Source of the DNA: an uncultured Bacteroidales bacterium
GTDB taxonomy: Bacteria; Bacteroidota; Bacteroidia; Bacteroidales; Muribaculaceae
NCBI GenBank assembly: GCA_947072905.1
Contig: CAMTKF010000013.1
Location: forward strand, 1-50,539
Direction: 5' to 3'
DNA: 50,539 nt
This document shows, piece by piece, positions 1-50,539 of the stretch. A model generated the notes under the pieces. That model saw only the letters and a program-made list of their open reading frames with translations, did no database searches and had not been told where the DNA came from. Position 1 is the first letter of the stretch. Every line of letters starts with the position of its first letter. A program made the translations under genes and the position numbers.

Positions 1-47
1 TCAGCATGAAAGCCTTATTTTTTTGTTGATGAACCACACAAAAGAGA

Positions 48-81
48 GGCTGCCTAAACTTGTTAGACAGCCCCTTTTTTT
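48..81 (+). terminator. Rho-independent terminator for a gene left of the window
   Basis: GGCTG-C-CTAA pairs with TTAG-A-CAGCC around a 5-base loop, with one C/A mismatch. CC and a run of seven T follow. Orientation suits a plus-strand gene that ends before base 1. Confidence 0.75.
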
Positions 82-260
82 GTGGGAGATTGTGGGATGG
101 TGTGGGAGGATTGGGAATTTTGGGAGCGTGAACCGGAGCTTTGTGCTGAGTGGGAATTATGCCATGCGGGGCTTTGTGGGCTGCGCTTTGGTGTGTAGCT
201 TGTACTTTATGCTCTCGGCCGTGTTTCGCGCTCCAAGTGGCCTTAAAATGTCAAACAGAA

Positions 261-290
261 GGGGCGGATGCCAACCGCGGCATCCACCCC
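261..290 (-). terminator. Terminator of the parE-coaD-ctp operon
   Basis: A 12-base stem (GGGGCGGATGCC with GGCATCCACCCC, one C/A mismatch) has a 6-base loop. It lies 30 bases past the protease stop codon. Read on the minus strand, TTCTGTTTGA follows, a weak T tract. Confidence 0.65.
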
Positions 291-320
291 TCAGGTGGTT
301 TTGATAAATTCAGAGTGTCT

Positions 321-1943
321 TTACTTTTTCACTCCTTCGAGCAGGCGGTAGTAGCGCTTGGGATCGTTGATGAGTTTTACGGCTTCGTTGAAGTCGTTGC
401 TCAGCGGGTTGGTTGAGCGTACATATATGCCGTTCTCGTAGAGGTCGCGGGTCATAAGGCCCTTGAATATGGCCAGCAGTATGTCCTTTGAGGTATTCCA
501 TTGCTCATCGTTGAAGGGTACGCCGGCTGCGGTGCCCTGTTCGATGATGCCGTCGATGTTGGCCTGTGAGGGTACGAAATTCTTGGCGAATGCTTCCTCG
601 TTGGGATACTTCTTAAGCAGCGATTCGCGGTTGTTCTCTATGTAGTTCACCACGTACTTCATTATGGCACCCTTGGCCACCAGATCGCGGTAGTAGGGGG
701 TGTAGCGCGATGTGTCGACGGGCACGAAGAGGTCGGGCATTATACCGCCGCCGCCATACACGGTGCGCTTGTTCTTGAGGGTGTAGTAGGCCTGCGACTT
801 GTCGAGGTGGATTGAGTCCTCATGCCACAGCTCGCCCGAATTGTAGCGGTTGAGCATGTCAAGCAGGTATTCCTCGCCCTTGCCCTTGGCGTAGGGCTTC
901 TGTATGCAACGGCCCGAGGGGGTGTAGTAGCGCGACACGGTGAGGCGTATCATGGAGCCGTCGGGGAAGGGGAACGGACGCTGCACCAGGCCCTTGCCGA
1001 AGGTGCGGCGGCCCACGATGAGTCCGCGGTCGTTCTCCTGAATGGCTCCCGACAGGATTTCGGCAGCCGATGCCGAGTATTGGTCTACCATCACCACAAG
1101 GCGGTTGACGGGGATAGAGCCGGTCTGCTCAACGTTGAAGTAAGTGGGGCGCGTGTGCAGACCCTTGGTGAATACTACGGGGTCGCCTTTCTGCAGAAAT
1201 TCCGATGCCAGTTCGTAGGCCGAACCGAGGTATCCGCCGCCGTTGCTCGAGAGGTCGAGCACCAGGTTGCGCATGCCGTGGCGCGAGAGCGAGTCGGCTG
1301 CCTGGCGCACCTCGGCGGCTGTAGACTCGGCAAAGCGGGTCACGGAGATGTAGGCGGTGGAGTCGTCTACCATATAAGCGGCGTCGACGCTGTACATGGG
1401 TATGTCGTCTCGCACAAGGCGGAATGTGATAAGCTCCGGCTCATCGGCGCGTTTCACCTTCACGTTTACCACCGAGCCTTTGGGGCCGCGCAGCACCTTG
1501 ATGATGTCGGAATTTATCATCTTTTTGCCGGCAATCACGGTGTCGTTGGCCGAGATGATGCGGTCGCCGGGGCGTATGCCCATCTTCTCAGAGGGGCCGC
1601 CGGGGGTGGTCTGAATTACATACACGGTGTCTTCGAGCATGTTGAACTGAATGCCTATGCCGCTGAATTTGCCCTCGAGCGGCTGGTTGAGTTCCTGAGT
1701 CTCGGCCGGTGTGGAGTATGCCGAGTGGGGGTCGAGGGTCTTGAGCATGGCGATGATTGCTTCCTGAATCATCGTATCGCTGTTGACGTCCTCTACGTAG
1801 TAGTTTTCGATAATTTGAGTGGCGATGGCCAGCTTCTGGTTGGGCGGCATCTGTTCGGTAGCCGGCGAGCGAAGCGCCATGGTTGAGACCGCGCCGACAA
1901 GTATGCCGACCGCGAGCAGAATCACATAGATTAATTTCTTCAT
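321..1943 (-). CDS. C-terminal processing peptidase, S41 family
   Basis: This 540-residue protein starts with a hydrophobic signal anchor (residues 4-23), so the protease should face the periplasm. A PDZ domain follows at about 85-170, then the S41 catalytic core. The catalytic Ser-Lys dyad is visible: SASAAE with Ser292, and FGKG with Lys317. The 25-residue spacing equals that of E. coli Prc. Family members trim or degrade periplasmic and membrane proteins from the C-terminus; the substrate here is unknown. It lies 29 bases downstream of coaD in the same orientation and is the last gene of the operon, followed by a hairpin. The length is normal for the Bacteroidales group. The ATG start at 1943 places the signal anchor at the N-terminus. 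Confidence 0.93.
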   Translation of the reverse strand: MKKLIYVILLAVGILVGAVSTMALRSPATEQMPPNQKLAIATQIIENYYVEDVNSDTMIQEAIIAMLKTLDPHSAYSTPAETQELNQPLEGKFSGIGIQFNMLEDTVYVIQTTPGGPSEKMGIRPGDRIISANDTVIAGKKMINSDIIKVLRGPKGSVVNVKVKRADEPELITFRLVRDDIPMYSVDAAYMVDDSTAYISVTRFAESTAAEVRQAADSLSRHGMRNLVLDLSSNGGGYLGSAYELASEFLQKGDPVVFTKGLHTRPTYFNVEQTGSIPVNRLVVMVDQYSASAAEILSGAIQENDRGLIVGRRTFGKGLVQRPFPFPDGSMIRLTVSRYYTPSGRCIQKPYAKGKGEEYLLDMLNRYNSGELWHEDSIHLDKSQAYYTLKNKRTVYGGGGIMPDLFVPVDTSRYTPYYRDLVAKGAIMKYVVNYIENNRESLLKKYPNEEAFAKNFVPSQANIDGIIEQGTAAGVPFNDEQWNTSKDILLAIFKGLMTRDLYENGIYVRSTNPLSNDFNEAVKLINDPKRYYRLLEGVKK

Positions 1944-1972
1944 CTTATGAATTATGAATATGTAGTCATTGG

Positions 1973-2458
1973 TTATTCGGTAAATTTTCGGGGCAGGAAA
2001 GCCGAAATGTCGTGGCCGTAGCTGTGCAGTTCGCGCACCATCGACGACGATATGGCCGACAATTCGGGCAGCGAGTAGAGCAGCAGGGTTTCCAATCCGG
2101 CCAGGCGGCGGTTGATATCGGCCAGGTCGCGCTCATACTCGAAGTCCTTGGCCGAGCGCACACCGCGCAGCAGCCATCCCGCGCCCAGTTGCCGGGCCAG
2201 GTCTACGGTGAGCACATCGCTGTAGGTGATCACCCGTACACGCCCCGGCGGCAGCGAGGCGTACACGGCCTCTATATCAGCCACACGCTGCTCCACCGGC
2301 TGCCAAGGCACTTTGTGCGGATTCACGCCCAAGGCTATGATGATGGTGTCAAACAGGGGCAGGGCACGCTCCACCACCGAGGCATGGCCTGTGGTGAAGG
2401 GGTCGAAAGTGCCGGCATACAGCGCCACCCTGGCGGGTTCAGGATATCTGGGAGTCAT
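1973..2458 (-). CDS. coaD: Phosphopantetheine adenylyltransferase
   Basis: The enzyme transfers AMP from ATP to 4'-phosphopantetheine, the penultimate step of coenzyme A synthesis in the cytoplasm. The 161-residue length is typical. The nucleotidyltransferase signature TFDPFTTGH (the HxGH-type motif, here TTGH) lies at residues 17-25. The C-terminal ISSSMVREL corresponds to the conserved ISSTxVR motif. The start codon at 2458 lies inside the end of parE, a 20-base overlap, which suggests translational coupling. The ctp gene follows 29 bases on. Nothing in the sequence is unusual for the family. Confidence 0.95.
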
Positions 2459-4376
2459 CTTCTATTACAAGATTGTCAATGATAAAGTTCTGACGTTCGG
2501 GCGTATTCTTGCCCATATAGAATTCGAGCAGCTCGTCCACGCCGTCCTCCTTGCGCAGGGTCACGCGGTCAAGGCGTATGTCGGGACCTATGAATCCGCG
2601 GAATTCGTCGGGCGAGATTTCGCCGAGACCTTTGAATCGGGTGATTTCGGCATTTGCTCCCATCTTGTTGATGGCGGCTATGCGCTCCTCGTCGCTGTAG
2701 CAGTATATGGTGTCGTCGTCGGCACCGTTTTTCTTGCCCTTGGCACGCTTGGATGTGAGCTTGTTGCGCACACGGAACAATGGGGTCTGCAACACATACA
2801 CATGGCCCTTCTTGATAAGGTCGGGGAAGTATTGCAGGAAGAAGGTTATGAGCAGCAGGCGTATGTGCATGCCGTCTACGTCGGCATCGGTGGCTATTAT
2901 CACGTTGTTGTATCTGAGGCCGTCGATGCCGTCCTCAAGGTTGAGCGCGGCCTGCAGCAGGTTGAATTCCTCGTTCTCATACAGCACGCGCTGGGTGGCG
3001 CCGTAGGTGTTGAGGGGCTTGCCTCGCAGCATGAACACGGCCTGGGTGTCGGCGTCGCGCACCTTGGTTATCGAGCCGCCGGCCGAGTCGCCCTCGGTGA
3101 GGAATATAGACGATGCCAGCTTTTTCTCCTCCACGCCGCGCGAGTCGTTGAGGTGTATGTTGCAGTCGATGAGCTTGCGGTTGTGCAGGCTCACTTTTTT
3201 TGCCTTTTCGCGGGCTATTTTGGTTATTCCGGCCATAGCCTTGCGGTCGCGTTCGCTTTCCTGCACTTTTTTCAGAATCACCTCGGCCACCTCCAGGTTG
3301 CGGTGCAGATAGTCGTCGAGCTCTTTCTTGATGAAATCGCCTATGAATTTGGCTACCGTGGGGCCGTCGGGGCCAACGTCGCGCGAGCCCAGGCGGGTCT
3401 TGGTCTGCGACTCAAACACCGGCTCCTCGACCTTGATGGCCACGGCGGCCACCATACCGTTGCGTATGTCGGAATACTCGAAGTTTCGGCCGAAGTAGTC
3501 CTTGATGGTGCGCGACACCGACTCCTTGAAGGCGGTGAGGTGAGTGCCACCCTGGGTGGTGTGCTGGCCGTTGACAAACGAGTAGTACTCCTCGCCATAC
3601 TGGTTGGCGTGGGTTATGGCCACCTCTATGTCGTCGCCCTTGAGGTGGATGATGGGGTAGAGCGGGTCGTGCGACATCACCTGCGATAGCAGGTCGAGCA
3701 GGCCGTGGCGCGAAATGAACTTCTTGCCGTTGAACACTATGGCCAGTCCGGTGTTGAGGAAAGTGTAATTCTTAATCAGGGTCTCCACGTGGTCGTCGCG
3801 GAAGGCGTAGTTGCGGAATATGGAGTCGTCGGGTACAAAGCGCACAAAGGTGCCGTTGGGCTCGTCGGTGGGCAGGATTTCGGTTTCCTCAATCAGCTCG
3901 CCCATTGCAAAACGGGCGGTCTTGCCCATGCCGTCGCGCACCGAGCGTATCTCAAACTCGGTCGACAGGGCATTCACGGCCTTGATACCCACACCGTTCA
4001 GGCCCACGCTTTTCTTGAAAGCCTTTGAGTCGTACTTGCCGCCGGTATTCATTTTCGAGGCAACGTCGATCAGCTTTCCCAGAGGCACACCGCGGCCGTA
4101 GTCGCGCACGGCCACCTCGCGGGCGTCGATGATGTCAACGGTTATCTGGCGACCGAATCCCATCATGTATTCGTCCACGGCATTGTCGAGCACCTCCTTG
4201 AGCAGCACGTATATACCGTCGTCATTATCCTCGCCGTTGCCCAGCTTGCCTATGTACATGCCCGGGCGGCGGCGTATATGCTCTTTCCAGTCGAGGGTGC
4301 GGATTTCGTCCTCGGTATATATCAGGTCGTTGGAGCCGGAGATGTCGTCCGGCTCAAAATCGAGTTCTTCGTTCAT
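2439..4376 (-). CDS. parE: DNA topoisomerase IV subunit B
   Basis: A 645-residue type IIA topoisomerase ATPase subunit. The GHKL ATP-binding motif [13 protein letters not shown] lies at about residues 61-73. The TOPRIM motifs [10 protein letters not shown] and DADVDGMHI lie in the C-terminal half. GyrB in this phylum is similar in length, so the choice of ParE rests on the N-terminal sequence and the conserved parE-coaD-S41 order in Bacteroidales; GyrB is the alternative. Its partner ParC is not in the window. The enzyme unlinks replicated chromosomes. A consensus promoter lies 24 bases upstream and is shared back to back with the divergent lipid-kinase-like gene. Confidence 0.88.
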
Positions 4377-4399
4377 TGCTGTGAGTGAGTGTATTTACG

Positions 4400-4431
4400 C
4401 AAAGTTACGAAAAAATCCGCGTTTTTGCAAA
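4400..4431 (-). promoter_or_regulatory. parE operon promoter
   Basis: On the minus strand a -33 TTTG (4428-4431), a 20-base spacer and a -7 TAACTTTG (4400-4407) match the Bacteroidetes sigma consensus. The -33 box overlaps that of the divergent gene, within the palindrome TTTTGCAAAA (4423-4432). Confidence 0.8.
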
Positions 4432-4454
4432 ATAAAAAATATTTAGTAATTTTG
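4424..4454 (+). promoter_or_regulatory. Promoter of the diacylglycerol-kinase-like gene
   Basis: TTTG (4424-4427), 19 bases, then TAATTTTG (4447-4454) matches the Bacteroidetes consensus. The start codon follows 19 bases later, so the leader is very short. Confidence 0.8.
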
Positions 4455-4473
4455 CACTCCGAAAACACGACAA

Positions 4474-5454
4474 ATGGAAACGCGCCGTCTCACACTCATT
4501 ATAAATCCAAAATCCGGTACGCTGTCCAAGAAAGGGCTCGACCGCTGGCTGCCGCTCCACCTCGAGCGGCTGGGCTATGAAGTGGAAGTGGTGTACACCT
4601 CCGGCCCGGGTCATGCCACCTGTATAGCCCGCGAGGCCGCAGCCGCCGGAGCCTACGGTGTGCTGGCATGCGGTGGCGACGGCACCGTGAACGAGGTGGC
4701 CGCCGGCCTTATCCACACCCCCACTGCCCTGGGCATACTGCCCGCCGGCTCGGGCAACGGCCTGGCCCGCCACATAGGCATACCCGTAGATGTGGAGCGC
4801 TCGCTCGACGTGATTGCCGAGAACCATATAGTCAATTGCGACTACGGCACCGTCAACGGCCAGCCGTTCTTCTGCACCTTCGGCATGGGATTCGACGCCG
4901 CCGTGAGCCATCGCTTCTCCATGAAGCACCGCCGCGGGCTCAACTCCTACATCACCAGCGCCATTGACGAATTCATAAAGTATCATCCCAATACCTACGA
5001 AATAGTGGCCGGCGACCGCGTGATCACCGACCGCGCCTTTCTGGTGTCGGTATGCAACGCCTCGCAGTACGGCAACAACGCCTTCATAGCCCCGGCCGCA
5101 TCCATACGCGACGGCCTGCTCGACGTTACCATAGTGCACGACGGCAACATCATAGAGAACGTGTGGAGCGGCGTGGAGATGCTCACCGGCTCAATAGGCA
5201 ATCACGGCAAGATACGCACATTCCGCACCCGCCGTCTCACCGTGCGCCGCAAGCAGCCCACCATAACACATATCGACGGCGAGCCCACCGAATTTCCCTC
5301 CGAGCTCGACATACGCTGCCATCAGGGAGCCCTGCGCGTGTTTGTGCCACACCGCAAGCTGCGCTTCATCCCCGTCATCACCCCCGCCATACTCACCTTC
5401 CGCGAGTGGGGCATAGTGGCCACGCGCATATTCCGCAAGAGCCCCGGGGTCTGA
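4474..5454 (+). CDS. Diacylglycerol kinase-family lipid kinase (YegS/DagK-like)
   Basis: A 326-residue protein with the DAGK catalytic fold. NPKSGT near residue 11 and GGDGTVNEV at about 67-75 form the nucleotide-binding site. GILPAGSGNGLARHIGIP follows at about 88-105. Such enzymes phosphorylate a lipid with a diacylglycerol or sphingoid backbone at the inner face of the cytoplasmic membrane. Sphingolipid synthesis is common in Bacteroidales, so a sphingosine-type substrate is possible, but the sequence does not settle this. The composition is GC-rich, like the resident genes. The TPR regulator begins 32 bases downstream with no obvious promoter of its own, so the two may be cotranscribed. 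Confidence 0.88.
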   Translation: METRRLTLIINPKSGTLSKKGLDRWLPLHLERLGYEVEVVYTSGPGHATCIAREAAAAGAYGVLACGGDGTVNEVAAGLIHTPTALGILPAGSGNGLARHIGIPVDVERSLDVIAENHIVNCDYGTVNGQPFFCTFGMGFDAAVSHRFSMKHRRGLNSYITSAIDEFIKYHPNTYEIVAGDRVITDRAFLVSVCNASQYGNNAFIAPAASIRDGLLDVTIVHDGNIIENVWSGVEMLTGSIGNHGKIRTFRTRRLTVRRKQPTITHIDGEPTEFPSELDIRCHQGALRVFVPHRKLRFIPVITPAILTFREWGIVATRIFRKSPGV

Positions 5455-5486
5455 CTCAGCATTATCCTCTCACTTCCTCACCACTG

Positions 5487-7148
5487 ATGAAACACACTCT
5501 TACAGTATTTATAGCCATCGTAGTGTTGCTGCTCGCAGCCTGCACCGACACCCTTACGCTCTCGCGCTTGGAGCGGGCACAGAGAGTCATGGACTCGCGT
5601 CCCGACTCGGCCCTCGCCATACTCGACTCCATAAACCCCGACAGCCTGACTTCCACCGAACACAAGGCCCGCTACGCCGTGCTTGCCGCGCAGGCATCAT
5701 TCAAAAACAAAATAATACCCACCGACGATTCACTGCTCCGAATAGCCGTTGACTACTACAAGGGTCTCGGCGACAGCGCCGAGATGAAGGCACTGTTCTA
5801 TATGGGCAACGTGCGCTACTACTGTGGCTTCTACGCATCGGCAATAGTCCCGGCCATGCACGCCCGCGAGCTGGCCATAAAGCTTGGCGACGACTACTGG
5901 CGCGCCAAAAGCGCCGAAATGCTTGCAGATATATTTATGGCAACACATTACGATGATACGGAAATACGTAAAGAGGCTGTAGAATACTACCTTAAGGCAG
6001 GCAAGATTCCCAACCATCGCTATGCCATCTGCGATTTGGCTACAAGCTACGGCCAATTCAGAGATTACGACCGGGCATTTCATCTTCTCGACAGTATTGC
6101 CAAGATTGCAAAGAGCGAAGATCCTGTAGATACGGGTTTGTTGAGCTATTGTTATGACCCTTTAATGAGTTTTTACGTTAAAACAAACAGATTTGAAGAA
6201 GCCCGCCAAATAAGCACTGTACTTGACAGCATTTCAGACCGCAGATTTTGGACTGCGGTCGACTACGCTTATCGTGCCCGTATGGAGTCTAATTTAGGGG
6301 ATTATACCAAAGCCAAACTTGATTTGGATTCAGCTCGTTCCATTGCTGTGAAAATTTCAGATTATCTCCTGATAAATCTTGCCTATAAGGACTATTACCA
6401 GACACAAAATTTACTCAACGAGGCAATTGCTTACTGCGATTCTATGGTTGACAATATTTATGATGAAACCGGTACAACTTTAAGCCAGTCTGTGATAACG
6501 GTTCAACGAGATTATTATAATGAGTTATCCGAAAAAGAAGCGCGTTTTTCCAATACGCTCAGAATTTTTATAATTATACTCTCTTCCGTACTCGTTTTGT
6601 TGCTTGTTGCGATGTTTGTCATTTACAGACAGAGAATAAGGATTAAGAATAACGAACTTGATTTAAAAATCAAAGATATATCCACTCTAAAAGCAGAACT
6701 TGAGAACCATAAGAAAGCTCAACAGGAATATTCATCTTTTATTGACGATTTGCTTATAGATCGCCTTGGATTGCTTGATAAACTTTGCAATCAGTATTTT
6801 GAGAACCAAAATAACGACAAGTCAACAGTTATAACCGGGAAAAAGATTGAAAATGAAATAGCCAATTTGCGCAGCCGATACTGCATGGAAGAGATAAGCA
6901 GACTGTTGAGTCCTTCAGATAATGCCATGATTGAGAAGTTGACGGAACAATGCCCGTTCCTCAAAGATGGCGATATACACTTTATTTCTTTCCTCATGGT
7001 AGGGCTTTCGGCAAAAGCCACTTCGATACTGATGGATGTCAGTCTTAAAAATTTCTATACCAAGCGTGCGCGTATAGTAGAACGCATACGCAAAAGTGAT
7101 GCTCCTGACAAGGACATGTTCATTTCAAAAATAATGAATTTGGAATAA
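5487..7148 (+). CDS. Membrane-anchored TPR regulator with C-terminal HTH-like domain
   Basis: The start at 5487 gives a lipoprotein-type signal ending in LLLAAC (Cys19). The 553-residue protein then has helical TPR-like repeats (about 25-350), one transmembrane helix (about 360-385), a coiled coil (about 385-430) and a C-terminal region (about 480-540). That region resembles the LuxR-type helix-turn-helix of this common Bacteroidales family: LSAKATSILMDVSLKNFYTKRARIVERI. An outside sensor linked to an inner DNA-binding part is inferred, not shown. The first 450 bases are GC-rich like dagK; from about 5935 the codons become AT-rich and stay so through the next four genes. This suggests a recombination join inside the gene. 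It probably regulates the protease islet that follows. Confidence 0.72.
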   Translation: MKHTLTVFIAIVVLLLAACTDTLTLSRLERAQRVMDSRPDSALAILDSINPDSLTSTEHKARYAVLAAQASFKNKIIPTDDSLLRIAVDYYKGLGDSAEMKALFYMGNVRYYCGFYASAIVPAMHARELAIKLGDDYWRAKSAEMLADIFMATHYDDTEIRKEAVEYYLKAGKIPNHRYAICDLATSYGQFRDYDRAFHLLDSIAKIAKSEDPVDTGLLSYCYDPLMSFYVKTNRFEEARQISTVLDSISDRRFWTAVDYAYRARMESNLGDYTKAKLDLDSARSIAVKISDYLLINLAYKDYYQTQNLLNEAIAYCDSMVDNIYDETGTTLSQSVITVQRDYYNELSEKEARFSNTLRIFIIILSSVLVLLLVAMFVIYRQRIRIKNNELDLKIKDISTLKAELENHKKAQQEYSSFIDDLLIDRLGLLDKLCNQYFENQNNDKSTVITGKKIENEIANLRSRYCMEEISRLLSPSDNAMIEKLTEQCPFLKDGDIHFISFLMVGLSAKATSILMDVSLKNFYTKRARIVERIRKSDAPDKDMFISKIMNLE

Positions 7149-7166
7149 CCCTCCCCCTGTTTTTTT

Positions 7167-7250
7167 AATTCTACAAAGCCCCTTAAGGGTTTTAAAAGGC
7201 GCCTGAAAATCAAGCATTTATAAAGTGTAGAATTTTTAAACAATTCTACA
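7167..7250. promoter_or_regulatory. TGTAGAATT operator-like sites
   Basis: TGTAGAATT (7226-7234) and AATTCTACA (7242-7250) form a perfect 9-base inverted repeat with a 7-base spacer. A third half-site AATTCTACA stands at 7167-7175. The sites lie between the regulator gene and the promoter of the protease cassette, a natural place for an operator. They could equally be an RNA hairpin. Confidence 0.45.
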
Positions 7251-7317
7251 GAGCGTAACCTTTTGAATATCAGTGTGTTGTAAAACGAGTGTAGACTAAA
7301 AATAATTGCATTTTTGC

Positions 7318-7348
7318 TTGGATTTTCAATGTTCAAGGCTTAATTTTG
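7318..7348 (+). promoter_or_regulatory. Promoter of the C10 protease cassette
   Basis: TTG (7318-7320), 20 bases, then TAATTTTG (7341-7348). The start codon of the first small gene is at 7374, giving a leader of roughly 20 bases. Confidence 0.65.
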
Positions 7349-7373
7349 CGAGTGAAATCAATAATTATCCATT

Positions 7374-7739
7374 ATGATAAAAAAATTCATTTTACTCGTT
7401 TTCTTAATGCTGAGTGTGCCTTTTGGCATTATGGCTGACGCCCCGGCTAATGATGGTGGTGGCAAGCCTGTTGATATTAAGGATGTTCGTAATAAAGGTA
7501 TAGGACGCCCGCAGAAGCCCTCATCTCAGTTTATAGACTGTATGTATAGTGACGGCAGTCTGTATGTCAGCTTCCGCAATCCCGAGGGAATGTGCGAACT
7601 CACCGTTACCACCGATGATGATGTGGCTACATATATGTTTGACACCTCCACCTCGGCCGAAATCCATATCGGAGAACACCCCGCAGCCCACCTCCTTCTA
7701 ACCACCGAGTATGGCCATAGCTACCAAGGCGATATATAA
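7374..7739 (+). CDS. Small secreted DUF3244-like protein
   Basis: A 121-residue protein with a signal peptide (residues 1-21, ending in IMADA). Its second half has a beta-strand pattern resembling DUF3244 domain proteins of Bacteroides: SLYVSFRNPEG, then a middle strand pair, then a C-terminal tyrosine-rich HSYQGDI. Function is not established. It stands first in the cassette, 36 bases before a C10 protease. In streptococci and Bacteroides, C10 proteases are often encoded beside small proteins that resemble propeptides or inhibitors, so an inhibitor or chaperone role is an inference worth testing. Composition is mixed, more GC-rich at the 3' end than the protease. Confidence 0.65.
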   Translation: MIKKFILLVFLMLSVPFGIMADAPANDGGGKPVDIKDVRNKGIGRPQKPSSQFIDCMYSDGSLYVSFRNPEGMCELTVTTDDDVATYMFDTSTSAEIHIGEHPAAHLLLTTEYGHSYQGDI

Positions 7740-7751
7740 ACATAACCCAAT

Positions 7752-7767
7752 TATAAACCAAAAAATC
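7752..7767 (+). promoter_or_regulatory. Repeated A-rich translation leader (first copy)
   Basis: TATAAACCAAAAAATC lies exactly 8 bases before the protease start. An identical copy at 9135-9150 lies exactly 8 bases before the next gene. Bacteroidales use A-rich leaders rather than strong Shine-Dalgarno sites, so this is probably a duplicated initiation region. Confidence 0.55.
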
Positions 7768-7775
7768 TAAAAGTC

Positions 7776-9044
7776 ATGAAACAATCATTATTTAACGTTG
7801 TAGTTCTTGCAATATTTGCAATGTTATTTACATCATGTGGTAACGAAGGTGAACTTCTTAAAGACGAAGTTCACGAACCGATGACAAAAGCAAGTTGCAT
7901 TACCCCTGAACAGGCTAAGCAGACTGTGCTCTCTTTTCTCGAAGCTTTTGAAAAAGCTTCATCTCCCAATGCGAGAGGTGAAAACTATAAGCGTAGAGAA
8001 ATTTTAGATGTAAAGGCTGTCTCAAAAGAAGCTTTTGCTGAAATCAGTCGTTCATCACAACTTCCTGATACACTATTCTATATCATTAACTTCGCAGACA
8101 GTGCCGGCTATGCGGTTGCAGGGGCGCAGCCGGGTATGGAGCCGTTGTATGCCCTTGTTGATAACGGTAATGCTGACGCAAGTACTTTGGGTTTGGGTGA
8201 TTCAGGTTCAGATCCAAACGAGTTCCTTTATTGGAAAGACGCAATATTTGAATGGGAAAATGGAGGGAAGCCACAGTATCCGGCTCCGGATACTGTAATA
8301 GGTAAATGGGCTATTTACTCCATAATCACACCTCAAATTGACACTAAATGGGGACAGGGAAGAAATCAGGATACATCGTATGGTAAGTATTTCAAGAATA
8401 GACTAACCGGATGCACCATTATTGCAGCTGCCCAATTATTATACCATTATAGCTTGCCGCAAACGATTGATTGGACCGATGAAAATGGAAGAGATATGTT
8501 AATAAATATGTATTGGGAAACTATAAAAATGAATAATAAGGCGTTCGGAGGTAGTTTGGATACAGGTGCTACACCAAGTCATCTTGATAAGGTGGCTAAG
8601 TTATGCAGAACTATTGGCTTGGATGTCAAGGCTGATGACAGTGCTGAAGATAAGACAACTGCAAATTCGGATAAGGTGTTAAATTGGCTTAGAACAAAGG
8701 CCGGATTAAATGCTCCAAAGCTTGGTGATTATAGTGAAGATAAGATAATACAAGCAGCCAAGGATAGCAAGCCTGTATATATTAGAGCTGAAAATAAAGC
8801 CGGAACCGGTCATGCATGGGTAATTGACGGCTATATTTCCGGTTATTGTAATGGATATAAAACCATGTTTTATTGTAATTGGGGTTTTCACGGAGACAAG
8901 AATGGTTATTATGTAAGTAAAGTCTTTAATGCCAATAATCAACCTGAATTGACTGAAGAAGATGTTAAGGCACGAGGGGCAGATAAGGATTTAAACTTTT
9001 ACAGAAATTATAAAATTTCAATTATGCCCCCAAAAAATGACTGA
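7776..9044 (+). CDS. C10 family cysteine protease (streptopain-like) lipoprotein
   Basis: A 422-residue lipoprotein (FTSC lipobox, Cys21), so probably membrane-attached and exported. An N-terminal propeptide-like region spans about 35-175, as in SpeB-type zymogens. The catalytic domain carries Cys213 in TGCTIIAAAQLLYHY and His346 in GTGHAWVIDGY. Trp369 in YCNWGFHG matches the conserved Trp of streptopain. These match the catalytic positions of family C10, so the enzyme looks intact. C10 enzymes of gut Bacteroides are secreted endopeptidases that can act on host or microbial proteins; the substrate here is unknown. AT-rich codon use differs from the flanking housekeeping genes and suggests transfer. 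It follows the DUF3244-like gene and precedes two lipoprotein genes. Confidence 0.85.
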   Translation: MKQSLFNVVVLAIFAMLFTSCGNEGELLKDEVHEPMTKASCITPEQAKQTVLSFLEAFEKASSPNARGENYKRREILDVKAVSKEAFAEISRSSQLPDTLFYIINFADSAGYAVAGAQPGMEPLYALVDNGNADASTLGLGDSGSDPNEFLYWKDAIFEWENGGKPQYPAPDTVIGKWAIYSIITPQIDTKWGQGRNQDTSYGKYFKNRLTGCTIIAAAQLLYHYSLPQTIDWTDENGRDMLINMYWETIKMNNKAFGGSLDTGATPSHLDKVAKLCRTIGLDVKADDSAEDKTTANSDKVLNWLRTKAGLNAPKLGDYSEDKIIQAAKDSKPVYIRAENKAGTGHAWVIDGYISGYCNGYKTMFYCNWGFHGDKNGYYVSKVFNANNQPELTEEDVKARGADKDLNFYRNYKISIMPPKND

Positions 9045-9055
9045 AGATTTTTAAG

Positions 9056-9123
9056 TTCAAATAACTTTGGTTATCTTTGCGATGAGTTCTGTAACCAAAG
9101 TAATTTAACCAAAGTTATTTGAA
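9056..9123. repeat. Perfect 18-base inverted repeat between protease and lipoprotein genes
   Basis: TTCAAATAACTTTGGTTA (9056-9073) is the exact reverse complement of 9106-9123, with a 32-base spacer. The spacer holds a third copy of the core, TAACCAAAGT (9092-9101). A TAnnTTTG-like box (TATCTTTG, 9072-9079) starts at the end of the left arm, but I see no -33 box at the right distance. It may be an operator, an attenuator hairpin or a remnant of a small element. Confidence 0.75.
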
Positions 9124-9158
9124 ATTCCACGAAATATAAACCAAAAAATCAACAAGCA

Positions 9159-9944
9159 ATGAAAATTAAAAAACTGTTCTTTTATTTGATGATTTTTGTC
9201 GGGATGGTTCTTGTCGGAGGATGTTCTGACGATGAACCGAGTTCAGAAACCAAACAGTACGTTATAGACACGGATTTCATAAATATGCTGAAGCAGGATG
9301 GAACAGCGCAATCTTTCTGTCTGACCGGTCGAAATAATGAGCTGTTATCAGGTCAAACACCAAATAAGTATAATGTTCCGTTTGATTCAGTGGTACATAG
9401 AGGTTTGTCTGACTTTATGTCAGAGGATTTTACTGACAACATATACTTTAAGGACGGAAAAATCCTGCGGCAGCTTCCGCTCTTAACTAAAGAAAAAGGT
9501 TTTTTCCCTGTATATGAAATATATATGGCTAATGGTTTGATAACAGATTACGTTCCTGTAATATACATAAAGAAGGATTTTAGCTACGATGAAGAAGACT
9601 CGATTTTTAAATATGACGGCAATGTGTATAAAGTTATGTCTTTCAACAAAAATAATATAACTCTAATTCACGACGTCAAGAAGTCGAATAACTCTATGAT
9701 GAGACAAAGTTTGGAATTTAGCCGTCGTATCCCTAAAAATTTTGAACTTTCATATATAGTTATCTTGGAAAGCAACTATGATGGCTATCGTCTAATTGCA
9801 GATGAAGCAAGAAAAACTTTTGGCAGATACCTAAATCTCAACAAGGTGTATGAATTCAGAGGAATGGATAAACGCGAATCTACTGATTCAATAATAGACC
9901 TCGATGCATTTGATGCATGGATTGAAACACAGAAATCTAATTAA
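9159..9944 (+). CDS. Lipoprotein of unknown function in the C10 islet
   Basis: I do not recognise this 261-residue protein. It begins with a lipoprotein signal (LVGGC, Cys22) followed by an acidic stretch, which often accompanies surface-exposed lipoproteins in Bacteroidales. The rest is mixed alpha/beta with no repeats or obvious catalytic motif. It shares the 16-base leader of the C10 protease gene and follows it by 114 bases. It is AT-rich like the protease. A role as a protease inhibitor, target or partner is suggested only by position. Confidence 0.7.
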   Translation: MKIKKLFFYLMIFVGMVLVGGCSDDEPSSETKQYVIDTDFINMLKQDGTAQSFCLTGRNNELLSGQTPNKYNVPFDSVVHRGLSDFMSEDFTDNIYFKDGKILRQLPLLTKEKGFFPVYEIYMANGLITDYVPVIYIKKDFSYDEEDSIFKYDGNVYKVMSFNKNNITLIHDVKKSNNSMMRQSLEFSRRIPKNFELSYIVILESNYDGYRLIADEARKTFGRYLNLNKVYEFRGMDKRESTDSIIDLDAFDAWIETQKSN

Positions 9945-9954
9945 TATATCAATT

Positions 9955-10452
9955 ATGAACAAATACAGAATCTTTTTTATTTCAATTCTCTGCATACTCT
10001 GCGGAATAATAGTTTCGTGTTCAGAAGACGAATATATCGAAACTGATTATACTCCTGTAGGCTTTAGTTTTAAAATAGTGTCGGCTGACGGTACCGATTT
10101 GCTTGCCGATGGGCAAAGCTTGCATGGCGCTGACTTCTCGGTGATCTATGAAGGAGAGGAGTATAAGGCTGATTGGCGCCACAGACGGATGTATTTGCCA
10201 CATCTTTACGGTCTTAGATATAGTATATATGAAGATAATCCTGTGCTGTTGTTTGGAGAATTTGATGGTTACCGTAGCGAAGTAGACTTCGTTTTTAAAA
10301 TGCCAAACGGAGAAAGTCATAATATCTATTTAAACCGCAGACATGGGAAAAACGATAAAGTAAAGCAAATAGTCAAACTTGATGGTAAAGAAGTGTCTGA
10401 AATGTCAGACGGGCGTATTGATATAGAATTCACTTTCGTTTATCAGGAATAA
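9955..10452 (+). CDS. Small lipoprotein of unknown function in the C10 islet
   Basis: The ATG at 9955, 10 bases after the preceding stop, gives a 165-residue protein with a clean lipoprotein signal (IIVSC, Cys21). An in-frame alternative start upstream would add a charged segment before the signal and overlap the previous gene, so I reject it. The mature part looks beta-rich, ending in DGRIDIEFTFVYQE, with no motif I recognise. A small beta-sandwich lipoprotein after a C10 protease could be a Spi- or staphostatin-like inhibitor; this is conjecture. A terminator-like hairpin follows. Confidence 0.7.
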   Translation: MNKYRIFFISILCILCGIIVSCSEDEYIETDYTPVGFSFKIVSADGTDLLADGQSLHGADFSVIYEGEEYKADWRHRRMYLPHLYGLRYSIYEDNPVLLFGEFDGYRSEVDFVFKMPNGESHNIYLNRRHGKNDKVKQIVKLDGKEVSEMSDGRIDIEFTFVYQE

Positions 10453-10476
10453 AGACCAGGTCCGGTGTCATACAAG

Positions 10477-10516
10477 CTGCCGGGGATGCTGCGCTGAGGG
10501 CGTGCATTCCCGGCAG
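10477..10516 (+). terminator. Hairpin ending the C10 islet
   Basis: CTGCCGGGGATGC (10477-10489) pairs with GCATTCCCGGCAG (10504-10516), 13 bases with one G-T pair and a 14-base loop. The T tract after it is poor, so termination efficiency is uncertain. It marks the right edge of the AT-rich islet. Confidence 0.55.
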
Positions 10517-10582
10517 TCGGGTATGTTTTGGTGTTCAATCGGTTTCAAATCAGTTTCATTTCTTAAAAATAGCGTGAATGTC

Positions 10583-10613
10583 TTTGTAGTTTCATTTCTT
10601 AATACTATTTTTG
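10583..10613 (+). promoter_or_regulatory. Promoter of the RelA/SpoT gene
   Basis: TTTG (10583-10586), 19 bases, then TATTTTTG (10606-10613), a full Bacteroidetes consensus match. Transcription would start near 10620, about 20 bases before the ATG, which rules out the in-frame TTG at 10611 as start. Confidence 0.8.
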
Positions 10614-10640
10614 TATTTGATTGCAAAAATATGTGTTTAT

Positions 10641-12896
10641 ATGACAGAAGTTCGCCATATTAGTCCGGAAGAAGAGGACAGGATGATAGAAGCCGAGTTT
10701 GCCGATGTACTCAGCGGGTACATGCGCAGCAACCACCGCAAGAAAGTAGAGATAATAGAGCGTGCCTACCGTTTTGCGAAGGCGGCTCACAGTGGTGTGC
10801 GTCGACGGTCGGGCGAGCCTTATATCCTGCATCCCATAGCTGTAGCCAAAATTGCGAGTCAGGAGATAGGCCTTGGCTCCACCTCGATATGTGCTGCGTT
10901 GCTGCACGATGTGGTGGAGGATACCGACTACACCGTGGCCGATATAGAACAGCACTTCGGCGCCAAGATAGCGCAGCTGGTAGAGGGCCTTACCAAAATA
11001 TCGGGCGGTATATTCGGCGACAAGGCTTCGGCTCAGGCCGAGAACTTCCGCAAGCTTCTGCTCACCATGAGCGAGGATATACGGGTGGTGCTCGTTAAGA
11101 TGGCCGACCGCCTGCACAATATGCGCACACTTGGCTCTATGGCACCCAATAAGCAGTATAAGATTGCCGGCGAGACCCTGTATATCTATGCGCCGCTGGC
11201 CCACCGCCTGGGGCTGTTTGCCATAAAAACCGAGCTCGAAGACCTGGCATTCAAGTATGAACATCCCAAGACCTACGAGACCATCTCGCGCAAGATAGCC
11301 GAGAGCGAGGCCCGCCGCTCGGAGGTGTATACCGATTTCTCGCTGCCCATAAAGGAAAAACTAAACTCCATGGGCCTCAAATATGAGGCCAAGGCAAGGC
11401 TGAAGTCGGTGTATTCGATCTGGAACAAGATGGAGACCAAGCACGTGCCCTTTGAGGAGGTATATGACCTGTATGCGATGCGTATAGTGTTTGACTGCGA
11501 CGACCCCTCGCGCGAGAAGGCCATCTGCTGGAACATTTATGCTGCAATCACCGACCTCTACCGCCTGCATCCCGAGCGTACGCGCGACTGGATCTCAACC
11601 CCCAAGGCCAACGGCTATCAGGCTCTGCACCTGACGGTGATGGGCCCCGACGGCAACTGGATAGAGGTGCAGATACGCAGCCGCCGCATGGACGAGATTG
11701 CCGAAAAGGGCTTTGCCGCCCACTGGAAGTACAAGATAGGCGAGGGCGATGAGGAGAGCGAGCTGAATGTGTGGCTGCGCACCATCAAGGATATTCTCGA
11801 CAATCCCGAGCCGTCGGCCATTGACTTTCTGGATACGCTCAAGCTCAACCTGTTCTCATCGGAGATAGTGGTGTTCACCCCCAAGGGCGAGCTTATCACG
11901 CTGCCGGCCGGGGCTACGGTGCTCGATGCGGCATTTGCCCTGCACACCGAGCTGGGCACGCATTGCATAGCCGGTAAAGTAAACCATAAGTTGGTGCCGC
12001 TGAGCTCCATACTCAGTTCGGGCGACCAGGTGGAGATACTCACCTCGCAGTCGCAGACCCCACAGGCCGAGTGGGCCGAATTTCTGGTAACTGCCCATGC
12101 CCGCACCCGCCTGCGCGCCGCTCTGCGCAAACTGCGCCAGCCGCTCACCGCCAAGGGGCGCGAAATACTGCGCGAATGGCTCGCCGAGCATAATATACCC
12201 GATACAAATGCCGTAATCACCAAGATTTTAGGTACATACCATATTGCCAACCGCGACAGCCTGTGCTATCAGCTCGGTAATGAGGAGATAATGCTGGGCG
12301 AATTTCTGGTGAAGGCGCTGCGCAAGCCCGCCGAGGCCTCGGACAAGAGCTCGCTGCTGGGTCGCATACTGCGCATAGGCAAGAAGAAGCCCGACAGCCC
12401 GGCACCCGAAGCCGAAGCTGCCGCTGCCGTACCCAAAGTAAACGTAAAAGAAATATATACATTGCGCTGCGACGACCGCGGCAATGCCAATTTCGTAACC
12501 GCCGACTGCTGCTCGCCTATTCCCGGCGACGACTCGCTGGGATTCATCACCGATGCCGGCACGGTGGAGATACACACTCTCGACTGTCCACGTGCACAGG
12601 TGCTCAAGGCCAGCTACGGTCCGCGCATCGTGGCCACCCGTTGGGAAAACACCGGCGCCAAGTTCAAAGCCCGCATACATATCGAGGGCATAGACCGCCA
12701 TGGCATATTACAGGAGCTTACCACGCTCATCACCACCCATCTGGCCATTGATATACGCAAACTCGACATCGAGGCCAGCGCCGAGGTGTTTACCTGCGAC
12801 CTGTGGGTGAGGGTGTTCTCGGTTGAGGCCGTCAACGACCTTATCGACAAGACTCTCACTATCAACGGAGTGAAGTCGGCTACGAGGATTCAGTAG
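10641..12896 (+). CDS. Bifunctional (p)ppGpp synthetase/hydrolase, RelA/SpoT family
   Basis: The ATG at 10641 gives 751 residues. The order of domains is HD hydrolase (about 30-190, with His89-Asp90 in LLHDVVEDT), synthetase (about 240-360, with RDWISTPKANGYQALH), TGS (about 400-465) and a C-terminal ACT domain (about 675-750). The intact HD motif predicts (p)ppGpp hydrolysis, and the synthetase region looks complete, so it should both make and degrade the stringent-response alarmone. It acts in the cytoplasm with the ribosome. The pgpH-like gene lies 90 bases downstream; both act on signalling nucleotides and may be coexpressed. Confidence 0.93.
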   Translation: MTEVRHISPEEEDRMIEAEFADVLSGYMRSNHRKKVEIIERAYRFAKAAHSGVRRRSGEPYILHPIAVAKIASQEIGLGSTSICAALLHDVVEDTDYTVADIEQHFGAKIAQLVEGLTKISGGIFGDKASAQAENFRKLLLTMSEDIRVVLVKMADRLHNMRTLGSMAPNKQYKIAGETLYIYAPLAHRLGLFAIKTELEDLAFKYEHPKTYETISRKIAESEARRSEVYTDFSLPIKEKLNSMGLKYEAKARLKSVYSIWNKMETKHVPFEEVYDLYAMRIVFDCDDPSREKAICWNIYAAITDLYRLHPERTRDWISTPKANGYQALHLTVMGPDGNWIEVQIRSRRMDEIAEKGFAAHWKYKIGEGDEESELNVWLRTIKDILDNPEPSAIDFLDTLKLNLFSSEIVVFTPKGELITLPAGATVLDAAFALHTELGTHCIAGKVNHKLVPLSSILSSGDQVEILTSQSQTPQAEWAEFLVTAHARTRLRAALRKLRQPLTAKGREILREWLAEHNIPDTNAVITKILGTYHIANRDSLCYQLGNEEIMLGEFLVKALRKPAEASDKSSLLGRILRIGKKKPDSPAPEAEAAAAVPKVNVKEIYTLRCDDRGNANFVTADCCSPIPGDDSLGFITDAGTVEIHTLDCPRAQVLKASYGPRIVATRWENTGAKFKARIHIEGIDRHGILQELTTLITTHLAIDIRKLDIEASAEVFTCDLWVRVFSVEAVNDLIDKTLTINGVKSATRIQ

Positions 12897-12913
12897 TTAG
12901 TGGAGAGTTTTTT

Positions 12914-12945
12914 AAGTATAAAGTAAAAAGTACAAAGTATAAAGT
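12914..12945. repeat. Short AAGTA(T/C)AAAGT tandem repeat
   Basis: AAGTATAAAGT occurs at 12914-12924 and again at 12935-12945, with a related AAAAAGTACAAAGT between. It fills the short gap between relA/spoT and pgpH. Low-complexity repeats like this are frequent between Bacteroidales genes; no function is evident. Confidence 0.6.
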
Positions 12946-12986
12946 TTGGCCGGATGCGGCTGCAAACTCTTGGAAAGAACTGTCAG

Positions 12987-15002
12987 ATGATTAATATACC
13001 TACCAACTCATTGCTGCGGCGAGTGCTTCTGGCGCTTGCCACCGCTGTGGTCATAGTGTGGTTTTATCCGCATCAGCGCAGCAGCCAGTATATCTACGAG
13101 CAGGGCCGCCCCTGGAACTACAGCCAGCTGATAGCGCCGTTTGACATACCTATTCATCCCGACTCGCTCACGGTGCAGGCCATACGCGACACCCTCACCG
13201 AGTCGTTTGTGCCTATCTATACTATAAATACCAATGTGATAGACACCATAATCAAGGAGTTGCCCAAGGGGCACAACAGCGCCCGACTGGGCAAGATGCT
13301 GCGCCGGTATTACGAACAGGGCGTGGTGGAGTCGGGCGTTCTGGGTCAGATAAGAGAGGGCAAACTGCCGCGTGTGCGCCTGCTTGAGAAGAATATACTC
13401 AGCGAGCAGTCGACAGCGGTGTTCACATCGCCGCGCGATATATATCACCGCCTCGACAGCGCCATCACTGACCCCGACCTGCGCCGGTATTTCATAAGCG
13501 CCAACCTGCACAGCCTGCTGCAGCCCAATGTGCTGTACAGCGAGGTTGACAGCAAACGCCACTTCGACAATGAGTTCCAGACACTTACGGCCGACCGCGG
13601 TGTGATACTGCAGGGGCAGGCCATCATCAACAAGGGCGACATAATCTCGCCGCAGGACTTCACCAACCTTCAGACCTACGAGCAGTTGCTCGACGCGCAT
13701 CTCAACCGTCAGTCGCAGTCAAATCTGCTCACGGCTCTGGGCCAATTCTTGTATGTGGCCATACTGCTGGCGCTGCTCATGCTGTACTGCGCGTTGCTGG
13801 TACCGGCTATCTATCACGATTTCAGAGCTTTGTGCTTCATATATTCGCTTATAACGATATTTGTGCTCTTTGCCATACTGATGAACACGTTCGTGCCCGG
13901 CGGTGTGTATATAGTGCCCATGGCCATAGTGCCTATACTGGTGCTGGTGTTCTTCGACGGCCGTACCGCGCTGTTTGTGGCAACAACCTCCGTCATACTC
14001 ATAGCACCCATAACGAGCTTTGTGCTCGAATTTATCTATCTGCAGGTGTGCGCCGTAGCGGTGGCCGTATACAGCCTGCGCGAGCTGTCGCGCCGCTCGC
14101 AGCTGTTGCGTACGGCGGCTGTGGTGGCCCTGGCCTACATGCTGGGCTATCTGTCGCTTGAACTGCTGATGAACGGCTCGCTCAACGGCTGGACCTGGCG
14201 CATGCCGGCATTCCTTGGCGCCAATGCCCTGCTGGTGTCCATGGCATACATACTTATGTTTGCCGTAGAACGTTTATTCGGATTTGTCTCGAGCGTTACA
14301 CTTGTGGAGCTTTCAGATACCAACCAGCCATTGCTGCGCAAGCTCTCAGACAGCTGCCCCGGCACATTCCAGCACTCGATGAGCGTGAGCAATCTGGCCT
14401 CCGACGCCGCCCGCGCCATGGGTGCCAACGAGTCGCTGGTGCGCGCCGGCGCCCTCTACCATGATATAGGTAAAATGAATAATCCCGCATTCTTTACCGA
14501 AAATCAGCGAGGGGTGAATCCGCATGACGCCCTGCCGCCCGAGCAGAGCGCCCGCATAGTAATAAGCCATGTGGCCGACGGACTGCGCGCGGCCGACAAA
14601 GCCGGGCTGCCCTCGGTTATCAAGGACTTTATAAGCGAGCACCATGGTGCCGGTATGGCAAAGTATTTCTACTTCAAGGCGGCCAAGAACATGCCCGAGG
14701 GGCAGAAACCCGACCCCGCTCTGTATACTTATCCCGGACCTAATCCTCGCAGCCGCGAGACATCGCTGCTCATGATGGCCGATGCCGTTGAAGCCGCATC
14801 GCGCTCGCTCAGCGACTATTCGCGCGAGTCGATAACAGCTCTGGTCGACAAGATTATCAACACACAGATTACCGACGGGCTGCACGATAATTCAACTCTC
14901 GAATTCCGCGATGTGCGCCTTATAAAGGATGCTTTCATCAAGCGTCTGCTCACCATCTACCACACGCGCATAGCATATCCCGAGGCTCCCAAAAATCTGT
15001 GA
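12987..15002 (+). CDS. 7TM-HD phosphohydrolase (PgpH-like c-di-AMP phosphodiesterase)
   Basis: The ATG at 12987 gives a 671-residue membrane protein with a first transmembrane helix at about 12-30. An extracytoplasmic 7TMR-HDED-type domain (about 40-260), a block of roughly six or seven transmembrane helices (about 265-450) and a cytoplasmic HD domain (about 465-620) follow. The HD domain has YHDIGK near residue 490 and later SEHHG. PgpH of Listeria has this architecture and hydrolyses cyclic di-AMP; the activity here is inferred from it. Starts farther upstream would place charged residues before the first helix. A bidirectional terminator separates it from the convergent GH95 gene. Confidence 0.88.
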   Translation: MINIPTNSLLRRVLLALATAVVIVWFYPHQRSSQYIYEQGRPWNYSQLIAPFDIPIHPDSLTVQAIRDTLTESFVPIYTINTNVIDTIIKELPKGHNSARLGKMLRRYYEQGVVESGVLGQIREGKLPRVRLLEKNILSEQSTAVFTSPRDIYHRLDSAITDPDLRRYFISANLHSLLQPNVLYSEVDSKRHFDNEFQTLTADRGVILQGQAIINKGDIISPQDFTNLQTYEQLLDAHLNRQSQSNLLTALGQFLYVAILLALLMLYCALLVPAIYHDFRALCFIYSLITIFVLFAILMNTFVPGGVYIVPMAIVPILVLVFFDGRTALFVATTSVILIAPITSFVLEFIYLQVCAVAVAVYSLRELSRRSQLLRTAAVVALAYMLGYLSLELLMNGSLNGWTWRMPAFLGANALLVSMAYILMFAVERLFGFVSSVTLVELSDTNQPLLRKLSDSCPGTFQHSMSVSNLASDAARAMGANESLVRAGALYHDIGKMNNPAFFTENQRGVNPHDALPPEQSARIVISHVADGLRAADKAGLPSVIKDFISEHHGAGMAKYFYFKAAKNMPEGQKPDPALYTYPGPNPRSRETSLLMMADAVEAASRSLSDYSRESITALVDKIINTQITDGLHDNSTLEFRDVRLIKDAFIKRLLTIYHTRIAYPEAPKNL

Positions 15003-15011
15003 CAGGCATAA

Positions 15012-15052
15012 ATGAAACAGGGCGACCACAACCGATGGCCGCCCTGTTTCAT
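15012..15052. terminator. Bidirectional terminator between pgpH-like and GH95 genes
   Basis: ATGAAACAGGGCG (15012-15024) pairs perfectly with 15040-15052, with a 15-base loop that can itself form three pairs. It lies between two converging stop codons, so it can serve both genes. Confidence 0.75.
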
Positions 15053-15053
15053 A

Positions 15054-17456
15054 TCAGATAGTTATGCTTTCGCCCGGGTTGAGGGTTATGCGTTTAGAGT
15101 GCCCGTTGACTTGTACTGTGGTTTCGCCACCTGCGGCAGAGTGTATCAAGCACGAGCTTACCTTGCCGTCGTTCCACTCCATATCTACGGTGAAGCCGCC
15201 GCGGGCACGCAGACCCTTGACTTTGCCCTTTGACCACGCCTGTGGCAGAGCCGGGAGCAGGGTGATTGTGCCGGGGGTGGACTGAATCAACATCTCGGCT
15301 ACCCCCGCTGTGCCGCCGAAATTACCATCGATCTGGAATGGCGAATGAGCATCAAGCAGATTGGGGTAGGTGCCTCCGCCGGTGCGACGGTCGGGACCCC
15401 TGTATTTATCCGGACTCACATATTTCAGCAGGCGTCGGTACATGTGGTAGGCTTTGTCGGCATCGAGCAGTCGGGCGTACAGGTTCACACGCCAGCCGGT
15501 GCTCCAGCCCGTGGTGTTGTCGCCCTTTATTTCAAGAGAACGCGCGCAGGCACGGGCAAGCTGAGGAGTGGAGTCGGGCGATATGTGCCGTCCGGGGAAA
15601 AGACCGTAGAGGTGCGACTGGTGGCGGTGCTGCGGGTCGGCATCTTTCCAGTCTTCGAGCCATTCCTGCAAATTGCCGTCGGCTCCGATCTGATAGGGCT
15701 GCAGACGTGCGAGGACAGAGTCGGCCTCCTTGCAGAAATCGCTGTCAACACCCAGAACCGCAGCGGCATCGCGGGCGTCGCTTAGGCACTGGCGAATCAT
15801 GGCCAGGTCGGCTGTGGCGCCGGTCAGGGTGGTGCCGTGGTAGCCGTCGGGCGCTATAAACTCATTTTCGGGCGATGTAGAAGGCGAAGTCAGCAGTTTG
15901 CCGTCTTTCTCAATCATCCAGTCGAGGCAGAATTCGGCAGCGCCTTTAAGCACAGGATAATATTCGGCAAGGAAATCCTTGTCCATCGAGAACAGGTAAT
16001 GCTCCCAAATATGGCTTGCAACCCATGCGCCACCCATGTTCCAGCACGCCCATTTGGGATTATTGCTGCCGAGACCTATAGGATTGGTCGAGGCCCATAT
16101 ATCGCTGTTGTGAGCCAGCGACCAACCGCGGTTCACCCCATAGTAGTTGCGGGCCGTTACCGCTCCGGTTTTTGAAAGATTTTTAACCCAGGGGATAAAG
16201 GCGGTGGCATGCAGTTCGCCGAGTCCGGTGACTTCGGCCGGCCAATAGTTTTCTTCAACATTTATGTTGCAGGTATAGTTGCTGCTCCACGGGGGCAATA
16301 TAGATTCATTCCACAGCCCTTGCAGGTTGGCGGGCACGCCGTGGGTGCGGCTGCACGAGATGAGCAGATAACGACCATATTGAAAATATAATTCTTCGAG
16401 ATCGGGATTGTTTTCGTTGAGGTCATAATAGCGTTTGAGCTGCACATCGGTGGGCAGGGCCTTTATAGAATCGGGAGTGGAGCCAAGGTCAATCTCCACT
16501 CTTGAGAACAGATTGGAGAAATCCTGCCTGTGGCGCCGCTCCAGCGAGTCGTACGATAATTTTTTAGCGGCATCCATGCGTGCTGCGGCAAGAGCCTTGT
16601 AGTCGCGGCCGGCATTGGCCGGGTCGCGGTCAAATCCGTTGAAACTGGTCACATTGGTCAGTATCAAAGTTACATCGTGGCATCCGTCAAGAGACAGTGA
16701 GCCGTCGGCATTGGCCCTTATCACCCCGTCTTTGCTTGTGGCAGACAGCAAGGTGCAGAAACGAGTGCCACGGTCGGGATCGTAGAAGTGCTTGTTGTCG
16801 GCATGCTCCTTTGCATATCCCGGCAGCGAGTGGTAGGCTGCATAGCCGGTAGAGCTTATAGTATTGCCCTTTGCCGAGATATCATGCGGAAGCAGTGATG
16901 AAAGCGACAAGGTGGCATCTACGGGCAGCGAGCCGCTGATTTTCACTACAATCACCGAGTCGGGAGCGGACACAAATGTAGATACCGTGCGCGACATTCC
17001 GTTCATGTCAAAACTGCTTGTAGCCGTGGCATCGTCGAGCGACAGACTGCGCCGGTAGTTGGTTACGGCAGCCGTATCGATGTTGGAATAGACTATGTTC
17101 AATGTACCCAGCGGTTGATAATTCTCGCTGTAGTGGCCCTGTATCTTCATGTTCAGCTTGTGAGCCTCCCTGTAGTCGCCGCGGTCAAGAGCCTTGCGCA
17201 CCTCGGGGATGAACTTCCATGCGTCGGGCGTTGTCACGGTTGTATTCGGTTCGCCGGTCCATAAGGTTATATCATTCAGCGATATATGTTCATTGTCTAC
17301 ATTTCCGTAAACAATAGCGCCGAGATTTCCGTTTCCTACGACCAGGGCCTCCTCAAAGAATTTGGCCGGAGCATCGTAATTGAGAGTAAGATTGCCGGCG
17401 GCACAGCCAAGCGAAGCAGCCAGTGCCAATGCCGTAAGTGATATGCGGTTTTTCAA
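15054..17456 (-). CDS. Glycoside hydrolase family 95, alpha-L-fucosidase/galactosidase
   Basis: An 800-residue secreted enzyme with a signal peptide (1-21). The N-terminal beta-sandwich includes [15 protein letters not shown] and [10 protein letters not shown], typical of GH95. The (alpha/alpha)6 catalytic part shows the Asn pair in [13 protein letters not shown] (about 398-400), the acid Glu in SPENEF and the Asp in FQIDGNFGG (about 710). These match the catalytic residues of Bifidobacterium AfcA. GH95 enzymes release terminal alpha-1,2-L-fucose, or L-galactose in some plant xyloglucans. The host-glycan or plant-glycan target cannot be told here. It stands alone, divergent from porW/sprE, without SusC/D genes. 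A palindrome with -7-like halves lies in the upstream region. Confidence 0.9.
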
Positions 17457-17498
17457 GATTTTATGGATTATTTTATGGATTTAAGAATGTCTGATTGG

Positions 17499-17516
17499 CA
17501 AAATTACGTAATTTTG
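17499..17516. promoter_or_regulatory. 18-base palindrome made of two opposed -7 boxes
   Basis: CAAAATTACGTAATTTTG is a perfect palindrome. Its right half TAATTTTG fits a plus-strand -7 box (towards porW/sprE), and its left half fits a minus-strand -7 box (towards GH95). I find no good -33 box for either, so it may be an operator or a weak divergent promoter. Confidence 0.5.
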
Positions 17517-17580
17517 TTGAAAACCCATAGACTTGGCCCTGATATTGCAATATTCTGCCCAAAATTGCGTTAATTCATAT

Positions 17581-20500
17581 ATGCGTGCGCGAATATTACG
17601 ACTATTGCCCCTGATAGCTGTAGCCATTGTCATGGCTATGGCTGCCGTGTCGTGTTCGCCCCGCAAGAATACAGCAGCCACCCGCCGCTATCAGGCTTTT
17701 ATCACCAAGTACAATATCTACTATAACGGAGATGTGCACTACAAGGAGACTCTCAAGGATATGGAAGATAAGTATGAGGATGATTACTCGCAGCTGGTGC
17801 TGATGCACCCCATCGAGGCCAAGGGCAATACCGACGCCCCGCAGCCCAACGGCAATTTTGACCGCTCGATACAGAAAGGACAGAAGGCCATACAGCTGCG
17901 CTCCATACGTAAGCGCCCTGCCAACAAGGGTAAATCAACCCCCGAAAAAAAGGCATGGCTCAAACGCGACGAGTACAATCCGTTTCTGCACAATGCCTGG
18001 ATGATGATGGGGCGAGGACAGTACTTCAACGGCGACTTCCTGGGCGCGGCATCCACATTTTTCTACGTAGTCAAGCACTTCACATGGCTGCCGGCCACGG
18101 TTACCGAGGCCGAATTGTGGCAGGCGCGGTCGTATGTGTCGCTCGACTGGCTATTTGAGGCCGAGATCATACTCAACAGGATAAAGCCCGAGCAGCTCAC
18201 CAATTCCACACTTAAGGAGTTATACAACTTTGTAAAGGCCGACTATTACATACATTCCGATGAGCTTGAGGCATCATTGCCCTTCCTTAAAGAGGCCATA
18301 CGCATGGCCGACGGTGCGCAGAAGACGCGATTGCGTTTTCTGCTCGGACAGGTGTATGCACGCCTTGGCGACAAGGCCGCAGCATACGAGGCCTTCAAAG
18401 AAGCAGGCAGCGCGTCGTCGGCATCATACCGCACCAAGTTCAATGCCCGTATAAAACAGAGCGAGGTGTACAGCGGCACGGATATAGAACCCGAAGTCAA
18501 GGCCCTGCAGCGCATGATACGCTACGACCGCAACAAGGAGTATCTTGACCAGGTGTATTATGCCATAGGCAACCTCTATCTGTCGCGCGGCGACACATTA
18601 CATGCTATTGATAATTACATACTTGCCGCCGAAAAGTCAACCCGCAACGGCATCGACAAAGCCATCTCGCAGATTACCCTCGGCAACTTGTATTTCGAGC
18701 GCCACGAGTATGACAAGGCGCAGCCGTGCTATGCCGAGGCCGTGCCGCAGCTGCCCAAGGATTATCCCGACTACAAACTGCTGGTGCGCCGCAGCGATGT
18801 GCTCGACGAACTGGCTGTGTATGCCCAGAATGTATCCTTGCAGGATTCTCTGCTCAGGCTCGCCGCCATGACGCCCGAACAGCGTATGGAGATTATCAAC
18901 AAGATAATTGACGAGCTTAAAAAGAAAGAAAAAGAGGAAGCTGAGGCTGCCGAGCGCGAGGAATATCTGGCCAATCAGGCCGCGCAGGGCAATCAGCTTC
19001 AAGACAATAACACCAATTCTTTCCAGATCAATACCGACAACTCATGGTATTTCTATAACACCGCCACCAAAAACGCCGGTAAAACCGAATTCCAGCGCAG
19101 ATGGGGCGCGCGCAAACTTGAGGATAACTGGCGCCGACGCAACAAGAGCCAGTTCAATGCCGACGAATGGAATCAGGCGGCAGCTACCGATACCGAAGAG
19201 AGCGAGGAAGTGGAAAATGAAGCCGAATCGGATGAAAAGACCGATGACGAGAACAAGGAGGCCGACCATTCCACCGATCCTCATTATCCCGAGTATTATC
19301 TGGCGCAGATTCCCGAGACTCCCGAGCAGAAAGCCACTGCCAATGAGGTGATACAGGAAGGCCTGTACAATATGGGTGTCATACTCAAGGACAAGCTTGA
19401 AGACTTTGCGGCAGCCCGTGCCGAGTTTGACCGGCTTATGAAGGATTATCCCGACAATATCTACAGGCTCGAGGTGTACTACAATCTGTATCTGATGTAT
19501 GCGCGTCAGGGCGACCTCGCTATGGCCGAGCACTATCGCCGTTTGCTGGTCGATGAATTCCCCGACTCGCCATACGGCCAGGCCATGCGCGATCCCAAGT
19601 ATCTCGATAATTTGCGTCGGATGGATCAGGTGCAACAGCAGCTATATGATTCGGCATACGATGCCTACCTCAACAACCGCAATGAGGAGGTACACGCGGC
19701 ATACACCACCATGATGGATAAATATCCGTTGAGCAAGATAATGCCCAAGTTCATGTTCCTGCATGCCTTGGCCTACGTCACAGATAAGAAGCCCGATGAG
19801 TTCAATGCCGTATTGCGTGAGCTTCTCGAACGCTATCCCGATACCGACATCACACCCATAGCCTCGGCATGGCTCAAAGGCATGGCTCAAGGACGCAAGT
19901 TGCAGGAAGGGTCGGGCGGCAATATGCGTGGTATGATATGGGACATGCGTCTGGGCAACGACTCAACTGCTGTGGCCGATGGTGAGGCTGCATTTGAAAT
20001 CAAGCCCGACGACAAACTGCTTCTGGTAATGACATTTGCCACCGACCAAGTGTCGACCAATGAGCTGCTGTACGAACTGGCGCGCCATAACTTCAAATCG
20101 TTTGTAGTGAAGGACTTCGACCTCGAACCGATTAACTACGGACTGCTCGGTATGATAGTGATACACGATTTCGACTCAATGAACGAACTCGAGCATTACC
20201 GCAAGGTAATGACCAATTCTACAGACTTCAAGCTGCCGGCCGGTGTGCGCCCGGTAGTGATAAGCGAACCCAACTTCTCAATCCTGATAAGCGAGGGACG
20301 CTCGTTTGATGATTATTTCCGTTTTCTTCAGGAGCAGAATGCCGCAGAAGCCGAGTTGTGGGCCGGCCCGCCGCCCGTGCCGCCTGTTGAGGAAGAATCA
20401 ATGGAATCGGTTCAAGAAGTGCCGGACGTTGAAAATACTCAGGATACAAATGAGGAATCACCGGCACGCGATGAAGAGCCGCTTCCGCAGCCCATATCTC

Positions 20501-20727
20501 CGGCTCCCGAGCCTAAACATGCGCCGGCCGATACAATAAAAGCTCCGGTTGTTGCTCCCGTGCCGGCCACTGTGCCCGCAGCCAAGCCCGACAGCGTGCC
20601 GCAGCCTGCTGCCAAGCCTGCACCCGCACCTAAGCAAACACCGGTGATAGTGCCTGTTCCAACCAAACAGAATATGCCTGTCTACGACCCGGGCAGCGAG
20701 GGCGACGACGATCCGTTGCTCGAATGA
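17581..20727 (+). CDS. porW: Type IX secretion lipoprotein PorW/SprE
   Basis: The ATG at 17581 gives a 1048-residue lipoprotein (AAVSC, Cys21). TPR-like helical repeats fill about 40-430 and again about 610-800. Between them are a charged KKKEKEEAEAAERE coiled stretch and the family hallmark SWYFYN...EFQRRWGARKLEDNWRRRNKSQF (about 500-545). An acidic linker follows, and the C-terminus is a long Pro/Ala-rich tail (from about 920). PorW (P. gingivalis) / SprE (Flavobacterium) is a periplasmic lipoprotein needed for T9SS protein export. It lies 59 bases upstream of porX, which encodes a T9SS regulator. The tail is low complexity and may vary between strains. Confidence 0.9.
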   Translation: MRARILRLLPLIAVAIVMAMAAVSCSPRKNTAATRRYQAFITKYNIYYNGDVHYKETLKDMEDKYEDDYSQLVLMHPIEAKGNTDAPQPNGNFDRSIQKGQKAIQLRSIRKRPANKGKSTPEKKAWLKRDEYNPFLHNAWMMMGRGQYFNGDFLGAASTFFYVVKHFTWLPATVTEAELWQARSYVSLDWLFEAEIILNRIKPEQLTNSTLKELYNFVKADYYIHSDELEASLPFLKEAIRMADGAQKTRLRFLLGQVYARLGDKAAAYEAFKEAGSASSASYRTKFNARIKQSEVYSGTDIEPEVKALQRMIRYDRNKEYLDQVYYAIGNLYLSRGDTLHAIDNYILAAEKSTRNGIDKAISQITLGNLYFERHEYDKAQPCYAEAVPQLPKDYPDYKLLVRRSDVLDELAVYAQNVSLQDSLLRLAAMTPEQRMEIINKIIDELKKKEKEEAEAAEREEYLANQAAQGNQLQDNNTNSFQINTDNSWYFYNTATKNAGKTEFQRRWGARKLEDNWRRRNKSQFNADEWNQAAATDTEESEEVENEAESDEKTDDENKEADHSTDPHYPEYYLAQIPETPEQKATANEVIQEGLYNMGVILKDKLEDFAAARAEFDRLMKDYPDNIYRLEVYYNLYLMYARQGDLAMAEHYRRLLVDEFPDSPYGQAMRDPKYLDNLRRMDQVQQQLYDSAYDAYLNNRNEEVHAAYTTMMDKYPLSKIMPKFMFLHALAYVTDKKPDEFNAVLRELLERYPDTDITPIASAWLKGMAQGRKLQEGSGGNMRGMIWDMRLGNDSTAVADGEAAFEIKPDDKLLLVMTFATDQVSTNELLYELARHNFKSFVVKDFDLEPINYGLLGMIVIHDFDSMNELEHYRKVMTNSTDFKLPAGVRPVVISEPNFSILISEGRSFDDYFRFLQEQNAAEAELWAGPPPVPPVEEESMESVQEVPDVENTQDTNEESPARDEEPLPQPISPAPEPKHAPADTIKAPVVAPVPATVPAAKPDSVPQPAAKPAPAPKQTPVIVPVPTKQNMPVYDPGSEGDDDPLLE

Positions 20728-20749
20728 TCGGTTGATGTGATACATACGC

Positions 20750-20780
20750 TTGAATAATTGTTCAAAATTTACTAACTTTG
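20750..20780 (+). promoter_or_regulatory. Promoter of porX-tsaE-birA, possibly leaderless
   Basis: TTG (20750-20752), 20 bases, then TAACTTTG (20773-20780). The porX ATG begins at 20787, only 6 bases past the -7 box, so the mRNA may start at or next to the start codon. Confidence 0.65.
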
Positions 20781-20786
20781 TGCATT

Positions 20787-22337
20787 ATGAGCAATAATCC
20801 CCAAATACTCTGGGCTGACGACGAGATAGATCTGTTGAAGCCACATCTTATGTTTCTGCGTGCGCGCGGTTACGAAGTGACCACCGCCACCGACGGCCAC
20901 GATGCCCTTGAACTGATAGAGAGGCAGCCGTTCGACCTGATCATACTCGACGAGAACATGCCGGGCCTTACCGGGCTTGAGACTTTGGGACGCATCAAAC
21001 AGCGCCTTCCGCATATCCCCGTGATAATGATCACCAAGAGCGAGGAGGAGAATATAATGAATCAGGCAATAGGCAACAAGATTGCCGACTACCTGATAAA
21101 ACCCGTAAATCCCAATCAGATTCTGATAGCTCTGAAGCGCTTGTTGCATTCAGAGAAGCTGGTGAGCGAACAGGCTACCCGCGACTATCGCGAGGACTTC
21201 ATGCAGCTGGCTTCGCTGATTAATACGGCCAACTCAATGGACGACTGGAAGGAGCTGTATGCCAAGTTGGTGTATCGCGAGATGGAACTGGCCGGCACCT
21301 CCACAAATATGGACGAACTGCTCGAACAGCAGAAAACCGAGGCTAATAACGAATTTGCCAAATGGATACGCCGCAACTATGCCAGATGGATGCCTCAGCC
21401 CGATGAGAAAGCACCGCTGATGAGCCCGCGGATTTTTCCGGACAAGGTTTTTCCGCTGCTCGACAAGGGCGAGAAAGTTTTCTTCATTCTCATTGACAAC
21501 TTCCGCCTTGACCAGTGGCGCACCATACAGCCCTTGCTTGCCGACCAGTTTGTGATTGAGGAAGAAATATATACGTCGATTCTGCCTACCGCAACCCAGT
21601 ATGCCCGCAATGCCATATTCTCGGGTCTGATGCCCGAACAGATAGCACGACTGTTCCCGGATCTGTGGGTTGATGAAGAAGCCGAGGAAGGCAAGAACCT
21701 GAATGAATCGCCACTGATAGAAACACAACTCAAACGCTACCGCCGCAACTTCAAGTTCTCGTATAATAAAATCAACGACTCTGTTTCGGGCGAAAGGCTG
21801 ATGAGAGATTTCAACTCGTTGGTAAACAACGATCTCAACGTTATAGTGCTCAACTTTATAGACATGCTCTCGCATGCCCGCACCGAGTCGAGAATGATAC
21901 GCGAGCTTGCCTCGACCAACGCCGCATACCGCTCCATCACCGAGTCGTGGTTCAAGCATTCGTCGGCCATAGAGCTGTTTCGCAAGATAGCTTCTACCGG
22001 CGCTAAAATCATACTCACCACCGACCACGGCACCATACGCGTCGACAGCCCCATAAAGGTGATAGGCGACAAGAATACCAATACAAATCTGCGATATAAG
22101 GTAGGCAAAAACTTGTCTTACAACCCCAAACAGGTATATGAGATAAAGCGGCCGTCAGACTTCGGTCTGCCTTCGCCCAATGTGTCGTCGGCCTACATAT
22201 TCGCCCTGGGGCATGAATTCTTTGCATATCCCAACAATTATAATTACTACGTACAATATTACACAGGAACATTTCAACACGGAGGTATATCCATGGAAGA
22301 AATGCTCGTGCCACTTATAACCCTTGTATCAAAATAA
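20787..22337 (+). CDS. porX: PorX, response regulator with PglZ/alkaline phosphatase-type effector
   Basis: The ATG at 20787 gives 516 residues. A receiver domain (1-125) has the acidic pocket WADDE (10-14), the phosphoacceptor Asp55 in LIILDENMPG and the Lys in YLIKPVNP (about 108). A helical linker leads to a PglZ-type domain (about 205-510) with metal-site motifs FFILIDNFRLDQW and ILTTDHGTIRVDSP. PorX with the histidine kinase PorY controls T9SS genes in P. gingivalis, and its effector domain acts as a zinc-dependent phosphodiesterase on oligonucleotides. No PorY is in the window. Its stop codon overlaps the tsaE start (TAATG). Confidence 0.93.
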   Translation: MSNNPQILWADDEIDLLKPHLMFLRARGYEVTTATDGHDALELIERQPFDLIILDENMPGLTGLETLGRIKQRLPHIPVIMITKSEEENIMNQAIGNKIADYLIKPVNPNQILIALKRLLHSEKLVSEQATRDYREDFMQLASLINTANSMDDWKELYAKLVYREMELAGTSTNMDELLEQQKTEANNEFAKWIRRNYARWMPQPDEKAPLMSPRIFPDKVFPLLDKGEKVFFILIDNFRLDQWRTIQPLLADQFVIEEEIYTSILPTATQYARNAIFSGLMPEQIARLFPDLWVDEEAEEGKNLNESPLIETQLKRYRRNFKFSYNKINDSVSGERLMRDFNSLVNNDLNVIVLNFIDMLSHARTESRMIRELASTNAAYRSITESWFKHSSAIELFRKIASTGAKIILTTDHGTIRVDSPIKVIGDKNTNTNLRYKVGKNLSYNPKQVYEIKRPSDFGLPSPNVSSAYIFALGHEFFAYPNNYNYYVQYYTGTFQHGGISMEEMLVPLITLVSK

Positions 22338-22774
22338 TGTCACAGACTATCATTCACATAGCTACCGGCAACGATGTGGCCGAAGCTGCCCGCAAGTTTG
22401 TAGAACTAATGGGCGATGAGACAGTATATACTTTCACCGGCGAGATGGGTGCCGGCAAGACTACTTTCATCTCGGCACTCGTAACAGCGCTGGGCGTTGA
22501 CCCCGAAGAAGCCAATTCGCCGTCGTTTGCCATTGCCAACGAATATCGTTCGGAGACTACCGCCGAGCTGATGTACCACTTTGACCTCTACCGCCTTGAA
22601 ACCCTTGAAGAAGTGCTTGATATCGGTTTTGAGGATTATCTTGATTCAGGAGCATTGTGCTTCATAGAATGGCCCGAAAAGGTGGTTGATATCCTGCCCG
22701 ACGATACAGTGCATGTAAGCGTGCGTGTGAACGACGACCATTCACGCGACATTATCGTTGAAAAGCCCGAGTGA
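22337..22774 (+). CDS. tsaE: tRNA N6-threonylcarbamoyladenosine biosynthesis ATPase TsaE
   Basis: A 145-residue P-loop protein with Walker A GEMGAGKTTF (about 34-43) and the family features SPSFAIANEY and FDLYRLE. TsaE works with TsaB and TsaD to make t6A37 on ANN-reading tRNAs in the cytoplasm. The start shares one base with the porX stop and the stop shares one base with birA (TGATG), so porX-tsaE-birA should be translated from a single transcript. The length is normal. Confidence 0.95.
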   Translation: MSQTIIHIATGNDVAEAARKFVELMGDETVYTFTGEMGAGKTTFISALVTALGVDPEEANSPSFAIANEYRSETTAELMYHFDLYRLETLEEVLDIGFEDYLDSGALCFIEWPEKVVDILPDDTVHVSVRVNDDHSRDIIVEKPE

Positions 22775-23517
22775 TGGCAATCAGATGGCTCGACAGCGCC
22801 ACATCAACCAATACCTTGATGGCGGCTGATGCCGGCAGCTACGCACACGGCGATGTTCTGGCAGTGCGGGAGCAGACCGCCGGACGCGGACAGCGCGGCA
22901 ATTCGTGGGAGACGGAGCCGGGCAAAAACCTGACTTTCTCGCTGATGCTGCGCCCGCGGGCTTTGCGTGCCGCCGACGCTTTTCTGCTGTCCATGACGGT
23001 ATCGGTAGGCATAGTCAAAGCTCTGCGACGTATTCTCGGTATTGAAATTCAGCTCAAGTGGCCCAATGATATTTATGCGGGCGACTTGAAGTTGGCCGGC
23101 ATATTGATTGAAAATTCCTTTGCCGGAAATATGCTCGGACATGCGGTGATTGGTATAGGCCTTAATGTTAATCAAATGCGCTTTTGCAGCGATGCCCCGA
23201 ATCCGGTGTCGATGGCGCAGCTTGCCGGTCATGAATTTGACCTCGATGAAGTGTTGGATGCTGTAACAAAAGAAATTGTTGCCGAATTTGATACCTTCCA
23301 AAGCAACCCTGATGTTGATACGCTCACGTCAACATATTCTTCAATGCTGTGGCGCCGTACAGGCGTGTGGCCCTGGCACGACAATCTGCGCGATGAGATT
23401 GTAGAGGCCGCAATACTCGAAGTCGCCCCAACAGGCCACCTCACTCTCGACCTCACCCCTCCCCGTACCTACGCTTTTAAAGAAGTAGCAGCGATATTGG
23501 ATTACTCTCACAAATAA
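22774..23517 (+). CDS. birA: Biotin-[acetyl-CoA-carboxylase] ligase
   Basis: A 247-residue class I biotin protein ligase without the N-terminal HTH domain of E. coli BirA, so it should not act as a biotin-operon repressor. The active-site GRGQRGNSWE (about 38-47) and KWPNDIYAGDLKLAGIL (about 92-108) motifs are present. It attaches biotin via biotinyl-AMP to carboxylase subunits. The ATG at 22774 overlaps the tsaE stop by one base. An in-frame GTG three bases earlier is less likely. Confidence 0.94.
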   Translation: MAIRWLDSATSTNTLMAADAGSYAHGDVLAVREQTAGRGQRGNSWETEPGKNLTFSLMLRPRALRAADAFLLSMTVSVGIVKALRRILGIEIQLKWPNDIYAGDLKLAGILIENSFAGNMLGHAVIGIGLNVNQMRFCSDAPNPVSMAQLAGHEFDLDEVLDAVTKEIVAEFDTFQSNPDVDTLTSTYSSMLWRRTGVWPWHDNLRDEIVEAAILEVAPTGHLTLDLTPPRTYAFKEVAAILDYSHK

Positions 23518-23529
23518 AACCGGATTTTC

Positions 23530-23560
23530 TTGGAAATTCGGCTTTCGGCTTGTATTTTTG
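23530..23560 (+). promoter_or_regulatory. Promoter of the GH29 gene
   Basis: TTG (23530-23532), 20 bases, then TATTTTTG (23553-23560). The start codon lies 15 bases after the -7 box. Confidence 0.7.
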
Positions 23561-23575
23561 TAAAAAAATACTGCC

Positions 23576-24895
23576 ATGAAAAAATTAATGCTTTTCGCGC
23601 TGTGTCTGACATTTATCAGTAAGTGTATAAGTGCGGCCGGGAATGAGATTGAGTATAAGTATGAACCTACTCCCGAAATTCTGAAGGCTCAGAAGGAATT
23701 TTCCGACAACGGATTCGGAATCTTCATCCACTGGGGTATATACAGTATGTTCGGCCAGGGTGAATGGTATCTGAACTACGGTCCCAAGGCTGATGAGTAT
23801 GCCAAGGCTGCCGCCGGATTTTATCCTGCCCGCTTCGATGCTTCAGAGTGGGTCAAGGCTTTTAAGGATGCCGGCGCGCGATACGTAACGTTTACTTCAC
23901 GTCACCACGACGGCTTCTCGATGTTCGGCACCGGGCAGTCGGATTATAACATAGTGGATGCTACCCCTTTCAAGCGGGATGTACTCAAAGAGCTGGCCGA
24001 TGAGTGCGGCAAGCAGGGGCTGAAGCTGCATCTTTATTATTCTCATATTGACTGGACTCGTCCCGATTATCCTTCGGGACGCACCGGTTTGACAACCGGC
24101 CGCGACTCTACGCTGCGCGACTGGCCCAAGTATTACGATTTCATGAACCGTCAGCTGCGCGAACTGCTCACCAACTACGGGCCTATAGGCGCTATATGGT
24201 TTGACGGCTGGTGGGATCATGATTTCGAAGCCGATAAGTTTGATTGGCAGCTGCCGCAGCAGTATGCTATGATTCATGAACTGCAACCGGCGTGTCTAAT
24301 AGCCAACAACCATCATGAGAATGTATTTCCGGGCGAGAATATCCAGATTTTCGAACGCGATGTGCCCGGCGAGAATACTGCCGGATATTCAAGTCAGGAC
24401 ATCTCGTCGCTGCCGCTCGAGATGTGCCAGACCATGAACGGCATGTGGGGTTATAAAGTCGTGGATCAAAATTACAAGAGTGTTGCCCAACTGATACATC
24501 TGCTGGTCAAGGCTCGTGGCATAGGGTCGAATGTATTGCTCAATATAGGCCCGCAGCCCAGCGGTGAACTGCCGGCGGCTGCCCTCGAACGTCTCAAAGG
24601 CATAGGCGAGTGGATGAATAAATACGGCGAGACATACTATGCTGCGTCGCCAAGCGATTTCCCTGCACAGTCATGGGGAACTTCCACTCGCAAGGGCAAT
24701 AAAATATATGTGCATATATTGTCGGCTGAAGGCACTGAAATTAATGTGCCAACTTCGGCCAAGGTGAAGAGTGCTCGTACATTTGATGACGGAAGTAAAG
24801 TCAAATTCACCCGTAACAAGGATAAAGGCATCACTATGCATCTAGACACTATTCCCGATGCAATTGACCATATTGTGGAACTTGAAATCGAATAA
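23576..24895 (+). CDS. Alpha-L-fucosidase, glycoside hydrolase family 29
   Basis: A 439-residue secreted enzyme with a signal peptide (1-21). The N-terminal (beta/alpha)8-like catalytic domain includes FGIFIHWGIYSMFG (about 47-60), TSRHHDGF (about 107-114) and the nucleophile region IWFDGWWDHD with Asp210. A short beta domain closes the protein. GH29 enzymes retain configuration and release alpha-linked L-fucose from mucin, milk or plant glycans. The full-length match and intact nucleophile suggest activity. It is the second fucosidase in the window after GH95 but is in a separate transcription unit. Its stop codon abuts the foldback element. Confidence 0.92.
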   Translation: MKKLMLFALCLTFISKCISAAGNEIEYKYEPTPEILKAQKEFSDNGFGIFIHWGIYSMFGQGEWYLNYGPKADEYAKAAAGFYPARFDASEWVKAFKDAGARYVTFTSRHHDGFSMFGTGQSDYNIVDATPFKRDVLKELADECGKQGLKLHLYYSHIDWTRPDYPSGRTGLTTGRDSTLRDWPKYYDFMNRQLRELLTNYGPIGAIWFDGWWDHDFEADKFDWQLPQQYAMIHELQPACLIANNHHENVFPGENIQIFERDVPGENTAGYSSQDISSLPLEMCQTMNGMWGYKVVDQNYKSVAQLIHLLVKARGIGSNVLLNIGPQPSGELPAAALERLKGIGEWMNKYGETYYAASPSDFPAQSWGTSTRKGNKIYVHILSAEGTEINVPTSAKVKSARTFDDGSKVKFTRNKDKGITMHLDTIPDAIDHIVELEIE

Positions 24896-25102
24896 GAGTG
24901 TGTTTGAATTTAACACACAAAAAATGATTATATTAAAGAATAGAACATAGTATGAATAAGTTTCGCATTAATCTTGAGGCCAATTACGGTGCTTTTTCCA
25001 CCGTTCATCAGTCACGTAGCTCGCTACGCTCCTTCTTCACGCTGAAAAAATCTCCCGTAATTTTCTCTCAAGCTTAATACGAGTTAAATCCAAACACACT
25101 CT
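24895..25102. mobile_element. 208-bp foldback (MITE-like) element
   Basis: Terminal inverted repeats AGAGTGTGTTTGAATTTAA (24895-24913) and its complement (25084-25102) match at 18 of 19 bases. TAA stands on both sides if the element is taken as 24896-25101, a possible target duplication, although one copy is the GH29 stop codon. The interior is also palindromic: TTAATCTTGAG with CTCAAGCTTAA, AATTACGG with CCGTAATT, and a centre CGTAGC-TC-GCTACG (around 25014-25027). The whole can fold into a long imperfect hairpin. It carries no transposase, so it would need one in trans. Confidence 0.75.
24952..25077 (+). CDS. 41-codon ORF inside the foldback element
   Basis: An ATG-started ORF of 41 codons fills the palindromic core (start MNKFRINLEANYGAF, end SPVIFSQA). 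It has no signal peptide or known motif. The coding frame may be a by-product of the repeat. If other copies keep the frame open, it could be a real peptide or a fusion tag added on insertion. I give it low confidence. Confidence 0.25.
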   Translation: MNKFRINLEANYGAFSTVHQSRSSLRSFFTLKKSPVIFSQA

Positions 25103-25105
25103 AAG

Positions 25106-25849
25106 ATGAATCCTGTTTTAGAAATATGTGCCGGAGATGTAGACAGCGTAAGGGCTGCGGCTGCCGGTGGTGCCTCGAGAGTTGAATTATGTTCGGCATT
25201 GAGCGAGGGCGGACTCACCCCCTCGGCGGCGTTGATTGAGTATGCCGTTTCCATGGATAAACTCCGCACCCATGTACTGATACGTCCGCGCACGGGCGAC
25301 TTTCTGTATGACTCGGATGAAGTGGCTGTGATGGAGCGCGATATCGCTATGGCTGTAGAGCTTGGCGCTCACGGTGTTGTTATCGGGGCGCTTACTCCCG
25401 GGGGAGATGTTGACATGGATGTCTGCCGACGGCTGGTGTCTGCCGCCCGCGGACGGTCGGTTACTTTTCATCGTGCGTTTGACAGATGCCGCGATGCTTC
25501 ATCGGCACTTGAAGATATAATCTCACTCGGTTGCGACCGCGTGCTCACATCGGGTCAGGCGTCTGCTGCGCTCGAAGGTGCTGAGACTCTGCGCCGGCTC
25601 GTAGATCAGGCCGCCGGACGTATATGTATAATGCCGGGGGCGGGAGTATCGCCCCATAATGCAGCCGAGATTCTGCGAAAAAGCGGGGCTACGGAGATTC
25701 ATGCCTCGGCACGCAGACCTGTAAGCAGCCGCATGATATATAAAAACGACAAGGTATATATGGGCGCAGCCGATGCCGATGAAAATGAGATATTGGTTAC
25801 TTCGGCTGATGTAGTGGCTGATATTATTAACGCTATAAATAATTTGTAG
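25106..25849 (+). CDS. cutC: CutC family protein
   Basis: A 247-residue TIM-barrel protein opening with LEICAGDVDSVRAAAAGGASRVELCS, the CutC signature (split here only by length: LEICAGDVDS then GGASRVELCS). HVLIRPRTGDF and VTFHRAFD are further family motifs. CutC was linked to copper tolerance in E. coli, but its biochemical role is not settled. It lacks a signal peptide, so it is cytoplasmic. It begins 3 bases after the foldback element and ends 2 bases before the transglutaminase-like gene, so those two are likely cotranscribed. The element may have separated it from the GH29 promoter or brought a new one. Confidence 0.9.
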   Translation: MNPVLEICAGDVDSVRAAAAGGASRVELCSALSEGGLTPSAALIEYAVSMDKLRTHVLIRPRTGDFLYDSDEVAVMERDIAMAVELGAHGVVIGALTPGGDVDMDVCRRLVSAARGRSVTFHRAFDRCRDASSALEDIISLGCDRVLTSGQASAALEGAETLRRLVDQAAGRICIMPGAGVSPHNAAEILRKSGATEIHASARRPVSSRMIYKNDKVYMGAADADENEILVTSADVVADIINAINNL

Positions 25850-25851
25850 AT

Positions 25852-28461
25852 ATGAACCGTATTTTTATCAGGGTTATGATATTGTCGGCATTGGCCGCGT
25901 GTTTGGTATATAATGTGGCAGAAGCGACGGTGAAGGATGACTTTGAGCAGCGCCGTGCAGAGTTGGGTATGCCCGGCAGCTTCGAGGTTTTCGACCGCGA
26001 ACTCACCGAGCAGCAGCGTGAGGCTCTTGAGTTTCTATATGCCTATATGGCCGTGCCGGATATAACCGATAATTCGGGCGATTTCTTCCTCGAAAATGTA
26101 AATGCCACGCTCAAGGCACGCCAGGAAATGCCTTGGGGAAAGATTGTCCCCGAACTTGAATTCAGACATTTCGTGCTTCCGCTCAGGGTCAACAACGAGA
26201 TGCTCGACAGCGCAAGGATGGTGTTTTATAAAGAATTGAAGCCCCGGGTGGAACACCTGTCAATGGAGGACGCGATTCTCGAAGTAAACCACTGGTGCCA
26301 CGAAAAGGCCACATATCAGCCTTCTGATGCACGTACACACAGTCCATTGGCCACGGTATATACGGCCATTGGTCGCTGTGGCGAGGAATCAACATTCCTT
26401 GTGGCCGCACTCAGAGCCGTGGGTATTCCTGCCCGCCAGATATATACTCCGCGCTGGGCGCATACTGACGACAACCACGCCTGGGTGGAGGCTTGGGCTA
26501 ACGGCAAATGGTATTTCTTGGGTGCCTGCGAACCCGAACCCGTTCTGAATCTCGGGTGGTTCAATGCGCCGGCATCGCGTGGTATGCTTATGAATGCAAG
26601 GGTGTTTGGCGTTTACAACGGCAATGAGGAAAAACTCCTCGCCGGCAAGGATTATACTCATATAAATACCACCGACCATTATGCTTCTGTCGATACCTTG
26701 AAGGTGCGCATCGTCGATGCCGCAGGCAAGCCTGTTGAAAATGCCAAGGTGGATTTTTGCCTCTATAACTACGCCGAATACTATCCGCTTGTGACCAAGC
26801 GGAGCGATGCCGATGGCAGGGCTTCGCTGATAGCAGGCTGCGGCGATTTGATAATATGGGCCTCAAAAGATGATAAATTCGGATTTGCCAAGGTAAGCGT
26901 TGGCAAGGACGGCGAAAATATGGTGACTCTCAACCGCTCTGTTCCCTTGACTGAAACAGTTGACTTTGACCTTGTTCCGCCGCCGGCCCGCAAGTCGGAG
27001 ATTGAGCTGAGTCAGGAACTCGTGGATGAAAACAATCGCCGCAAGGCCCTTGAGGATTCCATACGCGGAGCTTATACCTCCACCTTCCTTACCGATGCTC
27101 AGGCAGCTGCCATAGCCCGCAACCTTGCGCTCGATGAGGGTAGGGTACGCAATGTTATGACCGATGCCCGCGCAAACCATGAGGTGATACGGTCGTTCCT
27201 TGAATCGGCTGCGGCCGGTGCCGACCGTGAGCGTGCATTGCGTATAGTTGAGCTTATTTCTGCAAAAGACCGCAGCGACATTACTGCCAACGTGCTTCAG
27301 TCGCATTTCGAAGCTACCGACAATTCTGCCGGCGACTTTGTGCTTAATCCCCGTGTGGCGAACGAAACCCTAACACCCTACCGCATTGAACTCAACACAG
27401 CCTTCCTTCCGGCGGAGATTGATAAATTCCGCGATAATCCGGCTGATTTGGTGGCATGGGTTAAAGCCAATATAAAACTGATACCCGACTGGAACCCGGC
27501 CTCGGTAAGCATGAATCCTGTGTCGGTGATGAAGACCCGCAAGGCCAATGCCGCCTCGCGTGACATATTTTTTGTAGCCCTTGCGCGCAGCCTTGGTATG
27601 CCGGCCCGGCTCGATGCTGTGACCGGCAAGACCCAGTGGCTCGACAAATCAGGCGCCTGGGTTGATGTGGCTTTCGAGGACAACAAACAGAGTGCCAACG
27701 CCCCTCAAGGTACAGTTGTGTTTTATTTCACTCCTGTTGGCCGCATTGACAATCCGCGATATTATACGCAGTTTTCAATCAGCAAGATAGGTGCCGACGG
27801 CTCGGTAAACCTGCTCAACTATGACGAAGACGCCACCTACAGCGATACATTCAGCAAGGGCGTTACACTCGACACGGGTACCTATATGCTGACCACCGGG
27901 CAGCGTATGGCCGGCGGCGATGTTCTGGCCCGAAGCACATTCTTCAATGTAATCCCCGATGATACCACCCATGTTGAACTCGCCATACGTCAGGATGCGA
28001 GCGGTGTGCAGGTAATAGGCGGTCTTGATGCCGAAAAGCTGTATCATGATACGGCTACGGGTACGGATAAGTCGATATTGTCAACCACCGGCCGCGGATA
28101 CTATATTCTTGGCCTGATCGACCCCAATCACGAGCCTACAAACCATGCCCTGCGCGATATAGCGCGTGTGAATGCCGAGTTTGAATCGTGGGGACGCCCC
28201 ATGCTGTTGCTCTATGCCGACAGCAATGCAGCCATGCGTCAGGAAACGGCCGATATGCCACAGCTGCCCTCTACAGTTGTAACCGGTACGGATATAGATG
28301 GAAAAATATCAGACGAGATTTGCAATTCATTGAAACTCAATCCCTCCGAAAAGCCCATTTTCATCATCGCCGATACATTCAACCGCATAGTCTTCGTATC
28401 GCAAGGATACACAATAAATCTCGGCGACACCCTCTGCGACATAATCCATAAACTTGATTGA
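25852..28461 (+). CDS. Secreted transglutaminase-like protein
   Basis: An 869-residue protein with a signal peptide (1-25). A transglutaminase-like core has Cys176 in GRCGEEST and His209 in DDNHAWVEAW. The usual third acidic residue seems to lie in GACEPEP; a Glu there would differ from the classic Asp, although I believe this is common in the subgroup. A carboxypeptidase-regulatory-like beta domain follows (about 270-380). The second half has a related but degenerate core (ASRDIFFVALARSLGMPARLD) without a clear Cys. Such proteins may be peptidases or amidases of the periplasm; the substrate is unknown. It starts 2 bases after cutC. Confidence 0.75.
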   Translation: MNRIFIRVMILSALAACLVYNVAEATVKDDFEQRRAELGMPGSFEVFDRELTEQQREALEFLYAYMAVPDITDNSGDFFLENVNATLKARQEMPWGKIVPELEFRHFVLPLRVNNEMLDSARMVFYKELKPRVEHLSMEDAILEVNHWCHEKATYQPSDARTHSPLATVYTAIGRCGEESTFLVAALRAVGIPARQIYTPRWAHTDDNHAWVEAWANGKWYFLGACEPEPVLNLGWFNAPASRGMLMNARVFGVYNGNEEKLLAGKDYTHINTTDHYASVDTLKVRIVDAAGKPVENAKVDFCLYNYAEYYPLVTKRSDADGRASLIAGCGDLIIWASKDDKFGFAKVSVGKDGENMVTLNRSVPLTETVDFDLVPPPARKSEIELSQELVDENNRRKALEDSIRGAYTSTFLTDAQAAAIARNLALDEGRVRNVMTDARANHEVIRSFLESAAAGADRERALRIVELISAKDRSDITANVLQSHFEATDNSAGDFVLNPRVANETLTPYRIELNTAFLPAEIDKFRDNPADLVAWVKANIKLIPDWNPASVSMNPVSVMKTRKANAASRDIFFVALARSLGMPARLDAVTGKTQWLDKSGAWVDVAFEDNKQSANAPQGTVVFYFTPVGRIDNPRYYTQFSISKIGADGSVNLLNYDEDATYSDTFSKGVTLDTGTYMLTTGQRMAGGDVLARSTFFNVIPDDTTHVELAIRQDASGVQVIGGLDAEKLYHDTATGTDKSILSTTGRGYYILGLIDPNHEPTNHALRDIARVNAEFESWGRPMLLLYADSNAAMRQETADMPQLPSTVVTGTDIDGKISDEICNSLKLNPSEKPIFIIADTFNRIVFVSQGYTINLGDTLCDIIHKLD

Positions 28462-28478
28462 AATGGGAGTGCAACCCT

Positions 28479-29335
28479 ACTGATTGCGGTAAATGGAGAA
28501 TGTCGGCAGATGCGCCGCAAAGTCCCTGTAATCGGGAATACGACATCCGCCAAGGATGTCTGCTACAGCGTAACCCGGTATGCACAAGCGTAGGTGTAAC
28601 CGTAGCGAGGGCATACCGGGCAAGTCCGCACCACAGATGGCATCCGGGTAGGATGCAGTATAGGCCTCCCGGTGCACAACGCATAAGCCTCTATATGGTA
28701 TCGGGAATATGACATCCGGCTGAGGATGTCTGAAAGCTAGTAACCTCGGTATGCACGCGCGAAGGCGTAGCCGTAGCGCAGGGCATGCCCGGGTAAGTGT
28801 ATCCACAACATAAAGGCATTCGCAGAAAGCCGATTATATAGACAATACCACCCATCCTCCCTAGACGGCTTCCTGCGGATGCCGACCATATACGGGGCTG
28901 CCTACCGTGCATGTCCTCCCTACGGTCGTACATATACGGCTACGAGCTCGCAGGCCTCCTGCGGATGCCATATTCTTGGAACGCAAGTCTCATGCTTGGG
29001 CTGAATGCGATACATAGTGTCCGATTCGGCAAAGCCGCCTAACATCCGCATTATCAAGAATATGACATCCGCGAAGGATGTCTGCCACACCGTAACCCGG
29101 TATGCACGAGCGTAGGTGTAACCGTAGCGAGGGCATGCCGGGTAAGTATACATACACAGATGGCATCCGGAGGATGCGGCATAGGCCACTGCGTCGTCTT
29201 ATATGTACCCGTACTCTTATACCGCATCCTGCCGGATGCCCGTGTGTGGGGCAGCTCTGTCCGGGCATGCCCTCCCTACGGTCGTGCATACCGCGGTTAC
29301 GGTATTTGCAGACATCCTAAGTCGGATGTCATATT
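28479..29335. repeat. Palindromic repeat cluster R1
   Basis: About 860 bases without a credible gene, starting 18 bases after a stop codon. It is built from recurring modules. Hairpin GACATCC-n5 to 6-GGATGTC occurs at 28542-28560, 28711-28730, 29064-29082 and 29311-29330. GCATCC...GGATGC hairpins occur, for example at 28640-28656. A GGTATGCAC...GTAGCG...GGGCATGCC module follows most forward hairpins. The right part (about 29046-29335) is a forward unit facing a reversed unit, forming a giant imperfect palindrome centred near 29195. A 52-base module (28482-28533) recurs inverted in R2 at 49778-49829 with two differences. Confidence 0.85.
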
Positions 29336-29401
29336 AAAACCAGAAAACCGATAAGGTAAAAATTTGTAAAGATACTACATTCACACCCCCAAATGCAAAT
29401 A

Positions 29402-29456
29402 AAAAAGTGCGGAAAAAGTGCGGAAATTCAAAAACCGCACTTTTTCCGCACTTTTT
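29402..29456. terminator. Bidirectional terminator with duplicated stem
   Basis: Each arm is 22 bases and consists of two copies of AAAAAGTGCGG (29402-29423) or its complement (29435-29456). Pairing is perfect with an 11-base loop. The A/T runs at both ends make it suitable as a terminator in either direction between R1 and the convergent GH28 gene. Confidence 0.75.
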
Positions 29457-29465
29457 GATACAAAA

Positions 29466-29491
29466 CAGGCTGCACAAATCGGCGCAGCCTG
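29466..29491 (-). terminator. Terminator of the rhamnogalacturonan operon
   Basis: CAGGCTGC pairs with GCAGCCTG around a 10-base loop, followed on the minus strand by TTTTG. It lies 22 bases after the stop of the GH28-CE12 gene. Confidence 0.75.
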
Positions 29492-29512
29492 CCTGTTATC
29501 ATCTGATGTTGC

Positions 29513-32500
29513 TTACTCGGCCTTGATGTAAGGGGCGAGTTCGGGGAGGGTTTGGGCCAGGGCTGTGGCTGCCAGACGCGATACTACTGTTGCTCCGTGG
29601 ATGTTGAGGTGAGTATTGTCGGTTTTGCCTTCGGGGCAAAATTCATACTTTCCTGCGGGAATCCACATGAAGAAGTCGCGCGATGCCAGTGTGCCGGCGT
29701 CCTGTACCAGCTGATGTGTTATGGCATTGAGGTCTATAAACTTGGTGCCTGTCTCTACAGCTACATTGCGGGGCGAGTCGAGGTATGCTCCGTGGGTGTC
29801 GACCAGTATGGGGCCTTCGTTATCGTATTTCATATAATCGTAGCCGTCTTTTTCGTAACCCTCGGCATCGGCGGGGAAGTTGCGGCGCACGATTGAGTTC
29901 ATCAATACAGGTGTGGCACCCTTGGCACGGGCTTCGGTGACAAAGCGGCGCAGATTTGCGTCGAAGCTGCCGCCCGGTTCGGTATAGCGGTCGGGACGGT
30001 TCTTCTTTTCGTCGTTATGACCGAACTGTATTATCAGGTAGTCTCCGGCCTTGATTTTAGACAGAACCTTGTCCCAGCGGCCTTCGTTGATGAAACTGAG
30101 CGAGCTGCGGCCGTTAACGGCATGGTTGTCTACTTTGACAGCGCCCCGCAGATGGGTGGGCAGAAGCTGTCCCCAGCCGCGTTCCTGATTTTCTTTGTCG
30201 AGAGGTTTGTTGGCCATTGTAGAGTCTCCTATCATGAAGACTGTGATTGTATCGGCCGGGGTTACATTCTCTATAGTCACGTTCTCAACGTTCTCAACCT
30301 TGCCGATGAATCCGCTCACATAGTCCACGGCCACATTTTTCATGCTAACGTTGCGGGCAGGGAGTTCTGAGCAGCCGTCGAGTTCGTAGATTGCCTTGGC
30401 CGAGCGCACGCGACAGTCTTTCATGTGCAGACCGTCGATGCGGGTCAGGCTGCGCTCATATGTGGGCACGAGGTCTTTCCACTGGTAGAGTACCTCGGGG
30501 TCGATTTCCATCACACGGTCGGCATGTCCGGCCGTGCAGTTGTCCATATATATGTTTTCGACGAATGCTCCGCGGCGGTGATTGGTCTTCACGTAGAACA
30601 TGCGCATCACCTTGTTGGGGGCATGGCAGTTGGTCATGTACACGTTGCGTATGCCGCCGGAGATTTCGCTGCCGATGCCCAAAAGTACGTGGCCTGCCAG
30701 AACATTGCAGTCGCGTACAACCACATTCTCGGTTGGAGTGTTCAGACGCCAGGCATCGCGGTTGCGGCCGCTTTTTATCACTACCGCATCATCGCCCTGA
30801 TCGAAGGTGCAGTTTTCAACGAGTACATTGCGAGTCATTTCGAGGTCAATGCCGTCGTTGTTGTGGCCGTGAGCTCTCACATCGAGATTGCGGGCTATTG
30901 CATTGTCGCACAGATACAAGTGTATGGTCCAGAACGGGCTCTCGCGAATAGCGAAATTATCGAGAAGCACGTTTTTGCAGCGGTTGAAATGGATGAGGTG
31001 CGGGCGCAGATTGTTGTCGCCCTTGGCCATCTGACGCTTTTTCACCGGGACATCGGTTGAAGCCATGGTGTACAGCTCCTTAAGAGCATCGAGATGAGCC
31101 TGCGGGCGCTTGAACCACGTACGCCACAAATCCATCTTGGGGGCGAGGGTTCCGGGACCGGTGATTGCCACGTTCTCGCATTCAAAGGCATATACGAGCG
31201 GCGAATAATTGTAGCATTCCATGCCCTCCCACGATGTCATTACCGCGGGCAGATAGTCGGCAGGATTGTCGGTAAAGCGTACCACTGCATCCTTGGCCAG
31301 ATACAGATTGACGTTGCTCTTGAGATGAATAGGCCCGGAGATCCATTCGCCGGCAGGGACAACCACGCGTCCGCCACCGGCTTTGTTACAGGCTTTTATT
31401 GCCTTGGCAAATGCCTTGGTATTTGCTTTTGAATCACCGGGTTTGGCACCGAAATCGGTAATCACGAAATCGCGTGCCGGAAAGATTGGCTCCCTGACGG
31501 GAGCCAACTCAAAAGGGGCACTTGCAAGTATTTCTTTAGAGGTGACGGTTATGGTGCAGGGGGCGTCGGTTTCCTGTTTCCATGTCTTGAGGAAGTCAAA
31601 CCACTTTTCAGAGCTGTTGAAACCGCCTTTTTCGCGTGCGCCGCAGAATGCAATGTGGTAATTGATGTTGCCTTGCGCGTCGGGGTGCAGCATTGTGAGG
31701 TAATTGAATTCATCCTCGCGCACAGAGCTGAGGTTGGCTTTGTCGGCAATAAGACCGAGGCCTACGCCCTCCACCAGGTCGGGAGCTCCTTTGTCGGGCA
31801 CATTGTTACCCCATGAACCGGCCAAGCCGTCGGGATTTACGAATCCTACATTGTCATTTTCGAGCTTCTGAACACCGGTGCAGAATACATCGCCGGCTTT
31901 GTAGCCTTTGAGGTTTACACTTACCTCAACATCTCTGTGGCCGGCCCACATGGTGTAGCGCTGTACCATATCTACGGGATGGCCGTTGTAGATCCAGCCT
32001 TTGTCAACTACTTCAACTATAGAGCGCACGGGGCCTGAGGTGATTACGGTCTGGGTGCGGGTGCTCACGGTGTCGATGTAGCAGGGAGTTGAGTTCTGAT
32101 ACCCTCTGAATGAGCCTGCACCCACCGATTTTCCGGCCCACAGAATGTCGCAGCCATAGCCTTGGGCCAACTGGTCGCGGGTGGTATAGAAGCCGGTAAC
32201 GTCGAGTTCGAGCTGAGGGGTTGTCTTGCTGTAGATGTCAACGCTCTGCCGGTTGTCCATATATATGCGCAGTGCTACGGGGGCTGTTTCCATTACAGCT
32301 CCGTGGCCGTAGATGCTGTTGTACATGTCGAGCAGATTGGCATCGCCCGGGAAGGTGATTGATACTATCTCTGGGTGTTTCTCTTTCTCGTCGCGCAGCT
32401 TGATGTAGGCGCGGGTCTTGGGCTCAAAATCCTTGGCAGCAGAGCTTGTCTCGCTCAGCGAGATGCTGAGGGTTGAAGTTCCCTTGGCGGGAATATCAGC

Positions 32501-32752
32501 CACGAAGGCCAGTTGGTCGGCCTTGTCGTCACCGTTTATATCGTCGAGCTGCCAAGCCAGTTGCTTGCCGTCGCACGATACTGTGGCGCTTTTTATGTCA
32601 AGATGTGTGTGTGATGCCAGATCAAGCACCACGGGATAATCCTTTCGTGAGATGCCGAGAGGATTGTCGATTTTCAGTGTGAGATTAACCGTCTCGCCGG
32701 CTGTCGCCGATAATCCAAGTGCGAGAAGCGGTAAAAATATAATTTTTTTCAT
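29513..32752 (-). CDS. DUF4861-GH28-CE12 fusion: polygalacturonase/rhamnogalacturonan hydrolase with acetylesterase
   Basis: A 1079-residue secreted protein (signal peptide 1-18) with three parts. Residues about 20-410 match DUF4861. About 434-835 is a GH28 beta-helix starting at DFGAKPGDS, with NNDGIDLE, FDQGDDAVVIKSG and FYVKTNHRR, which hold the catalytic Asp residues. The His of the usual GHG is replaced by a GIGSE context. About 838-1075 is a CE12-type SGNH esterase with GDST (Ser about 842), FGHND and DNTHLN. GH28 cuts galacturonan or rhamnogalacturonan links and CE12 removes acetyl groups that block them. It is the last gene of the PL11 operon and is followed by a terminator. Confidence 0.87.
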   Translation of the reverse strand: MKKIIFLPLLALGLSATAGETVNLTLKIDNPLGISRKDYPVVLDLASHTHLDIKSATVSCDGKQLAWQLDDINGDDKADQLAFVADIPAKGTSTLSISLSETSSAAKDFEPKTRAYIKLRDEKEKHPEIVSITFPGDANLLDMYNSIYGHGAVMETAPVALRIYMDNRQSVDIYSKTTPQLELDVTGFYTTRDQLAQGYGCDILWAGKSVGAGSFRGYQNSTPCYIDTVSTRTQTVITSGPVRSIVEVVDKGWIYNGHPVDMVQRYTMWAGHRDVEVSVNLKGYKAGDVFCTGVQKLENDNVGFVNPDGLAGSWGNNVPDKGAPDLVEGVGLGLIADKANLSSVREDEFNYLTMLHPDAQGNINYHIAFCGAREKGGFNSSEKWFDFLKTWKQETDAPCTITVTSKEILASAPFELAPVREPIFPARDFVITDFGAKPGDSKANTKAFAKAIKACNKAGGGRVVVPAGEWISGPIHLKSNVNLYLAKDAVVRFTDNPADYLPAVMTSWEGMECYNYSPLVYAFECENVAITGPGTLAPKMDLWRTWFKRPQAHLDALKELYTMASTDVPVKKRQMAKGDNNLRPHLIHFNRCKNVLLDNFAIRESPFWTIHLYLCDNAIARNLDVRAHGHNNDGIDLEMTRNVLVENCTFDQGDDAVVIKSGRNRDAWRLNTPTENVVVRDCNVLAGHVLLGIGSEISGGIRNVYMTNCHAPNKVMRMFYVKTNHRRGAFVENIYMDNCTAGHADRVMEIDPEVLYQWKDLVPTYERSLTRIDGLHMKDCRVRSAKAIYELDGCSELPARNVSMKNVAVDYVSGFIGKVENVENVTIENVTPADTITVFMIGDSTMANKPLDKENQERGWGQLLPTHLRGAVKVDNHAVNGRSSLSFINEGRWDKVLSKIKAGDYLIIQFGHNDEKKNRPDRYTEPGGSFDANLRRFVTEARAKGATPVLMNSIVRRNFPADAEGYEKDGYDYMKYDNEGPILVDTHGAYLDSPRNVAVETGTKFIDLNAITHQLVQDAGTLASRDFFMWIPAGKYEFCPEGKTDNTHLNIHGATVVSRLAATALAQTLPELAPYIKAE

Positions 32753-32768
32753 AGTTCTATAAAAATAT

Positions 32769-32802
32769 CATAGGGACGCTCTGCATAGTCGGCGCCCCTA
32801 TG
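32769..32802. promoter_or_regulatory. Intercistronic hairpin between GH105 and GH28 genes
   Basis: CATAGGGACGC pairs with GCGCCCCTATG (one mismatch), loop 12 bases, in the 68-base gap between the two genes. No T tract follows on the minus strand, so mRNA stability or partial termination are the likeliest roles. Confidence 0.5.
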
Positions 32803-32820
32803 GTTAATCAGATCTGTGAA

Positions 32821-34257
32821 TTAGTGAAGAACTTCGTTGGCTTTGCCGTTTTCGTCGATGGTGAAGATTGTGGTCTTGGCCTCGGGATCCACTGTGTAGT
32901 AGTGGATAGCGGCATCGTTGTAGGTGGGATAGAAATTCTTGATGAGCTTGATCATTTCGGCACCGGCCCAGAGAGTGGGACCATAACCGTGGGCTGCCTT
33001 GCTGCTGACAGGACGGTAGTAGTAGAATGCGGGGTCGAAGCCCATGCCGGTACCTACGCAAGTGCCTTCAACCTCGCCCTTGTCGTTGATCTGAGTGGCA
33101 ACGGCTTCCCAAGCCAGATGAGCAACGGGGCCGTAGGTCTCGGGTGTCACCCAGCCCTGGTTGATGGCGTGGGCTATGCAGTAGGCATAGATTGCGGTAG
33201 CTGAGGTTTCGAGGTAAGAGTCGTTGCGGTCGAGCAGCTGATGCCAGAAACCGTCGGCGCTCTGCAGGTCGGTAAGACCCTTGATATGATCCTGAAGTGT
33301 GGTGAGGATGCGTTTGTAGTAAGGGCTGCTCTGGGGAAGCACGTCGAGGATGCGGCACATGGTGAGGATAGCCCAGCCATTGGCACGTGCCCAGTGGAAG
33401 GTAGGCTCTTGCTGGAGACCTTCAACATAGCCGTGACGGAAGAGCTTCTTCTCGGGAACCCACATGCGGTCGATGAACTGGGTTGTGAGCTTGGCGGCGT
33501 CTTCGATAGCCTTGGGGTCGTTGGCATACTTGCCGCGGATAGCCATTGTGGGAACGGCCATAAACATGTCGTCGAGCCATACGGCGTTGTGTAGCGGACG
33601 CTGGCGCACGAGCATACCGTCGGGCAGGCGCGAGCTGTTGTTCTCGAGGATGTTGTAATAGCGTTCGATCATCTCAGAGAGCTGCAGGGTAGAGTCGGCC
33701 ATCTGGGCAGCCATTGCAGCGGCACCCATAGCACCGGCATCGTCGAGGTTGGCGGGGGTGATCACCTGACGCATCTGTCGGTCGGTCTCGCCTTTTTCCT
33801 TAAGGGCGAGGAAGCCGGGGGTGGCATCGTTGAGAAGTTTGAAACGGGTGGTTACGTAGTCTTTGTACTTGGGATCGTTGAGGATTTCGGCAGCATCGAG
33901 AAGGGCCTGATATGTAACGCCCCATTCATAGCTGGTAAGGCGGAATGTACCGGGATTGAGCTTGGCTCCTGAGGGCAGGTTGGCAAGGTCGGTGATTTCG
34001 TTGCCGTCGGCATCGAGCACTTTGGCCGGGGTCACTGAGTCGATGTAGTGGAACACGCGGTCCATGTCTTTCTGCACCTGTTCTACAGTCAATTCTCCAT
34101 ACGGAGTCTTGTAGTCGGGCTTGAGTTCATGGAGCGGGGTGTTGGTGTCGTTGATTTCCTCCTCGGCCGCATTGGCGGTGTTTTCGGTTTTGGCGCATGA
34201 GCACAGCATCAATGAAGCTGATGCCAGAGCCAGGCTTGCGATCTTAAGTGTTTTCAT
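32821..34257 (-). CDS. Glycoside hydrolase family 105, unsaturated rhamnogalacturonyl hydrolase
   Basis: A 478-residue lipoprotein (LCSC, Cys21). The (alpha/alpha)6 barrel has AVWLDDMFMAVP (Asp229-Asp230), FHWARANGW and DGFWHQLLDRNDSYLETSATA, all GH105 hallmarks of YteR/RhiN-type enzymes. These enzymes remove the unsaturated galacturonyl end left by lyases, here the PL11 enzyme of the same operon. An acidic stretch after the lipid Cys (TANAAEEEIND) may mark surface export, as in other Bacteroidales lipoproteins. It starts 21 bases after the triple esterase gene. Length and motifs are complete. Confidence 0.9.
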   Translation of the reverse strand: MKTLKIASLALASASLMLCSCAKTENTANAAEEEINDTNTPLHELKPDYKTPYGELTVEQVQKDMDRVFHYIDSVTPAKVLDADGNEITDLANLPSGAKLNPGTFRLTSYEWGVTYQALLDAAEILNDPKYKDYVTTRFKLLNDATPGFLALKEKGETDRQMRQVITPANLDDAGAMGAAAMAAQMADSTLQLSEMIERYYNILENNSSRLPDGMLVRQRPLHNAVWLDDMFMAVPTMAIRGKYANDPKAIEDAAKLTTQFIDRMWVPEKKLFRHGYVEGLQQEPTFHWARANGWAILTMCRILDVLPQSSPYYKRILTTLQDHIKGLTDLQSADGFWHQLLDRNDSYLETSATAIYAYCIAHAINQGWVTPETYGPVAHLAWEAVATQINDKGEVEGTCVGTGMGFDPAFYYYRPVSSKAAHGYGPTLWAGAEMIKLIKNFYPTYNDAAIHYYTVDPEAKTTIFTIDENGKANEVLH

Positions 34258-34278
34258 ATTGCTGGTTAAGGTTGTTTT

Positions 34279-37008
34279 TTAGTTGCCGTCGGGTTTTTCG
34301 ATTTCAGTGTTGAGCGAAGCGTCCCATACAAATGTGTCGGGATCATCGGGATTGGCGGGATTGTAGTCTTCAAGACCTACGATGTGGTCGGCGAGTTCGG
34401 GCAGGGTCTGTTTTACGCCGGTGAGCACGCATTTAGCCACCTGGGTAGCTCCGTAGGGGTTGAAGTGGGTATTGTCGGCAAGAGCTTTCTTCTGGCCGGG
34501 GAATGTGTTGGCGGGGTAGTGTACGAATGCCTTTTTAGACTTTTCCACACCAAGCGCCTCGTAGAGTGTCTTGGTCATGGGATTGAGCTCAATCACAGGA
34601 ACGTTCTCGCGCTCGGCCACCCAGCGCATTGCATCGGGATAATCCTCGTGTGTCTGACGGATTTTGCCGTTTTCATCAAAGCTGCGGCGGCAGGTGGGAG
34701 TGACGAATACGGGATTGCCGCCACGGGCACGGATTTCGTCGACGAATGTCTTGAGCGAAGAAGCGAACGAGTAGTATGCTCCCTTGCCGGGACCCTTCTG
34801 TTTCTGGTCGTTGTGGCCGAATTCAATGAACATATAGTCGCCTTTTTTCATCTGAGAGAGGGCTTTTTCAAGACGCTTTGCAGCGATGAAAGTGTTGGCG
34901 CTCTCGCCGCTTTCGGCATAGTTGGCAATGGCAACCTTATTGTCGAAGTATTGGGGAATAATCTGACCCCAGCTGGCCCAGGGTTCATAGTCCTGGTCTA
35001 CAACGGTGCTGTTGCCGCACAGGAATACTGTGGTTATATCCTCGGCGGCGGGTTCCACTGTCACGCTTTCAACTGCGGGAGCGGGACCGTTGAATTCCAG
35101 TGTGAGCTGATCGTCCCAGTTGAGCTTGGTTGCCTCACGTTGCTTTGTTTTGACCGAGTCGCCGGGGGTGATGCAGCGGTTGCGCTTGTTGACGATGAAC
35201 GAGTATTCTTCAAACTTGCCTTTCTTGGTAGGGATGCGGTTGAGGAATGCGCGGCGCGACTCGGCACGTACGGTGGTTTCGCCGGCACGCTTCTTGTTGC
35301 CGAGCTTAACGGTCACTTTATAGTTGCCGTCGGGCACATCGAAGTTTACGGTGAAGGGTTTGCCTGCGCTGTTGAGTACGGTATCCTTTACAACGGGCTT
35401 TAGATACTGTTTGAGTGGGCAGGCGGTGTAGCGCAGACCTTCGGCAATTGAAGCTGCATTGGTGCGGGCACCCAAGAGCGAAGAGTGGGTGTGGTCGTTG
35501 TTGTAGTAGGGCTTCACAGAGTCGGGACCCATCTGCTGATACTTCTGACCGGTGATGTTGTTGAGGTCGATGAAGTAAGCGCCGCCGCGCTTGGCAGCTT
35601 CGCGGCTCCAGCGGCCGTATGAGGCTGCATTGCTTTCGATTTTGCCGTCTTTCCACTTGTTGCGGGGAGTGTGGCTGAGTACGATTGGAATAGCGCCTTT
35701 TTCCTTGGCATCCATGATGAATTTGCGGATATACCAGCCGAAGGTGTATACCACCTGATATTTACCGGTTTTTTCCATGAGGAATACCTTGCTTTCGTCG
35801 CCCGAACCGTGGAGTTCGCCGCGGGCTTTGCCTGTGTTGATGTCGCCGCCGTCGTTGTGGCCGAACTGCATTATCACGTAGTCGCCGGGCTGCAGGGCAT
35901 TGTAAACCTTATCCCAACGGCCTTCGTCGAGGAATGTACGGGCGCTGCGGCCTGCCATGGCGTGGTTTTCAACTGAAATTTTGGTGGTGTCGAACATCTC
36001 GTTGATCACGCTGCCCCAGCCCCACATTCCGTCGGGGTCGTTGTCTTTGTTCTTCACTGTTGAATCGCCTATGGTGAAGAGTACGGGGCGGCCGGGCTTG
36101 CGGGTCTTGCCGGTCTCGATGTCCTCTACTACAGGGAGCAGATATTGAGCGAGTTCAAGACCGGGATAGTTGCGTATGCCCTCTACAGCCGATTCGGCAT
36201 TTACTCTGGCACCAAACTGCGAGGTATGTATACGGTCGATGTAGAACATAGTCTTCACCTTCTCCTTGCCGAAACGTTCAAACTTGGTGGCTGTGATGTC
36301 GTTAAGGTCGATGAAAGGAACGCCTTCGGCTTCAGCTACCTGCTTGGCCCACAGACCGAAAGTTTTGTTCACGCGTGTTACGATAGTGCTGTCCTTGTCT
36401 TCCCAGGCGTTGCGGGGAGTGAGCGACATAAGGATGGGTTTGCCGCCCTTGGCCTTAACCTCGCGCACGTAGCGACGCATGTATTCGCCGTAGGTATATA
36501 CGGTTTCGTGCTTGCCGGTTTCCTTGATTACGACGGGCAGCGAGTCGTTGCCAATGCCCTTGATTGTGGCGCGGGCGCGGCCTTCGTCAAATGGACCGTT
36601 GTCGTTATGGCCGAGTTCGATGATCACCCAGTCGCCGGGTTTTACGCCCTTGATTACATCGGGCCACAGCACGTTGTAGAACGTACGGCTGCTCATGCCG
36701 CCGAGTGCCTGGTTTTCAACCGAAATTTTTTCGGGGTCGAAGTATTCACCCATAAAGTAGCCCCAGCCCCACTGGCCGTTGTTACCGTTGCCCATTGTGC
36801 CGGTGCGCATGGTTGAGTTGCCTACCAGGAAGAGCACGGGGTTGTCGCCCTTGCGGGTAGAACCGGCCACCGGACGTGCGGTGCGGGCGATATTGATGCT
36901 GTCGGGTGTATTGTCAATGACCTGATTAACGTCTTTCATCGGCTCCGGTCTTTGAGCCGAAGCAATCAGGCTTGTTGCGAGAAGCAATGACGATAAAACA
37001 ATTTTCAT
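34279..37008 (-). CDS. Triple-domain CE12 rhamnogalacturonan acetylesterase
   Basis: A 909-residue secreted protein (signal peptide 1-18) with three SGNH/CE12 domains. Domain 1 (about 57-300) has GNST with Ser65, LGHND and Asp258/His261. Domain 2 (about 308-545) has GDST with Ser316, FGHND and Asp505/His508. A beta-sandwich (about 550-655) precedes domain 3 (about 658-875) with GNST (Ser667), FGHND and Asp845/His848. All three keep Ser, Asn, Asp and His, so all may be active. Domains 1 and 3 have Asn instead of Asp in the first motif. CE12 enzymes deacetylate rhamnogalacturonan-I so lyases can act. The gene lies between PL11 and GH105. Confidence 0.88.
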   Translation of the reverse strand: MKIVLSSLLLATSLIASAQRPEPMKDVNQVIDNTPDSINIARTARPVAGSTRKGDNPVLFLVGNSTMRTGTMGNGNNGQWGWGYFMGEYFDPEKISVENQALGGMSSRTFYNVLWPDVIKGVKPGDWVIIELGHNDNGPFDEGRARATIKGIGNDSLPVVIKETGKHETVYTYGEYMRRYVREVKAKGGKPILMSLTPRNAWEDKDSTIVTRVNKTFGLWAKQVAEAEGVPFIDLNDITATKFERFGKEKVKTMFYIDRIHTSQFGARVNAESAVEGIRNYPGLELAQYLLPVVEDIETGKTRKPGRPVLFTIGDSTVKNKDNDPDGMWGWGSVINEMFDTTKISVENHAMAGRSARTFLDEGRWDKVYNALQPGDYVIMQFGHNDGGDINTGKARGELHGSGDESKVFLMEKTGKYQVVYTFGWYIRKFIMDAKEKGAIPIVLSHTPRNKWKDGKIESNAASYGRWSREAAKRGGAYFIDLNNITGQKYQQMGPDSVKPYYNNDHTHSSLLGARTNAASIAEGLRYTACPLKQYLKPVVKDTVLNSAGKPFTVNFDVPDGNYKVTVKLGNKKRAGETTVRAESRRAFLNRIPTKKGKFEEYSFIVNKRNRCITPGDSVKTKQREATKLNWDDQLTLEFNGPAPAVESVTVEPAAEDITTVFLCGNSTVVDQDYEPWASWGQIIPQYFDNKVAIANYAESGESANTFIAAKRLEKALSQMKKGDYMFIEFGHNDQKQKGPGKGAYYSFASSLKTFVDEIRARGGNPVFVTPTCRRSFDENGKIRQTHEDYPDAMRWVAERENVPVIELNPMTKTLYEALGVEKSKKAFVHYPANTFPGQKKALADNTHFNPYGATQVAKCVLTGVKQTLPELADHIVGLEDYNPANPDDPDTFVWDASLNTEIEKPDGN

Positions 37009-37061
37009 GGATAATGTGGTTTTTGAATCTGTTCTATGAGGCTTTGTCAGACAGACAAATA

Positions 37062-37092
37062 GCCATTATGGGATTCAGACTCCCATAATGGC
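37062..37092. promoter_or_regulatory. Intercistronic hairpin between PL11 and CE12 genes
   Basis: GCCATTATGGGA pairs perfectly with TCCCATAATGGC around a 7-base loop, in the 96-base gap after the PL11 stop. On the minus strand TATTTG follows, a weak T tract. It could set a lower level for the genes downstream. Confidence 0.55.
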
Positions 37093-37104
37093 CGGATATG
37101 TTGA

Positions 37105-38964
37105 TTATTTAATGGTTGTTCCGCGGAATTTCTTGCCTTTCTTGAGGTCGGGACCGAAGTAGAAGCCTGCTTCAGGCGGCTGGTTGTAGGCAACGTTCTG
37201 GTTGGCGATGCTCACACGGTATGCCGGATCTTCGAGGAATGTGTGGAAACGGTAGTCGGTGGGGATTGAAGTTACGTACAGGCGCAGATTCTGGTTGTCC
37301 TCGGTGCGCATGAGTACTTCTTCGCGCCAGTCGCCCAGAATGTCGCCCGAGAGACATGGATTGGCCTTGGTGCCGTTGTTCCACACTGTACCTTCCATGG
37401 TGAGAATCTTGTCGCAGTTGCCGGTATTCCAGTTATATTTGCTGATTACGTTGCGGTCGAGCATCTCGCGCAGGAGGTCGCCGTCCCACCATACTGCAAA
37501 GTTTACGGGAATACGGGCCTTGGTTTCGCCCATGAACTTGTCTTGAGGCGATATGAGCTTGCCGTCAAACGAGCGCAGACCGTCGGAGTTGGGCGACCAT
37601 ACTTCAACGCCTTCGTGGTTGGGGTCGATATCGGCAGCCATGCAGCGGCCTATGTCCTTGTTGCTGGGGAACTGGAATATCACCTTGCCGGTGGCAGCGT
37701 CGCGCAGCGAAGAGCCGTCCTTGCGGTTTTCGTGACAGCACCACACGTAGTACTTTTCATCATTGATGTCGCTGAGCAGGTGAATGGCGTCGCCGTGATA
37801 CATGCCGGTGGAGTACAGGCCCTTGCCGTCGTTGTCTATGGTCATCTGGCCATAGATGATTTCGTCGCAGCCGTCGCCGTCAACGTCGGCAACACGCAGG
37901 TTGTGGTTACCCTGACCGCCGTAAGCCTCATTGCCGGGAACGGTGGAATCAAACACCCAGCGGGTCTTGAGTTCCTTGCCATCCCAGTCAAAAGCGGCAA
38001 GCACGGTCTTGGCATAGTAGCCGCGGCACATTACCACGCTGGGATGAACACCGTCGAGATATGCGATTGCAGCCAGATAGCGTTCTGAACGGTTGGCATA
38101 GCTGTCGCCCCAGTCCTTGAGTTCGCCGCGCTGCGGTATGTAGTCTACAGTGGCCATGGCTTCGCCGGTCTTACCGTTGAATACGGTGAGATATTCGGGT
38201 CCGGCGATGATGCGGCCCTTCATGTTGCGCCAGTCGGCACGGTGGTCGCCAATAACCTTGCCAACACCGTCGCGGGTGCCGTCGGCGGTTTTGGCAACGA
38301 GTTCAGCGCAGCCGTCGCCATCGAGGTCGTAAACCATGAATTGGGTGTAGTGTGCGCCCGAGCGGATGTTGTCGCCCATGTCAATGCGCCAGAGGTGTGT
38401 ACCGTCGAGTTCGTAGCAGTCAAAGATAGTGGGGCCGGTGAAGCCGTCGTGAGCATTGTCGTGCGAGTTTGTGGGATCCCATTTCAGGATGATTTCATAT
38501 TCGCCGTCGCCGTCAACATCGCCTATCGAGGCATCGTTGGCCGAGTAGAAATATTCCTTGCCCTTCACGTCCACACCGAGGTCAGGACGTTGCAGGGGTA
38601 TGTTGATGTAGCCTACAGGAGCGTCGGCAGCCATGCTGAAGCTGCCTTCGTTGCCGCCCTTGGTGGGCTTTACGGTATATACTGCTTTTGCGTTTGATTT
38701 ATTTTTATCCTTGAAGTATGTAACGTCGGTGATAGGAGCTTTATTGATTTTCTTACCATCGCGATATACATCGAATGCCTGGTTTTCGGGATCAGACGAG
38801 AGATAGCGCCATGAGATATTTACGGTTTCGGGGTTTTCGCGCACCGCAACTACTCCACGGCCTAATTTTTCAAGTTGAAGCTTGGAGAAATCATAAGCCG
38901 CCTGAGCTGACGCGGTGATTCCGCCGGCTAAAGCGACCAAAGGCAATAGACTTTTTAGTTTCAT
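37105..38964 (-). CDS. Rhamnogalacturonan lyase, polysaccharide lyase family 11
   Basis: The ATG at 38964 gives 619 residues with a signal peptide (1-21). A longer in-frame start would put 17 charged residues before the signal, so I reject it. The mature protein starts with a fibronectin-like segment (GRGVVAVRENPETVNISWR). An eight-bladed beta-propeller follows, rich in calcium-binding DxDGDGxxE loops such as DVDGDGEYE and DLDGDGCAE. This is PL11, as in B. subtilis YesW/YesX. It cleaves the rhamnosyl-galacturonic acid backbone by beta-elimination, endo or exo not decided here. First gene of the operon PL11, CE12x3, GH105, GH28-CE12. Confidence 0.92.
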   Translation of the reverse strand: MKLKSLLPLVALAGGITASAQAAYDFSKLQLEKLGRGVVAVRENPETVNISWRYLSSDPENQAFDVYRDGKKINKAPITDVTYFKDKNKSNAKAVYTVKPTKGGNEGSFSMAADAPVGYINIPLQRPDLGVDVKGKEYFYSANDASIGDVDGDGEYEIILKWDPTNSHDNAHDGFTGPTIFDCYELDGTHLWRIDMGDNIRSGAHYTQFMVYDLDGDGCAELVAKTADGTRDGVGKVIGDHRADWRNMKGRIIAGPEYLTVFNGKTGEAMATVDYIPQRGELKDWGDSYANRSERYLAAIAYLDGVHPSVVMCRGYYAKTVLAAFDWDGKELKTRWVFDSTVPGNEAYGGQGNHNLRVADVDGDGCDEIIYGQMTIDNDGKGLYSTGMYHGDAIHLLSDINDEKYYVWCCHENRKDGSSLRDAATGKVIFQFPSNKDIGRCMAADIDPNHEGVEVWSPNSDGLRSFDGKLISPQDKFMGETKARIPVNFAVWWDGDLLREMLDRNVISKYNWNTGNCDKILTMEGTVWNNGTKANPCLSGDILGDWREEVLMRTEDNQNLRLYVTSIPTDYRFHTFLEDPAYRVSIANQNVAYNQPPEAGFYFGPDLKKGKKFRGTTIK

Positions 38965-39002
38965 CTTTTTAAGGTAATTTTGGTAATTTGATTTAGGATG
39001 TT

Positions 39003-39032
39003 CAAAGTTACACAAAATTCGGGGCTTGCAAA
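39003..39032 (-). promoter_or_regulatory. Likely promoter of the PL11 operon
   Basis: On the minus strand TTTG (39029-39032), 18 bases, then TAACTTTG (39003-39010). The spacer is one or two bases short of the usual value. The start codon is 38 bases further on. Confidence 0.55.
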
Positions 39033-39113
39033 TGTATTTTTGTGCTTTATTTCAGTAAAAATGTTCATTTCTGCCTGACAGGCTTGAAATACAAGTGCTT
39101 GTTGAGATAAATC

Positions 39114-39145
39114 AAAGGACAGGATTGAGTGTGATCCTGTCCTTT
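39114..39145. terminator. Terminator of the GH2-rhaM operon
   Basis: AAAGGACAGGAT pairs perfectly with ATCCTGTCCTTT, loop 8 bases. It lies 28 bases past the rhaM stop and is flanked by A/T-rich sequence; on the minus strand TTTGATTTAT follows or overlaps the stem end. Confidence 0.75.
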
Positions 39146-39173
39146 AAAACCGTTTTTTGAAAGTCCTTTATGC

Positions 39174-39491
39174 TTAGTCGAGGTGGAATACTTCCTTGAT
39201 GGGAATTGTCACGGGCGAGTTATCGGGATTTACTTCCATGATTTCGGCCATGTAGTCCCACCAGCGACGTGTGATTTCGTCGGCTGCTTCGGCATCCTGC
39301 GAGTTTGAGTCGCCTTCAACTTCCTGATATCCGAAAAGGATGTTTGTGTCTTTGTCCCAGAAGATAGAGTAGTTCTTCACGCCGGCTTCAGCGATCTGTT
39401 TTTTGAGTTCGGGCCACAGAGCGGCGTGGCGGCGTTCATATTCTTCCTCAAAGCCGGGTTTGAGGTACATTTTAAATGCGAAACGTTTCAT
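39174..39491 (-). CDS. rhaM: L-rhamnose mutarotase
   Basis: A 105-residue cytoplasmic enzyme. The family features MYLKPGFEEEYERRHAALWPE (given here only as the opening pattern KPG...YERRHA..WPE), NYSIFWD and the C-terminal WWDYMAEIMEVNPD are present. RhaM interconverts the anomers of L-rhamnose so that it enters catabolism. It starts 10 bases after the GH2 gene. Its place beside rhamnogalacturonan-degrading enzymes fits use of rhamnose from the RG-I backbone. Isomerase, kinase and aldolase genes for rhamnose are not in the window. Confidence 0.92.
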   Translation of the reverse strand: MKRFAFKMYLKPGFEEEYERRHAALWPELKKQIAEAGVKNYSIFWDKDTNILFGYQEVEGDSNSQDAEAADEITRRWWDYMAEIMEVNPDNSPVTIPIKEVFHLD

Positions 39492-39501
39492 GATTTAGAA
39501 T

Positions 39502-41928
39502 TTATTTGGTGATAAATGTTTGTTTTACAGTCTTCATGCCGGGAGTGCTGACCGAGAGGGTTACCTGGCCCGGTTGGTCGGTAGAGCGCAGTATCACGGT
39601 GGCTGTACCGTCGTACAGGCGGCGGGTATTGCCCACTGTGAGTTCTTCGCTGGTTATGTCACCGTTGATCACGCCTACGATTTCGGCCGGACCTTCCACT
39701 GCGAATGTCAGCTGATTGTTGGCTGAAGGCACAACGCGGTTCTTTGAGTCAACGGCCTGTATGGCGATGTGCTGCAGATCCATGCCGTCGGCTTTCCACT
39801 CGGCGTTGTCGGCATTCGCTTTCAGTCGCTTGGCTTCGCCGGTAGTCTCGATGCGGTGTGTGGCAATGGGCTTTGCCTCGCCTTTGCGGTATGCACGGGC
39901 TTCGATGTTGCCTTTGGCGTAAGGGATATTTTTCCAGAAAATACGGTTGCGTTCCTTATTGTTGGCAACATTATTTGTACGTCGGCCCTGGCTCTTACCG
40001 TTGATGAAGAGTTCAACCTCGTCGGCATTGGTATATGTATAGAGGTCAACCTTGCTGCCGTCGCGGCGGTTCCAGTGGTCGCTCATGCGCTTTGTGCCCA
40101 CCTGCACGTCATTCCACATTATGTTCTGGTCACTGTCGATTATGCCGATGTGTACCATGGGTTCGTCGGGCTTGAAGAAGCTGCGCAGGAAGTAAGCCGA
40201 GGGCTTGGGATTGAGCGCGATGTCGAATGCGCCCTGGTTCCATCCCTTTGCAGGCCAGCCGTTTGATTCGCCCAGATAGTCTATCATACCCCAGTATGCC
40301 AGACCGAGCACTTTGTCAAGGTCCATTTCAAACCAGTTGGGTCCCATGTTTGAGTGATTGGCCTCGCTCTGGTAGAACATCATGTGGGGGAAGCGGCGAC
40401 TGTCGCCGGGGAAGTACATGTAGCGATAGTTGTAAGCTGCGATGTCGGTTTCGTAAACCAGGGGTGCGGGCAGGCTGTCGGTGAATTCGTTGCGTCCGCG
40501 GGGGTGCATGGCTACGGTCACAAGGCGGTCTGTGTCGTCGTAACGTTTCAACAGAGTCTTCTGGAGCTTGAAAGGAGTCACGCCCCAGTCGTTGTGGGGG
40601 AAGTCGGGAATGAGCTGAAGTTCGTTACCAAGACTCCAGAAGATGATGGAGGGGTGGTTGCGGTCGCGTCGTACCCATTCAGGCACAGTGTGCTGCCACT
40701 GGTCTTCCCATTCGGTGCGACCACCGCAGAATTGCTTGGTCCATTTGTCATAGAGTTCGTCGAGAACCAGGATTCCGTACTTGTCGCAAAGGTCGTAGAA
40801 CGATTCGCTGTAAGGATTGTGCGAGGTGCGTATGTGGTTGAAACCAAAGTCTTTGAGAAGCTTTATGCGCTTTTCCAAAGCTGCGGGATATGCGGCTGCG
40901 CCAAGAGCGCCGAGGGTGTGGTGGTTGGCTATACCCTTGAGCAGTACCTTCTTGCCGTTGAGCTTGAAGCCGTATTCGGGCGAGAATTCAAGTTTGCGTA
41001 TACCGAAAGTCTCTTCCTGTTGGTCGGCTACAGAGCCGTCGGGGCGGTAGATGGTAGCCACCATCTTGTAGAGGTTGGGGTTTTCGGTATCCCAGAGCTT
41101 GGGATTCTGCAGGCGAATGCTGTCAAGACGGAATTCGCGTATTTTCTGTTTGCGGTTGTTGCGATGGTCGGTAACTTTTGAATATACGGTTTCGCCGGCG
41201 GGGTCGATGATGTCGATACCGATTCTCACGCTGTCGGCCTTGATGTATGTGGCCAGTTCGCCGTCAATCACTATGAGCGATTCGTCGGCCGAAACCTCGG
41301 GAGTGGTGATGGCAAAGGGATGACGTACGAAATATTGATTGGGATCGGTAACTATGAAGTAAACATCGCGGTAGATACCGGCACCGGTGTACCAACGCGA
41401 GTTTTCGGGTTCGCCGGTATCAGATTTAACGGCTATCACGTTTGGTTCGCCGTATTTGAGTTTTTTGGTGACATCGCACTCAAAACCGAGGTATCCGTAG
41501 TCAGTGCCGCCAATGCGCTCGCCGTTTAGATACACATCGCCTACGAGGAGTATGCCTTCAAAGTCGAGCAGCACGCGCTTGCCCTTCCAATCTTCGGGAG
41601 CGGTGAAGGTCTTGCGGTACCAGCCTTGTCCCATTTCCTTGAAAGCACGGGCGCTGAGCCGGCTGCGTATATTGGCCATGGGATTGTCTTCATCGGGTTT
41701 TTCGTCGGCCGATGGAGCTATCCAGGGTTGATAAATCTGAAAGTCGTGGGGTAGGTTCACAGCCTGCCAGTTGCTGTCGTCAACCGAGTTGGAGGCACCG
41801 TCGGCTATATCTCCGGCATGGAATTGCCATCCGCGGTTGATGTTTATCACATCCCGCACCTGAGAGAATGAACTGAGAGGCATCAGGGCGGCAATAGCAG
41901 CCAGCAAAAGCACTTTTCTAAAATTCAT
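39502..41928 (-). CDS. Glycoside hydrolase family 2, probable beta-galactosidase
   Basis: An 808-residue secreted enzyme with a signal peptide (1-22). A jelly-roll sugar-binding domain (about 25-195), an immunoglobulin-like domain (about 200-310) and a TIM barrel (about 315-600) follow the GH2 order. The acid/base Glu436 is in SLGNE and the nucleophile Glu522 in YQSEA. DUF4982- and Ig-like domains complete the C-terminus. Specificity is not fixed by sequence; beta-galactosidase acting on RG-I galactan side chains fits the context, but beta-glucuronidase or other activities are possible. It heads a two-gene operon with rhaM. I see only a weak -7-like TAACTTTA (41976-41983) upstream. Confidence 0.88.
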   Translation of the reverse strand: MNFRKVLLLAAIAALMPLSSFSQVRDVININRGWQFHAGDIADGASNSVDDSNWQAVNLPHDFQIYQPWIAPSADEKPDEDNPMANIRSRLSARAFKEMGQGWYRKTFTAPEDWKGKRVLLDFEGILLVGDVYLNGERIGGTDYGYLGFECDVTKKLKYGEPNVIAVKSDTGEPENSRWYTGAGIYRDVYFIVTDPNQYFVRHPFAITTPEVSADESLIVIDGELATYIKADSVRIGIDIIDPAGETVYSKVTDHRNNRKQKIREFRLDSIRLQNPKLWDTENPNLYKMVATIYRPDGSVADQQEETFGIRKLEFSPEYGFKLNGKKVLLKGIANHHTLGALGAAAYPAALEKRIKLLKDFGFNHIRTSHNPYSESFYDLCDKYGILVLDELYDKWTKQFCGGRTEWEDQWQHTVPEWVRRDRNHPSIIFWSLGNELQLIPDFPHNDWGVTPFKLQKTLLKRYDDTDRLVTVAMHPRGRNEFTDSLPAPLVYETDIAAYNYRYMYFPGDSRRFPHMMFYQSEANHSNMGPNWFEMDLDKVLGLAYWGMIDYLGESNGWPAKGWNQGAFDIALNPKPSAYFLRSFFKPDEPMVHIGIIDSDQNIMWNDVQVGTKRMSDHWNRRDGSKVDLYTYTNADEVELFINGKSQGRRTNNVANNKERNRIFWKNIPYAKGNIEARAYRKGEAKPIATHRIETTGEAKRLKANADNAEWKADGMDLQHIAIQAVDSKNRVVPSANNQLTFAVEGPAEIVGVINGDITSEELTVGNTRRLYDGTATVILRSTDQPGQVTLSVSTPGMKTVKQTFITK

Positions 41929-42263
41929 GGTCGTGAGAATGGTTAGATTTCTTAGGTTATTAAGTTTTCAGGGTGTAAAGTTAGTAATTTATTTTCATTG
42001 ATTATTGATATTTTGTACGTTTATCAGTGAAAATTATCCACTGTATTGATATTGAATGGACTCTGAACCATTCACTTGACTTTTTTATTTTAACAATCTT
42101 TAAAAAATGTGTATGATAACTTGAGGAAAAATAGCTACCTTTGTATCTCTTAGCTCTGACGGCATAAAACACAATTATGATTTATCGGTAAACCAATTGC
42201 AGGTGTTATCGGTTTTAGAAGTAAACCGTACAGATAGTCTAATCTTGTTAAATTCATCTCACA
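41929..42263. other. Divergent intergenic region GH2/tamB
   Basis: This AT-rich 335-base gap has a plausible plus-strand -7 box, TACCTTTG (42136-42143), but only a poor -33 (TATG, 42112-42115). The tamB leader then contains TTATCGGT twice (42182-42189 and 42206-42213) and a small hairpin CGGTTT/AAACCG (42210-42228). No gene is seen. Confidence 0.5.
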
Positions 42264-45200
42264 GTGAAAGTCATCACATATATTCGCAAGTCATTAAAGA
42301 TATTATTATGGACCGTAATGGCCATATTTCTGTTGCTATCGGCAGTACTGCTTCTTGTGTACTCACCCTGGAGCCAGAACGATATGCGTCGTTTTGCTGT
42401 GGAGATGATGAACCGCAACGGGCTCAAGACCGAGATTGCCGCACTGCGTCTGAAGTTCCCGCTCGACATTGAAGTTGAGGGGCTTAAGCTCTATATGCCG
42501 GGACAGACTATAAGCGCTGGACGTCTTGAAGCATCGGTGGAGGTACTGCCGCTTCTCACCGGTCATGCGCGGCTCAGCGAGGCCGTTCTCGACAGTGCTT
42601 CTTTCACTATCGGCTCTCCCGACTCGGCGATGTATATGACTATCGACGGCCGCAACCTTAAATTGAATAAGGCCGATGTGGCCTTGGCTTCTATGGATAT
42701 TAATCTTGAAGAAGGCGTTATATCGGGTGGCAAGGTGCGTATGCTGCTAAATCCCGACACAACTCAGGTAAATAAGACCGATTCGACTGCCGAGCCCACC
42801 AAGATGAAGATTGCAGTAAACCATCTTGCCCTGAATGACTTCTCTTACGAGATGCGCATGCTTCCAACCATTGATTCGCTGGCTGCTGTTATTCCGTCGG
42901 GAATCGTAGATGGTATAGCCATTGATATGGGTGCCCAGACCATTGATATTGGCAGCTTTACCGGCGCGCGTCTTGATGCGGCTTATATAGCCCCCGATTC
43001 GGCTACGGTAGCCGCAACTCCCGTTGTTCCCCCTTCCGACGAAGCTTCGGCACCTTGGACCGTAAAGATTGACACCATTGGTTTCTCCGGTTCGAAGGCT
43101 CTGTATACCACACGTGGCGTAGTGCCGCAGCCCGGGCTTGATTTCGCTTACATTCAGGCCGATTCGCTCGACCTCTCGATACACGATTTTTACAATCAGT
43201 CATCTACGCTGAGTGTTCCTCTGAAGCTCAGTGCCACCGAACGCTGCGGTGTGCGCCTTGATGCTTCGGGTACGCTCGGGATTGATTCGGTAGGTCTTAA
43301 TCTGATAGGTTTCAAGCTCGACACTCCGCTTGGAACAGACCTCGCATTCAATGCCATGATGGGTATGGGCGATATGACCAAAGATCTGGCCACACCGCTG
43401 AGTCTGAATCTCGACGGCGTGGTATCTACAAGCGACGCACGACTGATGTTCCCCGCTTTCATCCCGTATTTTGCAACACTCCCCCCACGCGCCGGTCTAT
43501 ACGCCACGGCCGATATTTCGGGCACTTCGGGTAAGTTGGACATAGCCGACCTGTCGTTGGCCGTAAATTCAACCATAAGGCTGCGTGCTAAGGGTAATGT
43601 GGAAAACGCGTTCGACCCTGCACGTATAGGCGGTGATCTGAGCCTTGACGGAGCCTTGATTGACCTCAACCGCTTCAAGCCCCTGCTCTTCACCAAAGAA
43701 ACCGCCAAGCAGTTTAACTTCCCGATGACCAACATCAAGGGTTATGTACACATACATCAGGGTAATTACGGAGGCGAACTCACCGCCACCACTCACGACG
43801 GCAAAATCTCTCTTGATGCCGACCTGCGCTCCAAGCTTCAGGACTATAACTTGCAGCTCACCGCCAATCAGTTCCCTGTAAACGCTTTCATGCCCCTGCT
43901 GGGTGTTGGCAAGGTTACAGCCTCGGTTGATGTTGACGGTCATGGTTTCGACCCCTTTGCCACCTCTACCAAGCTCAATGCCGATGTAGACGTTAAAAGC
44001 GCCATTTACAACGCCTACGACTACAAGGGTCTCAACGCAAAGCTTCAGCTCGAAAACGGCAAGGCTGATGTTGCGGTCACTTCCACCAATCCCAATGTAC
44101 TCTTTAATATGGATGCTTCGGGCAATGTGGCAGGCTCTACATACGACTGGACCGCAAGCCTTAACGGCAAGCACATAGACCTGCAGGCTATCAATCTCGC
44201 TCCCGATGTGGCTGTTGTAACGGCCAATCTCACCGCTACAGCCTCGTATAATACAAACAATAATTCCATCGGTGCCAAACTCCACCTCAACTCGCTGACT
44301 TATACCAACAAGATAACTACAACACAACTCAATGACGTTGATGCCATGCTCAACGCAAACGATTCTGTGACAAATCTGTCGATGCAGAACCGCGATCTGT
44401 ATGCTTTCCTGTCGTCAGAATCGTCGCTCGACTCCATAATGTCGCGCTTCACCCGCACATCTAATGTGATTTCGTCTGAAATGGCAGAAATGAGGATAGA
44501 CGTGGAGCAGTTGCAGAAGGCTCTGCCGCCCTTTACACTCGATATCACCGCCGGCAGCAACAACATGCTCACCGATCTGTTGGCCGAGAGCCGCACGGGC
44601 TTTGACTATCTGCACGTAATGGCCGAGAACGACTCTGTAATATCGCTTCAGGCCAAGATGCTCGACCTGCATACTCCGTCGATGAGACTCGACACCATCA
44701 ATTTCGATATAGCCCAGCACGGGCCGTACCTCGCCATAGACGGCAGTGTCGAAAACCGTCCGGGTACTTTTGATGAGTGGGCACATGTGAACCTTAACGG
44801 TTTCCTCTCAGACAATAAACTCGGTCTGAAAGTGAACCAGCGCAACATACAGGACAAAGAAGGCTATAACATAGGAATGATGGCTACCATTGCCGACTCG
44901 GTACTCACCGTTACGCTCAAGCCCACAACGCCTACCATCGCCTACATGCCCTGGACTATCAACGACGACAACTATCTGAAATGGTCGTTCGCACACAAGC
45001 ACTTCGATGCCAACCTGCACATGCACTCCGACAAGTCTTCGCTGGCCATCTATACCAACCATGTCAATGGCGACGAGGACCATCAGGAGGAACTGGTGGT
45101 AGACATCAAGGATATAAATCTCGCCGATTGGATCAAGCTCAATCCCTTTGCTCCGGCAATTTCGGGCAATCTGTCGGCCGACATGCGCGTCAACTATGCC

Positions 45201-47078
45201 GACAAGAACCTAAACGGTAACGGATATGTGTCGCTCGACGACTTCATGTACGACCGCCGCAGGGTTGGGTCGATACGCACCGATATAAATCTCTCAACCG
45301 ACCTTTCGGGCCTCGTAAGGGCCAAGGCAGATGTGAATATCGACGGCAGAAAGTCTATTTCGCTCACGGGTGCGCTCAACGATTCTACCGCCGGATCTCC
45401 TCTGGCTATGGATCTGTCGCTCATCCACTTCCCGCTCGAATCGGTCAATCCTTTCCTCCCCGCCGATATGGCAACACTGCGCGGCACTCTCAACGGCTCG
45501 ATGGATGTGACCGGCGAAAGCTCGGCGCCCAAGCTTGACGGCTGGCTGCAATTCGATTCCACCGCAGTAAAGTTAGCCATGACCGGCACTGAATACACCT
45601 TCAACGACGTGAAGATTCCAGTAGAACACAATGTGGTGAAATTCGGTAATTTCGAGATAAAAGGCGTAAACGAGAATCCTCTTGCCGTTAACGGTATGGT
45701 GAATATAAGCAACTTCAGTGACCCCAAGGTAGACCTGAAGCTCACAGCCAACAACATGATGATAGTGAATACCAAGCGTGCTGCACGCGGAGCCGATATT
45801 TACGGTCGCGGATACATCAACCTGCTCGCCACGGTCAAGGGCGACATGAGTTTCATGGACGTTCAGGCAAATGTAGTGGTGGCCTCGGGTACCAACCTCA
45901 CTTACGTGATGACAAACGCCGAGACCGCTCTGAGCGCCACCAAAGATAATGATATGGTGAAGTTTGTGAACTTCGCTGATACCGCCGCCGTTGCCCGTGC
46001 CGACAGTATCGTACAGCAGGGTATGGCACTGCGACTCGATGCATCCCTCACCATACAGTCGGGCTCTACCATCAACGTTGACCTCTCGACCAACGGACGC
46101 AACCGCGTGAGTCTGCAGCCCGAAGGCAATGTTGACTTCACAATGCCTCCGTTCGGACAGCCGCGCATGACAGGCCGTATCAACATTCCCAAAGGCTTCG
46201 TACGATATACCCCGCAGTTCATGTCGGAAAAGAACTTCTCTTTCGAGTCAAATTCATACGTGGCATTCAACGGCGACATGATGAATCCCACCCTCAACAT
46301 ACACGCTGTGGATGTGGTGAAGGCCAATGTGACCCAGACCGGCCAGAACTCGCGTCTGGTGAACTTCAACGTACTGCTTGGCATAACCGGTACATTGGAA
46401 CACATGAATGTGGTGTTTGACCTCACTACCGAGGACGATATCACCGTTGCCAACGAGCTGCAGTCGATGAGTGCCGAGCAGCGCGCCAATCAGGCCATGA
46501 ACATGTTGCTCTACAACGTGTACTCAGGCCCCGGCACACGCGGCGACTCAAATCTGTCGGGCAACGCTGTCTACTCATTCCTCACCTCTCAGCTCAACAA
46601 CTGGGCCGCCAACACAATCAAGGGTGTGGACCTCACATTCGGCGTCGACCAGTACGACCGCACTGTGGGTGGAAGCACTTCGCAGACCACAAGCTACAGT
46701 TATCAGGTGTCGAAGTCGCTCTTCAACGACCGGTTCAAGATTGTGGTGGGAGGCAACTACTCGACCGATGCCAATGCCGACGAGAACTTCTCCGAAAATC
46801 TTATCAAGGATATTTCGTTTGAATACTTCCTCAATAAAGCTCAGACAATGTATTTGCGCCTGTTCAGACATACAGGCTACGAATCAATTCTCGAAGGCGA
46901 GATCACCCGCACCGGTGTGGGCTTCGTATACAAGCGCAAATCACCCTCGCTGCGCGGTCTGTTCATCCGTCCCAAGAAACGCAGCACAGTAAAAACAGAA
47001 GCTCCGGCCAATGCCCAAGATTCTGCTAAAGAAAACGAAAACTCAACTAAAAACACGGCTTCAGATGAAAACAAATAA
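42264..47078 (+). CDS. tamB: TamB-like translocation and assembly protein
   Basis: A 1604-residue protein with an N-terminal membrane anchor (about 12-34), a long middle of repeating beta-strand segments typical of AsmA/TamB bridge proteins, and a C-terminal TamB (DUF490) domain (about 1150-1540). The end has a basic, low-complexity tail. TamB spans the periplasm and, with a TamA-type barrel, supports outer-membrane protein insertion or phospholipid transport. The start is a GTG at 42264; the next in-frame ATG (42318) would remove the positive residues YIRKSLK before the anchor, so GTG is preferred. The stop codon overlaps the next gene by 14 bases, a conserved tamB-tamA-type pairing. Confidence 0.88.
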   Translation: MKVITYIRKSLKILLWTVMAIFLLLSAVLLLVYSPWSQNDMRRFAVEMMNRNGLKTEIAALRLKFPLDIEVEGLKLYMPGQTISAGRLEASVEVLPLLTGHARLSEAVLDSASFTIGSPDSAMYMTIDGRNLKLNKADVALASMDINLEEGVISGGKVRMLLNPDTTQVNKTDSTAEPTKMKIAVNHLALNDFSYEMRMLPTIDSLAAVIPSGIVDGIAIDMGAQTIDIGSFTGARLDAAYIAPDSATVAATPVVPPSDEASAPWTVKIDTIGFSGSKALYTTRGVVPQPGLDFAYIQADSLDLSIHDFYNQSSTLSVPLKLSATERCGVRLDASGTLGIDSVGLNLIGFKLDTPLGTDLAFNAMMGMGDMTKDLATPLSLNLDGVVSTSDARLMFPAFIPYFATLPPRAGLYATADISGTSGKLDIADLSLAVNSTIRLRAKGNVENAFDPARIGGDLSLDGALIDLNRFKPLLFTKETAKQFNFPMTNIKGYVHIHQGNYGGELTATTHDGKISLDADLRSKLQDYNLQLTANQFPVNAFMPLLGVGKVTASVDVDGHGFDPFATSTKLNADVDVKSAIYNAYDYKGLNAKLQLENGKADVAVTSTNPNVLFNMDASGNVAGSTYDWTASLNGKHIDLQAINLAPDVAVVTANLTATASYNTNNNSIGAKLHLNSLTYTNKITTTQLNDVDAMLNANDSVTNLSMQNRDLYAFLSSESSLDSIMSRFTRTSNVISSEMAEMRIDVEQLQKALPPFTLDITAGSNNMLTDLLAESRTGFDYLHVMAENDSVISLQAKMLDLHTPSMRLDTINFDIAQHGPYLAIDGSVENRPGTFDEWAHVNLNGFLSDNKLGLKVNQRNIQDKEGYNIGMMATIADSVLTVTLKPTTPTIAYMPWTINDDNYLKWSFAHKHFDANLHMHSDKSSLAIYTNHVNGDEDHQEELVVDIKDINLADWIKLNPFAPAISGNLSADMRVNYADKNLNGNGYVSLDDFMYDRRRVGSIRTDINLSTDLSGLVRAKADVNIDGRKSISLTGALNDSTAGSPLAMDLSLIHFPLESVNPFLPADMATLRGTLNGSMDVTGESSAPKLDGWLQFDSTAVKLAMTGTEYTFNDVKIPVEHNVVKFGNFEIKGVNENPLAVNGMVNISNFSDPKVDLKLTANNMMIVNTKRAARGADIYGRGYINLLATVKGDMSFMDVQANVVVASGTNLTYVMTNAETALSATKDNDMVKFVNFADTAAVARADSIVQQGMALRLDASLTIQSGSTINVDLSTNGRNRVSLQPEGNVDFTMPPFGQPRMTGRINIPKGFVRYTPQFMSEKNFSFESNSYVAFNGDMMNPTLNIHAVDVVKANVTQTGQNSRLVNFNVLLGITGTLEHMNVVFDLTTEDDITVANELQSMSAEQRANQAMNMLLYNVYSGPGTRGDSNLSGNAVYSFLTSQLNNWAANTIKGVDLTFGVDQYDRTVGGSTSQTTSYSYQVSKSLFNDRFKIVVGGNYSTDANADENFSENLIKDISFEYFLNKAQTMYLRLFRHTGYESILEGEITRTGVGFVYKRKSPSLRGLFIRPKKRSTVKTEAPANAQDSAKENENSTKNTASDENK

Positions 47079-49365
47079 GATAATCAGCTCCTTTATGGCT
47101 TTGGTGGCCCTGCTTGTGGCTGCTTCGTGTTCGACCACCCGCAGGATTCCCGAAGGTGAGCATCTGTATACCGGACTCAAGGGCATAGACTATGTGTATG
47201 CCACCGATACCACCAAGCATATACCTGATGCTGTGTCAGGCAACATAGGCGACATGGTGGATGTGGCGCCAAACAACTATTGGAAACTGATGAAGTGGCG
47301 TTATCCATTTCCTCTGGGGCTGTGGGTGTACAACAACTGGTCCAATCCGCCCAAGGGACTGAAACACTGGCTGTACGAAAAGCTTGTGGAAGAGCCTGTG
47401 CTGGTGTCGGAAGTGCGTCCAGAGGTACGTGTGCACATGATAGAACAGGCTCTGAAAAACAACGGATATTTCCGCGGTAAAGCCACGTATGAGCTTATCC
47501 CGGGCAAGAACAAGAAGAAGGCCAAATTACTTTATACGGTAGCTCCGGGCCATGAATTCCCCATTGATACCGTTGAGCTGTTGGCCGACTCCACAAGGCT
47601 CACACACCTTATAGACTCCATTGCCGGCAAAGACCCATACTTGCAGGCCGGTATGCGGTACAGCGTCGACTCTCTTTCGATAGTCCGCAACCGTATCACC
47701 AATTCTCTGCGAAACAAGGGCTATTACTACTTCCGCCCCGATTATATCCAATATCTTGCCGATTCCATACAGAATCCCGGAAATGTGGCCCTGCGCCTTG
47801 ACATCGCAAATAACATGCCCAAGTTTGCCGGCAATTCTTACAAGACCGGTAAGGTGACAATGGTGGTAAACCGCTACCGCGGCCGTCAGACTCCCGACAC
47901 CATCGCCATAGCACCCAATGTGGAACTTGTACAGATGATGCCCTCGCGTTTCCGCAAAAAAATTGTGAACGAGTGCCTGCTGTTCCGTCCCGGCCGTACT
48001 TTGTCGGTGCGCAGCATGGACTATACACAGACTCTGCTCTCGCGCCTGGGTATATTCAAGGCTATAAGCATAGACGTGAATCCCGATACCACGGCTGTCG
48101 ATCCCACGCTCGATGTGCTTGTAAACTGCACGCTCGATGCACCATGGCAATCGTCAATCGAAGCCAACGTATCGTCAAAGTCAAACAGCTACCTCGGCCC
48201 GGGCCTTTCGTTCGGTCTTACCAATACCAATATATTCGGTGGCGGCGAACAACTGGGCGTTACCCTCACCGGCTCATACGAGTGGCAGACAGGACGACGT
48301 GCCAAGGGCGGACTCTTCAACTCATACGAACTGGGTATAAATGCCTCGCTGGCATTTCCGCGCCTGCTGGCTCCCAAGTTTATCCCCCGCAGCAAGTGGA
48401 ACCTCAACTGGACCCGCATTCAGCTGAGTGCCGACCTGCTCAATCGCCCGAAATTCTTCAGAATGGCTCAGTTCAACACTTCGATCAACTACGACTGGCG
48501 CTATGGCCGCTACGTATCGCAGACCCTCACGCCCTTCAAGCTCACCTATACAAAACTTATCAACACCACAGCCGATTTCGACTCAATTATGGCCGCCAAT
48601 CCGGCAGTGGCGCTCAGTTTCCAGAATCAGTTCATCCCTCAGCTGATGTACTCATACACCTACGACCGTGCGTTTGACCGCGACAATGCCATCACATGGA
48701 ACTTCTCGGTGCAGGAAGCCGGCAACCTTTTCTGGGCCATATATCAGGCTTGTGGCAAGAAAGGCGAGAAAAAACTGTTTGGAACACCGTTCTCGCAGTT
48801 TGTCAAGGGACAATGCCAGCTGGTGTACAACCGTCGCCTGCGGGGCGATCACTTCCTGGTGAGCCGTGTGGCCGTTGGTGCCGAACATGCGTATGGCAAT
48901 TCAGCCGAGGTGCCGTATGCCGAGCAGTTCTATGTGGGCGGTGCCAACTCAGTGAGAGCCTTCACCGTGCGCAGCATAGGTCCGGGTTCATACCGCGCTC
49001 CCTCTAATACGCCCGACGATTATTTCGACCAGACCGGTACATTTAAGTTCGAAGCCAATATTGAGTATCGTTTCCCCATCATGGGTCCGCTCCACGGAGC
49101 CGTGTTCTTCGATTCGGGCAACGTATGGCTGCTCAAGGAAGACCCGTCGCGTCCCGGCGGTAAACTCAAGGCAAAATCATTCCTTAAAGACCTTGCCACC
49201 GGTACAGGCGTGGGCCTGAGATTCGACATCTCGATGCTCGTTATCCGAGCCGACCTCGGTATAGGAATCCACGCCCCCTACGACACAGGCAAAAAAGGAT
49301 ACTACAACATGGAATCATTCGGCAAATCACTCGCCTTCCACCTCGCCATCGGCTATCCGTTCTAA
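47065..49365 (+). CDS. Lipidated BamA/TamA-family outer-membrane protein
   Basis: The ATG at 47065 gives 766 residues with a lipoprotein signal (VAASC, Cys23), unlike proteobacterial TamA. POTRA-like domains occupy about 30-380. A 16-strand beta-barrel follows, with the Omp85 signatures GGANSVRAF (about 635) and FFDSGNVW (about 690), ending in a terminal aromatic residue (IGYPF). Bacteroidetes carry such lipid-anchored TamA relatives (TamL-like). With TamB it likely forms an envelope-spanning complex. An upstream start at 47011 would add 18 basic residues before the signal and is unlikely. The 14-base overlap with tamB suggests coupled translation. Repeat cluster R2 begins about 10 bases after the stop. 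Confidence 0.9.
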   Translation: MKTNKIISSFMALVALLVAASCSTTRRIPEGEHLYTGLKGIDYVYATDTTKHIPDAVSGNIGDMVDVAPNNYWKLMKWRYPFPLGLWVYNNWSNPPKGLKHWLYEKLVEEPVLVSEVRPEVRVHMIEQALKNNGYFRGKATYELIPGKNKKKAKLLYTVAPGHEFPIDTVELLADSTRLTHLIDSIAGKDPYLQAGMRYSVDSLSIVRNRITNSLRNKGYYYFRPDYIQYLADSIQNPGNVALRLDIANNMPKFAGNSYKTGKVTMVVNRYRGRQTPDTIAIAPNVELVQMMPSRFRKKIVNECLLFRPGRTLSVRSMDYTQTLLSRLGIFKAISIDVNPDTTAVDPTLDVLVNCTLDAPWQSSIEANVSSKSNSYLGPGLSFGLTNTNIFGGGEQLGVTLTGSYEWQTGRRAKGGLFNSYELGINASLAFPRLLAPKFIPRSKWNLNWTRIQLSADLLNRPKFFRMAQFNTSINYDWRYGRYVSQTLTPFKLTYTKLINTTADFDSIMAANPAVALSFQNQFIPQLMYSYTYDRAFDRDNAITWNFSVQEAGNLFWAIYQACGKKGEKKLFGTPFSQFVKGQCQLVYNRRLRGDHFLVSRVAVGAEHAYGNSAEVPYAEQFYVGGANSVRAFTVRSIGPGSYRAPSNTPDDYFDQTGTFKFEANIEYRFPIMGPLHGAVFFDSGNVWLLKEDPSRPGGKLKAKSFLKDLATGTGVGLRFDISMLVIRADLGIGIHAPYDTGKKGYYNMESFGKSLAFHLAIGYPF

Positions 49366-49375
49366 AAAGAACTCC

Positions 49376-49970
49376 CGGGAATATGGCATCCGACTGAGGA
49401 TGTCTGCAAATACGGTAACCGTGTATGCACGCGCGTAGCGCAGGGCATGCACGGACATGCGGCATAATAGGTGGCATCCGATCAGGATGCAGTATAGGCA
49501 ACGGTGTCACCGTATATCCGGACTTATATACTGCATCCTGTCGGATGCCATCTGTGGGTGCGGACTTGCCCGGCATGCTCTCCCTGCGGTCGTGCATACC
49601 GGGTTACGGTGTGGCAGGCTTCCTTGGCGGAAGCCAACTTCTTGGAACGTATGCCTCTATAGACGGCTTCCTCCGGATGCCGATTATCAACGCACTGCCT
49701 ACCGTGCATGCCCTCCCTGCGGTCGTACATACACGGCTACGAGCTTTCAGACATCCTCAGCCGGATGTCATATTCCTGATTACAGGGACTTTGCGGCGCA
49801 TCTGCCGGCATTCCCCATTTACCGCAATCTATATGCTTACGCCCTCCAAGAATATGGCATCCGTAGGAGGCCTGTGAGCTAGTAGCCGTGTATGTACGAC
49901 CGCAGGGAGGACATGCACGGAAAGCAGACACAAAAGATCAAGGCATTCGCAGAAAGCCGATTATAAAGGC
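49376..49970. repeat. Palindromic repeat cluster R2
   Basis: About 595 bases of the same repeat family as R1, starting 11 bases after a stop codon. Forward hairpin GGCATCC/GGATGTC stands at 49385-49404, a reversed one at 49750-49769 (GACATCC/GGATGTC). GCATCC/GGATGC pairs face each other in 49454-49550. The unit 49376-49500 faces a reversed partner at about 49528-49640. The 52-base module at 49778-49829 is the inverse of R1 28482-28533 (50 of 52 bases). A 26-base module at 49940-49965 is identical to R1 28813-28838. No credible gene lies inside. Confidence 0.85.
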
Positions 49971-50032
49971 AGGGGCGCAAGACTCCACACCACCATAAAC
50001 CAAAAAAAATTCTCAATTTTTCACATAAAACA

Positions 50033-50063
50033 TTGTAAATATTAAAAATAGTTACTACTTTTG
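50033..50063 (+). promoter_or_regulatory. Promoter of a probable RNA gene
   Basis: TTG (50033-50035), 20 bases, then TACTTTTG (50056-50063), an excellent consensus match in an AT-rich context. Transcription should begin near 50070. Confidence 0.75.
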
Positions 50064-50069
50064 CCGAAT

Positions 50070-50412
50070 CAGACCGCATCGCAGAGGCCCGGTCGCGGGC
50101 AATGCGGGTGGGGTTTGTACATACAGGCTTGCCGGAGGGCGAGCCACGACATAATGAATAGCGTTTACTCGACGCTTTTTCTTGACGTTCTGAAACTTCG
50201 CAACTTTCAAAATCATTGTCAGGAATCAGCAAACGGTAGATGGCTTATGTGGATATGTATATTCTGTCCGTTCAGGCACGAGAGTGTCCGATACGGGCGA
50301 TTGGCATATTCTGCGTGAGGTCTCTGCATGTTTGCTCGTTCTACAATGATGGGCATTGCGAAGGCCTCAGAACGTGAGAACGGGCAACAGTACGACTCTC
50401 ACGCTTTCTTTT
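50070..50412 (+). ncRNA. Candidate structured RNA of about 340 nt
   Basis: A strong promoter at one end and a terminator-like hairpin (50373-50412) at the other bracket this segment. It contains several internal hairpins, for example GGTCGCGGGCAATGCGGGTG-type G-rich pairing near its 5' end. Reading frames through it are short or lack a credible start. It does not show the hallmarks of tmRNA, RNase P RNA, SRP RNA or 6S RNA that I can recall. A Bacteroidales-specific RNA such as the Bacteroidales-1 motif, which is defined by a phylum-type promoter and a terminator, is possible; I cannot confirm it by eye. It begins about 100 bases after repeat cluster R2. Confidence 0.5.
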
Positions 50413-50441
50413 TTCTAACCAATCTGATACCGACGAGGTGA
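50346..50441 (+). CDS. 31-codon ORF at the end of the RNA candidate
   Basis: MMGIAKASE...FFFLTNLIPTR reads through the terminator-like hairpin and ends at 50441. I have a vague recollection of similar short hypothetical proteins in Bacteroidales, which more likely reflects conservation of the RNA than a real peptide. It is listed so it can be checked. Confidence 0.2.
   Translation: MMGIAKASERENGQQYDSHAFFFLTNLIPTR
50373..50412 (+). terminator. Terminator of the RNA candidate
   Basis: CGTGAGA (50373-50379) pairs with TCTCACG (50397-50403) around a 17-base loop, followed by a T-rich tract CTTTCTTTTTTCT. The large loop lowers confidence somewhat. Confidence 0.6.
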
Positions 50442-50501
50442 GTCCGCACGGTAATTATTTTATATTACTGTCCGCTAAACTTTTTTTGAGCGATTGAAAA
50501 A

Positions 50502-50536
50502 TTAGGGCTGGCACCTATTGCAGGAGTCAGCCCTAA
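50502..50536 (-). terminator. Terminator for a gene right of the window
   Basis: TTAGGGCTG (50502-50510) pairs with CAGCCCTAA (50528-50536), and the inner bases extend the stem with one mismatch. On the minus strand TTTTTC follows, so it would end a minus-strand gene that begins beyond the window. Confidence 0.7.
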
Positions 50537-50539
50537 ATG

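Follow-up and report, generated by a model that had tools for sequence, protein, structure and literature searches.

A C10 protease locus between housekeeping genes

The window, a 50,539-nucleotide stretch from an uncultured Bacteroidales bacterium of the family Muribaculaceae, carries five plus-strand open reading frames (Table 1) flanked by a gene for a YegS-type lipid kinase (PF00781) and by a relA/spoT gene, as expected from the original prediction of a five-gene unit set between housekeeping genes. The starts of regA and lipoE are internal ATG codons of longer listed frames. GC content is 31–43% in intervals from 6001 to 10500 and 52–62% in most flanking intervals. The islet genes were absent upstream of relA in 29 loci of the same genus (at most 1500 bp each, shorter at contig ends). 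The gene order was seen again in other, related genomes, which argues against a chance cluster. We conclude that this short C10 cassette with a regulator and two lipoproteins is confirmed as a real five-gene set; that the protease unit lies behind a regulator, as had been proposed, is supported. A phage origin was considered and rejected: no C10 match was obtained in phage records and the viral contigs held no match to the pattern (one relative).

Table 1. Positions of genes and sequence features of the C10 locus
Feature	Position	Strand	Description
regA	5487-7148	+	ORF, 553 aa; lipobox, TPR-type sensor, one membrane helix, coiled coil, C-terminal HTH regulator
-7 box before smallB	7341-7348	+	TAATTTTG; TAnnTTTG
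smallB	7374-7739	+	ORF, 121 aa
C10 protease	7776-9044	+	ORF
Inverted repeat	9053-9126		21-nt arms, 32-nt spacer
lipoD	9159-9944	+	ORF, 261 aa
lipoE	9955-10452	+	ORF, 165 aa
Hairpin after lipoE	10477-10516		13-nt arms

The protease matches Peptidase_C10 (PF01640) with 83.6 bits (cut-off 26) and the Inhibitor_I69 prodomain with 31 bits (cut-off 25), and the catalytic Cys213 and His346 and the NWG motif (Asn368, Trp369) are present. The claim of an intact C10 cysteine protease lipoprotein is thus upheld; its sequence shows a prodomain-bearing lipoprotein zymogen, predicted to be active. The mature protein starts with C-GNEGE and has no S(D/E)3 motif. C10 matches were found in 144 of 198 genomes of the family, including the window's own.

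lipoD and lipoE are lipoproteins with surface-type starts, C-SDDE and C-SEDE, respectively. Both fit the S(D/E)3 motif, which marks surface-exported Bacteroidetes lipoproteins when it follows the lipidated cysteine (PMC6222051), and both are predicted to be surface-exported. With their aligned relatives they form two unnamed families, that of lipoE carrying an FGEFDG-like motif; neither protein has a Pfam match, no serpin match (PF00079) was obtained for them or their aligned relatives, and profile searches of the PDB gave no significant match for either protein. A loose BLAST clustering had grouped lipoD with serpins, a relationship that we rejected on the Pfam result. The structure model of lipoE, built with six relatives, was too poor for use (pLDDT 45.7).

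The regA–smallB module

The membrane helix, coiled coil and HTH of regA were assigned by reading its sequence; its Pfam-type matches, to DUF6377 and BT3442_fam, are both below cut-off. smallB reads as a secreted protein with a non-lipoprotein signal peptide. It had been described as DUF3244-like, an identity that we dropped: smallB gave no Pfam match, DUF3244 (PF11589) included, either by itself (E up to 1) or together with six relatives (E up to 0.5). A profile search of the PDB gave a best E of 0.45.

Relatives of smallB occur in 55 of the 198 family genomes, the window's own included. regA adjoins smallB in 26 of 30 smallB loci, and TAnnTTTG, presumably a Bacteroidetes-type -7 promoter element, stands 24–45 bp before the smallB start in 25 of 29 distinct regA–smallB spacers. 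A TGTAGA repeat in the window's spacer (7149-7373) was tried as the regA operator and dropped, since no more than 4 of these 29 spacers contain it when both strands are considered.

The next gene encodes a C10 protease in only 9 of the 30 smallB loci; the others carry C13, C25, radical SAM, LRR or unclassified genes next, or a serpin. These counts bear on whether smallB is itself a C10 inhibitor, a counterpart of Bfi1A or BtiZ. Its size and position would suit such a role, as it has 121 residues and ends 36 bp upstream of the protease gene: Bfi proteins have 116–138 residues and genes within 35 bp of the protease (PMC2873492), and btiZ precedes btpZ with a gap of 14 bp (PMC3462683). Against this, smallB travels with regA and precedes many genes other than C10, which makes a C10-specific inhibitor role unlikely, and we regard the counterpart reading as very improbable. 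The original prediction had listed smallB among the candidate partners of the protease; we place it instead in the regulator module, which is not specific to C10.

Genes downstream of short C10 proteases

We compared 38 short C10 genes that have space for a following gene, taken from the top of ranked lists rather than sampled at random, with a control of 25 long C10 genes. A same-strand gene lies within 250 bp downstream of 36 of the 38 short genes. Two short C10 genes, L055 and L069, have no partner. The downstream gene combines a lipoprotein-type signal with a gap of at most 60 bp in 30/38 short and 2/25 long cases, and encodes a serpin in 17/38 and 0/25, respectively. Serpins were identified by Pfam for three proteins and by a profile built from those three for the others; an inhibitory-type hinge is kept, as judged by eye, in most of those linked to C10.

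On the C10 tree, loci with the same type of partner cluster, although swaps have occurred repeatedly: after removal of near-copies and correction of partner labels, partner type changes 16 times against a mean of 23.1 in shuffled data (0 of 200 shuffles as low). Keeping near-copies and uncorrected labels also gave 16 changes, with a shuffled mean of 26.4. This clustering, together with the adjacency and the similar signals of the genes, would be compatible with lipoD and lipoE being helpers of C10, acting as folding aids, surface docking factors or substrate-binding adaptors in complex with the active enzyme. We consider such a role improbable, because the slot is elsewhere occupied by serpins, whose fold is that of an inhibitor, and unrelated families replace one another there.

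The link of lipoE to C10 is clear and stronger than that of lipoD. Among 13 short C10 loci from other Bacteroidales families, which were sampled without reference to lipoE and compared without signal peptides, 6 have lipoE immediately after the protease gene (8/13 with signal peptides left in), and lipoE follows C10 on a plasmid of Parabacteroides distasonis. The signal-peptide-free check removed L126 and L127 as lipoE members, and L057, L280 and a B. uniformis plasmid from the partner counts; it left L287 as borderline (E 0.002). Most of the distant members surface only after profile iteration. An iterated profile also drew in L073, a C10 prodomain fragment; the overlap amounted to signal peptide and drift, and we left this row out of the lipoE set and rejected lipoE as a prodomain copy. 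lipoE-type lipoproteins stand in tandem in places, often without a protease.

lipoD is moderately linked to C10. Besides the window, it follows C10 in three loci (L071, L170 and L178), and in L190 it sits behind regA–smallB. Eight of the 29 genomes in its tally were excluded, as their matches cover at most 96 columns close to the signal-peptide end, and a 192-residue protein of L052 with the same kind of match was not counted as lipoD.

The original prediction took wide occurrence of the small genes without C10 as evidence against it, and such evidence was found in part: of 22 confirmed lipoE loci (the window's locus excluded), 17 lack a C10 within four genes, and 18 of 22 lipoD loci (window included) lack one beside lipoD (1500 bp on each side). 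lipoD and lipoE nevertheless stand as candidate partners of C10, given the links of their families to the protease and the serpins that take the slot elsewhere.

Instead of acting on C10, the partners might shield the cell surface, and the protease itself, from proteases of the host or of neighbours, with the serpins directed at serine proteases such as trypsin or elastase. Several observations agree with this: lipoE and lipoD also occur without C10; partner frames stay open in three loci with a disrupted C10 frame (L054, L061 and L071); the only serpin found in the window's own genome lies in a separate regA–smallB unit without C10; and most serpins target serine proteases, though some act on papain-like enzymes (PMC8233489, PMC8201313). 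The presence of lipoE beside short C10 in other families and the lack of serpins in the long C10 control speak against it, and we regard this explanation as rather unlikely.

Relation to known protease–inhibitor pairs and a proposed mechanism

The locus resembles the Bfp–Bfi and Btp–Bti systems (Thornton 2010, 2012) in that a C10 zymogen of lipoprotein type has a small partner gene next to it, the partners there being partly lipoproteins. It differs, by description and not by sequence, in its two larger unnamed lipoproteins downstream, its regA–smallB pair upstream and the swapping with serpins. The small Bfi/Bti genes lie within about 35 bp of the C10 gene; here smallB is 36 bp upstream of it, lipoD 114 bp downstream and lipoE one gene further. 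SpeB–Spi of Streptococcus pyogenes likewise has a C10 protease beside an inhibitor gene and an I69 domain. Here, however, I69 is the protease's own prodomain and lipoD and lipoE are no prodomain copies: neither they nor smallB have an I69 match (Pfam, E up to 1), and comparison of lipoD and lipoE with the C10 profile aligned only at the signal peptide. Staphostatin was absent from the PDB profile matches of lipoD, lipoE and smallB.

Miropin of Tannerella forsythia is a lipoprotein. It is one of the bacterial serpins, protease inhibitors of Bacteroidales, and serpins hold the partner slot in 17 of our 38 loci; lipoD and lipoE, in contrast, have no serpin match. In the KLIKK protease–potempin pairs of Tannerella, a secreted protease is followed by an inhibitory lipoprotein, a similar arrangement by description with other protease families. 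In our searches of the literature on C10 proteases, inhibitors and serpins we found no description of C10–serpin operons, partner swapping or the regA–smallB module.

Since lipoE and lipoD follow C10 in a position that serpins hold in other loci, they probably, by analogy, fill the inhibitor slot of the kind known from SpeB–Spi, Bfp–Bfi and Btp–Bti, and would inhibit C10. Our preferred reading, held tentatively, is a regulated protease cassette in which lipoE, and probably lipoD, restrain C10 or shield the producer. regA would sense a periplasmic or surface cue and switch the promoter before smallB and C10, with smallB belonging to its module, perhaps as the ligand of regA or as an accessory in the periplasm. 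The zymogen would be displayed on the cell surface and mature there; lipoE, and probably lipoD, would bind and restrain the mature enzyme as surface lipoproteins, or protect the producer, taking over the role of the serpins and other lipoproteins beside other short C10 proteases. A bolder version, to which we give little credence, would make short C10 proteases surface weapons and lipoE-type orphans a pool of immunity or inhibitor proteins against the C10 of neighbours, with some pairs plasmid-borne and regA–smallB, as a shared sensor module, placing C10, C13, C25 or serpins under one kind of regulation.

C10 proteases first drew attention as virulence factors, yet they are common in gut commensals. 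Should short C10 proteases indeed pair with lipoprotein inhibitors that can be swapped, a target open to testing could be assigned to two unnamed families and to a set of serpins. The regA–smallB module would, more generally, help to tell when secreted cysteine peptidases are released by gut Bacteroidales.

Within the window, lipoD starts behind the inverted repeat, which contains two -7-like boxes (9062 and 9072) and possibly serves as an operator and second promoter for lipoD–lipoE. Given the length of the gap, the repeat and these promoter-like boxes, co-transcription of C10 with lipoD–lipoE is unsure. We rejected the repeat as a mobile element, as it has a single match in its own genome. 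Weak as a terminator, the hairpin that had been proposed to close the islet is present after lipoE.

The islet and its C10 protease

The window is one entire contig of a 2.69-Mb genome, and all five genes lie on its forward strand where originally predicted (table), between housekeeping genes, as had also been claimed: a YegS-type lipid kinase gene on one side and a relA/spoT gene on the other. The islet is AT-rich (GC 31–43% across 6001–10500 versus 52–62% in most flanking windows), and the stretch upstream of relA yielded no islet gene in any of 29 same-genus loci (≤1500 bp examined in each). Inside regA, GC drops from 57% at 5487–5920 to 39% at 5921–7148, a pattern suggesting that an acquired block might have its left boundary within this gene.

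Coordinates of the islet genes and of loci fetched from other genomes or contigs (L-numbers)
Feature	Locus	Positions	Strand	Description
regA	window	5487–7148	+	TPR-membrane-HTH regulator
smallB	window	7374–7739	+	121-aa secreted protein
C10	window	7776–9044	+	short C10 protease
lipoD	window	9159–9944	+	261-aa lipoprotein
lipoE	window	9955–10452	+	165-aa lipoprotein
C10 homologue	L072	4817–6166		other residues in catalytic Cys and His columns
C10 homologue	L040	5314–6570		other residue in catalytic Cys column
Prodomain lipoprotein	L328	3187–3651		154 aa, C10 prodomain alone; serpin directly after
lipoE array	L104	1157–3229		three tandem copies beside C10
lipoE array	L119	969–5685		five tandem copies beside C10
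Plasmid pair	L292	2734–4698		Bacteroides uniformis; C10, 6-bp gap, small lipoprotein gene; conjugation gene adjoins
regA-smallB	L206	1–1456		ahead of C13 (legumain-like) peptidase
regA-smallB	L209	1913–3372		ahead of C25 (gingipain-like) peptidase
regA-smallB	L219	1–1389		cargo like start of Rhs/SpvB-type protein by eye; no Pfam match
regA-smallB	L327	1678–5446		second unit in own genome, contig C11; serpin cargo, no C10 adjoining

The protease proved intact, in line with the original prediction: its Peptidase_C10 and I69 prodomain matches both exceed their cut-offs, and Cys213, His346 and Trp369 are kept, as is Asn368. Among PDB entries it is similar to interpain A (E 2.6e-6), and it is the weakest of the five C10 matches in its genome. 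A lipobox closes its signal peptide. The mature starts of lipoD (C-SDDE) and lipoE (C-SEDE) both fit the motif S(D/E)3, which is described for vesicle-enriched, probably surface-exposed Bacteroides lipoproteins (PMC6222051); that of C10 (C-GNEGE) is acidic, yet does not fit it. Among short C10 homologues, those of L072 and L040 are likely inactive copies, judging by their catalytic columns, and the L328 lipoprotein would be either a C10 cut short or a free-standing prodomain of the Spi type.

A predicted prodomain zymogen, lipoprotein signals, gene order and a putative promoter box can all be read directly from the DNA. The C10 protease would be displayed on the cell surface, undergo maturation, be controlled by regA and be inhibited by lipoE or lipoD. 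Protease-partner pairs of this kind have precedents in SpeB-Spi and in the Bacteroides pairs Bfp-Bfi and Btp-Bti. Several of the Bacteroides pairs are reported to be co-transcribed (PMC2873492, PMC3462683), and the B. thetaiotaomicron cluster is reported to be induced in co-culture with Akkermansia; the authors of that study propose that it serves to degrade mucus or to prey on the competitor (PMC8264420).

Partners encoded downstream of short C10 genes

Short open C10 frames were picked from the matches listed in 198 family genomes. The 38 regions fetched, one being a lipoD region, contained 39 short C10 genes once fragments of the same gene were merged; these include three broken genes (the first copy in L054, L061 and L071), a prodomain-only frame (L073) and a near-identical pair (L044 and L049). 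One gene had no downstream room, and the other 38 were scored. A same-strand gene followed within 250 bp in 36 of 38, in 30 of these within 40 bp. The downstream gene was lipoprotein-like at 35 of the 38 loci (signal calls partly by eye) and a serpin at 17, as recognised with a profile derived from three Pfam-named serpins. Among 25 long C10 controls with a called neighbour there were no serpins and two close lipoproteins, a strong contrast, but one drawn from high-ranking matches and not from a random sample. In L054, L061 and L071 a stop or frameshift interrupts the C10 gene, and the serpin or lipoD downstream is still open.

A tree was built from 50 short C10 proteins, with near-copies excluded and partner labels corrected; many of its branches are weak. 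Partner type changed 16 times on it versus a shuffled mean of 23.1, and none of 200 shuffles was as low; partners thus track the protease lineage yet were swapped many times. That serpins and unnamed lipoproteins replace one another at a single position seems new. lipoE may belong to the Bfi/Bti family.

A single-sequence search placed lipoE in 23 of 397 family genomes, the window's among them; L126 and L127 were dropped as lipoE loci, their matches failing once signal peptides were cut off. Besides the window, 5 of 22 lipoE loci (L104, L117, L119, L122, L125) have a same-strand C10 gene no more than four genes away; for 5 of 23 loci, p is ~2e-7 under a chance rate of 0.6%, itself a guess. At L124, regA alone is nearby. 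In the reverse direction, 14 short C10 regions were selected by C10 alone from 149 genomes of the order. In the 13 from other families, the next gene belonged to the lipoE family in eight with signal peptides left in and in six with them cut off (L281, L282, L284, L285, L288, L289), memberships that mostly depend on profile iteration; after cutting, L287 is borderline (E 0.002) and L280 fails. Without iteration, the match covers most of the protein for L289 alone (E 3e-4) and part of it for L284 and L288. Of the C10 proteins at the six loci, four group in a single supported clade and two are too short for the tree, so the six are not independent events. C10 at L286 is followed by a serpin gene.

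On a Parabacteroides distasonis plasmid, a lipoE-family gene with a hypothetical-protein annotation lies 21 bp downstream of C10; the small gene of the B. uniformis plasmid matches lipoE solely with its signal peptide included. A scan of named genomes gave six lipoE loci, five already in the family set; the new one, L224, reads regA, 125-aa protein, C10, 162-aa protein, lipoE. A lipoE-C10 link reaching beyond the family seems new. No Pfam family was found for the lipoE family; the NigD1/NigD2 lipoprotein model touched 5 of 25 members (best E 2e-4), the window's lipoE weakly and at its signal peptide. The best PDB match for lipoE has E 0.29.

lipoD is less strongly linked to C10 than lipoE is. 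A profile search found lipoD in 21 of 397 family genomes, leaving out eight matches near the signal-peptide end, and all 25 members examined still match with signal peptides cut off. C10 lies just upstream at 4 of 22 loci, a total that includes the window and the seed L071/L162, while at one more, L190, lipoD directly follows regA-smallB; the remaining loci had neither within the 1500 bp examined. No Pfam family was found for lipoD, whose best PDB match (E 0.046) spans 21 positions.

The regA-smallB module and putative promoters

Relatives of smallB are present in 55 of 198 genomes, one of them the window's own. regA adjoins smallB in 26 of the 30 loci returned (four divergent), and C10 comes next in nine, window included. 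Nine other followers, next or next but one, were scanned against Pfam: Pfam named one C13 peptidase, one C25 peptidase, a radical SAM protein, a DUF4848 protein and an LRR protein, and four had no match. The serpin at L327 is the only one found in its genome.

The box TAnnTTTG, which we take to be the Bacteroidetes -7 element, stands 24–45 bp before smallB in 25 of 29 spacers; the 638 bases at that distance contain 26 boxes, versus 4 in 6344 elsewhere. The most economical reading is that regA and smallB form a regulator module whose cargo varies; such a shared module seems new. In the gap between C10 and lipoD lies an inverted repeat that carries two -7-like boxes and has one match in the same genome, and lipoD-lipoE may therefore have a separate promoter.
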